This document shows, piece after piece, positions 1-64,000 of a stretch of DNA of 64,000 bases. The notes below the pieces were generated by a model, which had not been told where the DNA came from, searched no databases, and was given only the letters and a program-made list of their open reading frames with translations. Numbering within the stretch: position 1 is the stretch's first letter; each line of letters starts with the position of its first letter. The position numbers were made by a program, and so were the translations under genes. Source of the DNA: Pseudomonas sp. B6002 (GTDB lineage: Bacteria; Pseudomonadota; Gammaproteobacteria; Pseudomonadales; Pseudomonadaceae); the NCBI RefSeq assembly GCF_013385985.1, contig NZ_JACAOY010000004.1, forward strand, positions 281,580-345,579, given 5' to 3'.

Positions 1-515
1 AGGTGGAGGGCGGGCTGGTGCAGGTGCTCGATATCGAAAAAGTTATCCATGGCATCGCACCGGCACCGATTGAAGCAGCGCCCACCGACCTGACCATGGA
101 AGAGGCTGAAGTGCTGGGCAATGCGCGGATCCTGGTGGTGGACGACAGCCAGGTCGCCCTGCAGCAATCGGTGCACACCCTGCGTAACCTCGGCCTGACC
201 TGCCACACCGCCCGCAGCGCCAAGGAAGCCATTGATGTGCTGCTGGAGCTGCAAGGCACGGTGGAGCAGATCAACGTGGTGGTATCGGACATCGAGATGT
301 CTGAAATGGACGGCTATGCCCTCACCCGCACCCTGCGCGAGACCCCGGATTTCAAGGACCTCTACGTGCTGTTGCACACCTCCCTGGACAGCGCGATGAA
401 CAGCGAGAAAGCCCGCCTGGCCGGGGCCGATGCGGTGCTGACCAAATTCTCCTCGCCCGAGCTGACCAAGTGCCTGGTGGTCGCCGCCCAGACTGTGGCG
501 CAGAAGGGCCTGTAA
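1..515 (+). CDS. cheV: Chemotaxis protein CheV, C-terminal part (cut by window edge)
   Basis: The reading frame is open at the left edge, so the N-terminal CheW-like coupling domain lies mostly outside the window. The visible part begins with the end of that domain (VLDIEKVIHG), followed by a linker and a complete receiver domain. The receiver shows the acidic pair in ILVVDDSQVAL, the phospho-acceptor Asp in VVVSDIEMSEMDG, and the conserved Lys in LTKFSS. CheV couples chemoreceptors to CheA and uses phosphorylation of its receiver for adaptation; this is family knowledge. The gene stops 3 bases before the next start, so it is probably co-transcribed with the acetyltransferase. A stand-alone CheY is less likely because of the upstream coupling-domain remnant. 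Confidence 0.85.
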   Translation, partial: VEGGLVQVLDIEKVIHGIAPAPIEAAPTDLTMEEAEVLGNARILVVDDSQVALQQSVHTLRNLGLTCHTARSAKEAIDVLLELQGTVEQINVVVSDIEMSEMDGYALTRTLRETPDFKDLYVLLHTSLDSAMNSEKARLAGADAVLTKFSSPELTKCLVVAAQTVAQKGL

Positions 516-518
516 GCC

Positions 519-1001
519 TTGGCCGAATACTTCCAGCTGCTGCGCCGCGACCTCATCGGCAGCCTGCCGGCACCGCAGTGGCCGGCAGGTACACAGCTGG
601 ACCACTACCGCGAGGAACTGGCCCCGGCAATTCATGCCGTGTTGAGCATGACCCAGGCGCAAGGCGGTGGTCGTGTGGCCAGCCTGGAAGAATGGCGCCA
701 GCAATTCACCACCGATGCCGAGTTCGACCCCAGCCTGTGCCTGGTGGCCAGCAACCGTGACGGTATCCTTGGCGTGGCCCAGTGCTGGACCAGCGCCTTT
801 ATCAAGAACTTGTCCGTACACCCCTGCGCCCAAGGCCAGGGGCTGGGTCGCGCCTTGTTGCTGCACACCTTCCAGGTGTTCAAGCACCGGGGCGAACCCT
901 ACGTGGACCTGAAGGTGCTGGAGAGCAATCTCCGTGCGCGGCAGTTGTATGAAAGCGAGGGCATGCGGTTTGTGCTGCGCGATGTCGTGCAAGAACACTG
1001 A
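519..1001 (+). CDS. GNAT-family N-acetyltransferase
   Basis: This 160-residue protein has the GNAT fold signature. The acetyl-CoA pyrophosphate loop is visible as QGQGLGRALL around residues 106-115, after a beta strand reading IKNLSVHP. The C-terminal part (LKVLESNLRARQLYESEGM) matches the usual GNAT motif B. Translation appears to start at a TTG three bases after the cheV stop; no ATG gives the full domain. The substrate cannot be read from the sequence. The tight spacing suggests co-transcription with cheV, although a role in chemotaxis is not implied by the family. Confidence 0.8.
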   Translation: MAEYFQLLRRDLIGSLPAPQWPAGTQLDHYREELAPAIHAVLSMTQAQGGGRVASLEEWRQQFTTDAEFDPSLCLVASNRDGILGVAQCWTSAFIKNLSVHPCAQGQGLGRALLLHTFQVFKHRGEPYVDLKVLESNLRARQLYESEGMRFVLRDVVQEH

Positions 1002-1109
1002 CAGGCACTGGCGCACAACTTGCTTCCAGAGAGCCTGAACGGTGGATAGAGGTAAAAACCCGCCGCCGTTCGAGAGTGCCCTCTGACCTTGCCTGGTGAC
1101 AGATCCTCA

Positions 1110-1853
1110 ATGAATACTCACTTTTCCTGCGTGGGTTGCGGCAAATGCTGCACCGACCATCACGTGCCCCTGACCCTCGACGAAGCCCGGCAGTGGGCGG
1201 CTGACGGCGGTAATGTCATTGTTCTGGTGGAAGGTTTCCTGGGCAATGGCCTGGGCCTGCCACAGGCGCAACGCGAGCATGCCGAGCGCCGTTCGGTGGT
1301 GGTGCCCAGCGGCAATACCGAGGCGTTTGTGGCAATCACCTTTGCCGCTTACAACGCCGGGCGCTGCCGGAATCTTGACGAAGACGACCGCTGCCGCATC
1401 TACGAGCGCCGGCCATTGGTGTGCCGTATCTACCCGATGGAGATCAATCCACACATTCCATTAAACCCGGCCGCCAAGGACTGCCCGCCAGAATCCTGGG
1501 AGCAAGGGCCGGCGCTAATTGTTGGCGGCGAACTGATGGACCAGGAGTTGGCGGAACTGATTCGCCGTTCACGCCAGGCCGACCGTGATGACGTGCAAAC
1601 CAAAGAGGCGGTTTGCGCCTTGCTGGGCATTCGCACTACGGCCCTCAAGGGCGACGGGTTTACCGCCTACCTGCCGGACATGAATGCCTTTGCCCAGGCG
1701 ATCGCCTTGGCCGTTGACCAGCCCGCTGTGGCCAATGAGTGGGTGTTCCATGTGTCGGGGATGGACATCGCCGAACAGTTGCTGGATGCCGGCGCTCAGA
1801 TTGCAACGGAGGTGCCGGCCAACTATGCGTTTATTTCGTTGAGGGCTGCGTAA
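1110..1853 (+). CDS. YkgJ-family cysteine-cluster (zinc/iron-chelating) protein
   Basis: A 247-residue protein whose first residues contain a CxxCxxCC cluster (CVGCGKCC), with two more cysteines in CRNLDEDDRC and one in RRPLVCRIYP. This pattern defines the YkgJ/UPF0153 putative metal-chelating domain. The start at 1110 is chosen because it places the cysteine cluster at the N-terminus, as in the family; an in-frame TTG at 1089 would add seven residues. No strong Shine-Dalgarno is visible. The biochemical function of the family is not established. It is followed by a long perfect inverted repeat that may end transcription. Confidence 0.75.
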   Translation: MNTHFSCVGCGKCCTDHHVPLTLDEARQWAADGGNVIVLVEGFLGNGLGLPQAQREHAERRSVVVPSGNTEAFVAITFAAYNAGRCRNLDEDDRCRIYERRPLVCRIYPMEINPHIPLNPAAKDCPPESWEQGPALIVGGELMDQELAELIRRSRQADRDDVQTKEAVCALLGIRTTALKGDGFTAYLPDMNAFAQAIALAVDQPAVANEWVFHVSGMDIAEQLLDAGAQIATEVPANYAFISLRAA

Positions 1854-1860
1854 GGCCGAC

Positions 1861-1940
1861 TGGCCTCATCGCGGGCAAGCCCGCTCCCACGGGGAATCGC
1901 ATTCCAAAATGTGGGAGCGGGCTTGCCCGCGATGAGGCCA
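1861..1940. repeat. REP doublet (perfect 30-bp inverted repeat)
   Basis: Arms at 1861-1890 and 1911-1940 are exact reverse complements separated by 20 bases. The core is the GGGAGCGGGCTTGCCCGCGA type of Pseudomonas REP/REPIN. It sits between the convergent YkgJ gene and aer, so the hairpin can also serve as a transcription barrier or 3'-end stabiliser. Confidence 0.9.
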
Positions 1941-1962
1941 GCACACTCAACGCAAACCCGGA

Positions 1963-3531
1963 TCAGTGTCGCTTGCCCCAGAACTCCTGCGCCAGCTGGC
2001 GCAAGTCATCGGCCAGTGTCGCCACATCGCCAGAACTGAGCTGGCTTTGCTGACCAGCGCTGACGGTGGCTTCACCGGCATTGCGAATGCCGACAATATT
2101 GCGATTGATGTCTTCGCTGACCGCGCTCTGTTCTTCCACCGCCGCCGCAATCTGCTGGCTCATGGCGGTAATTTGGGTGACACGCTGGCTGATACCGTCC
2201 AAGGCCGCCGCCGCCCGCTGCGCCTGCTGGACACTCGCCTCGACATGCTCACTGCTGTGGGCCATGGCTTGCACGGCATCGCGCGCGCCGCTTTGCAGGG
2301 TGCTGATCATGCGCTGGATTTCGTTGGTGGATTGCTGGGTGCGCTGGGCCAGGCCGCGCACTTCATCGGCAACCACGGCGAAACCTCGCCCCTGCTCACC
2401 CGCACGCGCCGCCTCGATGGCGGCGTTGAGGGCCAGCAGGTTGGTCTGTTCGGCAATCGTGCGGATCACTTCGAGCACGCCGCTGATTTCGCCGCTGTGG
2501 CTTTCCAGTTGGTGGATCACTTGCGTGGCGCGCGCCAATTCATCGGACAGGCGCAGCACCGCATCGCGGCTATCGTCGACGCGCTGATGACCTTTACGGG
2601 TTTCGCTGCCGGCCTGATCGGCGGCCTTGGAGGCTTCCAGCGCATGGTTGGCCACTTCGGCGACGCTGGCGGCCATCTGGTGGATCGCTGCCGCCACCTG
2701 GTCGGTCTGGGTCTGCTGGCCCTGGCTGCTGGCCTGGCTCGCGTCCAGATGCTCCACCAGTTGCGCCGCGTGCCCGGACAAGCGCAACGACGCATCGCCG
2801 ATGCGCCCCACCACCGCGCCCACCTGGGCTTCGAGCATCTGCAAGGCGAACTCGATCTGCCCGCACTCGTCGCTGCGCCCGGTGTAGATCGCCTGGCTCA
2901 GGGGGTTGTCTGCAATCAGCCGCGCCCGCTGATTCAACTGTGCGAGCGGGCGCAGGATCACGTTGACCCCCGCTGCCCCCACCGCACACCCCGCCACCAG
3001 GGCCAGCAGTTGCCAAGCGAGAGAATAGGTGACCAAGCCCAAGGCCCAGGTCATACCACTGGAGCCAATCACCCAAGCCGATAACTTCACCCCCATGCCG
3101 AACGCCGGCAGTTTGCGGCGTTTGCCCGCCCGCAACTGCGCATACGCGCGCTCCGCTGCCGCCACCCGGTGCGTGGCAGGTTTGGTGCGTACCGATTGGT
3201 ACTCCACCGTTTTCCCCTCGCGCGTCACCGGCGTCGCGTAGGCGCTGACCCAATAATGGTCGCCGTTCTTGCAACGGTTTTTCACCATCCCCATCCACGA
3301 GCGACCGCTCTTCAGGGTTTGCCACATGTGCGCAAACGCAGCAGGCGGCATATCCGGATGACGCAACAGGTTGTGTGGCGAACCGAGCAGTTCTTCGCGG
3401 GTATAGCCGCAAACGTCGATGAAGTCCCCGTTGGCGTAGGTAATCGCGCCTGTCAGGTCCGTGGTCGAAAGGATGTTGGCGTCAGGGGCAAAGTCCACAC
3501 CTCGACCGGTGACCGGCAGATTGATCTTCAT
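1963..3531 (-). CDS. aer: PAS-domain aerotaxis/energy-taxis receptor
   Basis: A 522-residue methyl-accepting chemotaxis-type protein with Aer architecture. An N-terminal PAS domain (about residues 10-120; [20 protein letters not shown] is the typical PAS start) is followed by a hydrophobic region at about 150-195 and a cytoplasmic signalling domain. That domain contains the conserved hairpin tip [20 protein letters not shown]. There is no periplasmic ligand domain. In the family the PAS domain binds FAD and senses redox or oxygen. The start at 3531 ([11 protein letters not shown]) matches the usual Aer length of about 521 residues; an upstream in-frame GTG at 3588 is less likely. It is transcribed alone. 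Confidence 0.88.
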
Positions 3532-3638
3532 GGATAAGCGCGCTCGTAATTGTTGGAGGAGTCGGCAGGGCGTCGACTCTAAGCGCACCGAAAGGGCAAA
3601 GATTGATCCAGCTCATGTTCCGAGCAATTAATTAGCCA

Positions 3639-4421
3639 TCATGGATGGGCAAGCGGGGCATCGAGACGATAGGGCTGGAGGATGCGTTGGTATTCACCGC
3701 TTTGCATCAGTTGTTCAAGCGCGCGGTTGAGCTGTTCGCGCAACGCCGTATCAGGCTTGCGCAGCGCTATCGCCACGCCGTCCCCCAGCAGGTCCGCTGA
3801 AACGGCGGGGCCAAGAAAACCGAAATCCTGGCCGTCGGGGGTGTCGAGCAACGCCTCACGGATTTCTACCGTGCCTTGCAGCGTCGCGTCGATATCACCG
3901 GCGATCAGACTGCGGATCAATTCCTGATTGAGCCAGAAACTCTTGATGATGACGCCCCTGGGCGCCCATTGTGACTGGGCAAAGGCTTCACGATTGCTCC
4001 CCAGCAGCACCCCCACGCGCTTGCCCTTCAGAGAGCGTGCGGTGGGCATCAAGCAGGATGTTCTGCGGCCGACCAGTTGCGTGGTGAAGGGATACAGGCT
4101 GTCGGTGAAGCTCACCCATTGGCGCCGCTTCGGCGTAGAGGCAATGCCCATGATCGCGTCGAATTGCCGGGCTTCAAGTGCGGAAAAGTCTTCGACAAGC
4201 ATCTGGTCGACCCAGGTGCAACGCACGTTGAGTTGCGTGCACAGGGCGTTACCCAGCTCGATGTTCAGGCCAACCAATTGCCCCTGGGGGTTGCGGCTTT
4301 GAAAAGGAGGAAAGAGTGCTGCCACGCCGAAACGGATTTCATCACGGTTTTTTTCGGCACAGACAACGGCGTCAGCGCAAAGCAGCAGGGCAAACGCTAC
4401 ACAAATGCGTATCAAGGCCAC
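3639..4421 (-). CDS. Periplasmic solute-binding protein (amino-acid type, PBP2)
   Basis: 260 residues with a Sec signal peptide (hydrophobic core at residues 5-18, probable cleavage after VVCA near residue 22). The mature domain looks like the SBP_bac_3 family: RFGVAALFPPFQSRNPQGQ at the N-terminus, then GLNIELGNALC, and FDAIMGIASTPKRR. The start is a GTG at 4421 with AAAGGA upstream. No ABC permease or ATPase genes lie beside it, so it may work with a distant transporter or as an orphan sensor-like binding protein. Ligand specificity, for example a basic or polar amino acid, cannot be decided. Confidence 0.8.
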   Translation of the reverse strand: MALIRICVAFALLLCADAVVCAEKNRDEIRFGVAALFPPFQSRNPQGQLVGLNIELGNALCTQLNVRCTWVDQMLVEDFSALEARQFDAIMGIASTPKRRQWVSFTDSLYPFTTQLVGRRTSCLMPTARSLKGKRVGVLLGSNREAFAQSQWAPRGVIIKSFWLNQELIRSLIAGDIDATLQGTVEIREALLDTPDGQDFGFLGPAVSADLLGDGVAIALRKPDTALREQLNRALEQLMQSGEYQRILQPYRLDAPLAHP

Positions 4422-4585
4422 CGGAACATCCTTTCCCTAAAAGTGCTGCATCACACGCCCCGGTAAAAATTGACCGGAGCGAAGCCAATGCTGCGCAAGC
4501 TTTCAAGAAATGGATGCGGCCCTACAATCGGAAATATCGACGGACGACGTAGGCAAAAGTCGACACAGGTTGCGACCTTTTACTC

Positions 4586-4819
4586 TCAGCGTTTACCCAT
4601 CGAACGACGAGTACCTGGCGGGGCCATGCCTGGAGTCTTGGTATGACCGTTCTTCGCGCCACCTTTGTACCAAGGCTGAGTGGCATTCTTGGCCCCGGCC
4701 AGTTCACCCGGCTTGAACGGAAACTTAAACGCCGGGATCTCGGCTTTTTCAACGCGTTGAGCGTCGGCCGGATCGACGAGGTCGGCCGCTTCAACAGGGG
4801 GTTGTGTCGGGGAAGTCAT
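4586..4819 (-). CDS. Small proline/lysine-rich protein, unknown function
   Basis: 77 residues, hydrophilic, with no signal peptide or membrane segment. The C-terminal half is rich in Gly, Lys and Pro (GAKNGHTKTPGMAPPGTRRS). A GGAG Shine-Dalgarno five bases before the ATG supports translation. I recognise no domain; it resembles small unannotated proteins carried by many pseudomonads. It is monocistronic and divergent from the RND operon, leaving about 215 bases between the two genes for promoters. Confidence is limited by its size. Confidence 0.55.
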   Translation of the reverse strand: MTSPTQPPVEAADLVDPADAQRVEKAEIPAFKFPFKPGELAGAKNATQPWYKGGAKNGHTKTPGMAPPGTRRSMGKR

Positions 4820-5034
4820 GGAAGCTCCGGGGCGTGCAGAAAATGAGGCGCGGCCAGCTTGCGGGCCGCACTGGGGCGCAGTATACCTGCGCGCTTCAGA
4901 TCTTTAACCACCGCCTGTACGAATGGTCTTCAGTTTGCTGACAGCCCTGTCAGTTAGCAGTCACCGTGCTGACCGGGTTGGCGGGCTATAAAGCACCTAC
5001 ATTCTCCCAACCCTCTGCCCCGGCGCCCCACCCC

Positions 5035-6201
5035 ATGCACATTCAACGAAAAACCGCCCTTATCGTGGGTGTCCTCGTGGTATTGGCGATAGCTGCCTGG
5101 GCGTTGACCCGGCCGGCCAAGACCAAACTGGTTGCGTCCACAGCCGTGCCAGTACGGGTCGTGAAAGTGGTGGAGCAGGACTTGCCGCGTTATGTCACGG
5201 GCATCGGCTCGGTGCTGTCGCTGCACAGCGTGGTCATTCGCCCGCAAATCGATGGCATCCTCACCAAACTGCTGGTCAAGGAAGGCCAACTGGTCAAGGC
5301 CGGCGACCTGTTGGCCACCATCGACGACCGTTCGATCCGCGCCAGCCTCGACCAGGCCAAGGCGCAGTTGGGCGAGAGCCAGGCGCAGTTGCAAGTGGCG
5401 TTGGTCAACCTCAAGCGCTACAAGGAATTGAGCATCGACGATGGCGTGTCGAAGCAGACTTACGACCAGCAACAGGCTCTGGTCAACCAGTTGAAGGCCA
5501 CGGCGCAAGGCAATCAGGCCGCGATCGACTCGGCCCAGGTTCAGCTTTCGTACACGCAGATTCGTTCACCGGTTACAGGCCGTGTCGGCATTCGTACGGT
5601 GGACGAGGGCAACTTCCTGCGCATGAGCGACACCCAAGGGTTGTTCTCCGTCACCCAGATCGCCCCCATCGCCGTGGAGTTTTCCCTGCCACAGCAAATG
5701 CTGCCGACCTTGCAGGGGCTGATCGCCGCCGAGCACCCAGCCAGCGTCGATGCCTTTCTCGGTGCCGATACCGAAGGCGAACACAGCGAGCTGCTGGGCG
5801 AAGGCCGTCTGAGCCTGATCGACAACCAGATCAACAGCACCACCGGCACTATCCGCGCCAAGGCCGAGTTCCGTAACAACACGCAGAAGCTCTGGCCGGG
5901 CCAACTGGTGACGATCAAGATCCAGACCGCCCTCGACCGCAACGCCCTGGCCGTGCCGCCAACCGTGGTGCAACGAGGCCTGGACTCGCACTTCGTGTAT
6001 CGCGTCAATGGCGACAAGGTGGACATCGTGCCGGTGCAGGTGGTGTACCAGGACAGCGAACTCAATATTCTCAAGGGCATCCAGGCCGGTGACGTGCTGG
6101 TCAGTGATGGCCAGTCGCGCCTCAAGTCCGGTGCCAAGGTCGAGATTCTCAAGGAGCCACCCCAGGTGATCCAGACCGCTGACGCCAAGGTGCAGCCATG
6201 A
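5035..6201 (+). CDS. RND efflux periplasmic adaptor (membrane fusion protein)
   Basis: 388 residues. An N-terminal anchor (residues 7-25, TALIVGVLVVLAIAAWAL) is followed by the barrel/lipoyl half (SVVIRPQIDGILTKLLVKEG), a coiled-coil hairpin rich in Ala, Gln and Lys (about 95-175), the second lipoyl half (YTQIRSPVTGRVGIR) and beta-barrel/membrane-proximal domains. This is the MdtA/AcrA family that bridges an inner-membrane RND pump to an outer-membrane channel. The ATG at 5035 is preferred because it directly precedes the anchor; an in-frame upstream ATG at 4966 has no anchor-like residues. It overlaps the permease gene by four bases (ATGA), so the two are translationally coupled. Confidence 0.92.
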   Translation: MHIQRKTALIVGVLVVLAIAAWALTRPAKTKLVASTAVPVRVVKVVEQDLPRYVTGIGSVLSLHSVVIRPQIDGILTKLLVKEGQLVKAGDLLATIDDRSIRASLDQAKAQLGESQAQLQVALVNLKRYKELSIDDGVSKQTYDQQQALVNQLKATAQGNQAAIDSAQVQLSYTQIRSPVTGRVGIRTVDEGNFLRMSDTQGLFSVTQIAPIAVEFSLPQQMLPTLQGLIAAEHPASVDAFLGADTEGEHSELLGEGRLSLIDNQINSTTGTIRAKAEFRNNTQKLWPGQLVTIKIQTALDRNALAVPPTVVQRGLDSHFVYRVNGDKVDIVPVQVVYQDSELNILKGIQAGDVLVSDGQSRLKSGAKVEILKEPPQVIQTADAKVQP

Positions 6202-9200
6202 CGTCGCGGGGGTCGGTTTCCGCGTGGTGCATCGACCGCCCGGTCGCCACCTTGCTGCTGACATTTGCCCTGGTGCTGTTGGGGCTGATCGCGTTCCCCA
6301 AATTGCCTATCGCGCCGCTGCCGGAAGCCGAGTTCCCGACGATCCAGGTGACCGCCCAGCTACCCGGCGCCAGCCCCGACACCATGGCGTCTTCTGTGGC
6401 GACGCCGCTGGAAGTGCAATTCAGTGCCATTCCCGGCATGACCCAGATGACCTCCAGCAGCGCCCTGGGCTCAAGCCTGCTGACCTTACAATTCACCCTC
6501 GACAAGAGCATCGACACGGCCGCTCAAGAGGTGCAGGCCGCCATCAACACCGCGGCCGGCAAGCTGCCCAGCGACATGCCAAGCCTGCCGACCTGGCGCA
6601 AGGTCAACCCGGCAGACAGCCCGGTGCTGATCATCAGCGTCAGTTCCCATGACATGCCCGGTACCGAGTTGAGCGACCTGGTAGAAACCCTGCTGGCCCG
6701 GCAACTCAGCCAGGTCGACGGCGTCGGCCAGATCAACATCACCGGCCAGCAACGCCCGGCGATCCGCGTGCAGGCCTCGCCCGACAAGCTCGCAGCCATC
6801 GGCCTGACCCTGGCGGATGTTCGCCTGGCCATCCAGCAATCCAGCCTGAACCTGGCCAAAGGCGCGCTGTACGGCAAGAACAGCGTGTCGACCCTGGCAA
6901 CCAACGACCAGCTGTTTCACCCGGATGAATACGGCGACCTGATCATCTCCTACAAGAACGGCGCACCGGTGCAACTACGGGATGTGGCCAAGGTGGTCAA
7001 TGGCTCGGAAAATGCCTACGTCCAGGCCTGGGCGGTTGACACCCCCGGCGTCAACCTGGTGATTACCCGCCAGCCCGGCGCCAACATTGTCGAGACCGTA
7101 GAACGTATCCAGGCCGAAATGCCGCGCCTGGAAGCCATGCTGCCGGCCTCGGTCCAGGTCAGCGTGCTGATGGACCGCACCACCACCATCCGCGCCTCGC
7201 TGCACGAAGTGGAAATGACCCTGCTGATCGCCATCCTGCTGGTGGTGGGGGTCATGGCGATCTTCCTGCGCCAATGGTCGGCCACGGTCATTGTGTCCAG
7301 CGTGCTGGGCGTGTCACTGGTCGCCAGCTTTGCGCTGATGTACGTGATGGGCTTCAGCCTGAACAACCTGACCCTGGTCGCCATCGTGGTGGCCGTGGGG
7401 TTTGTGGTGGACGACGCGATCGTGGTGGTGGAGAACATCCATCGCCACCTCGAGACCGGCCTGGACAAGCGCGAGGCGGCGATCAAGGGGGCCAGCGAGA
7501 TTGGCTTCACTGTGGTGTCCATCAGCGTGTCGCTGGTGGCCGCGTTTATTCCGCTGCTGTTCATGGGCGGCGTGGTCGGCAGGCTGTTCAAGGAGTTTGC
7601 CTTGACCGCCACGTCGACCATCCTGATTTCCGTCGTGGTGTCCCTGACCCTTGCGCCGACCCTGGCGGCACTGTTCATGAAAGCGCCAAGCCATCGCCCC
7701 CACGACAAACCCGGCTTTGGCGAACGCCTGCTGGCAGGTTACGAACGGAACCTGCGCCGCGCCCTGGCCCACCAGCGCACGATGGCCGGCATTTTCCTGC
7801 TGACCCTGGGCCTGGCCGTGGTGGGTTACGTGTTTATCCCCAAAGGGTTTTTCCCGGTGCAGGACACCGGTTTCATCCTCGGAACCAGCGAAGCGGCGGC
7901 GGACGTGTCGTACCCCGACATGGTTGCCAAGCACAAGGCACTGGCCGAAATCATGAAGGCTGACCCCGCCGTGCGGGCGTTCTCACACTCTGTTGGCGTC
8001 ACCGGCAGCAACCAGACCATCGCCAACGGCCGCTTCTGGATCTCCCTCGTGGACCGGGGTGACCGGGACGTGTCCGCCAGCCAGTTCATCGACCGCATCC
8101 GTCCCAAGCTGGCCGCCGTGCCGGGGATCGTCCTGTACCTGCGCGCCGGCCAGGACATCAACCTCAGCTCGGGCCCCAGCCGCAGCCAGTACCAATATGT
8201 GCTCAAGAGCAACGACGGGGCGACGCTCAATACCTGGACCCAACGCCTGACCGAAAAGCTGCGCTCCATTCCGGCGTTCCGCGATATCTCCAACGACTTG
8301 CAGCTGGGCGGCAGCATTACCCACATCACCATCGACCGCCGCGCGGCGGCACGCTTCGGCCTGACCGCCACCGATGTCGACCAGGCGCTGTACGACGCCT
8401 TCGGGCAACGCCAGGTCAATGAGTTCCAGACCGAAATCAACCAGTATCAGGTGGTGCTGGAACTGGACACCCGCCAGCGCGGCAAGGCCGAAAGCCTGAA
8501 TTACTTCTACCTGCGCTCGCCACTGACCAATGAAATGGTGCCGCTGTCGGCGGTGGCCAGCGTCGATGCGCCCACCGTTGGCCCGTTGTCGATCAGCCAT
8601 GACGGTATGTTCCCGGCGGCCAACCTGTCGTTCAACCTGGCGCCCGGCGTGGCGCTGGGTGATGCGGTGATCCTGCTCAACCAGGCGAAAAACGAGATCG
8701 GCATGCCGACCTCGATCATCGGCAATTTCCAGGGCGCGGCCCAGGCGTTCCAGAGTTCACTGGCCAGCCAGCCGTGGCTGATCCTCGCGGCGCTGGTGGC
8801 GGTCTACATCATTTTGGGGGTGCTGTATGAGAGCTTTGTGCACCCGCTGACCATCATCTCGACCCTGCCCTCGGCCGGCCTGGGCGCGCTGATCATGTTG
8901 TGGCTGCTGGGCCAGGACTTCTCGATCATGGCGCTGATCGGCCTGGTGCTGCTGATCGGGATTGTGAAGAAGAACGGTATCCTGTTGATCGACTTTGCCC
9001 TGGAGGCGCAACGTACGCGTGGCCTGACACCTCATGATGCGATCTTCGAAGCCTGTATCACGCGGTTCCGCCCGATCATCATGACGTCCCTGGCCGCCCT
9101 GCTCGGCGCCCTGCCGCTGATGCTCGGCTATGGCGCCGGCGCCGAGTTGCGCCAGCCACTGGGTATCGCCGTGGTCGGCGGCTTGCTGGTAAGCCAGGCG

Positions 9201-9293
9201 CTGACGCTGTTCACCACACCGGTCATATACTTGTACCTTGAGAAGTTTTTCCACCGGCCCACACCTGCGCCTGCGTTGGCGACCACACACTGA
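6198..9293 (+). CDS. RND efflux permease, HAE-1/MdtB-MdtC-like
   Basis: A 1031-residue inner-membrane proton/drug antiporter. The layout is canonical: TM1 near residue 12-30, a large periplasmic loop, TM2-6, a second periplasmic loop and TM8-12. The proton-relay residues are present: two adjacent Asp in TM4 (VGFVVDDAIVVVENI) and a Lys in TM10 (IGIVKKNGILLIDFA). The sequence is closer to MdtB/MdtC/MuxB-type pumps than to metal-exporting CusA, since the TM4 and TM8 Met/Glu metal relay is not evident. Only one permease and no outer-membrane factor are encoded here, so it must borrow an outer-membrane channel. Substrates are unknown. Confidence 0.92.
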   Translation: MTSRGSVSAWCIDRPVATLLLTFALVLLGLIAFPKLPIAPLPEAEFPTIQVTAQLPGASPDTMASSVATPLEVQFSAIPGMTQMTSSSALGSSLLTLQFTLDKSIDTAAQEVQAAINTAAGKLPSDMPSLPTWRKVNPADSPVLIISVSSHDMPGTELSDLVETLLARQLSQVDGVGQINITGQQRPAIRVQASPDKLAAIGLTLADVRLAIQQSSLNLAKGALYGKNSVSTLATNDQLFHPDEYGDLIISYKNGAPVQLRDVAKVVNGSENAYVQAWAVDTPGVNLVITRQPGANIVETVERIQAEMPRLEAMLPASVQVSVLMDRTTTIRASLHEVEMTLLIAILLVVGVMAIFLRQWSATVIVSSVLGVSLVASFALMYVMGFSLNNLTLVAIVVAVGFVVDDAIVVVENIHRHLETGLDKREAAIKGASEIGFTVVSISVSLVAAFIPLLFMGGVVGRLFKEFALTATSTILISVVVSLTLAPTLAALFMKAPSHRPHDKPGFGERLLAGYERNLRRALAHQRTMAGIFLLTLGLAVVGYVFIPKGFFPVQDTGFILGTSEAAADVSYPDMVAKHKALAEIMKADPAVRAFSHSVGVTGSNQTIANGRFWISLVDRGDRDVSASQFIDRIRPKLAAVPGIVLYLRAGQDINLSSGPSRSQYQYVLKSNDGATLNTWTQRLTEKLRSIPAFRDISNDLQLGGSITHITIDRRAAARFGLTATDVDQALYDAFGQRQVNEFQTEINQYQVVLELDTRQRGKAESLNYFYLRSPLTNEMVPLSAVASVDAPTVGPLSISHDGMFPAANLSFNLAPGVALGDAVILLNQAKNEIGMPTSIIGNFQGAAQAFQSSLASQPWLILAALVAVYIILGVLYESFVHPLTIISTLPSAGLGALIMLWLLGQDFSIMALIGLVLLIGIVKKNGILLIDFALEAQRTRGLTPHDAIFEACITRFRPIIMTSLAALLGALPLMLGYGAGAELRQPLGIAVVGGLLVSQALTLFTTPVIYLYLEKFFHRPTPAPALATTH

Positions 9294-9302
9294 GGCGGTG
9301 TC

Positions 9303-9980
9303 ATGCGCGTCCTGATTATTGAAGATGAAGAAAAAACCGCGGACTACCTGCACCGCGGCCTGACCGAGCAAGGCTACACCGTCGATGTGGCCCGTGAGGG
9401 CGTCGAGGGTTTGCACCTGGCGCTGGAGAACGATTACGCCGTGATCGTGCTCGACGTGATGCTGCCGGGCCTCGATGGCTTTGGTGTGCTGCGCGCCTTG
9501 CGTGCACGCAAGCAGACGCCGGTGATCATGCTCACCGCCCGCGAGCGCGTCGAAGACCGCATTCGCGGCCTGCGTGAGGGCGCCGATGACTACCTGGGCA
9601 AACCGTTTTCGTTCCTGGAACTGGTGGCGCGCCTGCAGGCGTTGACCCGGCGCAGCGGCGGCCATGAGCCGGTGCAGGTGACCGTCGCCGACCTGTGGAT
9701 CGACCTGATCAGCCGCAAGGCCAGCCGCAACGGCCTGCGCCTGGACCTGACGGCCAAGGAGTTCTCGCTGCTCAGCGTGTTGGCGCGGCGCCAGGGTGAA
9801 ATCCTGTCCAAGACCGCCATCGCGGAAATGGTCTGGGACATCAATTTCGACAGCGACGCCAATGTGGTCGAAGTCGCGATCAAACGCCTGCGCGCCAAGC
9901 TCGACGGGCCGTTCGAGCAGAAACTGCTGCACACCATTCGCGGCATGGGTTATGTGCTGGAGAGCCGAAGTGTCGTCTAA
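9303..9980 (+). CDS. OmpR-family response regulator, CusR/CopR-like
   Basis: 225 residues: a receiver (residues 1-115) with acidic residues in IIEDEEKTADYL, the phospho-Asp in VIVLDVMLPGLDGFGVL and the Lys in YLGKPFSF, followed by a winged-helix DNA-binding domain (about 130-222) with LTAKEFSLLSVLARRQGE and a typical recognition helix. The sequence class is the heavy-metal response regulator group (CusR, CopR, CzcR). It lies nine bases after the permease and ends inside the sensor gene, so it is part of the efflux operon and presumably autoregulates it. Metal sensing is suggested by subfamily only. Confidence 0.9.
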   Translation: MRVLIIEDEEKTADYLHRGLTEQGYTVDVAREGVEGLHLALENDYAVIVLDVMLPGLDGFGVLRALRARKQTPVIMLTARERVEDRIRGLREGADDYLGKPFSFLELVARLQALTRRSGGHEPVQVTVADLWIDLISRKASRNGLRLDLTAKEFSLLSVLARRQGEILSKTAIAEMVWDINFDSDANVVEVAIKRLRAKLDGPFEQKLLHTIRGMGYVLESRSVV

Positions 9981-11334
9981 CTCCATCGCCCTGCGCCTGA
10001 GCGGCATGTTCACGCTGGTGGCGCTGTTGATCTTCATGCTGATCGGCGGCGCGCTGTACCAGCAAGTGGACCGTGGCCTGGGGTTGTTGCCGGGTGCCGA
10101 ATTGGACGCGCGCTACAGCGTGCTGGAGTCGTCGGTGAACCGCTTCGGCACGCCGGACCATTGGGCAAAGATCACCGCCAAGCTCAAGCTGCTCGGCGAA
10201 GAAGACAAGCGCATCCGCTTCTGGGTGGTGAGCAGTGACCCGACGTACGAGTACGGCAACCCCGACGCCCAGATCCGCGCATTCGCCGAAGGGCCGACCG
10301 GCAAGCGCGACCTGCGCCTGCCCGGGCATGAGTACCCGTTCAAGGTGCTGCTGAGCCAGTTCCCGGCGAAGGAACAACGCCCGCCCCTGCGCTTCATGAT
10401 CGCCATCGACACCGAGAACTTCCGCGCCACCCAGCACCAACTGCTGATGGCCTTGATCGGCCTGGCCTGTATCGGCGTAGCGCTTGCGGCGCTGCTGGGG
10501 TTCTGGGTCTCGCGCATCGGCCTCAAGCCACTGGGCAAACTCTCGGACGAAGCGCAGAAGCTCGCCCCGCCCAAACTGTCCGGGCGCCTGCACTTGTCGC
10601 CGCTGCCGCCGGAACTGAGCCAGTTCGTCAACTCGTTCAACTCCACCCTCGACCGCGTGGAACAAGCCTACTCACGCCTTGAATCGTTCAATGCCGACGT
10701 GGCCCACGAACTGCGCTCGCCGCTGACCAACCTGATCGGCCAGACCCAGGTGGCGCTGACACGTGGGCGCTCGGCCGAGCACTACTTCGAAGTACTGCAA
10801 TCGAACCTTGAAGAATTGGAACGCCTGCGTTCGATCATCAACGACATGCTGTTCCTCGCCAGCGCCGACCAGGGCAGCAAGGCCACCAAGCTGATCGAAA
10901 GCTCCCTGGCCGATGAAGTGGCAACCACCCTCGATTACCTGGACTTCATCCTCGAAGACGCCCAGGTCAAAGTGCGCGTACGTGGGGATGCCTTGGTCCA
11001 TATCGAAAAAGCCCACCTGCGCCGTGCATTGATCAACCTGCTGAGCAACGCGGTGCAGCACACCGCGCCCGGGCGGGTCATCGAAGTGAACATTGAAGTG
11101 CAGGATCATCAGGTGGCAATCGGGGTCACCAACCCGGGTGACGAGATTGCCAGCGAGCATTTGCCGCGTCTGTTCGAGCGCTTCTATCGGGTGGATGCCT
11201 CGCGCAGCAACAGCGGCGCCAACCACGGCCTGGGGCTGGCCATCGTCAAGGCGATTGCGCTGATGCATGGCGGGGATGTGTTTGTGCGCAGTGATGGCGG
11301 CGGCAATACCTTTGGCATCACCCTGCCCGTATAG
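9970..11334 (+). CDS. Sensor histidine kinase, CusS-like, for the RND operon
   Basis: 454 residues starting at a GTG that overlaps the regulator stop by 11 bases. Two membrane segments flank a periplasmic sensor: TM1 about 7-27 and TM2 about 157-178. Then come HAMP, the H-box FNADVAHELRSPLTNLIGQ, an N-box (RRALINLLSNAVQHT), a G1 box of the degenerate CusS form (VTNPGDEIASEHL) and the G2 box GLGLAIVKAI. The class detects periplasmic metals or envelope changes. The coupling to a drug-type RND pump rather than a CusA-type pump is worth noting. The start has no alternative ATG in frame before TM1 except far upstream inside the regulator gene. Confidence 0.88.
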   Translation: MSSNSIALRLSGMFTLVALLIFMLIGGALYQQVDRGLGLLPGAELDARYSVLESSVNRFGTPDHWAKITAKLKLLGEEDKRIRFWVVSSDPTYEYGNPDAQIRAFAEGPTGKRDLRLPGHEYPFKVLLSQFPAKEQRPPLRFMIAIDTENFRATQHQLLMALIGLACIGVALAALLGFWVSRIGLKPLGKLSDEAQKLAPPKLSGRLHLSPLPPELSQFVNSFNSTLDRVEQAYSRLESFNADVAHELRSPLTNLIGQTQVALTRGRSAEHYFEVLQSNLEELERLRSIINDMLFLASADQGSKATKLIESSLADEVATTLDYLDFILEDAQVKVRVRGDALVHIEKAHLRRALINLLSNAVQHTAPGRVIEVNIEVQDHQVAIGVTNPGDEIASEHLPRLFERFYRVDASRSNSGANHGLGLAIVKAIALMHGGDVFVRSDGGGNTFGITLPV

Positions 11335-11351
11335 CCCCAAAACACCTTGGC

Positions 11352-11433
11352 CCAAATGTGGGAGCTGGCTTGCCTGCGATGGCGGTGTTGAATTCACCGA
11401 CGCTATCGCAGGCAAGCCAGCTCCCACATTTGG
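11352..11433. repeat. REP doublet (29-bp inverted repeat)
   Basis: Arms at 11352-11380 and 11405-11433 are perfect reverse complements of the GGGAGCTGGCTTGCCTGCGAT type. It lies 17 bases after the sensor kinase stop and may act as the end of the efflux operon transcript. Confidence 0.9.
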
Positions 11434-11469
11434 ATCGCGGTGTATCAGGTAAGCCCTCCACGTCTCTAA

Positions 11470-11508
11470 CTGTTGCGATTTGGGCAACAGTAATTATCTT
11501 GTTACACT
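11470..11508 (+). promoter_or_regulatory. Promoter with overlapping 21-bp palindromic operator
   Basis: A sigma70-like promoter is visible as TTGGGC at 11480-11485, a 17-base spacer and TACACT at 11503-11508. Overlapping the -35 box is a perfect inverted repeat CTGTTGC-N7-GCAACAG at 11470-11490, the shape of a dimeric regulator site. It faces the structured segment 11515-11658 and the porin gene. The protein that would bind is not known. Confidence 0.5.
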
Positions 11509-11514
11509 CTGTAT

Positions 11515-11658
11515 CGCACCGCTCACCTGCGTTAATTTGACGCACCGATGAGCGAGACGGCAAGGCAGCTTCCCGCTCACCCGAATTCCCCTCGACTTAT
11601 TTCCAGGGCTCTACACTGGGAATCTGTTCAAAGCCGCTGACTTCAGCGGCTTTTTTTT
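11515..11658 (+). ncRNA. Candidate structured small RNA or porin leader RNA
   Basis: No gene of usable length occupies this interval, but it has the parts of an RNA gene: the promoter just upstream, a two-part hairpin (CGCTCA 11520-11525 with TGAGCG 11549-11554, and inside it TGCGT 11528-11532 with ACGCA 11540-11544), a pyrimidine- and AU-rich stretch at about 11586-11603, and a strong intrinsic terminator at 11631-11658. The predicted length is about 140 nucleotides. It may be an independent small RNA or an attenuated leader of the porin gene that starts 70 bases later. I do not recognise it as a named family. Confidence 0.5.
11631..11658 (+). terminator. Intrinsic terminator
   Basis: A 10-bp stem AAGCCGCTGA / TCAGCGGCTT with a very small loop is followed by eight T. 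A second hairpin-plus-T-run (GGCCA 11670-11674 with TGGCC 11693-11697, then TTTTT) lies between it and the porin start. Confidence 0.8.
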
Positions 11659-11727
11659 GCCGTAAAAAAGGCCAGGCACACCCCCACGACATTGGCCGTT
11701 TTTGATTGACCCAAAGGAGCTCCACCG

Positions 11728-13050
11728 GTGAAGAACTCGCTGACGTTCACCCCGCTATTCCTCGCTATTGCAGCAACGATTGCCCCTCTTGCCCACGCGG
11801 CAGACTCCACCCCCGCCGACGGTTTCGTCGAAGGCGCCCACCTCACGATCAACACCCGCAACTACTACATGAACCGCGACCGTCGCGACATCCACACCGA
11901 TGACAGCAAGGAATGGGGCCAGGGCTTTCTCGGCACCTTCGAATCCGGCTACACCCAGGGCACCGTCGGCTTTGGCCTGGACGCCCACGCCATGCTCGGC
12001 CTCAAGCTTGACGGCGGTGGCGGCACCGACGGTTCCAGCATCCTGCCCGTGGGCTCGGGCAACGGCAAAGCCCCGGGGTCGTTTTCGACCGCAGGCGGCA
12101 CGCTGAAAATGCGCGCGTTTGACACCGAATTGAAAGCCGGCGACCTGTTCCTCAACAACCCGGTGATCGCTGGCGGCATGACCCGCATGTTGCCGCAGAC
12201 GTTCCGCGGTGTGAGCCTGACCAACCACAGTTTCGATGGCTGGATGTTCGAAGGCGGCCAGGCCAGCTTCACCAAGCTCTACAACCAGAGCGGCCACCGT
12301 CGCATCGGCACCAGCTACGGCACCCTGCCAGACCACGCCGACAGCCAGCACCTGGACTGGGCCGGCGTGTCCTTCAGCGGCATTCCAGGCCTGACCAGCA
12401 ACCTGTATGCGTCCGAACTCAAAGATGTGTGGCACCAGTACTACTACGACCTGGACTACACCTACGCCCTGAACGACCTGGTCAGCCTCAACCCAGGCCT
12501 GCACTACTACCACACCCAGGACACCGGGCAATCGCTGCTGGGCGCGATCAACAACAACACCTACAGCCTGCATTTCACCGTGGGCGTGGGCAACCACAGC
12601 GTTACCGCCGCCTACCAGCGGGTGAACGGCAACACGCCGTTCGACTACATCACCCAGGGCGACAGCATCTACCTGGACAACTCCCAGCAGTACTCGGACT
12701 TCAACGGCCCCAACGAGCGCTCCTGGAAACTCAAATACGCTTATGACTTTGCCGGCCTCGGCCTGCCCGGCCTGACGTCTGCCGTGTCCTACATCAGCGG
12801 CAAGACCGACCTGACCAAAGTCGACCCCAATAGCCGTGGCTACAGCGCCTGGTACAGCGCCGATGGCAAGGATGCCAAGCATTGGGAACGCGACATTGAC
12901 CTGAAATATGTGGTGCAGGGCGGCAAGGCCAAGGACCTGGCGGTACGCCTGCAATGGGCGACCAACCGGGGTGGCAATGGCTACTCGGCGGTGGACCGGG
13001 ACGTGGACGAATACCGGGTGATCGTGGACTACCCGATCAACGTATTCTGA
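11728..13050 (+). CDS. OprD-family outer-membrane porin
   Basis: 440 residues with a signal peptide ending at AHA near residue 24, followed by a mature barrel. Typical OprD-family elements are present: [19 protein letters not shown] at the mature N-terminus, [47 protein letters not shown] and the aromatic C-terminus (YPINVF) that ends outer-membrane beta-barrels. These 18-stranded channels take up basic amino acids, dipeptides or carboxylates; the substrate here is not predictable. The start is a GTG eight bases after AAGGAG. Expression may be linked to the candidate RNA and terminators immediately upstream. Confidence 0.92.
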
Positions 13051-13126
13051 TTTCCTGTTAACCAATCATTTAATTTTCATCGCGCAGCACTAAACTGCCA
13101 GCATCTACTCCGTTGAAGTCTGCGCG

Positions 13127-14620
13127 ATGAGTCAACCCCGTACTCGTAACCTGCCCTCCCGCTCAGAGCTGTTGCTGATGTTGGGCAGTGGCTTCACCGT
13201 CCTCCTGATCGTGATCATCGTGACTGCCCTGCTCAGCCGCGAACATGCCAGCACCCTGCTGGCCGCCAAGCGATCGACCACCAACATTACCCAACTGATC
13301 AATGCCGATGTGCTGCGCAACGTCGAACTCTACGACCTGGCGCTGCAAGGGTTGATCGCCGCCACCACGCGCAATGACCTTGCGCATGTGTCAGCCGATA
13401 TTCAGCATCTGGTGCAGTTTGATCAATCCACCGCCGCGCCCTTCAAGGGCGAAGTGCTGTTGCTGGATGCCAACGGTGCGGTCATCGCCGACTCCTCGAC
13501 GCTGCACCCGACACCGCGCAATTTCGCCAATCGTGATTACTTCCTGGCCCACCAGAACAACAGCCAGGTTGGGCTGTTCATCAGTCGCCCGTTCAAGATT
13601 CGCTGCGATTGCGACCAGGTGTGGCGCATTGCATTCAGCCGCCGAGTGTCGGGGCCCAATGGCGAGTTTGCCGGCGTCGCGGTGGCGACCATGCGCCTGG
13701 CGTACTTCGATCAACTGTTCAACCGGCTCACCATCGGCAATGGCAGCTCGGTGAACCTGCTGAACACCCACGGCATTCTCCTGGCCCAGCAACCGCTGCT
13801 GGAACGCGACATGATCGACAAGGACCTGAGTGATCGGCCCAACTTCAAGCGCATGCTGCACGAAGGTGAAGGGAGTTTTCGCGCGATCTCATCCCTGTCG
13901 GGTACAGAACGCCTGTACACGTTCAGCAACGTTGGCGAGCTGCCTTTGATCGTGGTGGTGGCACTGGCCAGCGAGGATGTATTCGCACCCTGGCAACGCG
14001 CCGCGCTGCTGACCAGCGGCGCCACCGGCGTACTGTGCATTGGTCTGTTGTGGCTGGCCTGGATGTTGCGCCGGGAGTTGCGCCGTCGCCATCGTGCCGA
14101 ACAAGTGCTGTCGGAACTGGCCGCCACCGACGCCCTCACCGGCCTGGCGAACCGCCGAACCCTGGATGATCGCCTGCGCCTGGAATGGGACCGCGCACAG
14201 CGTTCGACCGAGCCGCTGACCCTGCTGATGATCGATGTGGACCACTTCAAGGCGTTCAATGACCGCCACGGTCATCACGGTGGCGACGCGGCACTGCGCA
14301 CGGTGGCCCAGGTGATCGGCAGCAATATCCGTCGCCCCGCCGACCTGGCTGCCCGCTATGGCGGCGAGGAGTTTGCGGTGGTGCTGCCCGATACCGACGC
14401 CAAGGGCGCCCGGGTCATTGCCGAACACATCCGCAGCAGCATCGAGCTTCTGCCCCGCGTGGCCGGCGCCGACCGGCCGATCACGGTGAGTATCGGCATG
14501 AGCACCTGGCATAAACGCAACCGCCAACCGCTCGAGGCGCTGTTGCTCAGTGCCGACCAGGCGCTGTACGAGGCCAAGCACAGCGGGCGCAACCGGGTGG
14601 CAGAGGCCGGCGCTTGCTGA
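13127..14620 (+). CDS. Membrane diguanylate cyclase (Cache-GGDEF), first tandem copy
   Basis: 497 residues: TM1 at about 15-36, a periplasmic Cache-like sensor (about 40-285), TM2 at about 290-312 and a GGDEF domain (about 330-493). The catalytic motif is GGEEF near residue 412. The inhibitory site RxxD (RPAD) sits five residues before it, so the enzyme should be active and feedback-controlled by c-di-GMP. The periplasmic part has a Cys pair (IRCDCDQVWRIAF). A close paralog follows 76 bases later; the two GGDEF domains are nearly identical while the sensor halves differ more. Confidence 0.92.
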   Translation: MSQPRTRNLPSRSELLLMLGSGFTVLLIVIIVTALLSREHASTLLAAKRSTTNITQLINADVLRNVELYDLALQGLIAATTRNDLAHVSADIQHLVQFDQSTAAPFKGEVLLLDANGAVIADSSTLHPTPRNFANRDYFLAHQNNSQVGLFISRPFKIRCDCDQVWRIAFSRRVSGPNGEFAGVAVATMRLAYFDQLFNRLTIGNGSSVNLLNTHGILLAQQPLLERDMIDKDLSDRPNFKRMLHEGEGSFRAISSLSGTERLYTFSNVGELPLIVVVALASEDVFAPWQRAALLTSGATGVLCIGLLWLAWMLRRELRRRHRAEQVLSELAATDALTGLANRRTLDDRLRLEWDRAQRSTEPLTLLMIDVDHFKAFNDRHGHHGGDAALRTVAQVIGSNIRRPADLAARYGGEEFAVVLPDTDAKGARVIAEHIRSSIELLPRVAGADRPITVSIGMSTWHKRNRQPLEALLLSADQALYEAKHSGRNRVAEAGAC

Positions 14621-14696
14621 ATGGGACCATTGGCGTTACCCGGCAAGGTGATTCAAGGGCTACGCTATGGGCATCCTTGCAGCAGAAGTACGCCCG

Positions 14697-16193
14697 ATGA
14701 GCCCAAGCCTGCCCCGCCCTACACGTCGCCCGGAACGCTTGCTGATCCTGGGCAGCGTCCTCACGGTGCTGCTGATCGTGGCGATCGTGACGGCCCTGCT
14801 GGTCCGCGAACACGCCAACACCCTGCAGACCGCCAAGCGCACGGCGAACAACATCACCCAATTGATCGATGCCGATGTGCTGCGCAATGTCGAGCTGTAC
14901 GACATGGCCATCAAGGGCCTGATCGCCGCCACCGAGCGCAATGACCTGCAAGGCGTCTCCGCGAGTATTCGCCACCTGGTGCTGTTCGACCGCTCCGCTG
15001 CTGCGCCCTACAAGGGCGACATCTTGCTGCTGGACGCCAATGGCGAGGTGATTGCCGACTCTTCGCTGCTGACGCCCAAGACCGGTAACTTCGCCGACCG
15101 GGATTATTTCCAGGTGCACCGGGCAACGCCCGATATCGGCCTGTACATCAGCCGCCCATTCATGGCGCGGTGTATCTGCGATGACCAATGGCGCATCGCG
15201 TTCAGCCGGCGTATCTCGTCAGCGGATGGGCACTTCCAGGGCGTCGCGGTGGCATCCATGCGGCTCTCATACTTCCACCAGTTGTTCAGCAGCCTGAACA
15301 TCGGCAGCAACAGCACCATCAACCTGATCAATCACCAGGGCATCCTGCTGGCGCAGCAACCGATGCTGGAGCTGGACATGGTCGACAAGGACCTCAGCCA
15401 GCGCCCGAACGTGGCACGCATGCTCAAGGAACGCGACGGCAGCTTCCAGGGCATCTCCAGCGTTGACCGGCAGGAGCGGCTGTACACCTTTTCCACCGTG
15501 GGCACCTTGCCGTTGATCGTGGCGGTGGCGCTGTCCAGCGATGAAGTATTCGCCCAATGGAAGCGCGCCGCCGTGCTGATCAGCCTGGCCACCGGGGTGT
15601 TGTGTGCGGGGCTGTTGTGGCTGACGTGGATGTTGAGCAAGGAACTGCGCCGCCGCCATCGCGCCGAACAGGTGCTGTCAGAACTGGCAGCCACCGACGC
15701 CCTGACCGGCCTGGCGAACCGCCGCACCCTTGATCAACGCATGCGCCTGGAATGGGACCGGGCACAGCGCTCAACCGAACCGCTGACCCTGCTGATGATC
15801 GATGTGGACCACTTCAAGGCCTTCAACGACCGCCATGGTCATCATGGCGGTGATGAGGCATTGCGCAGCGTCGCCCAAGTGATCGGCGACAACATCCGCC
15901 GCCCTGCCGACCTGGCGGCGCGCTATGGCGGAGAGGAATTCGCGGTGGTGCTGCCACATACCGATGCCAAGGGCGCCTGGGTGATTGCCGAACACATTCG
16001 CTGCAGCGTCGAGCGACTGCCCCGGATGGCGGGTGATGCGCAGCCGATCACGGTGAGCATTGGCATGAGCACCTGGAACAAGCGCAGCCGTGTGTCGCTG
16101 GAGGCGCTGTTGTTGAGTGCCGACCAGGCGCTGTATGAGGCCAAGCACGCGGGGCGTAATCGGATCGTGGATGCTGCGGCACTAGAGCCTTAA
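14697..16193 (+). CDS. Membrane diguanylate cyclase (Cache-GGDEF), second tandem copy
   Basis: 498 residues with the same plan as its upstream neighbour: TM1, Cache-like periplasmic sensor, TM2 and GGDEF with an intact GGEEF and the RPAD inhibitory site. The start at 14697 (MSPSLPRPTRRPERLL) aligns with the start of the first copy; an in-frame ATG at 14667 would add ten residues. The Cys pair is conserved in context (ARCICDDQWRIAF). The arrangement is a tandem gene duplication in which the signalling output is conserved and the ligand side has diverged. A REP doublet follows the stop. Confidence 0.9.
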   Translation: MSPSLPRPTRRPERLLILGSVLTVLLIVAIVTALLVREHANTLQTAKRTANNITQLIDADVLRNVELYDMAIKGLIAATERNDLQGVSASIRHLVLFDRSAAAPYKGDILLLDANGEVIADSSLLTPKTGNFADRDYFQVHRATPDIGLYISRPFMARCICDDQWRIAFSRRISSADGHFQGVAVASMRLSYFHQLFSSLNIGSNSTINLINHQGILLAQQPMLELDMVDKDLSQRPNVARMLKERDGSFQGISSVDRQERLYTFSTVGTLPLIVAVALSSDEVFAQWKRAAVLISLATGVLCAGLLWLTWMLSKELRRRHRAEQVLSELAATDALTGLANRRTLDQRMRLEWDRAQRSTEPLTLLMIDVDHFKAFNDRHGHHGGDEALRSVAQVIGDNIRRPADLAARYGGEEFAVVLPHTDAKGAWVIAEHIRCSVERLPRMAGDAQPITVSIGMSTWNKRSRVSLEALLLSADQALYEAKHAGRNRIVDAAALEP

Positions 16194-16217
16194 GCAGACT
16201 TCAAGTCTTGTGAAATC

Positions 16218-16312
16218 AAATGTGGGAGCGGGCTTGCCCGCGAAAGCGGAGTGTCAGGCAACAAATGTGTAGCTGACACGTTGCCTTCGCGGGCAAGCCC
16301 GCTCCCACATTT
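16218..16312. repeat. REP doublet with pseudoknot-like centre
   Basis: Outer arms at 16218-16244 and 16286-16312 are exact reverse complements of the GGGAGCGGGCTTGCCCGCGA type. The central part has two crossing inverted pairs: GTGTCA 16251-16256 with TGACAC 16274-16279, and GGCAAC 16257-16262 with GTTGCC 16280-16285. Confidence 0.88.
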
Positions 16313-16342
16313 TTGATCTTCATAAGCCTGAACTGCAGGCAT

Positions 16343-16370
16343 AAAAAAAGGCCACCCGAAGGTGGCCTTT
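16343..16370 (-). terminator. Intrinsic terminator of the dcw cluster / lpxC
   Basis: Stem AAAGGCCACC / GGTGGCCTTT with a four-base loop. Read on the minus strand it is followed by a T run (the A run at 16343-16349). It lies 27 bases after the lpxC stop. Confidence 0.9.
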
Positions 16371-16396
16371 CAAAACTAAAGAAAGAGAGTTGTTAC

Positions 16397-17344
<948 letters not shown>

Positions 17345-17420
17345 TCAACAAAGGCTGGCGATAATAGCAGACCAGACCTTTGCTGAACACCAATCACCTT
17401 CATAGCCCTGATACATTCCA

Positions 17421-18626
17421 TTAATCGGCCTGACGACGCAAGAATGCCGGGATGTCCAGATAGTCCAGATCATCTTGCGGATTCGGGCTACGGGACGCGG
17501 CAGCACCGGCCTGAGCCTGGTTGCGCATCACGGTCGGACGGTCCAGGTCACGGTAGTTCACCGACGGCAGTTCCTGGCGCGCAGGCGCTGGAGCGGCAGC
17601 CGCTTGGCTGGCGTGGCTGGCTTGGCTGTTGTGCAGGGTGTTATCGATGACCTTCACAGGCTTCTCGATTTTTGCACCCAGGCCGGTCGCAACCACGGTG
17701 ACGTGCAGCTCGTCGCGCATGTCCGGATCGATCACGGTACCGACTTTGACCATGGCGTGCTCGGAAGCAAAGGCTTCGATGATGCTACCCACGTCGGAGT
17801 ACTCACCCAGGGACAGGTCAGGACCGGCGGTGATGTTCACCAGGATGCCGCGTGCACCTTGCAGGTTCACGTCTTCGAGCAACGGGTTGCGGATGGCCGC
17901 TTCAGTGGCTTCACGTGCACGGTTCGGACCGCTGGCGCAGCCAGTGCCCATCATCGCCATGCCCATTTCGCTCATGACAGTACGTACGTCGGCAAAGTCG
18001 ACGTTGATCATGCCTGGGCGCTTGATGATGTCGGAGATACCGCGAACGGCACCGGCCAGTACATCGTCAGCCTTGGCAAAAGCGGACAGCAGGCTTGCGT
18101 CCTTGCCCAGGATGGTCAGCAGCTTCTCGTTGGGAATGGTGATCAACGAGTCGACGCTTTCAGACAGCAGACGGATGCCTTCGTCGGCGATCTGCATGCG
18201 CTTGCGACCTTCGAACGGGAACGGACGGGTCACGACAGCAACCGTCAGAATGCCCATTTCCTTGGCCACTTCGGCAATGATCGGCGCAGCACCGGTTCCG
18301 GTACCACCGCCCATGCCCGTGGTGATGAACACCATGTTGGTGCCTTGCAGCACTTCAGCAATACGCTCGCGGTCTTCCAGGGCGGCTTGACGGCCGACTT
18401 CCGGGTTCGCGCCAGCACCGAGGCCCTTGGTCACAGCGGTGCCCAATTGCAGGATGGTCCGCGCGCCGATGCTTTTCAGCGCCTGGGCATCAGTGTTGGC
18501 GCAGATGAATTCAACGCCTTCAATGTTGCTCTTGACCATGTGGTTGACAGCGTTGCCGCCGCCACCGCCGACACCGATCACTTTGATGACCGGGCTTGCG
18601 GGGATGTTGTCTACGAGTTCGAACAT
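17421..18626 (-). CDS. ftsZ: Cell division GTPase FtsZ
   Basis: 401 residues. The tubulin/FtsZ signature GGGTGTGAAP is intact, with GVGGGGGNAVNHM at the N-terminal nucleotide site and NVDFADVRTVM for the T7-type catalytic loop region. A variable Ala/Gln/Pro-rich linker (about 320-380) leads to the conserved C-terminal peptide DYLDIPAFLRRQAD, which binds FtsA and ZipA. FtsZ polymerises into the Z-ring. The ATG has a GGAGAGGGA Shine-Dalgarno. The gene is separated from ftsA by 82 bases. Confidence 0.99.
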   Translation of the reverse strand: MFELVDNIPASPVIKVIGVGGGGGNAVNHMVKSNIEGVEFICANTDAQALKSIGARTILQLGTAVTKGLGAGANPEVGRQAALEDRERIAEVLQGTNMVFITTGMGGGTGTGAAPIIAEVAKEMGILTVAVVTRPFPFEGRKRMQIADEGIRLLSESVDSLITIPNEKLLTILGKDASLLSAFAKADDVLAGAVRGISDIIKRPGMINVDFADVRTVMSEMGMAMMGTGCASGPNRAREATEAAIRNPLLEDVNLQGARGILVNITAGPDLSLGEYSDVGSIIEAFASEHAMVKVGTVIDPDMRDELHVTVVATGLGAKIEKPVKVIDNTLHNSQASHASQAAAAPAPARQELPSVNYRDLDRPTVMRNQAQAGAAASRSPNPQDDLDYLDIPAFLRRQAD

Positions 18627-18708
18627 GTTCCCTCTCCTTTCATTTCTCTAGTTTTTTCGCCTACTGCTTACAACGGTGTTGCGGTGTGTCGGTGTTGCGG
18701 TAAATCGC

Positions 18709-19971
18709 TTAGAAGTTGCCCTTGACCCAGGCCTGCAAACGCTCGAACAACGGCGCTTTCGCCTCGTCGTCGCTGCGGTAGCTGTCTCGGATGCTCGGGC
18801 CCGACAGGGAAATGCCGTCGGTCTGCTTTTGCAGCCCGTACAACAGCAAGCCCACGCCAGTGGAATAAATCGGGTTGCGCACCACGTCGCCAAGGCCTTT
18901 GACGCCATGGGGCACGCCCAGGCGAACCGGCATGTGGAAGATTTCCTCGGCCAGTTCGACCGCGCCTTCCATCTTCGAGGTGCCACCGGTCAGCACGATG
19001 CCGGCCGGGATCAAATCTTCGTAGCCGCTGCGGCGCAGTTCCGCCTGGATCAGGGTGAACAGCTCGTCGTAGCGCGGCTCGACCACCTCGGCCAGGGCCT
19101 GGCGCGACAGCTCGCGCGGAGGACGGTCGCCCACGCTTGGCACCTTGATGGTCTCGCCGGCACCGGCCAGCTTGGCCAGGGCGCAGGCGTAGCGGATCTT
19201 GATTTCTTCGGCGTACTGGGTAGGTGTGCGCAACGCCATGGCGATGTCGTTGGTCACCTGGTCGCCGGCAATCGGGATCACGGCGGTGTGACGGATCGCA
19301 CCCTCGGTGAAGATCGCGATGTCGGTGGTGCCGCCGCCGATGTCCACCAGGCACACGCCCAGTTCTTTTTCGTCGTCGGTCAGTACCGAGTAAGCCGAGG
19401 CCAACTGCTCGAGAATGATGTCGTCGATTTCCAGGCCGCAGCGGCGCACGCATTTTTCAATGTTCTGCGCGGCGTTGACGGCGCAGGTCACTACGTGGAC
19501 CTTGGCTTCCAGACGTACGCCCGACATGCCCAGGGGCTCGCGAACGCCTTCCTGGTTGTCGATCACGTAGTCCTGCGGCAGGGTGTGCAGCACGCGCTGG
19601 TCAGCCGGGATCGCCACGGCCTGGGCGGCGTCGAGGACGCGCTCCAGGTCGGCCGAGCTGACTTCGCGGTCGCGAATCGCCACGATGCCGTGGGAGTTCA
19701 GGCTGCGGATATGGTTGCCCGCCACGCCGACGAACGCCGAGTGGATCCGGCAACCGGCCATCAGCTGCGCTTCTTCAATGGCGCGCTGGATCGATTGCAC
19801 GGTGGACTCGATGTTCACCACCACGCCCTTCTTCAGGCCCCGGGACGGATGCGTGCCAATACCGACGATTTCGATCGTGCCGTCTTCCCCGACCTCGCCG
19901 ACCAGCGCCACCACCTTGGAGGTGCCGATATCGAGACCGACGATCATTTTGCCGCTTTGCACGTTTGCCAT
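18709..19971 (-). CDS. ftsA: Cell division actin-like protein FtsA
   Basis: 420 residues of the actin/Hsp70 fold. The phosphate-1 motif is seen in IVGLDIGTSKVVALVGEV, phosphate-2 in VCLVDIGGGTTDIAIF and the adenosine motif in GIVLTGGTSKMEGA. The amphipathic membrane-targeting helix is at the extreme C-terminus (LFERLQAWVKGNF). FtsA tethers FtsZ to the membrane and recruits later division proteins. It starts 15 bases after ftsQ ends and precedes ftsZ. Confidence 0.99.
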   Translation of the reverse strand: MANVQSGKMIVGLDIGTSKVVALVGEVGEDGTIEIVGIGTHPSRGLKKGVVVNIESTVQSIQRAIEEAQLMAGCRIHSAFVGVAGNHIRSLNSHGIVAIRDREVSSADLERVLDAAQAVAIPADQRVLHTLPQDYVIDNQEGVREPLGMSGVRLEAKVHVVTCAVNAAQNIEKCVRRCGLEIDDIILEQLASAYSVLTDDEKELGVCLVDIGGGTTDIAIFTEGAIRHTAVIPIAGDQVTNDIAMALRTPTQYAEEIKIRYACALAKLAGAGETIKVPSVGDRPPRELSRQALAEVVEPRYDELFTLIQAELRRSGYEDLIPAGIVLTGGTSKMEGAVELAEEIFHMPVRLGVPHGVKGLGDVVRNPIYSTGVGLLLYGLQKQTDGISLSGPSIRDSYRSDDEAKAPLFERLQAWVKGNF

Positions 19972-19986
19972 GGGTCCTGCCTCTTC

Positions 19987-20856
19987 TTAATTCTTCGCGA
20001 CAGCGGGTTGGGCTGCCGTGGGCGCAGCCGGTTCACGCCAGCCGACGGCAAGGCCGTTGGCGTAACGCAGGTCGACGCTCGCAATGTTCGTAATCTGTTC
20101 TTTCAAGGTCTTGTCATAGATGGCAATGAAGCGGCGCATCTTTTCCACCAAGCGGTCGCGTCCCAGCAACAACTGGATGCCCGGGCCGGAACTGCCTGCC
20201 CCGGTCGTCAAAAACCAGCTACCCCGTTCACGCAGTTCCAGGCGTGCAATGGAGAAGCCCAGCGGCCGCAGCATCTGGCTCAGGGCCTGGTACTGCTGCA
20301 TCACTTGCTGCTGCGCCCGCTGCGGCCCGAACAGCTGCGGCAGGTGCTCGTAATTGGCCAGCTCACGCGGCGTAAACGCCTGGCCCTGGTTGTTCAACAG
20401 CGCTTCGTCACCCCAGCGGGCCACGGGCAGTTGTTCTTCCAGGCGGATCGTCACCTGGTCCGGCCATACGCGGCGGACTTCGGCGTGGGCGATCCACGGC
20501 ATCTGCTCCAACTCCGAGCGCATGCCGGCCAGGTCGATGGTGAAGAAGCTCGCCGCCAAGTACGGGCCGATGCGCTGTTGCACGGCTTGCTGGCTGATGT
20601 AGCTCAAGTCGCCCTGCACGCTGATCTTGGTGATCGGCCGGTCGGCATACGGCAACAGACGCTGCGCGCCCTCGTAGGTTCCGAAGCCCAACACCACCAG
20701 CAGCACCGGCCAGAACAGCGCCTTGAGGAAACCAAAATTGGCTTTCGGCAGGCGCGCCGACATCGGCTCTTTAGCCACCATCCGGCTGGCACCCCGGGGC
20801 ACCGGCTTGCGGCTCGGTGCTTGTGGGGGCTGATGACGAAGCGATGCGCCGTTCAT
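19987..20856 (-). CDS. ftsQ: Cell division protein FtsQ
   Basis: 289 residues. A basic cytoplasmic N-terminus is followed by one membrane segment (about 48-65, [18 protein letters not shown]), a POTRA domain ([19 protein letters not shown]) and the beta domain. FtsQ is a bitopic divisome protein linking FtsA/FtsK to FtsL/FtsB. The start at 20856 ([11 protein letters not shown]) lies four bases after the ddlB stop; the frame is open further upstream only inside ddlB. The order ddlB-ftsQ-ftsA-ftsZ is the standard gammaproteobacterial one. Confidence 0.97.
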
Positions 20857-20860
20857 GTGC

Positions 20861-23254
<2,394 letters not shown>

Positions 23255-23262
<8 letters not shown>

Positions 23263-24325
23263 GGGCCACCTCCAGGCAGATATCGACCACGGTGCGGGTT
23301 GCGTCAGGTTTGGCCAGGCGGCTTGCGGTGCTCGCCATGCTGTTGAGTCGTTCCGGTTGCATCAAAACCTCGGTCAGGCGTGCGGCCAAATCGGCGGCGC
23401 CAGTCGTTCTTTGCGGCAGCAGGAAGGCAGCGCCCTCCCCGGCCAAATATTCGGCGTTGCGGGTCTGGTGATCGTCGATGGCATGGGGCAGAGGCACCAG
23501 CAAGGACGGCAGACCGGCGGCAGCCAGTTCACTGACGGTCAGCGCACCGGAGCGGCAGACCACCAGGTCGGCCCAGCCATAGGCTTGGGCCATGTCTTTG
23601 ATGAAGGGCTGTACGTTCGCCTCCACACCGGCCTCGCGATAACGCGTGGCGGTGACTTCACCGTGGTGCTTGCCAGCCTGATGAAAGACTTCCGGACGCA
23701 ATTCCACCGGGAGTTGCGCCAGCGCTTCGGGCAGCAATTTGTTCAAGGGCTCGGAGCCCAGGCTGCCGCCCATGATCAGCAGGTGCGCCTTGCGCCCGGC
23801 CAACGCGTCACGGGCGATGTCCATAAACAGTTCAGTGCGCACCGGGTTGCCGGTGGTGCGCAGTTTGTCGGATGCGCCAAAGGTCTTCGGGAAGGCCTCG
23901 CACACCCGGGCGGCCAAGGGCACCAACAGGCGGTTGGCGGTACCGGCCACGGCGTTCTGCTCGTGAACGATCACCGGCACGCCGGCAAGCTTGGCGGCAA
24001 CACCACCCGGCCCGGTCACGTAACCACCAAAACCAAGCACACACACAGGCTTCAATTCACGGATGACCTTGCGCGCCTGCCACACCGCCTTGAGCAACAC
24101 GAACGGTGCTTTAAGCAGGGACAACTTGCTCTTGCCGCGCAGGCCAGAAACATTGATCAGGTGCAGCGGCAAACCGGCATTGGGCACCAGCTCGTTTTCA
24201 ATGCCACGGGGTGTACCCAGCCAGTGCACGGTGTAGCCACGGCTCTGGAATTCCCGCGCACACGCCAGGGCCGGGAACACGTGGCCCCCGGTGCCGCCGG
24301 CCATGATCAGCACATTAGCGCCCAT
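23255..24325 (-). CDS. murG: Undecaprenyl-PP-MurNAc-pentapeptide GlcNAc transferase
   Basis: 356 residues, GT28 glycosyltransferase. The Gly-rich loops are visible as [16 protein letters not shown] and [19 protein letters not shown], with the donor-site segment [21 protein letters not shown]. MurG converts lipid I to lipid II on the inner face of the membrane. It starts within the ftsW 3' end (11-base overlap) and ends within murC. Confidence 0.98.
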
Positions 24326-25538
24326 GGGTCGGCTCCTCGGCGAAGTCGCTTTCGCTGAACTCCATCTCTTCGCTGCCCAGGTGGGTTCGACTCTCCCACT
24401 CGATGCGCAGCAACAAGCCCAGGCACGCGCAGCAGATCACCAACGAACTGCCGCCGTAACTGAGGAACGGCAAGGTCAGGCCCTTGGTCGGCAGCAGGCC
24501 GACGTTCACACCGATGTTGATCAGGAACTGGCCGATCCACAGGAACGACAAGCCGTATGCCACATACGCGGCGAAATACTGTTTGGCCTTCTCGGCCCAC
24601 AAGCCGATGTACATGCCACGCACACACACGAATACGAACAGTGCGACGGTGCACAGCGAACCGACCACGCCGAGCTCTTCGGCGAGCACCGAGAACACGA
24701 AGTCGGTGTGCGCTTCCGGCAGGTAGAACTGCTTCTGTACGCTGTTGCCCAAGCCCACGCCCAGCCACTCGCCGCGACCGAAGGCGATCAACGCCTGGGT
24801 CAACTGGTAGCCAGAACCGAACTGGTCGGACCATGGGTCGGTAAAGGTGATCAGACGAGCCATCCGGTAGGGTTGCGCCTGGACCAGAATGGTCACGGCC
24901 GCCACCGCCAGCACCACCATCAAGGTGAAGCGGAACAGGCCCACGCCGCCGAGGAACAGCATCGCCGCCGCAGCGCCCATCATCACGACGGTGGCACCGA
25001 AGTCGGGCTCCATCAGCAACAGGCCGGCCATGGGCAGCAGCACGATGAACGGCTTGAAGAAGCCCATCCAGCTTTCGCGCACTTCTTTCTGGCGACGCAC
25101 CAGGTAACCGGCCAGGTAGATCACCACGAACACCTTGGCGATTTCCGATGGCTGTACGTTGAACGCGCCGAAGCCGATCCAGCGCATCGAACCGTTCACC
25201 TCGCGCCCGATGCCGGGCAGGATCACCATGATCAGCAAGCCAAACGCACCGATCAGCATCAACCAGCCCAGGCGTTGCCAGGTGGCGATTGGGATCATCA
25301 TGGTGACGATGCACGTGCCGAGGCCGATCACCAGGTACACCAGGTGACGGATCATCATGTACAGGGTGTTGCCCGACTGCACCGCGGCCACTTCGGACGA
25401 CGCCGAGGTGATCATCACCAGGCCCAGGCCCAGCAGCGCGAGGCAACCGGCGAGCATCGGGAAATCCAGGTCGATGCCACGGCCAGTAATGATCGGCGAC
25501 GGGTAGGGCTTGATGATGTTACGGAAGTTGATACTCAT
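24315..25538 (-). CDS. ftsW: SEDS peptidoglycan glycosyltransferase FtsW
   Basis: 407 residues with about ten membrane segments. SEDS-family signatures are VNGSMRWIGFGAFNVQPSE and ALIAFGRGEWLGVGLGNSVQ, and the late LPTKGLTLPFLSYGGSS. FtsW polymerises septal glycan strands with FtsI. The ATG at 25538 overlaps the murD stop (ATGA). The frame is open further upstream inside murD, but the chosen start gives the normal short cytoplasmic N-terminus MSINFRNIIKPYPSP. Confidence 0.97.
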   Translation of the reverse strand: MSINFRNIIKPYPSPIITGRGIDLDFPMLAGCLALLGLGLVMITSASSEVAAVQSGNTLYMMIRHLVYLVIGLGTCIVTMMIPIATWQRLGWLMLIGAFGLLIMVILPGIGREVNGSMRWIGFGAFNVQPSEIAKVFVVIYLAGYLVRRQKEVRESWMGFFKPFIVLLPMAGLLLMEPDFGATVVMMGAAAAMLFLGGVGLFRFTLMVVLAVAAVTILVQAQPYRMARLITFTDPWSDQFGSGYQLTQALIAFGRGEWLGVGLGNSVQKQFYLPEAHTDFVFSVLAEELGVVGSLCTVALFVFVCVRGMYIGLWAEKAKQYFAAYVAYGLSFLWIGQFLINIGVNVGLLPTKGLTLPFLSYGGSSLVICCACLGLLLRIEWESRTHLGSEEMEFSESDFAEEPTHGR

Positions 25539-26881
25539 GCCAAGGCCTCCACGCCGCGGGCGAACAGCTGGCCGCGCTCTTCGTAGTTCTTGAACATGTC
25601 GAAACTGGCGCACGCCGGCGACAGCAACACGGCATCGCCGGGCTGGGCCAGGGCGTGGCACTGGGCGATGGCATCGTCCAGGGAGGTGGCACGTACCTGA
25701 GGCACGCCGTCACCGAGGGCGGCGGCGATCAGGTCGGAGTCACGGCCTATCAGCACCACGGCGCGGCACTGAGCAGCCACCGGGCCTTTAAGGTCTTTGA
25801 AGTCGGCGCCTTTGCCGTCACCACCGAGGATCAGCACCAGCTTGCCTTCGATATCGGCACCCAGGCCTTCGATAGCGGCCAATGCAGCACCGACGTTGGT
25901 GGCCTTGGAGTCGTTGTAGTAGCTCACGCCGTTCAAGTCGCGCACCCACTGGCAACGGTGCTCAAGCCCGGCGAAGGTGCGCAGGCTCGACAACATGGCA
26001 TCGAACGGCAGGCCCACGGCATGCCCCAGCGCCAACGCCGCCAGGGCATTGGACTGGTTATGCGCGCCACGGATCTTCAGCTCGCGCACGGGCATCAGGT
26101 TCTGGAATTCGAAGGCCAGGTATTTCTCGCCGTTCTCTTCACGAATGCCAAAGGCTTTGAAATCGGGTTTGCCCAGGCCAAAGGTCCAGCACGGCAGGCC
26201 TTCGCCCATCAGCGGACGGCTCAGGGCATCCTGGCGGTTGACCACCACTTGCCTGGCACCCCGGAAGATCCGGTGCTTGGCCAGGTGATACGCCGGCAGG
26301 CCGCTGTAGCGGTCCATGTGGTCTTCACTCACGTTCAGCACGGTCGCCACTTCGGCGCCGAGGTCGTGGGTGGTTTCCAGCTGGAAGCTCGACAGCTCCA
26401 TCACGTACAGCTCGACATCGTCGCTGAGCAGGTCCAGCGCCGGGGTGCCAAGGTTGCCGCCCACGGCCACGCGCTTGCCGGCCGCAGCCGCCATCTCGCC
26501 GACCAGGGTGGTCACGGTGCTTTTCGCGTTGGAGCCGCTGATGGCCACGATCGGCGCCTTCGCGTTACGCGCGAACAGGTCGATGTCGCCGGACAGCTTC
26601 ACGCCACGGGCCGCAGCGGCTTGCAGGGCCGGTGTCGCCAGGGCCAGGCCGGGGCTCACGTAGAGCTCATCGGCGCGGCACAGAAACTCGACATCCAGCT
26701 CGCCACAACGCACTTCCACGTGCGGGTAGTCACGGCGCAGCGTGACCAGCTCCGGTGGATTTTCCCGCGTGTCGGCCACGGCAAACGACGTGCCCCGGGT
26801 CGCCAGGAAGCGAACCAGGGACATGCCGCTCTTGCCGAGGCCGACAACGATGCGGAAGTGGTCTGAAGCGATCAGGGACAC
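25535..26881 (-). CDS. murD: UDP-N-acetylmuramoyl-L-alanine--D-glutamate ligase
   Basis: 448 residues. N-terminal UDP-binding fold (RIVVGLGKSGMSLVRFLA), central ATPase with the P-loop GSNAKSTVTTL, a variant of GxxGKT/S that is common in MurD, and the C-terminal domain (NDSKATNVGAALAAIEGL, then LILGGDGKGADF). It adds D-Glu to UDP-MurNAc-L-Ala. It begins six bases after mraY and overlaps ftsW by four bases. Confidence 0.98.
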   Translation of the reverse strand: MSLIASDHFRIVVGLGKSGMSLVRFLATRGTSFAVADTRENPPELVTLRRDYPHVEVRCGELDVEFLCRADELYVSPGLALATPALQAAAARGVKLSGDIDLFARNAKAPIVAISGSNAKSTVTTLVGEMAAAAGKRVAVGGNLGTPALDLLSDDVELYVMELSSFQLETTHDLGAEVATVLNVSEDHMDRYSGLPAYHLAKHRIFRGARQVVVNRQDALSRPLMGEGLPCWTFGLGKPDFKAFGIREENGEKYLAFEFQNLMPVRELKIRGAHNQSNALAALALGHAVGLPFDAMLSSLRTFAGLEHRCQWVRDLNGVSYYNDSKATNVGAALAAIEGLGADIEGKLVLILGGDGKGADFKDLKGPVAAQCRAVVLIGRDSDLIAAALGDGVPQVRATSLDDAIAQCHALAQPGDAVLLSPACASFDMFKNYEERGQLFARGVEALA

Positions 26882-26887
26882 TCGTTT

Positions 26888-27970
26888 CTACCTCAGTTTC
26901 AGGGTGGCAAGGCCGATCAGCACCAGAATCACGGTGATGATCCAGAAGCGGACGATCACGCGTGGCTCGGGCCAGCCCTTGAGTTCAAAGTGGTGGTGAA
27001 TCGGCGCCATGCGGAATACGCGGCGCCCGGTCAGTTTGAAAGAGGCCACCTGGATGACCACCGACAGGGTTTCCATCACGAACACACCGCCCATGATGAA
27101 CAGCACGATTTCCTGGCGAACGATCACCGCGATGGTGCCCAGGGCCGCGCCCAGCGCCAGTGCGCCGACGTCACCCATGAAGACTTGTGCCGGGTAGGTG
27201 TTGAACCACAGGAAACCCAGGCCGGCACCGATCAGCGCGCCGCAGAACACGATCAACTCACCTGCGCCCGGTACGTAGGGGATCAGCAGGTATTCAGCGA
27301 ATTTCACGTTACCCGACAGGTAGCAGAAGATGCCGAGCGCGCCGCCCACCATCACCGTCGGCATGATCGCCAGGCCGTCGAGGCCGTCAGTCAGGTTGAC
27401 CGCGTTGCTGGAGCCCACGATCACGAAATAGGTCAGCACCACGAAGCCGATGCCCAGTGGAATGCTGGCGTCCTTGAGCATCGGGATGATCAAGGTGGTT
27501 TCAACCGCGCTTGGCGCCGTGGTGTAGAGGAAGATCGCTGCGGCCAGGCCGAACACCGACTGCCAGAAATATTTCCAGCGGCTCGGCAGGCCCTTGGAGT
27601 TTTTCTCGATCACTTTGCGGTAGTCATCGACCCAGCCGATGGCGCCGAACAACAGGGTCACCAGCAGCACCACCCACACGTAGCGGTTGTGCAGGTCGGC
27701 CCACAGCAGGGTGCTGATACCAATGGACGACAGGATCAACGCACCGCCCATGGTCGGAGTGCCGGATTTGGACAGGTGAGACTGCGGGCCGTCATTGCGA
27801 ACCGATTGACCAATTTGCAGGTTCTGCAGGGTGCGGATCATCCACGGCCCCAGGAACAGCGACAGAGACAGCGCGGTCAGCACACCCAGGATCCCGCGCA
27901 GGGTCAGGTACTGAAAGACCGCGAAGCCTTTGTAGAACTGTTGCAGATACTCAGCCAGCAGCAGCAGCAT
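26888..27970 (-). CDS. mraY: Phospho-MurNAc-pentapeptide translocase (lipid I synthase)
   Basis: 360 residues and about ten membrane helices. Conserved catalytic segments are [17 protein letters not shown] (Asp pair), [13 protein letters not shown] and the His-rich loop [15 protein letters not shown]. MraY transfers phospho-MurNAc-pentapeptide to undecaprenyl phosphate. The ATG at 27970 shares one base with the murF stop (TAATG). An upstream in-frame start nine codons earlier would not add any family-conserved residues. Confidence 0.98.
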
Positions 27971-29340
27971 TAATGTTTCTCCGTACTTGAACCACACAAG
28001 GCCGCGACGACGTTTTCCATCACCGCGCTGCGCGATCCCTTGATCAAAATGGTTGTCTGTTTGTCTTGTTCAGCCGCGACCAGCGCCTGGATCAGCTCGG
28101 CCTGGCTCGCAAAATGCCGCGCGCCGAGGCCGAAGGCGTCGACGGCATGGGCCATGTTCGTGCCGACGGCGTACAGTGCGTCGACTTTGCCAGCGGCGTA
28201 GGCACCCACTTCGCGGTGCCCTTGCTCGGCCCAATCACCCAGCTCGCCGATGTCACCCAGCACCAGCACTTTGCGCCCGGCAAAGGTCTTGAGCAGGTCA
28301 ACGGCGGCATTGATCGAGGACGGGTTGGCGTTGTAAGTGTCATCAATGACGCGCATGCCATTGCTGGCCAGTTGCGCGACGGTGCGCCCCTTGACCGGCT
28401 GCACGGCGCCCAAGCCTGTGGCGATGCCGAACAGCGACACGCCCAAGGCGTAAGCCGCAGCCGCAGCCGCCAAGGCGTTGGCGACGTTGTGATTGCCCAG
28501 CAGGTTCAACTGCACGTGCTCGCTGCCTTGCGGGGTATGCAAGGTGAAAGACGGGCAACCACGGGCATCCACGGTGATATTGGAGGCATGGAAATCGGCG
28601 GCAGCGTTGAGCACGGCAAAGGTCAGAACCTTGCGCCCGGCTGCACGTACACGCCAGGTTTCGAAGGCCTTGTCGTCCAGGTTAAGTACAGCGGTGCCCG
28701 ACGCATCAAGGCCTTCGAGAATTTCACCCTTGGCCTCGACGATCTTTTCCGGGCCACCGAACTCACCCACGTGGGCGGTGCCGGCATTGTTGATGATTGC
28801 CACGTGAGGCTTGGTCAACGCCACGGTGTAGGCAATTTCGCCGATACGCGAAGCACCCAGCTCGATGACGGCCGCCGTGTGTTCCGGGGCCAGTTCGAGC
28901 AGGGTCAGCGGTGCGCCGAAATCATTGTTCAGGTTGCCACGGGTGGCGAGTACCGGCCCGCGCGTACGCAGGACACCGGCAAGCAGTTCCTTGACGGTGG
29001 TCTTGCCACTGGAACCGGTAACGGCGGCCACCGGCTTGTCAAAGGCGGCGCGGTTGAGCGCGCCCAGTTGACCCAGGGCCAAACGGGTATCGGCCACCAG
29101 CAACTGCGGCAAGGAGGAATCTGCCACTTCACGCTGCACCAAGGCACCCACGGCACCTTTGGCCGCAACGTCATTCAGGTAGTCGTGACCATCGAAACGC
29201 GGGCCGGCCAGTGCCACAAACAGCTGGCCCGGCTTGATGTTGCGACTGTCGATACTGACGCCGTCGAAGCTGCAATCGCTCGACTGCGCACGGGCCGACA
29301 GGGCCCCGGTCAGTTCGCTGAATGTCATCGCTTTAAGCAT
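27970..29340 (-). CDS. murF: UDP-MurNAc-tripeptide--D-Ala-D-Ala ligase
   Basis: 456 residues. Mur-ligase domains are clear: [20 protein letters not shown] at the N-terminus, P-loop [31 protein letters not shown], and the C-terminal [20 protein letters not shown]. It completes the UDP-MurNAc-pentapeptide. The start MLKAM lies within the murE 3' end (8-base overlap); MTFSELTG four codons later is an alternative start. Confidence 0.97.
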
Positions 29341-30795
29341 GGGCGACCTCCCAGGCGGTCAAGGCGTGATCGGCCTCTACCAGGTCGGAGAAGGCATGAC
29401 GCTCGCCGTTGATTTCCTGATAGTCCTCGTGACCTTTCCCGGCCAGTACCACCACATCGTCAGCACTGGCGCTGGCGATCAATTGGGCGATGGCAGCACC
29501 GCGGCCGGCAACGAAGGTCGCGTGGGAGGCGTCTTTGAAGCCGACACGGATGTCATCGAAAATCTGGCTCGGGTCTTCGCTGCGCGGGTTGTCGTCGGTG
29601 ACGAGCACACCGTCGGCCAGGCGCTCGACAATCTCGGCCATCAGCGGACGCTTGCCGCGATCGCGATCACCGCCGCAGCCGAACAGGCACAGGAGCTTGC
29701 CCTTGGCGTGTGGGCGCAGGGCGACCAAGACTTTTTCCAGGGCGTCCGGGGTGTGGGCGTAATCGACCACCACCAGTGGCTGCTTGCCGCCGCCCAGGCG
29801 CTGCATGCGACCTACCGGGCCTTCCAGCTTCGGCAGGACACGCAGGATTTCGTCCAGGGCGTAATCCAGGCCGAGCAAGGCGCCGATGGCCGCCAGGGTG
29901 TTGCTCAGGTTGAAGCGACCGAGCAAGGTGCTGCGCAAATGATGTTCGCCCTGCGGCGTTACCAGGGTAGCGAGCACACCCTCGTCATTGAAGTGCGCAT
30001 CACGGCAATACAGGTACGCACTGGAATCTTCCAGGCTGTAGCTGATCAGGCGCGACTCGCGGTCTTCGGCAGCCAGTTGGCGGCCAAATTCGTCATCCAG
30101 GTTCACCACGCGGCACTTGAGGTCATTCCAGGCAAACAGCTTGGCCTTCTCGGCAGCGTAGGCCTCCATGGTGCCGTGGTAATCCAGGTGATCGCGGGAC
30201 AGGTTGGTCATCACTGCCACATCAAAGGCCAGCGCCGCAACGCGCCCCTGATGCAAGCCGTGGGACGACACTTCCATGGCAACCGCCTTGGCACCGGCCT
30301 TTTTCAGGTCAGCCAGGGTCGCTTGCACGGCAATCGGGTTTGGCGTGGTGTGCAGGCCGCTTTGCAGCGCGCCATAGAAGCCAGTGCCCAAGGTGCCGAC
30401 GATGCCACAGTGCTGACCCAGCAGATCAAGGGCCTGGGCGATCAATTGGGTCACGCTGGTCTTGCCGTTGGTGCCGGTGACGCCGACCAGATTCAGCTGG
30501 CGACTCGGGTCGCCATAAAAACGCCCGGCGATATCCGACAGTTGTGCAGCCAGGCCCTTGACCGGAATCAACGGCACGTCAGTGATCGGCAGTACGGTGG
30601 CGCCTTCCACTTCATATGCTACGGCAGCGGCACCGCGCTGCAACGCGTCGGCGATGTGCGCGCGACCATCAACTTTACCGCCGGGTACCGCCAGGAACAG
30701 GTCACCGGCGCGTACGTTACGGCTGTCCAGGCTCAACTCGCGAATCAGCAGATCACGACCGGCGTGGGCAAAAATCTTATTTAGGCTAAGAGACA

Positions 30796-30796
<1 letters not shown>
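29333..30796 (-). CDS. murE: UDP-MurNAc-L-Ala-D-Glu--meso-diaminopimelate ligase
   Basis: 487 residues. The ATP loop is GTNGKTSVTQL, and the carbamylated-Lys/metal region follows in the usual order. The amino-acid selectivity motif is DNPR (VLVTDDNPRSEDPSQIF), which marks the meso-diaminopimelate type rather than the lysine type. This fits a Gram-negative wall. It shares a single base with the end of the upstream ftsI frame and overlaps murF. Confidence 0.98.
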
Positions 30797-32827
<2,031 letters not shown>

Positions 32828-32831
<4 letters not shown>

Positions 32832-33775
32832 CGCAACTTCTCCGCGACACGCATGACAGCGCTACGGGAACGTGGGTTGGCCTTGAGTTCGGCTTCGGAA
32901 GCGAACTGCGCTTTGCCATGGATTTTGATTTTCGGCACAAAGGCTTCGAAACGTACCGGCAGGTTGCGCGGCAGGTTGTCGGACTCGCCCTTGACCAGAC
33001 GACGCATGAACAGTTTGACGATGCGGTCTTCCAGGGAGTGGAAGCTGATCACCACGAGGCGACCGCCCACTTCCAGCGACTCGAGGGCAGCTTCGAGGCC
33101 AGCCTCCAGATCGCCCAATTCGTTGTTGACGTGAATGCGCAGGCCCTGAAACGCACGGGTCGCCGGGTTCTTGCCTTTTTCCCACGCTGGGTTGGCGACC
33201 TTCAGCACTTCGGCCAGGTCGGCGGTGCGCTCAAACGGCTGGATCTCGCGGCGTTCGACCACGGCACGGGCCATGCGGCCGGCGAAGCGTTCTTCACCGT
33301 ATTCCTTGAAGACGCGGGCGATTTCTTCCACCGGCGCGGTGGCGATGAACTGTGCAGCACTGATGCCCCGGGTGGGGTCCATGCGCATGTCGAGCGGACC
33401 GTCGTTCATGAAACTGAAGCCGCGCTCCGGGTCATCGAGCTGTGGCGAAGACACGCCAAGATCGAGCAGAACCCCGGCCACCTTGCCTGCCATGCCACGT
33501 TCGGCCACTTCGGCGCCCAGCTCGGCAAAGCTGCGCTGCACAACGACAAAGCGGCCGTCTTCGGCCGCTAGCGCTTGCCCGGTGGCAATCGCTTGAGGGT
33601 CTTTGTCGAACCCGAGGAGTTTGCCGTCGGACCCGAGCTGGCTGAGTATCAACCGGCTGTGCCCACCCCTGCCGAAGGTGCCATCCAAATAGCAGCCATC
33701 CGCGCGTACGGCGAGAGCCTCAACGGCTTCGTCAAGCAGTACGGTGATGTGGTTAAAGCCGCTATCAATAGTCAC
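32828..33775 (-). CDS. rsmH: 16S rRNA m4C1402 methyltransferase
   Basis: 315 residues, class I SAM-dependent methyltransferase with the MraW insert domain. Visible are [13 protein letters not shown] at the start, the SAM-loop segment [36 protein letters not shown], and the late [16 protein letters not shown]. It methylates N4 of C1402 in the ribosomal decoding centre. It overlaps mraZ and ftsL by four bases each. Confidence 0.98.
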
Positions 33776-34227
33776 AGGATCAAATCACGCAGTTCATCAG
33801 GCATGGCGCCCGGTTGTTGAATAGCAGCCAGGTCCGCTGCAGACACAGCATCCCAGGCATCTTCGTCCCACAATTGGAACTTGTTCAGTTGGCCCACCAG
33901 CATTGCGCGCTTATCCAGCCTGGCGTACTCGCGCAAACGCGGCGGCACCAGGAAACGACCACTGCCATCGAGCTCGAGGTCGACGGCATTACCAATCAGC
34001 AAACGCTGGAGGCGGCGGTTTTCTTCACGCAATGAAGGCAGCGCGCGCAACTTGGTTTCAATCAACTCCCACTCATCGAGGGGGTAAACACACAAACAAG
34101 GGTCAACGGCATCAATGGTGATGATTAACTGTCCGGAACTTCGCGAAATGAGCTCGTCACGATACCGGCTCGGCATGGCGAGACGGCCTTTTGCATCGAG
34201 ACTGATAGCGTTAGCTCCGCGAAACAC
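33772..34227 (-). CDS. mraZ: Transcriptional regulator MraZ
   Basis: 151 residues with two tandem SpoVT/AbrB-like swapped-hairpin domains ([23 protein letters not shown] split around residues 3-25, and [20 protein letters not shown] around 86-105). MraZ forms rings that bind repeated boxes in its own promoter and tunes dcw expression. It is the first gene of the cluster. The expected triple repeat and promoter are visible 43-104 bases upstream of its ATG. Confidence 0.97.
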
Positions 34228-34269
34228 AGATGCGTTTCTCCAAATTCTAGCGTTTTACGTTCAAAAAAC

Positions 34270-34295
34270 CCACTTTGTGCCACTTTCCGCCACTT
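34270..34295 (-). promoter_or_regulatory. MraZ-box: three direct repeats with 10-bp period
   Basis: On the minus strand AAGTGG occurs three times with exact 10-base spacing (plus-strand CCACTT at 34270, 34280 and 34290). Tandem TGGG-type boxes at 10-base spacing between the promoter and mraZ are the known arrangement for MraZ autoregulation. Confidence 0.8.
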
Positions 34296-34301
34296 GCGCA
34301 C

Positions 34302-34331
34302 ACTATAGGAATGCGCCCACCACACCGTCAA
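34302..34331 (-). promoter_or_regulatory. Promoter of the dcw cluster (Pmra)
   Basis: Minus strand: -35 TTGACG (34326-34331), an 18-base spacer and -10 TATAGT (34302-34307). Transcription would start near 34295, at the edge of the MraZ boxes, about 70 bases before the mraZ ATG. Confidence 0.75.
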
Positions 34332-34584
34332 GGCGCGGATTCAAGGAAAAGCCTTACAGAACGGAGATTTAGGAGCGTAAAAGGAGGAGAAACCAGAGTT
34401 CGGCGATGTTTTTGGCCCAGCAAGCGCAAATAGCTCAAAGAGCTATGACTTAAAGTTAAAGTGATTTATTAAGAGTAAGATCTTTTTGGTATTACGAAGA
34501 TGCATCTGCCAATGATTCGGCAGGGAGGGATTCTTGCGTTACTACCGGGTTTCTGCTCGAGATTCGGACAGAAGGAAAAAAGGT
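34332..34584. other. AT-rich non-coding gap between mraZ promoter and rnpB
   Basis: About 250 bases with lower GC than its surroundings. There is no credible gene. A small hairpin (TAGCTC-AAA-GAGCTA near 34432-34446) and short AT-rich repeats are visible. It probably holds only the rnpB 3' trailer and upstream sequence of the dcw promoter. Confidence 0.5.
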
Positions 34585-34936
34585 GGAGAGTCGATCTATA
34601 AGCCGGGTTCTGTCTTGAACAGTCATTCGTCTACGATGGCCATCACTGGACATCTTTAGCAACCTACCCGGTCCCAGCGCGGGCCACGCCTTGGGACCCT
34701 ATTTGGTCTTGCTCCAAGTGGGGTTTACCTAGCCACGAACTGTTGCCAGTCGTGCGGTGCGCTCTTACCGCACCTTTTCACCCTTACCGGCACCGAAGTG
34801 CTTAGGCGGTTATTTTCTGTGGCACTTTCCGTAGGCTCACGCCTCCCAGGCATTACCTGGCACTTCGCCCTATGGAGCCCGGACTTTCCTCCCCCCCCTA
34901 ATTTTCATAGAGGGCAGCGACTGTCCAATCGACTCT
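34585..34936 (-). ncRNA. rnpB: RNase P RNA (class A)
   Basis: The minus strand shows the conserved RNase P RNA core. The 5' end reads AGAGTCGATTGGACAG, followed by GAGGAAAGTCCGGGCTCC (the CR-I region), then ACGGAAAGTGCCACAGAAAA, the central GGTAAGGGTGAAAAGGTGCG, and the 3' GACAGAACCCGGCTTATAG (CR-V). The terminal P1 helix forms between GAGTCGAT at the 5' end and ATCGACTC at the 3' end, which sets the boundaries to within a few bases. The length is about 352 nucleotides. A T run follows the 3' strand of P1 and is the probable terminator. It processes tRNA 5' leaders with the RnpA protein. Confidence 0.95.
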
Positions 34937-35032
34937 CCGCCGCGCAGGTTAACGGCACGGCGGACTTAGGACAAGTAATAAAAGTTCAGATTGGCCATCA
35001 CGTTCAGACGGAATACCGGTTTAACGCCGGAA

Positions 35033-35905
35033 CTATTCGCCTTTTTGTTTATCCAGCGCAGCTTGATATAAGAGATTCTTGCGCACACCGGTAATTTCCG
35101 CTGCCAACGCTGCTGCTCTTTTAAGCGGCATCTCCGCGAGCAATAGATCCAGGATACGCATGGCCTCGCTGCCGACCGCGTCTTCATTCTCGGGAGCGGC
35201 CCAGCCCGCCACCAGCACCACACACTCGCCACGCTGCTGGTTGCTGTCCCCCTCGACAAAGGCCCGCAGCTCTTCAAGCGGCAGGCCTTTAAGGGTCTCG
35301 AAGGTCTTCGTCAATTCGCGCGCCAGCAACGCCAGGCGCTCACCCCCGAACACCAACTCCATGTCCCGCAGGCATTCAAGGATGCGATGGGGGGCTTCGT
35401 AGAAGATCAGGGTGCGCGGTTCTTCCTTCAACGCCTGCAGGCGAGCACGCCGCCCCACCGCCTTGGCTGGCAGGAAACCTTCAAAGATAAAGCGGTCCGA
35501 AGGCAACCCCGCTGCCGATAACGCGGCAATCAGTGCGCACGCTCCCGGAACAGGCACTACATTGATACCAGCGGCCCGCGCCTGGCGAACCAGGTGGTAG
35601 CCCGGGTCGGAGATCAGCGGCGTGCCCGCATCGGAGATCAACGCCACATCGTCACCGGCCAACAGGCGCACGATAAAGCGGCTGCCTTCTTCACGCTCGT
35701 TGTGTTCGTGACAGGCAGCTAATGGCGTGCTGATACCAAAATGCTGCATCAGGCGTTGAGAGTGACGGGTGTCTTCGGCCGCGATCAATTTTACGTCGCG
35801 CAACACTTTCAGCGCCCGGGCACTGATGTCGTCCAGGTTGCCAATGGGCGTCGCCACGACAAAAAGCGAGCCAGCAGTGGAATTCAAAGGACCTGGAGCA
35901 GTCAA
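35033..35905 (-). CDS. rsmI: 16S rRNA 2'-O-ribose C1402 methyltransferase
   Basis: 290 residues, tetrapyrrole-methylase fold. Diagnostic segments are LFVVATPIGNLDDISARAL, AAEDTRHSQRLMQHFGI, ALISDAGTPLISDPGYHLV and VPGACALIAALSAAGLP. RsmI modifies the same nucleotide (C1402) as RsmH, encoded 1.3 kb away. The start is taken as the TTG at 35905, preceded by GAGGTG at good spacing; an upstream in-frame ATG at 35938 lacks a ribosome binding site. It is divergent from lpoA. Confidence 0.93.
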   Translation of the reverse strand: MTAPGPLNSTAGSLFVVATPIGNLDDISARALKVLRDVKLIAAEDTRHSQRLMQHFGISTPLAACHEHNEREEGSRFIVRLLAGDDVALISDAGTPLISDPGYHLVRQARAAGINVVPVPGACALIAALSAAGLPSDRFIFEGFLPAKAVGRRARLQALKEEPRTLIFYEAPHRILECLRDMELVFGGERLALLARELTKTFETLKGLPLEELRAFVEGDSNQQRGECVVLVAGWAAPENEDAVGSEAMRILDLLLAEMPLKRAAALAAEITGVRKNLLYQAALDKQKGE

Positions 35906-36114
35906 AACGCACACCTCGATGGTTGGCAAAAGCGCCATTGTAGCGCGTAGATGAATTGAAAATATGCCATCACGGCCGATGCCTTTTCAGCCGCCGATCG
36001 CCAATAGCAACATTTGCACGACCTAAATCGACGGTTTCACGCCAGTAACATCGCGCCTGGGCCAGTGCTTGGGTACAATTCCACGCTAATTTGATCGGTA
36101 TCAGGAACACTTAC

Positions 36115-37925
36115 ATGATCGCTTGCCTGCGGCTGCTCTCCGCCCTCTGCCTCGCTGCCTTGCTGGCCGCTTGCGCCAGCTCGCCCTCGTCCAGCCTTGG
36201 CGACCTTCCACGGACCCCGGATGCCAGTATCGAGCAACTGCTCGAACAGGCTACTACCGCCAAGACGCCAGAAAAGGCCGCCCTGCTGCGCCTGAGCGCG
36301 GCAGACATGGCCTACAAACAGAACAACCCGGCCCGCTCGTCGCAGATCCTTGCACAGGTGCCGCTGGATGTTCTCAAGCCAGCTGCGCAAGTCTTTGCCA
36401 GCACCCTGGCCGCCGAACTGGCCATGGCGCGCAACCAGCCCAAGGCTGCGTTGACGGCCTTGAGCCACCCGAGCCTGCAAAGCCTGCGTGACCTGCCGGC
36501 AGAGCAGCAGGTGCGCACCGGCACTGTGCACGCCCGCGCCTTTGAAGCCGACGGCCAGACCCTGGCAGCCGCGCGTGAACGCGTGGCCATGGCCCCGTTG
36601 CTCAGCGGAGATGCTGCAAAAAACAACCATGAAGCCATCTGGGCGCTGATTGCCGCCCTGCCGGCCGAACAGTTGCAAGCCAGCGGCAACCCGACCCTCG
36701 ACGGTTGGATCACCCTGGCCCAGGCGGTCAAGGGCGCCGGAACCCTGGAACAGCAACAGGCCGCCATAGACACCTGGCGCGCGCGAAACCCAGGCCACCC
36801 GGCCGCAGTAGAACTGCCATTGCCGCTGACCAAGCTTAAGGAGCTGGCCAGCCAGCCCCTGAACAAGATCGCCCTGCTGCTGCCACAGGACGGCCCACTG
36901 GCCTCCGTGGGCAAAGCGCTACGCGAAGGTTTCATGGCCGCTCACTACCAGGCCGAACAGGCCGGGCAGAAACCTCCGGTCATCGAGTTCTATGACAGCT
37001 CGCGCCTGACCTCTCTCGACGACTTCTACACCAAGGCCAAGGCTGCCGGCGTGCAACTGGTTGTCGGCCCGCTGGAGAAGCCGCTGGTCAAACAACTCGC
37101 CGCTCGCCCTCAGTTGCCGATCACCACCCTGGCCCTGAACTACAGCGAGACCGACCAGAACCCGGCGCAGCTGTTCCAGTTTGGCCTTGCCGCTGAAGAC
37201 GAAGCCCGCGAAGTCTCGCGTCGTGCCCGTGCCGACGGCCTGCACCGCGCTGCCGCCATGGTGCCGCGTGGCGAGTGGGGCGAGCGTGTCTACAAAGCCT
37301 TCCGCCAGGATTGGGAAGCGAATGGCGGCACCGTCGTCGGCGTCGAGTACGTCGACCAGCCGGTAGCACTCGCCCAGCAGATTGCCGACCTGTTCCAACT
37401 GCGCAAGAGTGAAGGTCGCGCCAAGAGCCTACAAAGCACCGTGGGTACCGACGTAGCGGCGCAGCCGTCGCGTCGTCAGGACATCGAGTTCATCTTCCTG
37501 GCCGTGACGCCGCAACTGGCTCAGCAGATCAAGCCGACCCTGAACTTCCAGTACGCCGGTGACGTACCGGTGTACGCGACCTCCCACGTGTTCAGCGCCA
37601 GCGGCGACAAGAACCAGTACCTGGACATGACCAACGTCATGTTCTGCGAAACCCCTTGGCTGCTGAGCACCACCGACCCACTGCGCAACCAGGTCGCCGC
37701 ACAATGGCCGCAAGCCAATGGCAGCCTGGGCCGCCTGTACGCGATGGGCGTCGACGCCTACCGCCTGGCGCCACGCCTGGGCCAGCTCAAGGCACTGCCG
37801 GACACCCGCGTTGACGGTCTCTCGGGCAGCCTGGGCATCAACGCCAACCAGCGCGTTGATCGCCAGATGCCGTGGGCGAAGTTCGTGGGCGGCGACATCC
37901 AGCGCCTGCCAGACACCCCGCGCTG

Positions 37926-37926
<1 letters not shown>
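36115..37926 (+). CDS. lpoA: Penicillin-binding protein activator LpoA (YraM-like lipoprotein)
   Basis: 603 residues. The lipobox LLAACASS puts the lipidated Cys at residue 20, predicting outer-membrane anchoring. The N-terminal third is helical, TPR-like (LLEQATTAKTPEKAALLRLS onwards). The C-terminal part is a periplasmic-binding-protein type I fold (NKIALLLPQDGPLASVGKAL at about 250). In enterobacteria LpoA spans the periplasm to stimulate PBP1A. The ATG at 36115 follows AGGAACACTTAC, and the ATG at 36091 is not needed. It is the first gene of an operon matching E. coli yraMNOP order. Confidence 0.92.
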
Positions 37927-39561
<1,635 letters not shown>

Positions 39562-39574
39562 TGTAACCGGCAAT

Positions 39575-39614
39575 AAAAAAGGGCGCCGTGCATTGACTGC
39601 ACGGCGCCCTTTTT
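39575..39614. terminator. Bidirectional intrinsic terminator
   Basis: A 17-bp perfect stem (AAAAAGGGCGCCGTGCA at 39576-39592 and its complement at 39598-39614) with a five-base loop. It has A and T runs on both sides, so it serves both dolP (plus) and the OmpA-type lipoprotein gene (minus). Confidence 0.95.
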
Positions 39615-39626
39615 AGTGGCCAGCGT

Positions 39627-40394
39627 TTATTGGTACTGCTGGTACGGGTTGCCCTGGAACTGGTTGTTCTGCTGTGGCGCCTGTTGCTGCTGGGCAGGCT
39701 GACCATATTGCTGACCAGGGATCGGGCCCAGGTTCACCTCTACACGACGGTTTTGGGCACGGCCATTGACGTCGGCGTTGCTGGCGATCGGGTTATCCGG
39801 GCCGGCACCGCGTGCGCTCAGGTTGGTCGGGCTCACGCCTTGGGACGTCAGGTAGTTGGCCACGCTCTGCGCACGACGCTGGGACAGGTCCATGTTCAGT
39901 TGGCGGCTGCCGGTGCTGTCGGTGTAGCCGACGATCTGGATGGTGTTCTGATTGAACTGCTTGAGCGAGTTGGCCAGGTTGTTCAGCGGCTGGTAGAAGC
40001 TGCTGGAGATCGCATCCGAGTTGGTCGCGAAGGTAATGTTGCCCGGCATGATCAGCTTGATCTGATCGCCCTGACGTTGAACTTCAACCCCGGTGTTGGC
40101 CATGCTGGCTCGCAGTTTCTTTTCCTGCTGGTCGGCGTAGTAGCCATAACCTGCACCACCCAGGCCGGCCACGGCAGCGCCGATCAGGGCACCTTTGCCA
40201 CGGTTGTTATGGTCGATGGCAGCGCCGGCCAAACCACCGGCCAGTGCAGCCAGGCCGCCATACTTGGCTGTGTTGCTGATACCCGATGAGCCGTTTGCCT
40301 GTCCTTGGCTACCATCGTATGGATTAGGAGACGCACAGCCGGACAACAGGGCAACAGCCGTGGCAACGACAAGCAGACGACGCGAAGTGAACAT
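39627..40394 (-). CDS. OmpA-family lipoprotein with glycine zipper
   Basis: 255 residues. Lipobox LLSGCASP with Cys at residue 20, then a Gly/Ala-rich zipper (about 45-80, GGLAALAGGLAGAAIDHN and GALIGAAVAGLGGAGYGY), and a C-terminal OmpA-like peptidoglycan-binding domain (about 110-225, IQIVGYTDSTGSRQLNMDLS). The last 27 residues are rich in Gln and Asn. This matches YiaD/PA0833-type lipoproteins that link the outer membrane to the wall. It is monocistronic, convergent with dolP. Confidence 0.9.
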   Translation of the reverse strand: MFTSRRLLVVATAVALLSGCASPNPYDGSQGQANGSSGISNTAKYGGLAALAGGLAGAAIDHNNRGKGALIGAAVAGLGGAGYGYYADQQEKKLRASMANTGVEVQRQGDQIKLIMPGNITFATNSDAISSSFYQPLNNLANSLKQFNQNTIQIVGYTDSTGSRQLNMDLSQRRAQSVANYLTSQGVSPTNLSARGAGPDNPIASNADVNGRAQNRRVEVNLGPIPGQQYGQPAQQQQAPQQNNQFQGNPYQQYQ

Positions 40395-40626
40395 GAAGGA
40401 AGCTCCTACTTTTGCATTCTGTGATGCAGAGGACATTGGCAATGGACCTGTGCCGAGCTTGGAACACGACAAACGGCAAAAATTCCCTGCCCGGCAGGCT
40501 CCTGCTCTACAACAGGTGAGCACACTAAAACCCTAGCAGACGCTTCCTGAACGGTGATTGTCATTTTCACTCTATGTGCGGTAGGACGGTCGCCTCTTGG
40601 TATCCGGAAAAACACCGAGTCGCAGC

Positions 40627-41277
40627 TTATGCCCGCACAAAAGGGTTCTCGCGCATTTCATCGCCCAAGCGGGTGTCCGGGCCATGGCCGGCCACCACCG
40701 TCGCCCCTTCATCCAGTGTGTACAAGCGCTGCTTGATCGACCGCACGATGGTCGCCTGGTCCCCGCCCCACAGGTCGGTACGCCCTACCCCACGACGAAA
40801 CAGGGTGTCGCCGGCAATCAACAGTTTGGCGTCGGCAAACCAGAAACTCATCGACCCCGGCGTATGCCCAGGGGTATGCAGCGCCACACCGCAGCCGCAG
40901 GCCAATTCCTCTTCGTGCTCAAGCCAGCGGTCCGGTGAGGGTACTGGAGTGTAGGGCACACGAAACATCTGGCATTGCATTTCCAGGTTATCCCAGAGGA
41001 ATTGATCCTCCTTGTGCAGATGCAGGGTAGCGCCGGTCTTCTCTTTCAACTGGCCGGACGCGAGGAAATGATCAAGATGGGCGTGGGTATGGATGATGCT
41101 CACCACCTTGAGGCCCAGCGCGTCGAGGCGGGCCAGGATCAGCTCATGATTGCCGCCTGGGTCGACCACGATGGCTTTTTTGGTGATCGGATCGCCAATG
41201 ATGGTGCAGTTGCACTGCAACGGGCCGACGGGGAACGTTTCGCGGATCAAAGGCGGTCTATCGGTTTGCATGAACAT
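40627..41277 (-). CDS. Metallo-beta-lactamase-fold hydrolase (YcbL/GloB-like)
   Basis: 216 residues. The metal motif HxHxDH is visible as IIHTHAHLDHFLASG near residue 60, with a downstream His in VALHTPGHTPGSM, an Asp in LLIAGDTLFRRGVG and a C-terminal His in TVVAGHGPDT. This single-domain, glyoxalase II-like set typically hydrolyses thioesters such as S-lactoylglutathione. It lies only 24 bases downstream of the three tiny genes at 41302-42040 on the same strand, so it might be read through from their promoter. Confidence 0.9.
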   Translation of the reverse strand: MFMQTDRPPLIRETFPVGPLQCNCTIIGDPITKKAIVVDPGGNHELILARLDALGLKVVSIIHTHAHLDHFLASGQLKEKTGATLHLHKEDQFLWDNLEMQCQMFRVPYTPVPSPDRWLEHEEELACGCGVALHTPGHTPGSMSFWFADAKLLIAGDTLFRRGVGRTDLWGGDQATIVRSIKQRLYTLDEGATVVAGHGPDTRLGDEMRENPFVRA

Positions 41278-41301
41278 GTCTCGACATATGGAGAAACCAT
41301 T

Positions 41302-41535
41302 TTAAACCGGTGACGTGCCTGGCGGCATGTCATCAGCGCCCAGGCAGCTGTCACGCCGTTTCAATACCTGAATCGTGCAACTTGTTTCGCACGCGCGCAT
41401 GCGTTCCCGGACGTCATCCACCCGAGCATTGAACCAGACAAAATAGATACCCAAGCCAACACTGATGACCAGTATCAAACCTATGCAAAATGTCGACTGC
41501 ATGGAATAGCTCTCCACCTCTGAATCAACACTCAT
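41302..41535 (-). CDS. Small single-pass membrane protein, unknown (third gene of cluster)
   Basis: 77 residues. A short acidic N-terminus is followed by one membrane helix (about 14-34, FCIGLILVISVGLGIYFVWF) and a charged tail with three Cys (MRACETSCTIQVLKRRDSC). No domain is recognised. GAGGTG precedes the ATG, which overlaps the upstream gene's stop as ATGA, so it is very likely translated. Its GC content is lower than surrounding genes. Orientation is not decided. The Cys residues suggest a disulfide if the tail is periplasmic. Confidence 0.7.
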   Translation of the reverse strand: MSVDSEVESYSMQSTFCIGLILVISVGLGIYFVWFNARVDDVRERMRACETSCTIQVLKRRDSCLGADDMPPGTSPV

Positions 41536-41762
41536 CGGATCACCTCGCCAGGAGCCTCAAAGACATTTGAGTGGAGTGCCATCGATGAATCCGTGGAAGA
41601 GGGATTCACCACGCCCAGCAGCGCGGGCAGCAGCTGCGAAATGAAGAGCGGCATACTTCGCCTCACTGCCGCTTCCGGTTCGCTCTCGACGACGCCACAT
41701 GAGCCCATCGCCAGAAAAAACATCAGCAAGAGCGTGGTCTCAAGCAATGAGGCCCGGCGCAT
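41532..41762 (-). CDS. Small secreted or lipid-anchored protein, unknown (second gene of cluster)
   Basis: 76 residues. The N-terminus MRRASLLETTLLLMFFLAMG is a signal or anchor segment ending near Cys22 (AMGSCGVV). That resembles a weak lipobox, so it may be a lipoprotein. The remainder (about 54 residues) has a second hydrophobic patch (LFISQLLPALLGVV) that could associate with membrane. The ATG shares one base with the stop of the first gene (TAATG) and has AAGGA upstream. No homologous family is recognised. Confidence 0.7.
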   Translation of the reverse strand: MRRASLLETTLLLMFFLAMGSCGVVESEPEAAVRRSMPLFISQLLPALLGVVNPSSTDSSMALHSNVFEAPGEVIR

Positions 41763-42040
41763 TATCCTTGCCTCTCAAGCGAGGCCCCTGGAACCGGGCA
41801 GAGTTGTACCAAACGGTATGTCCTCTCAGGCGCGTTGAGGCCATTGACGATGAGTTCATTCTCAAAAGCTTCGCTATCAACCTGCTTTATCTGCGAAACA
41901 TCTTCGAGGCAGGGAGGTTCAACCTCCAAACTAATATCTGCATACAACTCTCTTGCGTCGGAGCGAGCGAAAGGACTGATCATCATCCCTATGATGATGA
42001 CAACCAGAATCAGGGCCCTGCTAGTACCGTAGCTATTCAT
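41762..42040 (-). CDS. Small secreted protein, unknown (first gene of cluster)
   Basis: 92 residues. The signal peptide has a hydrophobic core at about 9-23 (ALILVVIIIGMMISPF) and probable cleavage near residue 28. The mature part is acidic, about 64 residues, with two Cys (PPCLED and VQLCPVP) that could form one disulfide. A strong AGGAGT ribosome binding site is seven bases before the ATG. Rare codons (ATA, AGG, AGA) and lower GC separate it from core genes. It is the first of three overlapping genes, divergent from the two-component system at 42171. I do not recognise the protein. Confidence 0.72.
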   Translation of the reverse strand: MNSYGTSRALILVVIIIGMMISPFARSDARELYADISLEVEPPCLEDVSQIKQVDSEAFENELIVNGLNAPERTYRLVQLCPVPGASLERQG

Positions 42041-42089
42041 GCCGTTACTCCTGTTTCAGGGAAAGACGGGAGCACCGTAAAAGAGCCGA

Positions 42090-42107
42090 GGTTACTAACC
42101 GGTTAAC
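42090..42107. promoter_or_regulatory. Candidate response-regulator binding site (11-bp direct repeat)
   Basis: GGTTAC at 42090-42095 and GGTTAA at 42101-42106 are direct repeats with an 11-base period, the usual spacing for OmpR/PhoB-class dimers. The junction also forms the palindrome TAACCGGTTA at 42096-42105. The site lies between the divergent small-gene cluster and the regulator. Confidence 0.45.
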
Positions 42108-42118
42108 ACAGGCGAAGG

Positions 42119-42147
42119 GGGCTCCAGGGGGCGCTAAGCTGGAGCCC
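42119..42147 (+). other. Hairpin in the leader of the response regulator gene
   Basis: A 9-bp perfect stem, GGGCTCCAG (42119-42127) and CTGGAGCCC (42139-42147), with an 11-base loop. It lies 23 bases before the regulator ATG. No T run follows, so it is not an intrinsic terminator; a translational or protein-binding role is possible. Confidence 0.5.
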
Positions 42148-42170
42148 GTTCAACGCAGGGAACACTGCCT

Positions 42171-42842
42171 ATGCATATCCACACCTTGCTGATCGAAGAC
42201 AACCTCGACCTCGCCGCGACGCTTGTCGAATACCTGGATATCAGCGGAATCATTTGTGACCACGCCGCTGATGGTCAAAGCGGCCTCAACCTGGCGCGAC
42301 ACTCGCCTTACGACGTCATCCTCCTGGATATCATGTTGCCCAGGCTCGACGGCCAGAAAGTCTGCCGCACCTTGCGAGAAGCTGGCGTGCAGACCCCCAT
42401 CCTCATGATCACCTCCCTGGACAGCCTGCAAGACAAGCTGGACGGTTTTGCCTGCGGTACCGATGATTACCTCGTCAAGCCGTTCGAGCTGCCCGAACTG
42501 GTTGCCCGCCTTCGCGCCTTGAGCCAGCGACTCAGCAGCCAGGCCAGCCTGTTGCAAGTCGCCGACCTGCAAATGAACCTCGCAACACGCGAGGCGAGGC
42601 GCAACAACCAACGCCTGCATCTTTCGCCCACCGCCTGGCAACTGCTTGAGTGCCTGCTGCGAGCCAGCCCGAACCCTGTCAGCCGAGAACGCCTGGAACG
42701 AGCGATCTGGGGCGATGAGCCGCCTGATAGCAACAGTTTGAAAGTCCACCTGTGCCGCCTGCGTCGCAGTGTGGACAAGGGGTTCACCGTGCCCTTGATC
42801 CACACGCAAGCCGGTGTGGGTTTTTGCCTCAGAACCCCATGA
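42171..42842 (+). CDS. OmpR-family response regulator (QseB/PmrA-like)
   Basis: 223 residues: a receiver (about 1-118) with LIEDNLDLAATLVEYL, phospho-Asp in DVILLDIMLPRLDGQKV and Lys in YLVKPFELPELV, then a winged-helix DNA-binding domain (about 128-220) with LHLSPTAWQLLECLLRASP and VKVHLCRLRRSVDKG-like recognition residues (seen as LKVHLCRLRRSVDKG). It overlaps its kinase by four bases (ATGA). It is divergent from three small membrane/secreted genes and likely controls them and itself. No orthologous named system is recognised. Confidence 0.9.
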   Translation: MHIHTLLIEDNLDLAATLVEYLDISGIICDHAADGQSGLNLARHSPYDVILLDIMLPRLDGQKVCRTLREAGVQTPILMITSLDSLQDKLDGFACGTDDYLVKPFELPELVARLRALSQRLSSQASLLQVADLQMNLATREARRNNQRLHLSPTAWQLLECLLRASPNPVSRERLERAIWGDEPPDSNSLKVHLCRLRRSVDKGFTVPLIHTQAGVGFCLRTP

Positions 42843-44101
42843 AACTGACTCTCAGCCTGAAATGGGCCATCGGCGCAGGCGCCTCGCTCGTGCTGGTAGT
42901 GAGCTTGTTTGTGTACGTGCACGCTGTCTCGAGCTTCTCACGGCACACGCTGGACTACGTTGTCAGCCGGATGATTGAAGAAGAAGCGCTTTATTTTGCC
43001 CAGCGCTATGAAAAAGACCCTCTGACGCCACTGCCCCACGGCTTCGCCTTCTCTGCTGTGATCGGCAAAGACGCCTTGCCCGCACCTTTACGAACACTTC
43101 TGCAAACACCCCCATCACGTGTGATCGGTACCGTGCAGGTATTCGACCACCCCGAGACCACCCACATACAGGCGCAACGTTTGTACGAAGGGAAAACCCT
43201 TTATCTGTTCGAATCCCCACGAGACGAAGATGCCCGCGATGAACCGCGTCCATCCGACAACTATTGGGAAACCAAATTTCTCGATTTGCTGCTGATCGGC
43301 CTTTCGGTTCCAGTCGTTGCCCTCATGGTGATCATCTTTCTGGTCTACCGCGTCGTCAGCCCACTGCATCGCTTGACGCAATGGTCGCAGAGACTCGCAA
43401 AGCCATCTTCGGAGCCCACCGCGCGCCCTGGCTTTTGCTACACAGAGTTCAACCTGCTGGCGTCTTCGCTCTCCGAAAGTGTCAGTAGCGTCAAGGCTGC
43501 CACCTTAAGAGAGGAGCGCTTGCTGCGTTACACCAGCCACGAATTGCGCACCCCGCTGGCAGTGCTCAAGGCCAACCTGCAGTTGCTGGAAGCCAAGGGC
43601 GAACTCTCCAGCGCATTACTGCGTATCCAGCGCTCCGTGCGGGATATGCAGGGCATTACCGAAACGCTGCTATGGATGAGCAGTGAACAGAGCAAGTCTC
43701 TCCTGGCGATCAAAGTAAACATGGCACGGCTGCTGGACGAGTTAGTGGAGGATAACCGTTACCTCATCAACTCACGTCACCTGACGCTGACGATGGACGT
43801 GGAAGACGCCCCCTACCAGCTTCCCCCCAACGCCTGTCGCATTGTTATTGGCAACCTGCTGCGTAACGCGCTGCAATATGCAGATCAGGGTTGCATTCAA
43901 ATTGCTTGCAACACCCAAACATTCACCATGGTCAACCACATCGCGGGCACGCCAAAAGAGGCCGAGTCCGCCGACTATGGATATGGCTTGGGGCTGGAGT
44001 TGGTACAACTTTTATGTGAAAAACTCGGCTGGCATCTTCATCAGCACAAGGAAGGGCACTATTTCACGGTAAGGCTGATGTTCGCGCAGCGCTCGCCCTG
44101 A
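42839..44101 (+). CDS. Sensor histidine kinase with degenerate ATP-binding G1 box
   Basis: 420 residues. TM1 is at about 9-29, a periplasmic sensor of about 115 residues (30-145) follows, and TM2 is at about 147-172, then a HAMP-like linker. The H-box YTSHELRTPLAVLKANLQLL has the phospho-acceptor at His234, and the N-box is IVIGNLLRNALQYA. The G1 box DxGxG is not evident: the segment reads FTMVNHIAGTPKEAESADYG before the G2 box YGLGLELVQLL. Such shortened ATP lids occur in some proteobacterial kinases, so activity is plausible but uncertain. The sensor domain has no recognised ligand fold. Confidence 0.88.
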   Translation: MKLTLSLKWAIGAGASLVLVVSLFVYVHAVSSFSRHTLDYVVSRMIEEEALYFAQRYEKDPLTPLPHGFAFSAVIGKDALPAPLRTLLQTPPSRVIGTVQVFDHPETTHIQAQRLYEGKTLYLFESPRDEDARDEPRPSDNYWETKFLDLLLIGLSVPVVALMVIIFLVYRVVSPLHRLTQWSQRLAKPSSEPTARPGFCYTEFNLLASSLSESVSSVKAATLREERLLRYTSHELRTPLAVLKANLQLLEAKGELSSALLRIQRSVRDMQGITETLLWMSSEQSKSLLAIKVNMARLLDELVEDNRYLINSRHLTLTMDVEDAPYQLPPNACRIVIGNLLRNALQYADQGCIQIACNTQTFTMVNHIAGTPKEAESADYGYGLGLELVQLLCEKLGWHLHQHKEGHYFTVRLMFAQRSP

Positions 44102-44112
44102 GAAAGCGGGTC

Positions 44113-46842
44113 TCAAACCAACAAGCCCATGCTTTGCGCGCGCGCCACCGCCTGCGTCCTGCGCTCTACGCCCAGCTTGCTGTTGATATGGCTCGCATGG
44201 GTTTTCACCGTGTGCAGCGAAATAAACAACCGGTTACTGATTTCCTGGTTGGAACAGCCTTGGGCGATCAGTTGCAGCACCGCCAGTTCGCGGGTGCTCA
44301 AGGTTTCGTGGCTGGGTGAGGTTTCGGCAACCGCAACCACCGGAAGCAGCCCCAGCAGGCTTTGATTCAGCAAGCCGTGGGGGTCTTTGCCAAGCTGCTC
44401 GCGCATCCAGTCGGGGTAGTTTTCCAACAAGCGCTGGAAGGGTTGCAATGCACCACCGGCGCCCGCCTCAAGCGCTTGCACCAACACTGGCCGAGCCTTG
44501 GTTTCCTGGCCGTTTTCAAGCAGCAGATGCGCCTGTTGGGTCAGCGCCATCAGAGCAATCATCTGGCGACCGTCGTTGTGCGCCTGCTGCGCCAGTTCTT
44601 CGAGCCGTTGCAGGGCGGCGGCAGGTTGATGACGTGTGGCGTCCAGTGCGGCTTGTTGCAGGCCGATATGTTGCGGCAAGTGTGGGTGAAACTCCGGTGC
44701 GGCGGCGGCATGCTCGCCGTTGTAGGTCTGCCCCAGCCGCGCCAGCCAGGCATCGGCCAGGTCGGTACGCCCCTGGGCCAGCCACAGTTCGCATTTGATC
44801 AAAGTGATCATCGCCAGGTAGTAAATCGGCGGCACGTCCCAGATATGCATCAGGCGCTCTGCTTCGGCCAGCTCGGCGAACGCCTTGGGGAAATCATTAC
44901 GCCGCCCCTCGAAGTTGGCGATGACGCAATGCCCGATCAGCACACTGATGTCCCGGCAGGCACGCGCTTCAGCCAGGCCGGCACGCAAGCGCGCCAGGCC
45001 GGCTTCAGGCTGATAACGCACCAGCAGCAAATAGCCTTCGTAGAGCGATAACCGCGCTCGCACGGCGTACAGCCGCTGGGGCGCCAGGCCATGCAAGCGT
45101 TGCAAGCCCTGGCGCACTTCATCGAGGGAGCGCAGGATTTCGCCTCTGGCCTGCAACACGCGGGCGCGATCGTAATGAGCCAGGGCTTCAAACAATGGGT
45201 TGCCGACGCGCTGCGCCAGCTCCAGGGATTCACGGTTCAGGCCACGGGCACGCCACAAATCAGCATCGACAATCGCCAGGTTGGAGAGCGTCGACAGGCA
45301 CATCAGGCGCTGGCCGTAGCGCTTTTGCGGCAGGCTTTCCAGGGCCTCGCTGCAATAGCGCTGGGTCAGTTCGCGATCCCCACGCCCCCGGGCAATAATC
45401 CCACTCAGTGCCAGCCACTGGGCCAGCATCGACTTTTGCGCGGTGGCCGACGGTGCCGGCAGGAAGCGACTGAGGTAGCCCGATAATTCTTCTGCCGCAT
45501 CCAGCTGGCACGCCAGCCCCAGAGCCCAGCTGTACAGCACGATCAAGCGCGGCGTGCTGATCAGCAGGCTGTCGGGCAAGTCCATTTTCCAGCGCAGCAA
45601 CATGCCCACGTTCTGCTCGGCCAGCAGTTGCTCTTCGGACAGGTTCTGCACCAGGTTCGCCGCCACGTCGAGGTGACCGGCGCGCAGGGCCTGCTCCACC
45701 GCTTCATCGATCAGGCCCTGGGCGTTGAACCAGCGGCACGCTCGCAGGTGCAGGCTGGCCACCGGCAATGTGGCGTTCTTTGCGCGACGGGTGCGCAGCA
45801 AGTCGGAAAACAAATGGTGATAGCGAAACCAGTGACCCTGCTCATCCAGCGGCACCAAAAATACCTGGTGGGCCTGCAGGTAGCGCAAGGTCTCGGCGCT
45901 GTCGTGGGCGTCGCGCACCGCGTCGCACAGTTCGGCGCAAAAGCGTTCCTGGGGGGCAGTGTCGTAGAGAAACGCCTGGACCTCGACGGGCAGGCAGTCA
46001 ATCACTTCTTCAAGCAGGTAATCGCGAATCAGCCCTTCCCCGCCATGCAGGTTCTGCGGCAAGGCACCTTCATTGCCGGCCTCAGAGGCGGCCAACAACC
46101 AGAAACGCAGGCCAGCCACCCAGCCTTCGCTGCGCCGAATCAAGTTATCCAGCGCCTCGCCGCGCAAAGAGTTGCTGTGCTGATCCAATACAGCCAACGA
46201 CTCATCGTGGGTAAGGCGCAGGTCTTGCTCGTGCAATTCCAGCAGATGCCGTGACAGGCGCAACCGCGCCAGATGCCAATCCGGACGCTGGCGACTGGTG
46301 ACCAGTACCACCAGGCCGTCGGGCAAATGGTTGAGGAAAAACTGCAGGCAGCGATCCAGCACCGGGCCCTGGGCCAGGTGGTAGTCATCCAGCACCAGCA
46401 ACAACGGCGCGCGCGTGGAAAGGTGCAGCGTCAGCTCATCGAGCAAGCCATCGAGCCATTCTTCAAAGGCAAACGGCTGGTGACGCTGGCGCATTTTCAG
46501 CAAGCCCAGGGATTGGGCGCCGATCTGCGGGAAATATTGCTGCAGACCGTCGAGCAGGCGCTCGAGGAAGCGGCCGGGGTCGTTATCCCGGGGGCTCAGC
46601 CCCAACCACAGGCTTTGCCAATGGGCCGGCAGGCCCTGGCAGAACTCCACCGCCAATGAACTCTTGCCGAACCCCGCTGGCGCGCTGACCAGCAGCAACC
46701 GCCCTTCCAAGCCTGCACTCAACCGTTCGCACAGGCGAGGCCGCAGCACATAGCCGTCAGGCAGCGGAGGCCTGAAAAAGCGTGCTTCCAGGGTCGGAAT
46801 CACGACGTTTGCAGGCCCTTGGATTCGGGACAAATCAGTCAT
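44113..46842 (-). CDS. MalT-type ATP-dependent LuxR-family regulator
   Basis: 909 residues. The N-terminal STAND ATPase has Walker A in SAPAGFGKSSLAVEF and Walker B in LLLVLDDYHLAQG. The central region of about 400 residues is TPR-like helical repeats, the usual inducer-sensing part. The C-terminal LuxR helix-turn-helix is LSTRELAVLQLIAQGCSNQEISN followed by HTVKTHASHINSKLGVERRT. These regulators activate catabolic genes when ligand and ATP bind. It lies downstream of, and on the same strand as, the DUF1329/DUF1302/acyl-CoA synthetase genes, which are its probable targets. The start at 46842 (MTDLSRIQ) is preferred; 46875 is possible. Confidence 0.9.
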   Translation of the reverse strand: MTDLSRIQGPANVVIPTLEARFFRPPLPDGYVLRPRLCERLSAGLEGRLLLVSAPAGFGKSSLAVEFCQGLPAHWQSLWLGLSPRDNDPGRFLERLLDGLQQYFPQIGAQSLGLLKMRQRHQPFAFEEWLDGLLDELTLHLSTRAPLLLVLDDYHLAQGPVLDRCLQFFLNHLPDGLVVLVTSRQRPDWHLARLRLSRHLLELHEQDLRLTHDESLAVLDQHSNSLRGEALDNLIRRSEGWVAGLRFWLLAASEAGNEGALPQNLHGGEGLIRDYLLEEVIDCLPVEVQAFLYDTAPQERFCAELCDAVRDAHDSAETLRYLQAHQVFLVPLDEQGHWFRYHHLFSDLLRTRRAKNATLPVASLHLRACRWFNAQGLIDEAVEQALRAGHLDVAANLVQNLSEEQLLAEQNVGMLLRWKMDLPDSLLISTPRLIVLYSWALGLACQLDAAEELSGYLSRFLPAPSATAQKSMLAQWLALSGIIARGRGDRELTQRYCSEALESLPQKRYGQRLMCLSTLSNLAIVDADLWRARGLNRESLELAQRVGNPLFEALAHYDRARVLQARGEILRSLDEVRQGLQRLHGLAPQRLYAVRARLSLYEGYLLLVRYQPEAGLARLRAGLAEARACRDISVLIGHCVIANFEGRRNDFPKAFAELAEAERLMHIWDVPPIYYLAMITLIKCELWLAQGRTDLADAWLARLGQTYNGEHAAAAPEFHPHLPQHIGLQQAALDATRHQPAAALQRLEELAQQAHNDGRQMIALMALTQQAHLLLENGQETKARPVLVQALEAGAGGALQPFQRLLENYPDWMREQLGKDPHGLLNQSLLGLLPVVAVAETSPSHETLSTRELAVLQLIAQGCSNQEISNRLFISLHTVKTHASHINSKLGVERRTQAVARAQSMGLLV

Positions 46843-46972
46843 CGCCGGGCTCTTGTAGAAGGCTGTTGTCGGCATTGCAGATGTCCGCAGACTAGCGGTA
46901 AAAGCGGCGGGTTTGTAGATCTTTGCAACATTTGCCTGAAAAAGAACTGCGACAAAAAATCTCAACACAAAC

Positions 46973-47064
46973 AAATGTGGGAGCTGGGCTTGCCCGCGAT
47001 GCAGCCACCTCGGTCTATCAGACCTACCGAGGTGATGCTATCGCAGGCAAGCCAGCTCCCACAC
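46973..47064. repeat. Hybrid REP doublet (one arm of each subtype)
   Basis: The left arm (about 46976-47000) is the GGGCTTGCCCGCGAT form, and the right arm (about 47040-47064) is the ATCGCAGGCAAGCCAGCTCC form. An inner inverted repeat CACCTCGGT / ACCGAGGTG lies at 47006-47014 and 47026-47034. It sits between the DUF1329 gene and the LuxR regulator. Confidence 0.85.
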
Positions 47065-47097
47065 AAGCCCAACGCCTACAGGGGATGTTGCTGTGGG

Positions 47098-48462
47098 TTA
47101 GCGGACGCCGTCCTGGCGCAAGGCCGCCGGGGTGAAGTCGCTGGTGGTGGCGGTGAAGCCGAAGTCATAGGCCTGTTTCTCTTCGTTCTTCATGCCCAGA
47201 GCCAGGTAGCGGCCGGACTGCAGGTCGTAGAGGGTTTCCAGGGCGTACCACGGCACTTGCTTGTCGTAGTAGTTTTCAGCATGGGCTTCGGCGACACGCC
47301 ACAGTTGGCCACGGCCGTCGTAGTGATCGATCACCGCGGCTTGCCAGGTGTCTTCGTCGATGAAGAAGTCACGCTTGGCGTAGATATGGCGCTGGCCTTC
47401 CTTCAAGGTCGCGACCACGTGCCAGACGCGGCGCAGCTCGTAACGCGCCAGGTCCTGGTTGATGTGGCCGGCCTTGATGATGTCGGCGTACTTGAGCTTC
47501 GGATCGTCGATCTTGTAGCTGTTGGAGGCGATGTAGATTTCTTTCTTGCCCTCAAGCTTCCAGTCGTAGCGGTCCGGGGCACCGTTGTACATGTCGAGGT
47601 TGTCGGAAGTACGCAAGCCGTCAGCGGCAGTACCCGGGCCGTCATACGACACTTGCGGGGCCCGACGCACACGGCGCTGGCCGGCGTTGTAGACCCACGC
47701 CGAACGCGGTTCCTTCACCTGGTCCAGGGTTTCGTGCACCAGCAGCACACCACCGGCCAGACGCGCCGGCGCGGTCACTTGCTGCTTGAAGTAGAACAGC
47801 ACGTTGCCCGGGTTTTTCGGGTCGTAGTCCTTCATCTTGTCGCGGAACACGAACTGGTCGCGGAAGTACACCAGGCTGAACGAGCCGTTGGTTTGCGGGG
47901 TGGCCTGGGTCACCAGGCGCGTCACGCTGCCGCCACGATAGCGGGTGATGTGGTTCCAGATGACTTCCACGCCACTTTTCGGGATCGGGAACGGGATGGC
48001 CGTTTCGAAGTTTTCCAGGCCGTTGCCGCCCGACACCAGGTTGGTGTTGGTGGCGTTCTTCTTGATGGCCGCAAACACATCAGCCGGCACGGTGGCGCCG
48101 CGATGAGTCGGGTAGACCGGCATCTTGAAGGTGTCCGGGTAGCGCTTGAACATCGCGTACTGCCCTGGCGCCAACTTGTCCTTGTACTGCTCGACGTTTG
48201 CCGCGGTGATGGTGAACTGCGGTTGTTCACTGGCGTACGGGTTGGCCAGGAAACCACGGGCGTCGACGGCGCCAGCGTTGGTTGGCAGCGGCGACCATTT
48301 CGGAATGGTGCCCGCCGCGTTACCGGCCATCTCGGCGCCCATCGGGGTCAGGGTCGTGCCCAGCTTGGCGGCTTCATCCGCCGAGACTGCCGCCATGACG
48401 TTGCTCGCCAGGATCGACAGCCCAAGCACACCCACGTGCAACAGACTTTTCGTTATTTTCAT
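47098..48462 (-). CDS. DUF1329 periplasmic/outer-membrane protein
   Basis: 454 residues. A signal peptide is visible (hydrophobic LLHVGVLGLSILASNVMA, cleavage after VMAA near residue 24). The rest is the DUF1329 family, related in fold to lipid-handling LolA/LolB-like proteins. Typical segments are DEAAKLGTTLTPMGAEMAGN at the mature N-terminus and AGQRRVRRAPQVSYDGPG. It forms a gene pair with the DUF1302 protein 43 bases upstream, a pair repeatedly seen next to lipid or steroid degradation genes. The ATG at 48462 is preferred over 48492 because it begins the signal peptide. Confidence 0.9.
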   Translation of the reverse strand: MKITKSLLHVGVLGLSILASNVMAAVSADEAAKLGTTLTPMGAEMAGNAAGTIPKWSPLPTNAGAVDARGFLANPYASEQPQFTITAANVEQYKDKLAPGQYAMFKRYPDTFKMPVYPTHRGATVPADVFAAIKKNATNTNLVSGGNGLENFETAIPFPIPKSGVEVIWNHITRYRGGSVTRLVTQATPQTNGSFSLVYFRDQFVFRDKMKDYDPKNPGNVLFYFKQQVTAPARLAGGVLLVHETLDQVKEPRSAWVYNAGQRRVRRAPQVSYDGPGTAADGLRTSDNLDMYNGAPDRYDWKLEGKKEIYIASNSYKIDDPKLKYADIIKAGHINQDLARYELRRVWHVVATLKEGQRHIYAKRDFFIDEDTWQAAVIDHYDGRGQLWRVAEAHAENYYDKQVPWYALETLYDLQSGRYLALGMKNEEKQAYDFGFTATTSDFTPAALRQDGVR

Positions 48463-48505
48463 GTTCTGGCCTTCCTGAAATACAGACTGCAAAAAGAGTG
48501 TGTGC

Positions 48506-50368
48506 TTAGAAGTTCACGCCGACGCTCAGGGCGATAAAATCGCGGTCGTCCACGGTGCTGAAATCCCCTCCAAAGAAGTTGGTGTAGTTCAGGCTCGCGG
48601 TGTAGGTGTTCTGGTATTCGGCATCCAGGCCCAGGCTGACAGCCTTGCGACCTTCCTCGAAGTTACCGCCAGGGCCTGGCGAGTAACCTTTTACGTCGTG
48701 GGACCAGGCCACGTTAGGCTTGAGGTTGACGCCTGCAAACACATCCGGGTATTCCCAGATGGCCCGCCCACGGTAGCCCCAGGACGTGGCGGTGGTGAAG
48801 CCGTCGTTGTTGCAATTGGTGTTCAGGCTGCTGGCGTTGGGCAACCCACCACCTTGTGCAGTCGAGTTGTTGAGTGCCGCGCAAGCACCGTTAGGCAATG
48901 TGCCTGGGCCGAACACCGGGTCACGCCCGTAACGCACTTTGGATTTGCTCTCCAGGCCACCGACGTAGGTCATGCCGACTTCGCCTACCAGCGTCAGGCG
49001 GCTTGCGCCCATGACCTGATCGAAGAAGTGCGTGAACGTGGTTTGGAGTTGGGTGATTTCCTTACGGCGATAGCCATCCAGGTCCTGCCCGGGAACACCT
49101 TTCAACAGCGAGGCGTTGCCCAGCACCGGGCCACCCAAAGGCACCACGCCGGCATACAGGATGTCCGTAGAGTTCAACTGCACAGGCGCATTTGGCCGAT
49201 AGCTAACCTCTCCACTCCAGGCCGTCCCAGTAGGCAACGTGGTGGAGAAGCTCAACCCAAAGAGGTGGATATCTTCTGGGTAATCAACGAAGTATTTCGA
49301 GTTGCCTGCCACCACCAAAGGCGCAGCCGTTCCCAAGAAGGGGGCGAGGTTATAGATCGACTGAGGTGCACCAGTGGCACTAAAGATCGGCGCGCGGCTG
49401 TGATAGTTCATGTAGTAAGCGCCGAATTCAGTGTCCAGCGGCTCAAAGTTGTAATGCATTGCGAAGCCGTACTGGCCACCATCACGTGCATTACGGTTTG
49501 GCGCGCGGCGTACCAGCACCCCTTCTTCGTTTATATCGACGCCACGGGCAGCCAAACCCGGCAACGCTGCAGCCGGAAGCGTCGAGCGCTTGTTCAACAC
49601 TCGCAAGTTGTCATTACAGCCCGTGGTAATGATGTCCGGCTGCGAGAAGAAGGTCCCGCAGTTGTCGGTAACGGTCTTGTCCCAGCCAATCTGGTAGAAG
49701 CCTTCAGCCGACACATTGTCGGTCAGCGTCTGCGACAGGTAGAACATGTTGACCGGAATCAGGCCTTCCTTGATCTCAGCCCCTGGGCGACGGAAAGCGG
49801 CCACGTCGATCGGGTTGATGGCGTTGATACCGCCACCGATGAAGGTACTTTCACCCCAGCTCACCACCTGCTTGCCCAAGCGTACAGAACCTGGCTCATC
49901 GCCAATCGAGTAGTTGTGGTAGACGAAGGCGTCGAGGATCTGCGCACCGGAAGACCGCGCGCCCGTTGGGCGGTGGTCGTCGCTGATGTTCTTGAAGTCC
50001 AGGTCATCGTCTTTGAGTTTGAAGTCGTACCAGTATTTGCCGCGCACAAACACACCGGTATCGCCATATTTCAATTCAAGGTCATGGATACCCTTGAAGA
50101 TCTTCGAGAAGGAATCACCCTTATCAAAGTTCAGATGGCCGTCGTCAGACGTTTGCGACAACCCCTTGCCGCCATTGTTAACGCCAATCAGGTCTTTGTT
50201 ACGACCTGCCGCTGACCAACTCGCCCCCACCGACAGAGAGGAGTCAAAGCTGCCTTCGATTTCACCGATGTTGAAACTGACGCCGAATGCGGGCCCGGCG
50301 AGCGTAGAAGCGAGACTGACGGCCAGGGGCAGTCTTGCCCGGCGCCAGAACTGGTTTACTGAGGTCAT
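48506..50368 (-). CDS. DUF1302 outer-membrane protein
   Basis: 620 residues. After an Arg-rich N-region and signal peptide (RARLPLAVSLASTLAGPAFG), the mature protein starts FNIGEIEGSFDSSLSVGASW, the hallmark of DUF1302. The remaining sequence is rich in alternating aromatic/polar residues and ends in a beta-barrel-type terminus (ALSVGVNF). Outer-membrane export or uptake of hydrophobic compounds is the likely role. The ATG at 50368 has GGAG eight bases upstream. It is the first gene of the DUF1302-DUF1329 pair and is preceded by an activator-type promoter. Confidence 0.9.
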   Translation of the reverse strand: MTSVNQFWRRARLPLAVSLASTLAGPAFGVSFNIGEIEGSFDSSLSVGASWSAAGRNKDLIGVNNGGKGLSQTSDDGHLNFDKGDSFSKIFKGIHDLELKYGDTGVFVRGKYWYDFKLKDDDLDFKNISDDHRPTGARSSGAQILDAFVYHNYSIGDEPGSVRLGKQVVSWGESTFIGGGINAINPIDVAAFRRPGAEIKEGLIPVNMFYLSQTLTDNVSAEGFYQIGWDKTVTDNCGTFFSQPDIITTGCNDNLRVLNKRSTLPAAALPGLAARGVDINEEGVLVRRAPNRNARDGGQYGFAMHYNFEPLDTEFGAYYMNYHSRAPIFSATGAPQSIYNLAPFLGTAAPLVVAGNSKYFVDYPEDIHLFGLSFSTTLPTGTAWSGEVSYRPNAPVQLNSTDILYAGVVPLGGPVLGNASLLKGVPGQDLDGYRRKEITQLQTTFTHFFDQVMGASRLTLVGEVGMTYVGGLESKSKVRYGRDPVFGPGTLPNGACAALNNSTAQGGGLPNASSLNTNCNNDGFTTATSWGYRGRAIWEYPDVFAGVNLKPNVAWSHDVKGYSPGPGGNFEEGRKAVSLGLDAEYQNTYTASLNYTNFFGGDFSTVDDRDFIALSVGVNF

Positions 50369-50701
50369 CGACGCTACTCCATGTGCATTATTGTTATGGC
50401 AGTGAGTTTTTTCTTTCAGATGCATGTAACGGCCGGAATACAACGATTCCAATGCCGAACGGCAACCGGGCCCGCATGGCCCGAAGCGCAACATCCTTGA
50501 AAAACTCTGGGAAGGACTATAGCCAGCAGGGGGTATCGCTTGATCCCTCTAAAGTGTGATTTGCATCACCAACCCGTCTGCCACAACCCTTTCGCCATGC
50601 CGACGAAGGTCGGCGGGGCAAGGATGGCTGAAAATCGGCAAATCACAAGTGAAGGCGCCAGATAGAGCATTGCCGCGCCCGAACGGGCGCGGCGGAAGGC
50701 A
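50369..50701. other. Non-coding gap before the DUF1302 gene
   Basis: This 333-base gap holds the activator-type promoter described at 50516-50547. A GC-rich hairpin (GCCGCGCCC 50672-50680 with GGGCGCGGC 50685-50693) lies just after the acyl-CoA synthetase stop. The hairpin lacks a T run, so it is only a possible terminator. No gene is visible. Confidence 0.5.
50516..50547 (-). promoter_or_regulatory. Candidate activator-dependent promoter of DUF1302-DUF1329 genes
   Basis: On the minus strand a good -10 (TATAGT, 50516-50521) is not accompanied by a -35 consensus. Instead an imperfect palindrome, GGGTATC-GCTT-GATCCC on the plus strand (50531-50547), covers the -35 region, as expected for a MalT/LuxR-type activator site. 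Confidence 0.4.
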
Positions 50702-52384
50702 TCAAAGGGTAGACAGGAACGTACTGTTGTTGGCCTGCCATTCGATGATGTCGATGCGGATACGTTTTTTGTCGAGCTTTCCTACACTGGTCTTGGGAAT
50801 TTCAGTAACAACCGCGATCTGGCTCGGAATCGCCCACTTGCTCAGGTGGCCCAATTCAACGAAGGGCTTGAGGTGTTCCTTGAGCTCCCGGGCACCTATC
50901 ACATGGCCATCACGCACCACCAGCAAGGCAAACGGGCGCTCGCCCCACTGCGGGTCGGCGATGCCCACCACCGCTACTTCGCGTACCGCCGGGTGACGGC
51001 TGACCAGGTCTTCCAGGGCCAGGGACGAGATCCACTCCCCGCCCGTTTTGATCACATCCTTGATACGGTCACGGATATCGATCACGCCAAATGCATCAAG
51101 GGTGGCCACGTCACCGGTGTGCATCCAGCCGCCTTCCCACAGCTCGGCGCCCTTCTGTGGCTCGTTGAAATAACCTTCGCTGAGCCACGGCGCACGCAGC
51201 ACCAGCTCGCCCTGGGACTCGCCATCGGCGGGCAGGAAGTTACCGTCAGCGTCGATGATCGCCGCCTCCACCAGTGGCCCGGGCACACCGGCCTTGATGC
51301 GGTAGGTGGTACGTTCATCCTCGGTGCCAGCCATCAGTTCTTCATTGAGGTGGGCACAAGACACCAGCGGCCCGGTCTCGGACATGCCGTACGCGGCCGT
51401 CAGCTGAATCCCACGGGCCTTGGAGGCTTCGTACAAGGTGCGATTGAGCGCACTGCCGCCAATCACGATCTTCCAGCCACCAAAATCCACGCCCTGGGCG
51501 GCCTTGGCATTGAGCACCATCTGCAGGATGGTCGGCACGCAGTGGGAGAAGGTGACCTTTTCCTTGCGCCACAGCTCCACCAGGTACTCGGGGTCGTAGC
51601 GGCCGGGGTAGACCTGCTTCAGGCCAAGCATGGTCGCCACATACGGCAGGCCCCAGGCATGTACATGGAACATCGGCGTGATCGGCATGTACACGTCGTT
51701 GGTGCCCAACAGGCGCACGCTGTCGACGCTGCCCATGATGGTCGCCACGCCCATGGTGTGCAGGACCAGTTGGCGGTGGGTGAAGTACACGCCCTTGGGG
51801 TTGCCAGTGGTGCCGGTGGTGTAGAAGGTGGTGGCGACCGAGTTTTCGTCGAAATCCTGGAAGTCGTACGCGGGGCTGGCGGCGGCCAGCAGGGTTTCGT
51901 ACTCGCCCACCAGGCCTGGCAACTCGGCGGTCTTGGCGTCACCGTCGGTGAGCAGCAGGGTCTTGTCGACGGTCGTCAGGTGCCCGGCAATCGCCTGGTA
52001 GAGCCCCACGAATTCGCTGTTGACCAGCACGAAGCGGTCTTCGGCGTGGTTCATGGTGTAGAGAATCTGTTCCGGCGACAGGCGCACGTTGATGGTGTGG
52101 ATCACCGCGCCGATCATCGGGATGGCGAACATGCATTCGAGGTAGCGATGGCTGTCCCAATCCATCACTGCCACGGTATCGCCGGCCTTCACCCCGGCCT
52201 CGGTCAGCACATTGGCCAGCCGGGCAACCCGTTCGATCAGGGTGGGGTAGGTGTAGCGCAGTTTGTCGCGGTAGATGATTTCCCGGGTTTTCTCGTAGCG
52301 AGTCCCGGACATCAGCAGGCGTTTGATCAACAGCGGGTATTGGTACGCGCCTTCGGCGGGCGGGATAACACGGGTCTGCAACAT
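50702..52384 (-). CDS. Fatty-acyl-CoA synthetase (AlkK-like, medium/long chain)
   Basis: 560 residues of the ANL adenylating superfamily. The phosphate loop is FYTTGTTGNPKGVYFTH, the A5 region is TAAYGMSETGPLVS, the adenylate-binding Asp is in GGWMHTGDVATLD, and the catalytic Lys region is PKTSVGKLDKKRIR. The sequence class is the AlkK-type group that activates medium- and long-chain fatty acids to CoA thioesters in the cytoplasm. It lies upstream of DUF1302/DUF1329 and the LuxR regulator, all on one strand. I recall a similar order near PP_0763 in P. putida, but this needs verification. Confidence 0.9.
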   Translation of the reverse strand: MLQTRVIPPAEGAYQYPLLIKRLLMSGTRYEKTREIIYRDKLRYTYPTLIERVARLANVLTEAGVKAGDTVAVMDWDSHRYLECMFAIPMIGAVIHTINVRLSPEQILYTMNHAEDRFVLVNSEFVGLYQAIAGHLTTVDKTLLLTDGDAKTAELPGLVGEYETLLAAASPAYDFQDFDENSVATTFYTTGTTGNPKGVYFTHRQLVLHTMGVATIMGSVDSVRLLGTNDVYMPITPMFHVHAWGLPYVATMLGLKQVYPGRYDPEYLVELWRKEKVTFSHCVPTILQMVLNAKAAQGVDFGGWKIVIGGSALNRTLYEASKARGIQLTAAYGMSETGPLVSCAHLNEELMAGTEDERTTYRIKAGVPGPLVEAAIIDADGNFLPADGESQGELVLRAPWLSEGYFNEPQKGAELWEGGWMHTGDVATLDAFGVIDIRDRIKDVIKTGGEWISSLALEDLVSRHPAVREVAVVGIADPQWGERPFALLVVRDGHVIGARELKEHLKPFVELGHLSKWAIPSQIAVVTEIPKTSVGKLDKKRIRIDIIEWQANNSTFLSTL

Positions 52385-52530
52385 ACGAATCCCTTATCTG
52401 ACTGCACGGTCTTGGCTTGAAGACCTGCACTTTAGAGACCTTATGTTTCAGCCAAATCAGCCAAAGGAATGATTTGCAGCGCCCAATGAATGCTAGCTTT
52501 GAGCCATTACTGGAGCCTTGCAGAGATCCA

Positions 52531-52619
52531 ATGTGGGAGCTGGCTTGCCTGCGATGGCCTTAACTCGGTATTTCTGAAACACCCAGTCGCCTGCATCGCG
52601 GGCAAGCCCGGCTCCCACA
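52531..52619. repeat. Hybrid REP doublet
   Basis: The left arm (52531-52555) is the GGGAGCTGGCTTGCCTGCGAT form. The right arm (52595-52619) is the complement of the other subtype (ATCGCGGGCAAGCCCGGCTC), so the arms match imperfectly. It lies between the acyl-CoA synthetase start region and the LysE gene. Confidence 0.85.
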
Positions 52620-52622
52620 GGG

Positions 52623-53261
52623 TTATTTCATACTGGTAAACGCCAGCTTCACCCCAATCGCAATCAACACCGCACCCATGGTCCGATCAAACCAGTGCCC
52701 CATCCGCGCAAACCCGGCGCGCACGCGTTGCTGGCTGAACAGCATGGCCACCAGGCAGAACCACAGTGCCGTCGCCACCGCCAGGTACACGCCATAACCG
52801 GCCTGGATCGCCAGCGGTGTGTGCGGGTTGATCACCACGGTGAACAGCGACAGGAAGAACAGCGTGGCCTTGGGGTTCAAGCCATTGGTCACGAAGCCTG
52901 CGGTAAAGGCGCCGCGCGGCGTGCGCTCGCCTGCTTCGCGGTGCAACTCGCCTTCGACCGGTGGCTTGGCGGGCTGGGCACGCAAGGCCTTGAAGCCGAT
53001 GTACAGCAGGTACGCCGCAGCCGCCCATTTGAGTGCGTTGAACAGCACGATGGACTGGGACACGATCAAGCCAATGCCAAGCAACGAGTAACCCACATGC
53101 AGAAAAATCGCCGAGCCCACGCCCAGGGCTGTCCAGGTTCCGGCGCGACGGCCGTGGGTCACACTTTCACGCACCACCACGGCGAAATCCGGGCCGGGGC
53201 TGGCCACGGCCAACAAGTGAATCAAGGCTACGGTCAAAAACTCGGCGACGTACATGCTCAC
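52623..53261 (-). CDS. LysE/RhtB-family amino-acid exporter
   Basis: 212 residues and about six membrane helices. The family N-terminus is clear (ALIHLLAVASPGPDFAVVVR), with GYSLLGIGLIVSQSIVLFNA, FVTNGLNPKATLFFLSLFTV and a final hydrophobic segment (MGAVLIAIGVKLAF). Such proteins export amino acids or homoserine lactone-like molecules. The substrate is unknown. It is divergent from hprA with a short gap of 78 bases. Confidence 0.92.
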   Translation of the reverse strand: MSMYVAEFLTVALIHLLAVASPGPDFAVVVRESVTHGRRAGTWTALGVGSAIFLHVGYSLLGIGLIVSQSIVLFNALKWAAAAYLLYIGFKALRAQPAKPPVEGELHREAGERTPRGAFTAGFVTNGLNPKATLFFLSLFTVVINPHTPLAIQAGYGVYLAVATALWFCLVAMLFSQQRVRAGFARMGHWFDRTMGAVLIAIGVKLAFTSMK

Positions 53262-53339
53262 TCCATTAAGTAACTGATTATTTCATCTGATAGGCTCCGG
53301 AGATTACGCCTTCAAACCCTGTCGCAAAAGGTACAGTTG

Positions 53340-54305
53340 ATGACGAACAATCGCCGTGCGGTCTTCCTTGATCACCCTTCCCTGGACCTGGGGGACCTTG
53401 ACCTCAGCGAGCTGCGAGACAGTTTCAGCGAGTTGCAGCTGTACTCGGGCACCACCCCGCAGAACGTGCTTGAACGGGTGCAGGGCGCCCACGTCGTCAT
53501 CAGCAACAAGATCGCCCTCAGCACCGAAACCCTGGCGGCCTGCCCGGGACTCAAGCTGATTCTGGTGTCGGCCACCGGCACCAATAACGTCGACCTCGAC
53601 GCCGCCCGTGCCCATGGCATCACCGTGAGCAATTGCCAGGGCTACGGTACGCCGTCGGTGGCGCAGCACACGATCATGCTGTTGCTCAACCTGGCCACGC
53701 GTTTGAAGGACTATCAACGGGATGTCAGCGCCGGCAAGTGGCAGCAAGCCAAGCAGTTTTGCCTGCTGGACCACCCGATTGTCGAGCTGGAAGGCAAGAC
53801 CCTCGGCCTGCTCGGCCACGGCGAGTTGGGCGGCGCGGTAGCGCGCCTGGCTGAGGCCTTCGGCATGCGCGTGCTGCTCGGTGCGATTCCGGGGCGCCCT
53901 GCCCGCGCCGATCGCGTGCCGCTGGATGAGCTGCTGGCCCAGGTCGACGCACTGACCCTGCACTGCCCGCTCAACGAACACACCCGCGACTTTATCGGCG
54001 CCCGTGAACTGGCGCTGCTCAAGCCTGGCGCGTTTGTGGTCAATACCGCACGCGGCGGCTTGATCAACGAACAAGCACTGGCCGATGCGTTGCGCAGCGG
54101 TCACCTGGGCGGCGCGGCCACCGATGTGCTGAGCGTGGAGCCGCCGGTCAACGGCAACCCACTGCTGGCCGACGACATCCCCCGGTTGATCGTCACCCCG
54201 CACAACGCCTGGGGCAGTCGCGAAGCACGCCAGCGCATCGTCGGCCAACTGGCGGAAAACGCCCGGGGCTTTTTCAGCGGCGCACCGTTGCGCGTCGTGA
54301 GTTGA
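53340..54305 (+). CDS. hprA: D-2-hydroxyacid dehydrogenase (glycerate/hydroxypyruvate type)
   Basis: 321 residues. The Rossmann nucleotide loop is LGLLGHGELGGAVARLAEAF near residue 145, and the substrate/catalytic segments are VNTARGGLINEQALADAL and the His in VTPHNAWGS. This is the NAD(P)H-dependent hydroxypyruvate reductase/glycerate dehydrogenase class. The start is the ATG at 53340, eight bases after AAAGG; an adjacent TTG at 53337 is not needed. It is followed by rsmC. The hprA-rsmC pairing is common in pseudomonads. Confidence 0.88.
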   Translation: MTNNRRAVFLDHPSLDLGDLDLSELRDSFSELQLYSGTTPQNVLERVQGAHVVISNKIALSTETLAACPGLKLILVSATGTNNVDLDAARAHGITVSNCQGYGTPSVAQHTIMLLLNLATRLKDYQRDVSAGKWQQAKQFCLLDHPIVELEGKTLGLLGHGELGGAVARLAEAFGMRVLLGAIPGRPARADRVPLDELLAQVDALTLHCPLNEHTRDFIGARELALLKPGAFVVNTARGGLINEQALADALRSGHLGGAATDVLSVEPPVNGNPLLADDIPRLIVTPHNAWGSREARQRIVGQLAENARGFFSGAPLRVVS

Positions 54306-54335
54306 TAAACTGCGCCCCTTTTCAAGGAGCAGACC

Positions 54336-55334
54336 ATGGATCCGCGCAGTGAAGTACTGCTTCGTCAGGCCGAACTTTTTCAAGGCAACCTGCTGCTGGT
54401 CGGGTTGCCTGCCGACGACTTGCTGGGCCGCCTGCCCAACGCCCACGGCTGGAGCTGGCACGCAGGCGACCAGGCAGCCCTGGACGCACGCTTCCCCGAG
54501 CGCAGCCAATTCGGCGTGAACGTGCCCGAGCGTGCGTTCGATGCCGCTGTGATTTTCCTGCCCAAATCCAAGGACCTCACCGACTACCTGCTCAACGCCG
54601 TGGCTGCACGCCTGCCCGGCGCCGAGCTGTTTCTGGTGGGGGAGAAAAAGGCCGGCATCGAAAGCGCTGCCAAACAGATGATCCCGTTTGGCAAGCCGCG
54701 CAAGCTGGATAACGCGCGGCATTGCCAGTTGTGGCAAGTCACCGTGGCCAACGCCCCGCAAGCGGTGGAGCTGGAAAGCCTGGCCCAGGTGTTCGACGTG
54801 CCGCTGGCCGAAGGGCCGCTCAAAGTGGTCAGCCTCCCCGGCGTGTTCAGCCACGGGCGCTTGGATCGCGGCACCGAATTGCTGTTGGAGCATTTGGACA
54901 AGCTGCCCAGCGGCCATCTGCTGGACTTCGGTTGCGGCGCCGGCGTGCTGGGGGCTGCGGTCAAACGTCGCTACCCGCACAACAGCGTGACCCTGCTCGA
55001 TGTGGATGCCTTCGCCGCCGCCAGCAGCCGCCTGACACTGGCTGCCAATGGTCTGGAAGCCGAGGTACTGACCGGTGACGGAATCGACGCCGCGCCGATG
55101 GGTTTGAACGCGATTTTGAGCAACCCGCCGTTCCATGTCGGGGTGCACACGGATTATTTCGCCACGGAAAACCTGCTGCGAAAAGCGGCGAAACACCTGG
55201 CAAAAGGCGGCGAACTTCGCTTGGTCGCCAACAGCTTCCTCAAGTACCAACCGCTGATCGAAGAGCATCTGGGCGTGTGCGCAATCAAGGCCGAAGGCAA
55301 TGGTTTCCGCATTTACCGTGCCAAGCGCGGCTGA
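54336..55334 (+). CDS. rsmC: 16S rRNA m2G1207 methyltransferase
   Basis: 332 residues with two methyltransferase-like halves. The catalytic C-terminal domain has the SAM loop [20 protein letters not shown] and the N2-guanine motif [14 protein letters not shown]. RsmC methylates G1207 of the small subunit RNA. AAGGAG precedes the ATG. The gene is followed by the riboswitch leader of the manganese exporter gene. Confidence 0.93.
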
Positions 55335-55384
55335 CGGGCGTTTGAAAAAGAAGGCTTGCCGAATGGGTTTTGCCTAGGCAGAAT

Positions 55385-55515
55385 CCGCTCCGTCCTAGGG
55401 GAGTAGTCTCCCACGAGCGCCACGCTCGTCCGGCATACGTCAACATACTTGGTCAGCAGACCATGGCGTATGCGACCCAGGAGTCCGCACAGACGGACCG
55501 GGGTTTGACAAGACC
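55385..55515 (+). promoter_or_regulatory. yybP-ykoY (Mn2+) riboswitch aptamer
   Basis: The 260-base leader contains the yybP-ykoY hallmarks: AGGGGAGTAG at 55397-55406, a GC-rich variable stem (GAGCGCCACGCTC), and the second conserved segment GTCAACATACTTGG starting at 55439 with its paired CGTATGCGAC. The aptamer binds Mn2+ and commonly controls Mn exporters such as the gene downstream. Boundaries are approximate. Confidence 0.85.
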
Positions 55516-55588
55516 TATGACACGCACACCTTACCCGGGGCGGGAAGGCTGTACGTGTCATAGCCGTGTCGACCCGCCCCTGGAAACC
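55515..55588 (+). promoter_or_regulatory. Riboswitch expression platform
   Basis: A 10-bp inverted repeat CTATGACACG (55515-55524) / CGTGTCATAG (55554-55563) encloses GGGGCGGG (55537-55544). That segment can instead pair with CCCGCCCC (55573-55580), right before the GGAAA ribosome binding site at 55582. The two pairings would be alternatives. No T run is seen, so translational control is more likely than termination. Confidence 0.55.
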
Positions 55589-55594
55589 TACCTG

Positions 55595-56179
55595 ATGCTG
55601 GATTCATTACTCGTACCTACCGCAATCGTTGCCTTGGCCGAAATCGGCGACAAGACGCAGCTGCTCGCGCTCATCCTTGCCGCACGCTTTCGCAAGCCTT
55701 GGCCGATCATCGCCGGCATCGTCGCCGCGACCCTGGCCAACCATGCGGCGGCTGGTGCCGTGGGGGCCTGGTTCGGAAGCTTCTTCTCGGATGCGGTGTT
55801 GCATTGGATCCTCGCGGCGAGTTTCTGCGCCACGGCCTTGTGGACCCTGGTGCCCGACAAACTTGACGATGACGAAGCCAGCACCACGCGCAAATTCGGG
55901 CCGTTCCTGACCACGCTGATTGCGTTCTTCCTGGCGGAAATCGGTGACAAGACGCAGATCGCCACGGTGATGCTGGCGGCGCAGTACCCGGAGTTGTGGC
56001 TGGTGATTATCGGCACCACCCTGGGCATGCTGATTGCCAACGTGCCGGTGGTATTGGCGGGGAATTTCGCGGCGGAGAAACTGCCACTGACTTTGATTCG
56101 CCGATTGGCGGCAACGGCGTTCTTCATCCTGGCCGTGGTGGCGGTGTACAAGGCCATGCAGAGCAGCGGCTGGATCTAG
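55595..56179 (+). CDS. TMEM165/GDT1 family manganese exporter (UPF0016)
   Basis: 194 residues, six to seven membrane helices in two related halves. Each half carries the family motif E-phi-G-D-K-T: AEIGDKTQLLALIL near residue 16 and AEIGDKTQIATVML near residue 120. Bacterial members export Mn2+ (MneA type). The ATG at 55595 is preferred since the open frame upstream is the riboswitch. A Mn2+-sensing leader and this transporter agree in function: manganese excess should turn on its export. Confidence 0.93.
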   Translation: MLDSLLVPTAIVALAEIGDKTQLLALILAARFRKPWPIIAGIVAATLANHAAAGAVGAWFGSFFSDAVLHWILAASFCATALWTLVPDKLDDDEASTTRKFGPFLTTLIAFFLAEIGDKTQIATVMLAAQYPELWLVIIGTTLGMLIANVPVVLAGNFAAEKLPLTLIRRLAATAFFILAVVAVYKAMQSSGWI

Positions 56180-56194
56180 AGCTGTAAACCCAAT

Positions 56195-56305
56195 CCAATG
56201 TGGGAGCTGGCTTGCCTGCGATGCAGGCAACTCGGTCTAGCAGATGAACCGAGCCGATGCTATCGCAGCGGTGCGGCGATCCGACAAGCCAGCTCCCACA
56301 TTTGG
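56195..56305. repeat. REP doublet with an inserted segment in the right arm
   Basis: Left arm CCAATGTGGGAGCTGGCTTG at 56195 onward. The right arm is the usual complement interrupted by about 16 extra bases (CGGTGCGGCGATCCGA, 56269-56284) between ATCGCAG and CAAGCCAGC. An inner pair ACTCGGT / ACCGAG is visible. Confidence 0.85.
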
Positions 56306-56326
56306 ATCATCAGCGAACCTGGAGCA

Positions 56327-57145
56327 TCAGGATTTTTTGGCCTGCTGATACAGCGGCATCACTTTTGGAATCGCGGCCTGCAACGAAGCGATTCGGCTGT
56401 CGGAAGCCGGGTGTGTGCTCATGAACTCAGGAGGCGCCCCCTCCGAAGCCTTGGCCATCTTGTTCCACAAGGTAATCGCTGCGTTCGGGTTGTAGCCGGC
56501 ACGAGCGGACAACTCCAAACCAATCAAGTCAGCTTCGTTTTCATTGGCGCGACTGTTGGGCAAGGTCATGCCGTACTGAACGGCTGCATCACCGAGCGCC
56601 ATGCTGTCCTGACCCAGGCCAAAGATCGCGGCGGCCCCCTGCTTGGCCATCTCGATACCGTATGCCTTGGACATGGCTTCACGGCTGTGTTCGCGCAAGG
56701 CGTGGGCGATTTCATGCCCCATTACCGCCGCCAACTCATCATCGGTCAGCTTGAGCGTTTCGATCAGCCCGCTATAGACAAAAATCTTGCCGCCCGGCCC
56801 GCAGTTGGCGTTGATCTCGTCACTCTTGATCAGGTTCACTTCCCATTGCCATTGCGCTGCATCTGGGCGGAAAGCCGGCACCTGGACAATCAAACGCTTG
56901 GCAATCGCCTGCACGCGCTTGGCATTGGCACTGGTCTTGTCGACAACGCCCTTGCCACTGGCCTCGGTCAAGGTCTTTTGATAGGACTGCGCGTACATCT
57001 GGTCGACTTCCTGGCTCGACAACATGCTGTACATATATTGCTTGCGCTCAACACCCACCGCGCCGCCGCTGGTGGTGTTGACCGCCTGGCAACCCGCCAT
57101 GAGCAACGCCGCAACCAACCCACTTACCGCCCAAGACTTCTTCAT
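56327..57145 (-). CDS. M48-family metalloprotease lipoprotein (LoiP/YggG-like)
   Basis: 272 residues. Lipobox LMAGCQAV with Cys at residue 19. The protease core has the zinc motif HEIAH in VMGHEIAHALREHSREA and the third ligand Glu in NENEADLIGLELSARAGY. These outer-membrane lipoprotein peptidases degrade misfolded envelope proteins. The ATG at 57145 has AGGGAG upstream; an in-frame start seven codons earlier is not needed. It is transcribed alone. Confidence 0.93.
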   Translation of the reverse strand: MKKSWAVSGLVAALLMAGCQAVNTTSGGAVGVERKQYMYSMLSSQEVDQMYAQSYQKTLTEASGKGVVDKTSANAKRVQAIAKRLIVQVPAFRPDAAQWQWEVNLIKSDEINANCGPGGKIFVYSGLIETLKLTDDELAAVMGHEIAHALREHSREAMSKAYGIEMAKQGAAAIFGLGQDSMALGDAAVQYGMTLPNSRANENEADLIGLELSARAGYNPNAAITLWNKMAKASEGAPPEFMSTHPASDSRIASLQAAIPKVMPLYQQAKKS

Positions 57146-57373
57146 GAACACGCTCCCTGAAAACATGCCGCGTATCGTAGGCGGTCAATTGTGTCGGCGC
57201 CAGATACACCAGACGTGTAACCGCTGAATTTCGGATACATCCCACACGCCCACTGCGGCAGCGAAAGTCTCATTTGCGACACCCCGCACTATTTTGTAGG
57301 ACAAGGCTTAAGCCTCCCGACCCCGTGGCCGATACAAAAAAGCAGCCAATCTCCCCCTGCGTCCGGAGCGTTC

Positions 57374-59512
57374 ATGAAATTCAAGTCGATTCAGTTTTCT
57401 GTCGCGGCACTGACCGGGGCCATCGTGCTGAGCGTGGTCGCAGTGCTGGTGCTCTACGCCTTGTTTGCCGGCGCACGCACCCAGGAGATGGTGCAGGAAC
57501 GCACCCAGGCGCAGTTCGAGCAAATTATCGAACAACGTCTCACCACCCTGGCGCAAACCCAGGCCACGCTGATCCAGCGTGAATTGGAAGCGCCCCTGGT
57601 GACGGCCAAGGGCCTGGCCACCACCAACGCACTGCTCGGCATGAAAGACGCCAAGGGCGAGCCAGCCCTGCAGATCGGCCGCGAACAGCTGATCGGCCTG
57701 CTGCATGAAACCGTGGTGCGTAACCCGAAAATCCTCGGCGCCTACATCGGCTGGGAACCCAACGCGATCGACCACAACGACGCCGCCTACATCAACAGCC
57801 CCATCGTCGGCATGGCCGCCGACGGCCGCTTCCTGCCCTGGTGGTATCGCAACGCCGATGGCAGCCTGGGCCTGGACAAGCTCGCTGACGTCAACGACCA
57901 GAACATACTTTCCACCGGCGTGCGCGCCAGTGAGTACTACCTGTGCTCCAAGGAAACCAAGAAACCCTGCGCCATCGACCCTGCCCCTTATAAAGTGGGC
58001 AACGCCATGGTGATGCTGGCCTCGTTTATCGAACCGATCATGATCGATGGCACCTTCCAGGGCATCGTCGGCGCCGACCTGTCGGTGAACTTCATCCAGG
58101 AAATGCTCACCCGCGCCGATCAGAACCTCTACAACGGTGCCGGTGAATTGGCCCTGATCTCCAGCAACGGACGCCTGGTGGCCTACACCAAGGACGCCAG
58201 CAAGCTGGGTGAAAAAGCCACTGACCTGCTCGACAGCAACGAACTGGCCAACCTCAGCCAATTGAAAGTCGGCGAGGTGCGCTACGACATCGACAAGGAA
58301 CACGGGCACATCGAGCTGTTCCTGCCGTTCAACATCGGCCAGGCCGAAGCCCGCTGGACCCTGATGCTGCAACTGCCGCTCAGTGCGGTGATGGCCGACT
58401 CGCAAAAACTGCAAAGCGACCTGCAAGCCCAACGCAAGACCGACACCTTCGGCATGGCCATGGTCGGCCTGCTGATCGCCGGCATCGGCTTGCTGGTGAT
58501 CTGGCTGGTGGGGCACGGTATCGCGCGTCCGCTCAAACAAATGGTGGCCATGCTCAACGACATCGCCCAGGGCGAAGGTGACCTGACCCGCCGCCTGACC
58601 AGCGATCGCGCCGATGAACTGGGCGCGATTGCCAGCGGTTTCAATACCTTCCTGATCAAGCTGCAGGGCATGATCACCCAGGTGGTGAGTTCGGTGCAGA
58701 AGGTCAGCGACTCGTCGGAGCACACCGCCGACATCGCGATTCGCACCAACCAGGGCGTGCATAAACAGATGGTGGAGATCGACCAGGTCGCGACCGCCGT
58801 GCATGAGATGACCGCCACTGCTCAGGACGTAGCGCGCAACGCCACCCAGGCCGCTCAGGCCGCCAGCCATGCCGACCAGGCGGCGAGCCAGGGCATGCGC
58901 ATCGTGCGCGACACCTCCACCTCCATCGGCGCCCTCGCCGAGGAAATCGGCAAGGCCGTAGGCGTGGTGCAAACCCTGGCCAAGGACAGCGAGAACATCA
59001 ACGCCATCCTCACCGCGATCCGTGGGATTGCCGAGCAGACCAACCTGCTGGCGCTCAACGCCGCCATCGAGGCGGCGCGGGCCGGCGAGCAGGGCCGTGG
59101 TTTTGCCGTGGTGGCCGATGAAGTGCGCAACCTGGCGCAGAAAACCCAGAAGGCCACCGAAGAAATCCAGACCATGATCCAGCAGCTGCAACAAGGCACG
59201 CGGGACGTGGTGCGGGTGATGGAAGACAGCCAGAACCGTACCGATGAAAGCGTGCAGCACGCGGCCAAGGCAGCCGAGGCGCTGGAGACGATTACTCAGG
59301 CGGTGTCGGTGATCAACGACATGAACACCCAGATCGCCAGCGCGGCCGAGGAGCAAAGCGCAGTGGCCGAAGACATCAACCGCAACGTGATCAATATCGG
59401 CCAGGTGGCCAATGAAGTGGCGGGCGGCGCGGATGAGTCCAGTGCGGCCAGTGCGGATTTGACCAAGTTGGCGGAGCAGCAGCGGCGGCTGATCAACCAG
59501 TTCAAGGTCTGA
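57374..59512 (+). CDS. Methyl-accepting chemotaxis protein with dCache sensor
   Basis: 712 residues. TM1 is at about 8-30. A large periplasmic double-Cache ligand domain (about 35-345) contains [20 protein letters not shown] and [22 protein letters not shown]2 is at about 358-380 ([20 protein letters not shown]), then HAMP and the signalling domain with the tip [20 protein letters not shown]. dCache chemoreceptors sense amino acids, organic acids or polyamines. No C-terminal CheR-binding pentapeptide is evident. It is monocistronic, followed by a REP doublet. Confidence 0.94.
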
Positions 59513-59531
59513 GATTTGCGGCGATCTTGAG

Positions 59532-59614
59532 GGCCCTATCGCAGGCAAGCCAGCTCCCACATTTGAATGTGTTCACACATCAAGTGTGGGAGCTGGCTTG
59601 CCTGCGATGAGGCC
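59532..59614. repeat. REP doublet
   Basis: Arms at about 59532-59560 and 59586-59614 are near-perfect complements of the GGGAGCTGGCTTGCCTGCGAT class. They are separated by 25 bases containing a small inverted pair (ATGTG / CACAT). Confidence 0.88.
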
Positions 59615-59628
59615 AGTGGAGTCGACCG

Positions 59629-60249
59629 CTAGGCCGGGGTCAGGCACTCCGGCCCGTTGAGCTTGGGATCATTAACCATATTGGCCAATACCCGCTCGCG
59701 CAACGCGAAGGGCTCACTGGCGAGCAACGCTTGTAGCGCATGCAGCGGTGTTTCCGGATTCAACCAGGCCTCTTGCCCCGCCGCATCCAGGATCAATGGC
59801 CGCCGCTGACTCTGTGCCGCTTGCGTCACCACCGCGGTGCTCAGCCACACTTGCTCCTGCACCGGATAGGCTTCCCAGATCGCCGCAAAAAACAGCGTGG
59901 AACCCTCCCCCGGCGTCAGCCAATACGGACGCTTGCGCTGGGTGCCGCGCCACTCGTAGAAGCCATTGGCGGGCAACAAGCAACGGCGCTGACGAAAGGC
60001 TTCGCGGAACATCGGCTGCTCAGCCAAGGTTTCGGCGCGGGCGTGGGCAGGCGTGCGGGAAAGGTCCGTCAGCCACGGCGGCGTGAGCCCCCAACGCGCA
60101 CGGGCCAGGGTGCGCTGGCCGTCGGTGGCGCGCTGGATCAGCACCGAATCATTCGGGGAAATGTTCCACTGGGCTTGCTGGTCGGCCGGAAAGCCTGGCA
60201 AGGCAGCAAAGGCAGGGTTCCAGCGAAACAGGGCATAACGTCCACACAT
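59629..60249 (-). CDS. SRAP-domain protein (HMCES/YedK-like DNA repair)
   Basis: 206 residues. The catalytic Cys is residue 2 (MCGRYALF), exposed after Met removal. Other SRAP positions are visible: NISPNDSVLIQ, ARWGLTPPWL, ARAETLAEQPMFREAFRQRR, CLLPANGFYEWRG with the active-site Glu, and FFAAIWEAY. These proteins crosslink to abasic sites in single-stranded DNA and shield them. The ATG at 60249 is required to place Cys at position 2. Confidence 0.93.
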   Translation of the reverse strand: MCGRYALFRWNPAFAALPGFPADQQAQWNISPNDSVLIQRATDGQRTLARARWGLTPPWLTDLSRTPAHARAETLAEQPMFREAFRQRRCLLPANGFYEWRGTQRKRPYWLTPGEGSTLFFAAIWEAYPVQEQVWLSTAVVTQAAQSQRRPLILDAAGQEAWLNPETPLHALQALLASEPFALRERVLANMVNDPKLNGPECLTPA

Positions 60250-60286
60250 GGGGCAACACGACTCTTGGGGTAAACCGAGTGACAGC

Positions 60287-60547
60287 CTAACAGACCAGCA
60301 CGTCGGGGAAGCTGTCGGGTTCATCGCCGGGCATGGGCTGGGCGCCAATATAGGCAGTGATCAGCTCGCGTGCGTAGACCGCACGGTCGTTATCCACTTC
60401 CAGGCCCAACAGGCCGAAAACCGGCAGTTCACCGGTGCCACCCAGCAAATGGCGGCCCACCAGATGAGCCTCGATGCCCTCGCTGGCGAGCATCCGCTGC
60501 AGCAACTCGCCTTCCATCAGGTTTTCCGGTTCATAGATTCGCTGCAT
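60287..60547 (-). CDS. DUF2007-type putative signal-transducing protein
   Basis: 86 residues, soluble. The family start is clear (MQRIYEPENLMEGELLQRML), followed by GIEAHLVGRHLLGGTGELPV and VDNDRAVYARELI. DUF2007 resembles PII-like small ferredoxin folds but its role is unproven. It lies 11 bases after the cysteine-rich CPXCG gene on the same strand, so they are probably co-transcribed. Confidence 0.85.
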   Translation of the reverse strand: MQRIYEPENLMEGELLQRMLASEGIEAHLVGRHLLGGTGELPVFGLLGLEVDNDRAVYARELITAYIGAQPMPGDEPDSFPDVLVC

Positions 60548-60558
60548 AGGCGTACCTG

Positions 60559-60741
60559 TCAGTCGTTTTCAGTACGGGTTTCAAGCATCCACTCGTCACC
60601 GTGGACCTGCAGATCAAAAATGATCGGCCGGCAACAGACCTGGCAATCCTCTATGTAAACCTGATCCCCCCCGGACAGGTCCACCGTTGTCTCGACCACT
60701 TCACCACAATAAGGACAATCGTACGTCGCGTTTTCCAGCAT
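60559..60741 (-). CDS. CPXCG-motif cysteine-rich small protein
   Basis: 60 residues. Two Cys pairs, CPYCG near residue 9 and CQVCC near residue 33, form a probable zinc ribbon. GGAGG precedes the ATG at 60741 at good spacing; an upstream ATG at 60753 would be too close to that site. The family is conserved in proteobacteria without a known function. It is the first gene of a short operon with the DUF2007 gene. Confidence 0.85.
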
Positions 60742-60870
60742 CGCAGCCTCCAAGGTGACTTGTGCGTATAATCGCCGGTCTATTTACAGGGCTATTTTCG
60801 GCCGAGCCCATTACTCGGGCCGCACCCTGGTATTTCCTTTACTTACCCTAGCCGTTTCTAACAAGAGAGC

Positions 60871-62037
60871 ATGATGGGCGAATTCGATACCATCCGACCT
60901 TACAACGACAGCGAAGTCCCGGCAGTGCTGGCACGTCTGTTCAGTGACAAGGCCTTTCTGGACATCCTGACCCACTTCCGCTTCCCGCGCTTTGCCGGCG
61001 CCCTGGGCTGGCTGCTCAAGCCGATGATCGCCCGCAAACTGCGCCGTGAGTTCGCCGGCGTCACCACCGTGGCCACGCTGCAGGACAAGGTCGAGTATTA
61101 CGTCGACCACACCATCGACCGTGCGACCGACGGCGTGACCTACACCGGGGTCGAGCAGCTCAAGTCGGGCACCGCCTACCTGTTCCTCGCCAACCACCGC
61201 GACATCGTGATGGACCCGGCCTTCGTCAACTACGCCGTGTACCACGCCGGCCTGCCGACGCCGCGTATCGCCATTGGCGACAACCTGCTGCAAAAGCCGT
61301 TTGTCAGCGACCTGATGCGCCTGAACAAGAGCTTCATCGTGCACCGCTCGATCACCGGGCGAAAGGAGAAGATGGCGGCTTACCAATTGCTGTCGGCCTA
61401 CATCAACCATTCGATCCGCAACGACGGTGCGTCGATCTGGATCGCTCAGGCCGAAGGCCGTGCCAAGGATGGGGATGATCGCACTGAGTCGGCGATCCTC
61501 AAGATGTTCCACGTCAGCCGCAAGGACGAGCCGTTTGCCGAGGTGATCCAGTCGCTGAACCTGACGCCGGTGTCCATCAGCTACGAATATGACCCGTGCG
61601 ATTCAGCCAAGGCCCGCGAGCTGTACATCCGCGCCACCACCGGCACCTACAGCAAGGCGCCGGGTGAGGACGACGTGAGCATTGCGCTGGGCATCACCGG
61701 CTACAAGGGCCGCGTGCACGTGAACTTCGCACCGCCGATCACCGAGCGCTTCGAAGACACCAAGTTGCTGGCGGTGGAAATGGACCGCCAGATTCTCGGC
61801 GGTTATCGGTTGTTCCCGGTGCATTACCTGGCTTACGCACAGTGGAGCGACGCCGACCCGCAATTGCAGGTGCCGACGGCAGCCGAGGTGTTCCCGGCGG
61901 ATGAACTGGCCAAGGCCAAGGCGGAATGGGAGCGACGCTTGAACGAGTGCCCGGCCGAGCACCGGCCGTTCCTGGTGGTGCAATATGCAACGCCCGTGCG
62001 CAATCAGTATCGGGTGAAGGCGGGGATCCCTCTGTAA
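60871..62037 (+). CDS. 1-acyl-glycerol-3-phosphate acyltransferase (PlsC-like)
   Basis: 388 residues, longer than the typical PlsC of about 240. The acyltransferase motif HX4D is present in FLANHRDIVMDPAFVN near residue 110, followed by KSFIVHRSITGRK, and a modified motif III (IWIAQAEGRAKDGDDRTES). A unique N-terminal 80-residue helical segment and a C-terminal extension frame this core. It probably acylates a glycerophosphate-type acceptor at the membrane. No TM helix is obvious. The start is one of two adjacent ATGs at 60871/60874. Confidence 0.85.
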   Translation: MMGEFDTIRPYNDSEVPAVLARLFSDKAFLDILTHFRFPRFAGALGWLLKPMIARKLRREFAGVTTVATLQDKVEYYVDHTIDRATDGVTYTGVEQLKSGTAYLFLANHRDIVMDPAFVNYAVYHAGLPTPRIAIGDNLLQKPFVSDLMRLNKSFIVHRSITGRKEKMAAYQLLSAYINHSIRNDGASIWIAQAEGRAKDGDDRTESAILKMFHVSRKDEPFAEVIQSLNLTPVSISYEYDPCDSAKARELYIRATTGTYSKAPGEDDVSIALGITGYKGRVHVNFAPPITERFEDTKLLAVEMDRQILGGYRLFPVHYLAYAQWSDADPQLQVPTAAEVFPADELAKAKAEWERRLNECPAEHRPFLVVQYATPVRNQYRVKAGIPL

Positions 62038-62048
62038 ACACCGATTCA

Positions 62049-62141
62049 AACTGTGGGAGCTGGCTTGCCTGCGATTCAGGCGCCTCGGTGTATCAGTGGC
62101 TCCGAGGCGATGCCATCGCAGGCAAGCCAGCTCCCACAGTT
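62049..62141. repeat. REP doublet (27-bp inverted repeat with inner stem)
   Basis: Outer arms at 62049-62075 and 62115-62141 are perfect complements. An inner inverted repeat CGCCTCGG / CCGAGGCG lies at 62081-62088 and 62102-62109. It separates the acyltransferase gene from a small membrane gene. Confidence 0.9.
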
Positions 62142-62155
62142 GTTTTGCAGTGTTC

Positions 62156-62413
62156 TTACAGGCGGGTGCTGATCCAGGAAACGGCCAGCGCCAGGCCCAG
62201 GCAGGCGAACCCGATACGGTAAGCCAACCGATGCGCCCGTTCGGTGCGCACATCCAGAAACAGCATGGGCTGGTCGATCGCGCGATCTTCGCTTTGGGCG
62301 GTCAGGTCGGCCATCGCTCGCTGCTCGCGCAGGCGGGTAATAAACAACAGCGCGGCAGCCGGGCAAGCCACCAATAAGGCAACAGCATTGATCAACAGTG
62401 CGGGCAGCGCCAT
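62156..62413 (-). CDS. Small two-helix membrane protein, unknown
   Basis: 85 residues. TM1 is at about 4-26 (PALLINAVALLVACPAAALL), an acidic/charged loop contains LREQRAMADLTAQSEDRA, and TM2 is at about 64-82 (YRIGFACLGLALAVSW). No family is recognised. Codon use fits the host. The start at 62413 directly precedes the first hydrophobic segment. Confidence 0.55.
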   Translation of the reverse strand: MALPALLINAVALLVACPAAALLFITRLREQRAMADLTAQSEDRAIDQPMLFLDVRTERAHRLAYRIGFACLGLALAVSWISTRL

Positions 62414-62595
62414 CGCAAACCTCGGTGAATCAGTATCCAGGTATCAGTTCAGATACAAACCTGAACGATAGTCGCCTCCTGCGCCTACCCGCTCCGTCCC
62501 CCATTAACGGCTAATGTATCCAGTAATTTACATCGTCACCTGAACGTCACCTTAACAAGCCACTCTGTTGCCCTTCGAACGTTCGGGAGCTTGTC

Positions 62596-62805
62596 ATGTT
62601 GCATGCGCAAAACCAGGATCGGCTGTATCTGATTGCTCAAAGCGATGAGCAGGAAGCACTGGTCGGCGGCCTCGCCTTCAACGTTCAGGACCGTCATTGG
62701 CTGGTGTACTGCGCGCTCGGCGGGCACCAGCATGCCGACCTGCCGGAGCAGGACCTGCTCACTGGCGTGAGTGTGCTGGACTTTTATGTCGAAACGGCTG
62801 CATGA
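62596..62805 (+). CDS. Small soluble protein, unknown
   Basis: 69 residues, alpha/beta-looking with no signal peptide (LYLIAQSDEQEALVGGLAFN and WLVYCALGGHQHADLPEQDL). It is followed by a strong intrinsic terminator 16 bases on, which supports it as a real transcription unit. A partial GGAG-like site precedes the ATG. No function is recognised. Confidence 0.6.
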   Translation: MLHAQNQDRLYLIAQSDEQEALVGGLAFNVQDRHWLVYCALGGHQHADLPEQDLLTGVSVLDFYVETAA

Positions 62806-62820
62806 AGGCTACAGGCGTAA

Positions 62821-62852
62821 AAAAACCGGGCTCATCACTGAGCCCGGTTTTT
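62821..62852. terminator. Bidirectional intrinsic terminator
   Basis: A 14-bp stem (AAAAACCGGGCTCA / TGAGCCCGGTTTTT, 62821-62834 and 62839-62852) with a four-base loop and flanking A and T runs. It serves the small gene on the left and the yajG-like gene on the right. Confidence 0.93.
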
Positions 62853-62862
62853 TTAGGGGCGG

Positions 62863-63450
62863 TTACTGCGAGCTGAGCAGCTGGCCGATGCTTGGGTCCT
62901 TGAACAGGCGGGTCAAGGCGTCACTCAGCACGTCGCTGACCAGCTTGGTGTTGGTTTCCTGGTTCGGCGCCATGCCAAAACGCTGGTTCAGGGATGCGCC
63001 GTAACGGCCGCTGTAGCGGCGGGTGCCGGCGGTGACGTCGGACTTGAAGGTGGCGCCAATGGACGCTTCGGTGACGTACAGGCCTTCTTTAGGCGACTGG
63101 TACTTCAGCTCGGCCAGGGTGATGGTCAGCTGCGGCGCACCCGGCGCATTGGGGCTTGGCGTGAAGCCCAGCAGGCGTACGGCGGCTTCCGCCTGAGCCT
63201 GCAGCTTGGGCAGTACGTCCTGGGCATTCACAGAAACCAAAGCGGTTTCAGGGTACAAGCCACCGCGCGAACCAAGGGTAGGCGACGGACGGCCATCGAC
63301 CACACGCACCGACACCGGCTGACCATGCCCGACAGGCGCCAACTGCGAGGTCACTTTCGGCTCTGGGCTGAGTTGTTGCGGGCTGTTGGCGCAGCCAACC
63401 AGGGTCAAACTGGTCACAGTGATCAAACCGAACAACAGGCGTTGCAACAT
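62863..63450 (-). CDS. YajG-family lipoprotein
   Basis: 195 residues. Lipobox TLVGCANS with Cys at residue 20 from the chosen start. The YajG domain follows (VSVRVVDGRPSPTLGSRGGL and LKYQSPKEGLYVTEASIGAT). Its function is not established beyond being an outer-membrane lipoprotein. The start at 63450 (MLQRLLFG) is eight bases after GGAG; the ATG two codons earlier is too close to that site. Confidence 0.87.
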   Translation of the reverse strand: MLQRLLFGLITVTSLTLVGCANSPQQLSPEPKVTSQLAPVGHGQPVSVRVVDGRPSPTLGSRGGLYPETALVSVNAQDVLPKLQAQAEAAVRLLGFTPSPNAPGAPQLTITLAELKYQSPKEGLYVTEASIGATFKSDVTAGTRRYSGRYGASLNQRFGMAPNQETNTKLVSDVLSDALTRLFKDPSIGQLLSSQ

Positions 63451-63632
63451 ACTCATTTCTCCAGGACTAGGCGCAAACAGGCCAGCAGTATAACGGTGCT
63501 CGCACGCCACTCACCAGCCATCCTGAACGGCAGCTGAAGCCGGGTTGAAATTACAATTTTGCATAAATCCGTCATTTCAATGTCATGGCACACTGGCAAC
63601 CTTCGAGCATGTAACGAAATAGGTACAAAGCC

Positions 63633-63866
63633 ATGCGCCTTCTCAAATCGCTGTTCATGCCCAACGCCCGTCATCGCCACTATGCCTTGCTTGACGTGCA
63701 CGGCCATTGCCTGGCGTTCAAACAGTGCAGCCAGCCTCCCGTCGGCGAAGGCTGGGTGGAAGTGGCAGAGACCCACCTGGGCTGGATGCACCGTCCGCTG
63801 CCCGCCAGCGCCCGGGTGAATTCGATGGCGACGCACGGGCACCCGCGTCACGCGCTGGCTTCCTGA
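63633..63866 (+). CDS. Small basic protein, unknown
   Basis: 77 residues, rich in His and Arg (MRLLKSLFMPNARHRHYALL, HGHCLAFKQC, GHPRHALAS). There is no membrane segment and two Cys. It appears to be one of the short Pseudomonas-specific proteins of unknown role. The open frame and codon use support it. It is divergent from the YajG gene. Confidence 0.55.
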   Translation: MRLLKSLFMPNARHRHYALLDVHGHCLAFKQCSQPPVGEGWVEVAETHLGWMHRPLPASARVNSMATHGHPRHALAS

Positions 63867-64000
63867 CCAAAGCCTTAATAAAAGTCATAAAACACGCCCA
63901 TTTCCCTAGCGTTCTTCGCTACAATCTCCCCCCGATTATAAGGACGTCTCCTGATCGGGCCTCGCAGCATCGTTAATGCCTCGGTATTAACTCCCCAATC
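63867..64000. other. Intergenic end of window
   Basis: 134 bases with no gene. A possible -10 (TACAAT, 63920-63925) without a convincing -35 suggests the promoter of a gene beyond the window. Confidence 0.35.

Follow-up and report, generated by a model that had tools for sequence, protein, structure and literature searches.

A small membrane protein that may tune its divergently encoded sensor kinase in Pseudomonas

Organization of the locus

The window, a stretch of 64,000 nucleotides of Pseudomonas sp. B6002, contains three very small genes on the minus strand, which face a response regulator and a sensor kinase on the plus strand. The first of these, s92 (positions 41762-42040, 92 aa), occupies the position referred to here as gene A and overlaps s76 (41532-41762, 76 aa) by 1 bp within TAATG, while s76 in turn overlaps s77 (41302-41535, 77 aa), the gene C of the window, by 4 bp (ATGA). 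A gap of 130 bp separates s92 from the divergent regulator gene (42171-42842), the end of which overlaps the kinase gene (42839-44101) by 4 bp, and a gene for an MBL-fold hydrolase (40627-41277, minus strand) starts 24 bp past s77 on the same strand. The coordinates bear out this layout as given in the preliminary description, including the downstream MBL-fold gene. The hydrophobic stretches (best 19-residue Kyte-Doolittle means of 2.14 for s92, 1.82 for s76 and 2.43 for s77), the cysteines (two, one and four, respectively) and the lower GC content of all three genes (49.8%, 58.4% and 51.7% vs 61.1% for the window) were likewise reproduced by computation, and the ribosome binding sites reported earlier correspond, by eye, to a purine-rich stretch upstream of each ATG. 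Pfam and NCBIfam scans of s92, s76 and s77 returned no match at E ≤ 1, in agreement with the statement that the small proteins belong to no recognised family.

The response regulator and the sensor kinase

The regulator matches the Pfam models Response_reg (PF00072, 1.7e-24) and Trans_reg_C (PF00486, 2.1e-17), both above the cut-offs, and thus combines the receiver and the winged-helix output domain that define the OmpR/PhoB family. Its designation as 'QseB-type' could not be maintained, since it scored 123.6 bits for the NCBIfam equivalog QseB, which requires 345; the kinase reached 54.2 bits for QseC, with a cut-off of 475, and the 25 NCBIfam regulator models listed out of 101 all remained below their cut-offs. 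The kinase (Pfam HisKA, 2e-11; HATPase_c, 3.1e-5) possesses the phospho-acceptor histidine and the ATPase domain of a HisKA sensor kinase, in the order transmembrane segment, periplasmic domain (approximately residues 30-150), transmembrane segment, HisKA domain with the sequence SHELRTP and a shortened ATPase domain. The classical G1 motif of the ATP lid is DxGxG, and in nine kinases and two distant ones the segment from N366 to the GxGLGL G2 motif contains no such motif. Models and fold searches suggest that the periplasmic domain may be a small Cache/PDC-like domain, a type marked by a long N-terminal helix leading into a PAS-like sheet, with no weight given to families missing from the fold searches; an acidic loop common to most of the sensors is absent from the kinase of the window, and no sequence match of the sensor to ParS was found in the set of solved structures.

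Gene C is the constant partner of the kinase

The s77 protein is a single-pass membrane protein with cysteines in its C-terminal tail, and gene C frames range from 77 to 130 aa across the loci, with start sites being uncertain. Close relatives of the kinase (E ≤ 1e-60) were identified in 22 of 399 Pseudomonas genomes, and each of the 22 has a strong gene C, located on the same contig in divergent orientation and 801-1301 bp apart from the kinase; 376 of the 399 genomes have neither of the two, the genomes termed genus or relatives being a sample. A kinase scan of named genomes with a single sequence found nothing, and the alignment as query gave matches. In a profile search, gene C adjoined the regulator divergently in 34 of 34 loci, nine of which had supplied rows for both profiles, that of gene C and that of gene A, and were later matched by them. 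The module is present in P. protegens, P. chlororaphis and P. brassicacearum, which are plant-associated, among other species. Judged from the sequences, gene C is under purifying selection, with a median pairwise dN/dS of 0.35 (151 pairs with dS 0.1-0.9 from 24 of the 34 loci, ten having been dropped by a motif filter); the gene A sample comprised 96 equal-length pairs from 26 loci, again with dS 0.1-0.9.

Gene A encodes a small signal-peptide-like protein that usually precedes gene C. In the window this place is taken by s92, an ORF with a ribosome-site-like sequence and a signal peptide or membrane helix, which by eye is followed by an S-D-A cleavage-like site and has two cysteines in the mature part. 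It is 40% identical to a protein of 93 aa that takes this position in one other locus, L012 (tblastn 1.5e-12, eight loci searched); 27 other loci have proteins of 54-60 aa there, and gene A is absent from five of the 34. The link between s92 and the short proteins is weak (5.3 bits vs a shuffle maximum of 3.8), and the L012 protein scored 3.4 bits in the same profile test, a value reached by one of 300 shuffles. Gene A, with its signal-peptide-like N-terminus and variable tail, comes first in the operon and varies between subgroups, as might be expected if it encoded an exported peptide (about 30 aa once cleaved in most species and about 60 aa in the case of s92) that serves as the ligand of its own kinase, with gene C as a maturation or anchoring factor. 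We regard this as improbable, since five of the 34 loci lack gene A yet retain the kinase and gene C, no gene for a processing peptidase or exporter was recognised by eye at a fixed position next to the module, and the cleavage sites were themselves judged by eye. Another form of the idea, in which the kinase would sense a self-made exported peptide presented or gated by gene C as a dedicated membrane subunit, the whole being a private, fast-diverging signalling channel that moves between genomic sites as one unit, appears equally doubtful.

The second gene, s76, has an N-terminal hydrophobic stretch, a weaker second stretch (1.29), one cysteine and, by eye, a marginal lipobox. No credible relative was found in 398 other Pseudomonas genomes (best E 0.0138), and by sequence comparison it is a lineage-specific orphan, supported as a gene by the exact TAATG and ATGA overlaps, a GC3 of 0.69 and a ribosome-site-like sequence only. 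An origin as a copy of gene A was rejected (4.5 bits, a score that 3 of 300 shuffles attained). The lack of relatives of s76 and the near uniqueness of s92 are what one would expect of non-functional frames, or of frames unrelated to the two-component system beside them, but this is highly unlikely for a set that includes gene C, which is conserved, under purifying selection and present in all 22 genomes that have the kinase. The earlier view that the small genes are tied to the divergent two-component system is upheld by this co-occurrence and by their staying together at differing genomic sites. As far as sequence comparison can define it, the conserved unit is the regulator, the kinase and the divergent gene C, usually with gene A as the first gene.

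The MBL-fold hydrolase and the genomic sites

The MBL-fold gene lies so close to s77, on the same strand, that read-through is likely, and the hydrolase might be taken for the functional output of the small-gene operon. This is very improbable, as in all 18 genomes examined, out of 20 others that matched, the MBL gene and its OmpA neighbour are present with no module next to them, MalT adjoining the MBL gene in 8 of the 18, and as 23 of the 33 other module loci have no MBL homologue in the fetched stretch. The five-gene block of the preliminary description is not supported: the MBL gene belongs to the same neighbourhood in relatives that lack the module, s76 is lineage-specific and s92 is clearly related to a single 93-aa protein only. 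From its genomic distribution the hydrolase is an old chromosomal neighbour outside the module. In 20 of 33 relatives, MBL and MalT homologues are both absent from the fetched stretch, indicating that the module genes stay together at other sites. An insertion signature was sought and rejected; in relatives, the alignment of the MBL-MalT gaps stops at the gene ends, and no target duplication was seen. Among plasmid records, 18 matched in the regulator part only and 2 over 45 bp, with none for s77, and phage families gave nothing better than E 0.11. No paper recognisably on the module was among the literature matches listed, where one published under a locus tag could be missed.

A conserved box in the divergent promoter

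Between the two divergent units lies a tandem direct repeat, GGTTACTAACCGGTTAAC, with an 11-bp period (42090-42107, plus strand). The pattern GGTTA-N6-GGTNAAC is found in 34 of 34 divergent promoters vs 1 of 6800 shuffled regions, and such a tandem arrangement is the usual layout of an OmpR-class operator, making the repeat a candidate operator of the response regulator. A candidate -10 element of the regulator promoter, TAAGCT (42135-42140, plus strand), is proposed from consensus 27 nt past the box, and TATNCT occurs at 26-27 nt in the 33 relatives. Within the box, the two halves read GTTAA-N6-GTAAA in 26 of 34 loci and GTTAC-N6-GTTAA in the window. Control of the small genes by the two-component system, as suggested earlier, is hence probable, and we infer both the binding of the box by the regulator and its effect on expression. 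The genome of the window has two strict matches, the second inside a receptor-like ORF, and a wider regulon could not be read from them, as the reversed control pattern also gave two. Eight other module genomes contain 36 strict sites (1-7 each, eight being the modules' own) vs 12 for the reversed control (0-2 each), so that a small wider regulon may exist. Six of the extra sites were inspected, of which three recur next to a MutY-like gene (by eye) and one lies in a receptor-like ORF, and none has an evident link.

Suggestive co-divergence of gene C and the sensor domain

Co-divergence was assessed for 33 loci, leaving out L052, the kinase of which is cut. In the main group of 26 loci, a grouping of our own that omits the window, and with it the window's own proteins, as well as L012 and the five loci that lack gene A, the distances of gene C correlate with those of the sensor domain at a partial r of 0.589 when linker, kinase and regulator are held constant (p 0.001, partial Mantel p-values being lenient for related sequences). 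The corresponding values were -0.037 for gene C and kinase given sensor and regulator, and -0.005 for gene C and regulator given sensor and kinase; regulator and sensor given kinase yielded 0.469, and gene C and linker given kinase 0.221. Across all 33 loci, gene C was related to regulator (0.334) and sensor (0.333) alike, with the others held constant. These comparisons are suggestive of gene C divergence tracking the periplasmic sensor of the kinase more than the catalytic core, and because of this the earlier notion of a signal feeding the kinase stays plausible.

The small proteins might instead be regulated effectors in envelope protection or remodelling which do not act on the kinase, the shared promoter then being plain co-regulation. 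Divergent genes are common targets of two-component systems, the box described here is the sole strict match outside a coding-like ORF in the window's genome, and in L012 a TpsB gene (ShlB/FhaC-type secretion) comes 12 bp behind gene C, a load resembling an output, which fits such a role for the operon as well. Nevertheless, main-group gene C divergence follows the kinase sensor and not the core, and the small proteins have no recognisable effector domain, so that we consider a pure output role possible, albeit rather unlikely.

A proposed self-regulated module

We therefore lean towards a self-regulated two-component module with small envelope proteins that act on the module's own kinase, a reading that we hold to be somewhat probable. 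It is based on computed gene content, co-occurrence, orientation, box conservation, purifying selection and suggestive co-divergence. A periplasmic cue would act on the small Cache/PDC-like sensor domain, upon which the kinase would phosphorylate the OmpR-class regulator; this in turn would bind the tandem GGTTAAC-type box and raise transcription of both divergent units. The divergent products, presumably inner-membrane or periplasmic mini-proteins with gene C as the constant one, would return to the periplasmic sensor and transmembrane region of the kinase to reset or gate it. Gene C might be an inhibitory feedback subunit, similar to MgrB or SaePQ, or a co-sensor, as in MipBA; physical contact, the sign of the effect and the signal are what we infer here.

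By analogy, the module most likely works like SaePQ-SaeRS, MgrB-PhoQ or MipBA-ParRS, and membership in any of these systems is not claimed. SaeS is not known to have a large extracellular domain, in contrast to the kinase described here, which has one. MgrB has 47 aa and is not known to be linked to phoPQ, whereas gene C is longer (frames of 77-130 aa) and neighbours the kinase at each of the loci compared. According to a review of the Staphylococcus aureus system (PMC5083920), its two auxiliary envelope proteins are SaeP, a lipoprotein of 146 aa, and SaeQ, a four-helix protein of 157 aa, whose genes precede saeRS in one operon; their promoter has tandem regulator boxes, and one saeP site listed there, GTTAAGAATTAGTTAA, reads GTTAA-N6-GTTAA, compared with GTTAA-N6-GTAAA at most of the loci described here. 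Both systems join a two-component system to envelope proteins and a promoter with tandem boxes; s92, s76 and s77, with 92, 76 and 77 aa and one strong hydrophobic stretch each, do not fit SaePQ, and the small genes are divergent and in a Gram-negative host, unlike those of the Gram-positive SaePQRS. According to PMC2789325 and PMC8534201, MgrB of enterobacteria is a small single-pass membrane protein with periplasmic cysteine that is induced by the regulator and acts on PhoQ in the membrane or periplasm; gene C is likewise a small single-pass membrane protein with cysteines, for which induction and action on the kinase are proposed by analogy. The report on MipBA-ParRS of Pseudomonas aeruginosa (PMC10936184) describes MipA as an outer-membrane barrel and MipB as a beta-lactamase-fold lipoprotein, unlike the inner-membrane or periplasmic mini-proteins proposed here. 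SafA, UgtL and MzrA, as described in PMC8534201, are also small membrane proteins; they activate a kinase either directly or via its periplasmic domain, as the small proteins here may act on theirs, but SafA and MzrA connect two different systems and the small genes here are part of their own module.

According to the review PMC8534201 and to general knowledge, small membrane subunits that tune kinases are few and largely enterobacterial or Gram-positive. The locus adds two protein families whose scanned members carry no Pfam or NCBIfam name, and, being compact and present in species such as P. protegens, the module offers a testable case. A candidate kinase-tuning subunit could here be recognised from genome evolution alone, by co-occurrence, an operator-like box and sensor co-divergence, which suggests that a tiny protein tunes its divergently encoded sensor kinase.

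Conservation and distribution of the module

The genomic arrangement given in the preliminary description was confirmed: three small ORFs, s92 (42040..41762, - strand), s76 (41762..41532, -) and s77 (41535..41302, -), which overlap by 1 and 4 bp, lie beside a regulator/kinase pair (42171..42842 and 42839..44101, both +). Each of the small ORFs possesses one strong hydrophobic stretch and, as judged by eye, a ribosome-site-like sequence, and their GC contents are 49.8% (s92), 58.4% (s76) and 51.7% (s77), the window being higher at 61.1%. None of the three was assigned to a family by Pfam or NCBIfam at E≤1, and a search against PHROGs gave no E below 0.11.

We compared 34 loci, comprising 28 Pseudomonas loci (the kinase is complete in 27 and cut in one), five further loci and the window; L013, L015 and L016 had been dropped because their upstream regions are identical to those of other loci in the set. 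In all 34, a member of the s77 family of single-pass membrane proteins (gene C) adjoins the regulator/kinase pair divergently. Gene A, encoding a small signal-peptide-like protein ahead of gene C, was found at 29 of the 34 loci and is absent from L020-L023 and L046, among them the P. brassicacearum locus. Nine rows of the profile for each gene were drawn from the same 34 loci that it matched. Both genes are constrained at the protein level, as their median pairwise dN/dS values show: 0.35 for gene C, over 151 pairs (24 loci), and 0.41 for gene A, over 96 pairs drawn from 26 loci, with 0.39 when only its first 50 codons are counted.

At the gene A position of the window, s92 has a clear relative only in a 93-aa protein of locus L012 (tblastn 1.5e-12, search of eight loci); a search of 95 other sampled genomes, among which the source of L012 is not represented, gave no match to it at E≤0.01. 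Against the profile of short gene A proteins, s92 scored 5.3 bits, whereas the best of 300 shuffles reached 3.8. It may share descent with these proteins, but the L012 protein scored just 3.4 bits, equalled by one shuffle. For s76, the best E among 398 other genomes was 0.0138.

In a survey of 399 Pseudomonas genomes, including that of the window, the kinase was matched in 22 (E≤1e-60) and gene C in 70 (E≤0.01), including 23 genomes with a strong match (E≤4.3e-20). All 22 kinase genomes belong to this last group, and in each of them kinase and gene C share a contig, lie on opposite strands and are 801-1301 bp apart; the coordinates of the twenty-third fit L052, where the contig ends inside the kinase. 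At these stricter thresholds, 376 genomes have neither gene.

Weaker gene C-like matches alone (E 1.1e-11 to 0.006) occur in 47 other genomes, and some of the 23 strong genomes carry a second, weaker match. Eight of ten such loci that were opened (L114-L120, L123) code for small proteins that span the membrane once and contain a stretch resembling G-x-Y-F-x-x-x-N-A-x-(V/A)-D; at six of these loci a PAS-like gene (by eye) is nearby. The matches at L121 and L122, at the end of 321-327 aa proteins, look like chance. By eye, the two-component system of the module adjoins none of the ten. One of the eight, L114:7747-8148 (-), lies on contig 7 of the window's own genome (LGFYFVRLNARVDQERE) with a PAS-like gene nearby (by eye), and similar proteins occur in other Pseudomonas genomes. 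The wider kinase family can also face other operons: in Marinomonas, a distantly related regulator/kinase pair (L047:1991-9068) lies divergently to what, by eye, are ExbB/ExbD/TonB-like genes and a gene resembling those of TonB-dependent receptors.

Genomic site

The neighbours of the window's module, MalT and a metallo-beta-lactamase-fold gene (MBL; 40627..41277, -) following s77, are both present at 8 of the 33 other loci and one of them at five; at 20 neither occurs within the stretch compared, some contigs being short. Of 20 other genomes matching MBL, 18 were examined: MalT lies 92-156 bp from the gene in eight, and module genes adjoin it in none. The one regulator match (31%, L153) is at the opposite flank and of an unrelated type. 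Thus, the module at this site is the result of insertion or repeated loss, and it is also found at other sites as one unit. The closest module is that of L012 (regulator 79%, kinase 54%), nearer than that of L019, which shares the window's site (69% and 47%), and this hints at replacement or fast divergence. At L012:1-4558 (-), gene C is followed after 12 bp by a ShlB/FhaC-type TpsB gene (Pfam) and then by a haemagglutinin-like TpsA gene (by eye).

A tandem repeat in the divergent promoter

All 34 promoters contain a tandem direct repeat, GGTTA-N6-GGTNAAC (42090..42107, + in the window), starting 81-90 bp ahead of the regulator start; the pattern occurred in 1 of 6800 shuffled regions. Its form is GGTTAAC-N4-GGTAAAC at 26 loci, GGTTAAC-N4-GGTGAAC at six and GGTTACN-N4-GGTTAAC at L012 and the window. 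After the box, at a distance of 26-27 nt, the 33 relatives have TATNCT; the window has TAAGCT, 27 nt away. Strict matches number two in the window's genome, the module's own and one within a receptor-like ORF, and a reversed control pattern was likewise matched twice. Across eight other module genomes, the strict pattern occurs 36 times, eight of these in the modules themselves, and the control 12 times. Therefore, the box is strongly associated with the module, and a small regulon beyond it may carry the box as well. OmpR-class regulators usually bind direct repeats with an 11-bp period, and we infer that the regulator would bind the box. This 11-bp spacing is shared by the SaeR boxes listed in PMC5083920.

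A 9-bp perfect inverted repeat (GGGCTCCAG/CTGGAGCCC; 42119-42147) flanks the candidate -10 of the window's regulator promoter; none (arm 9, loop 3-20) lies downstream of the box at the other 33 loci. In three module-bearing genomes, a box-like GGTTACTTTNAGGTTAAC recurs close to a gene that by eye is MutY-like (L074:1501, L075:1501, L079:1501).

Possible co-divergence with the sensor and mode of action

Pairwise distances of gene C correlate better with those of the periplasmic sensor than with those of the kinase core. For the main group of 26 loci, which omits the window's own proteins, L012 and the five loci without gene A, the partial correlation of gene C with the sensor is 0.589 (p 0.001) after control for linker, kinase and regulator, that with the kinase -0.037 given sensor and regulator, and that with the regulator -0.005 given sensor and kinase. 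Controls in this group gave 0.221 for gene C and linker given kinase, 0.469 for regulator and sensor given kinase and, higher than the latter, 0.678 for regulator and kinase given sensor. Across all 33 loci, gene C yielded 0.333 with the sensor given kinase and regulator, and 0.334 with the regulator given sensor and kinase. As Mantel tests are lenient for related sequences, these values are suggestive of gene C diverging along with the sensor. Most related sensors have Asp-rich and HDHE-like loops that might bind cations; these loops are largely missing from the kinases of the window and L012.

Envelope proteins that act, or are proposed to act, on kinases have been described: SaePQ induces the phosphatase activity of SaeS (PMC5083920), MgrB is an inhibitor of PhoQ whose periplasmic Cys residues make it responsive to redox (PMC2789325, PMC8534201), and a co-sensor role with ParS has been proposed for MipBA, which is encoded beside ParRS and induced by ParR (PMC10936184). 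These are precedents by action: a comparison with the mini-proteins, made through family libraries and size and topology only, brought out no homology. The simplest reading is that of an autoregulated module, in which the two-component system would control its own expression and the envelope mini-proteins would act on their own kinase.
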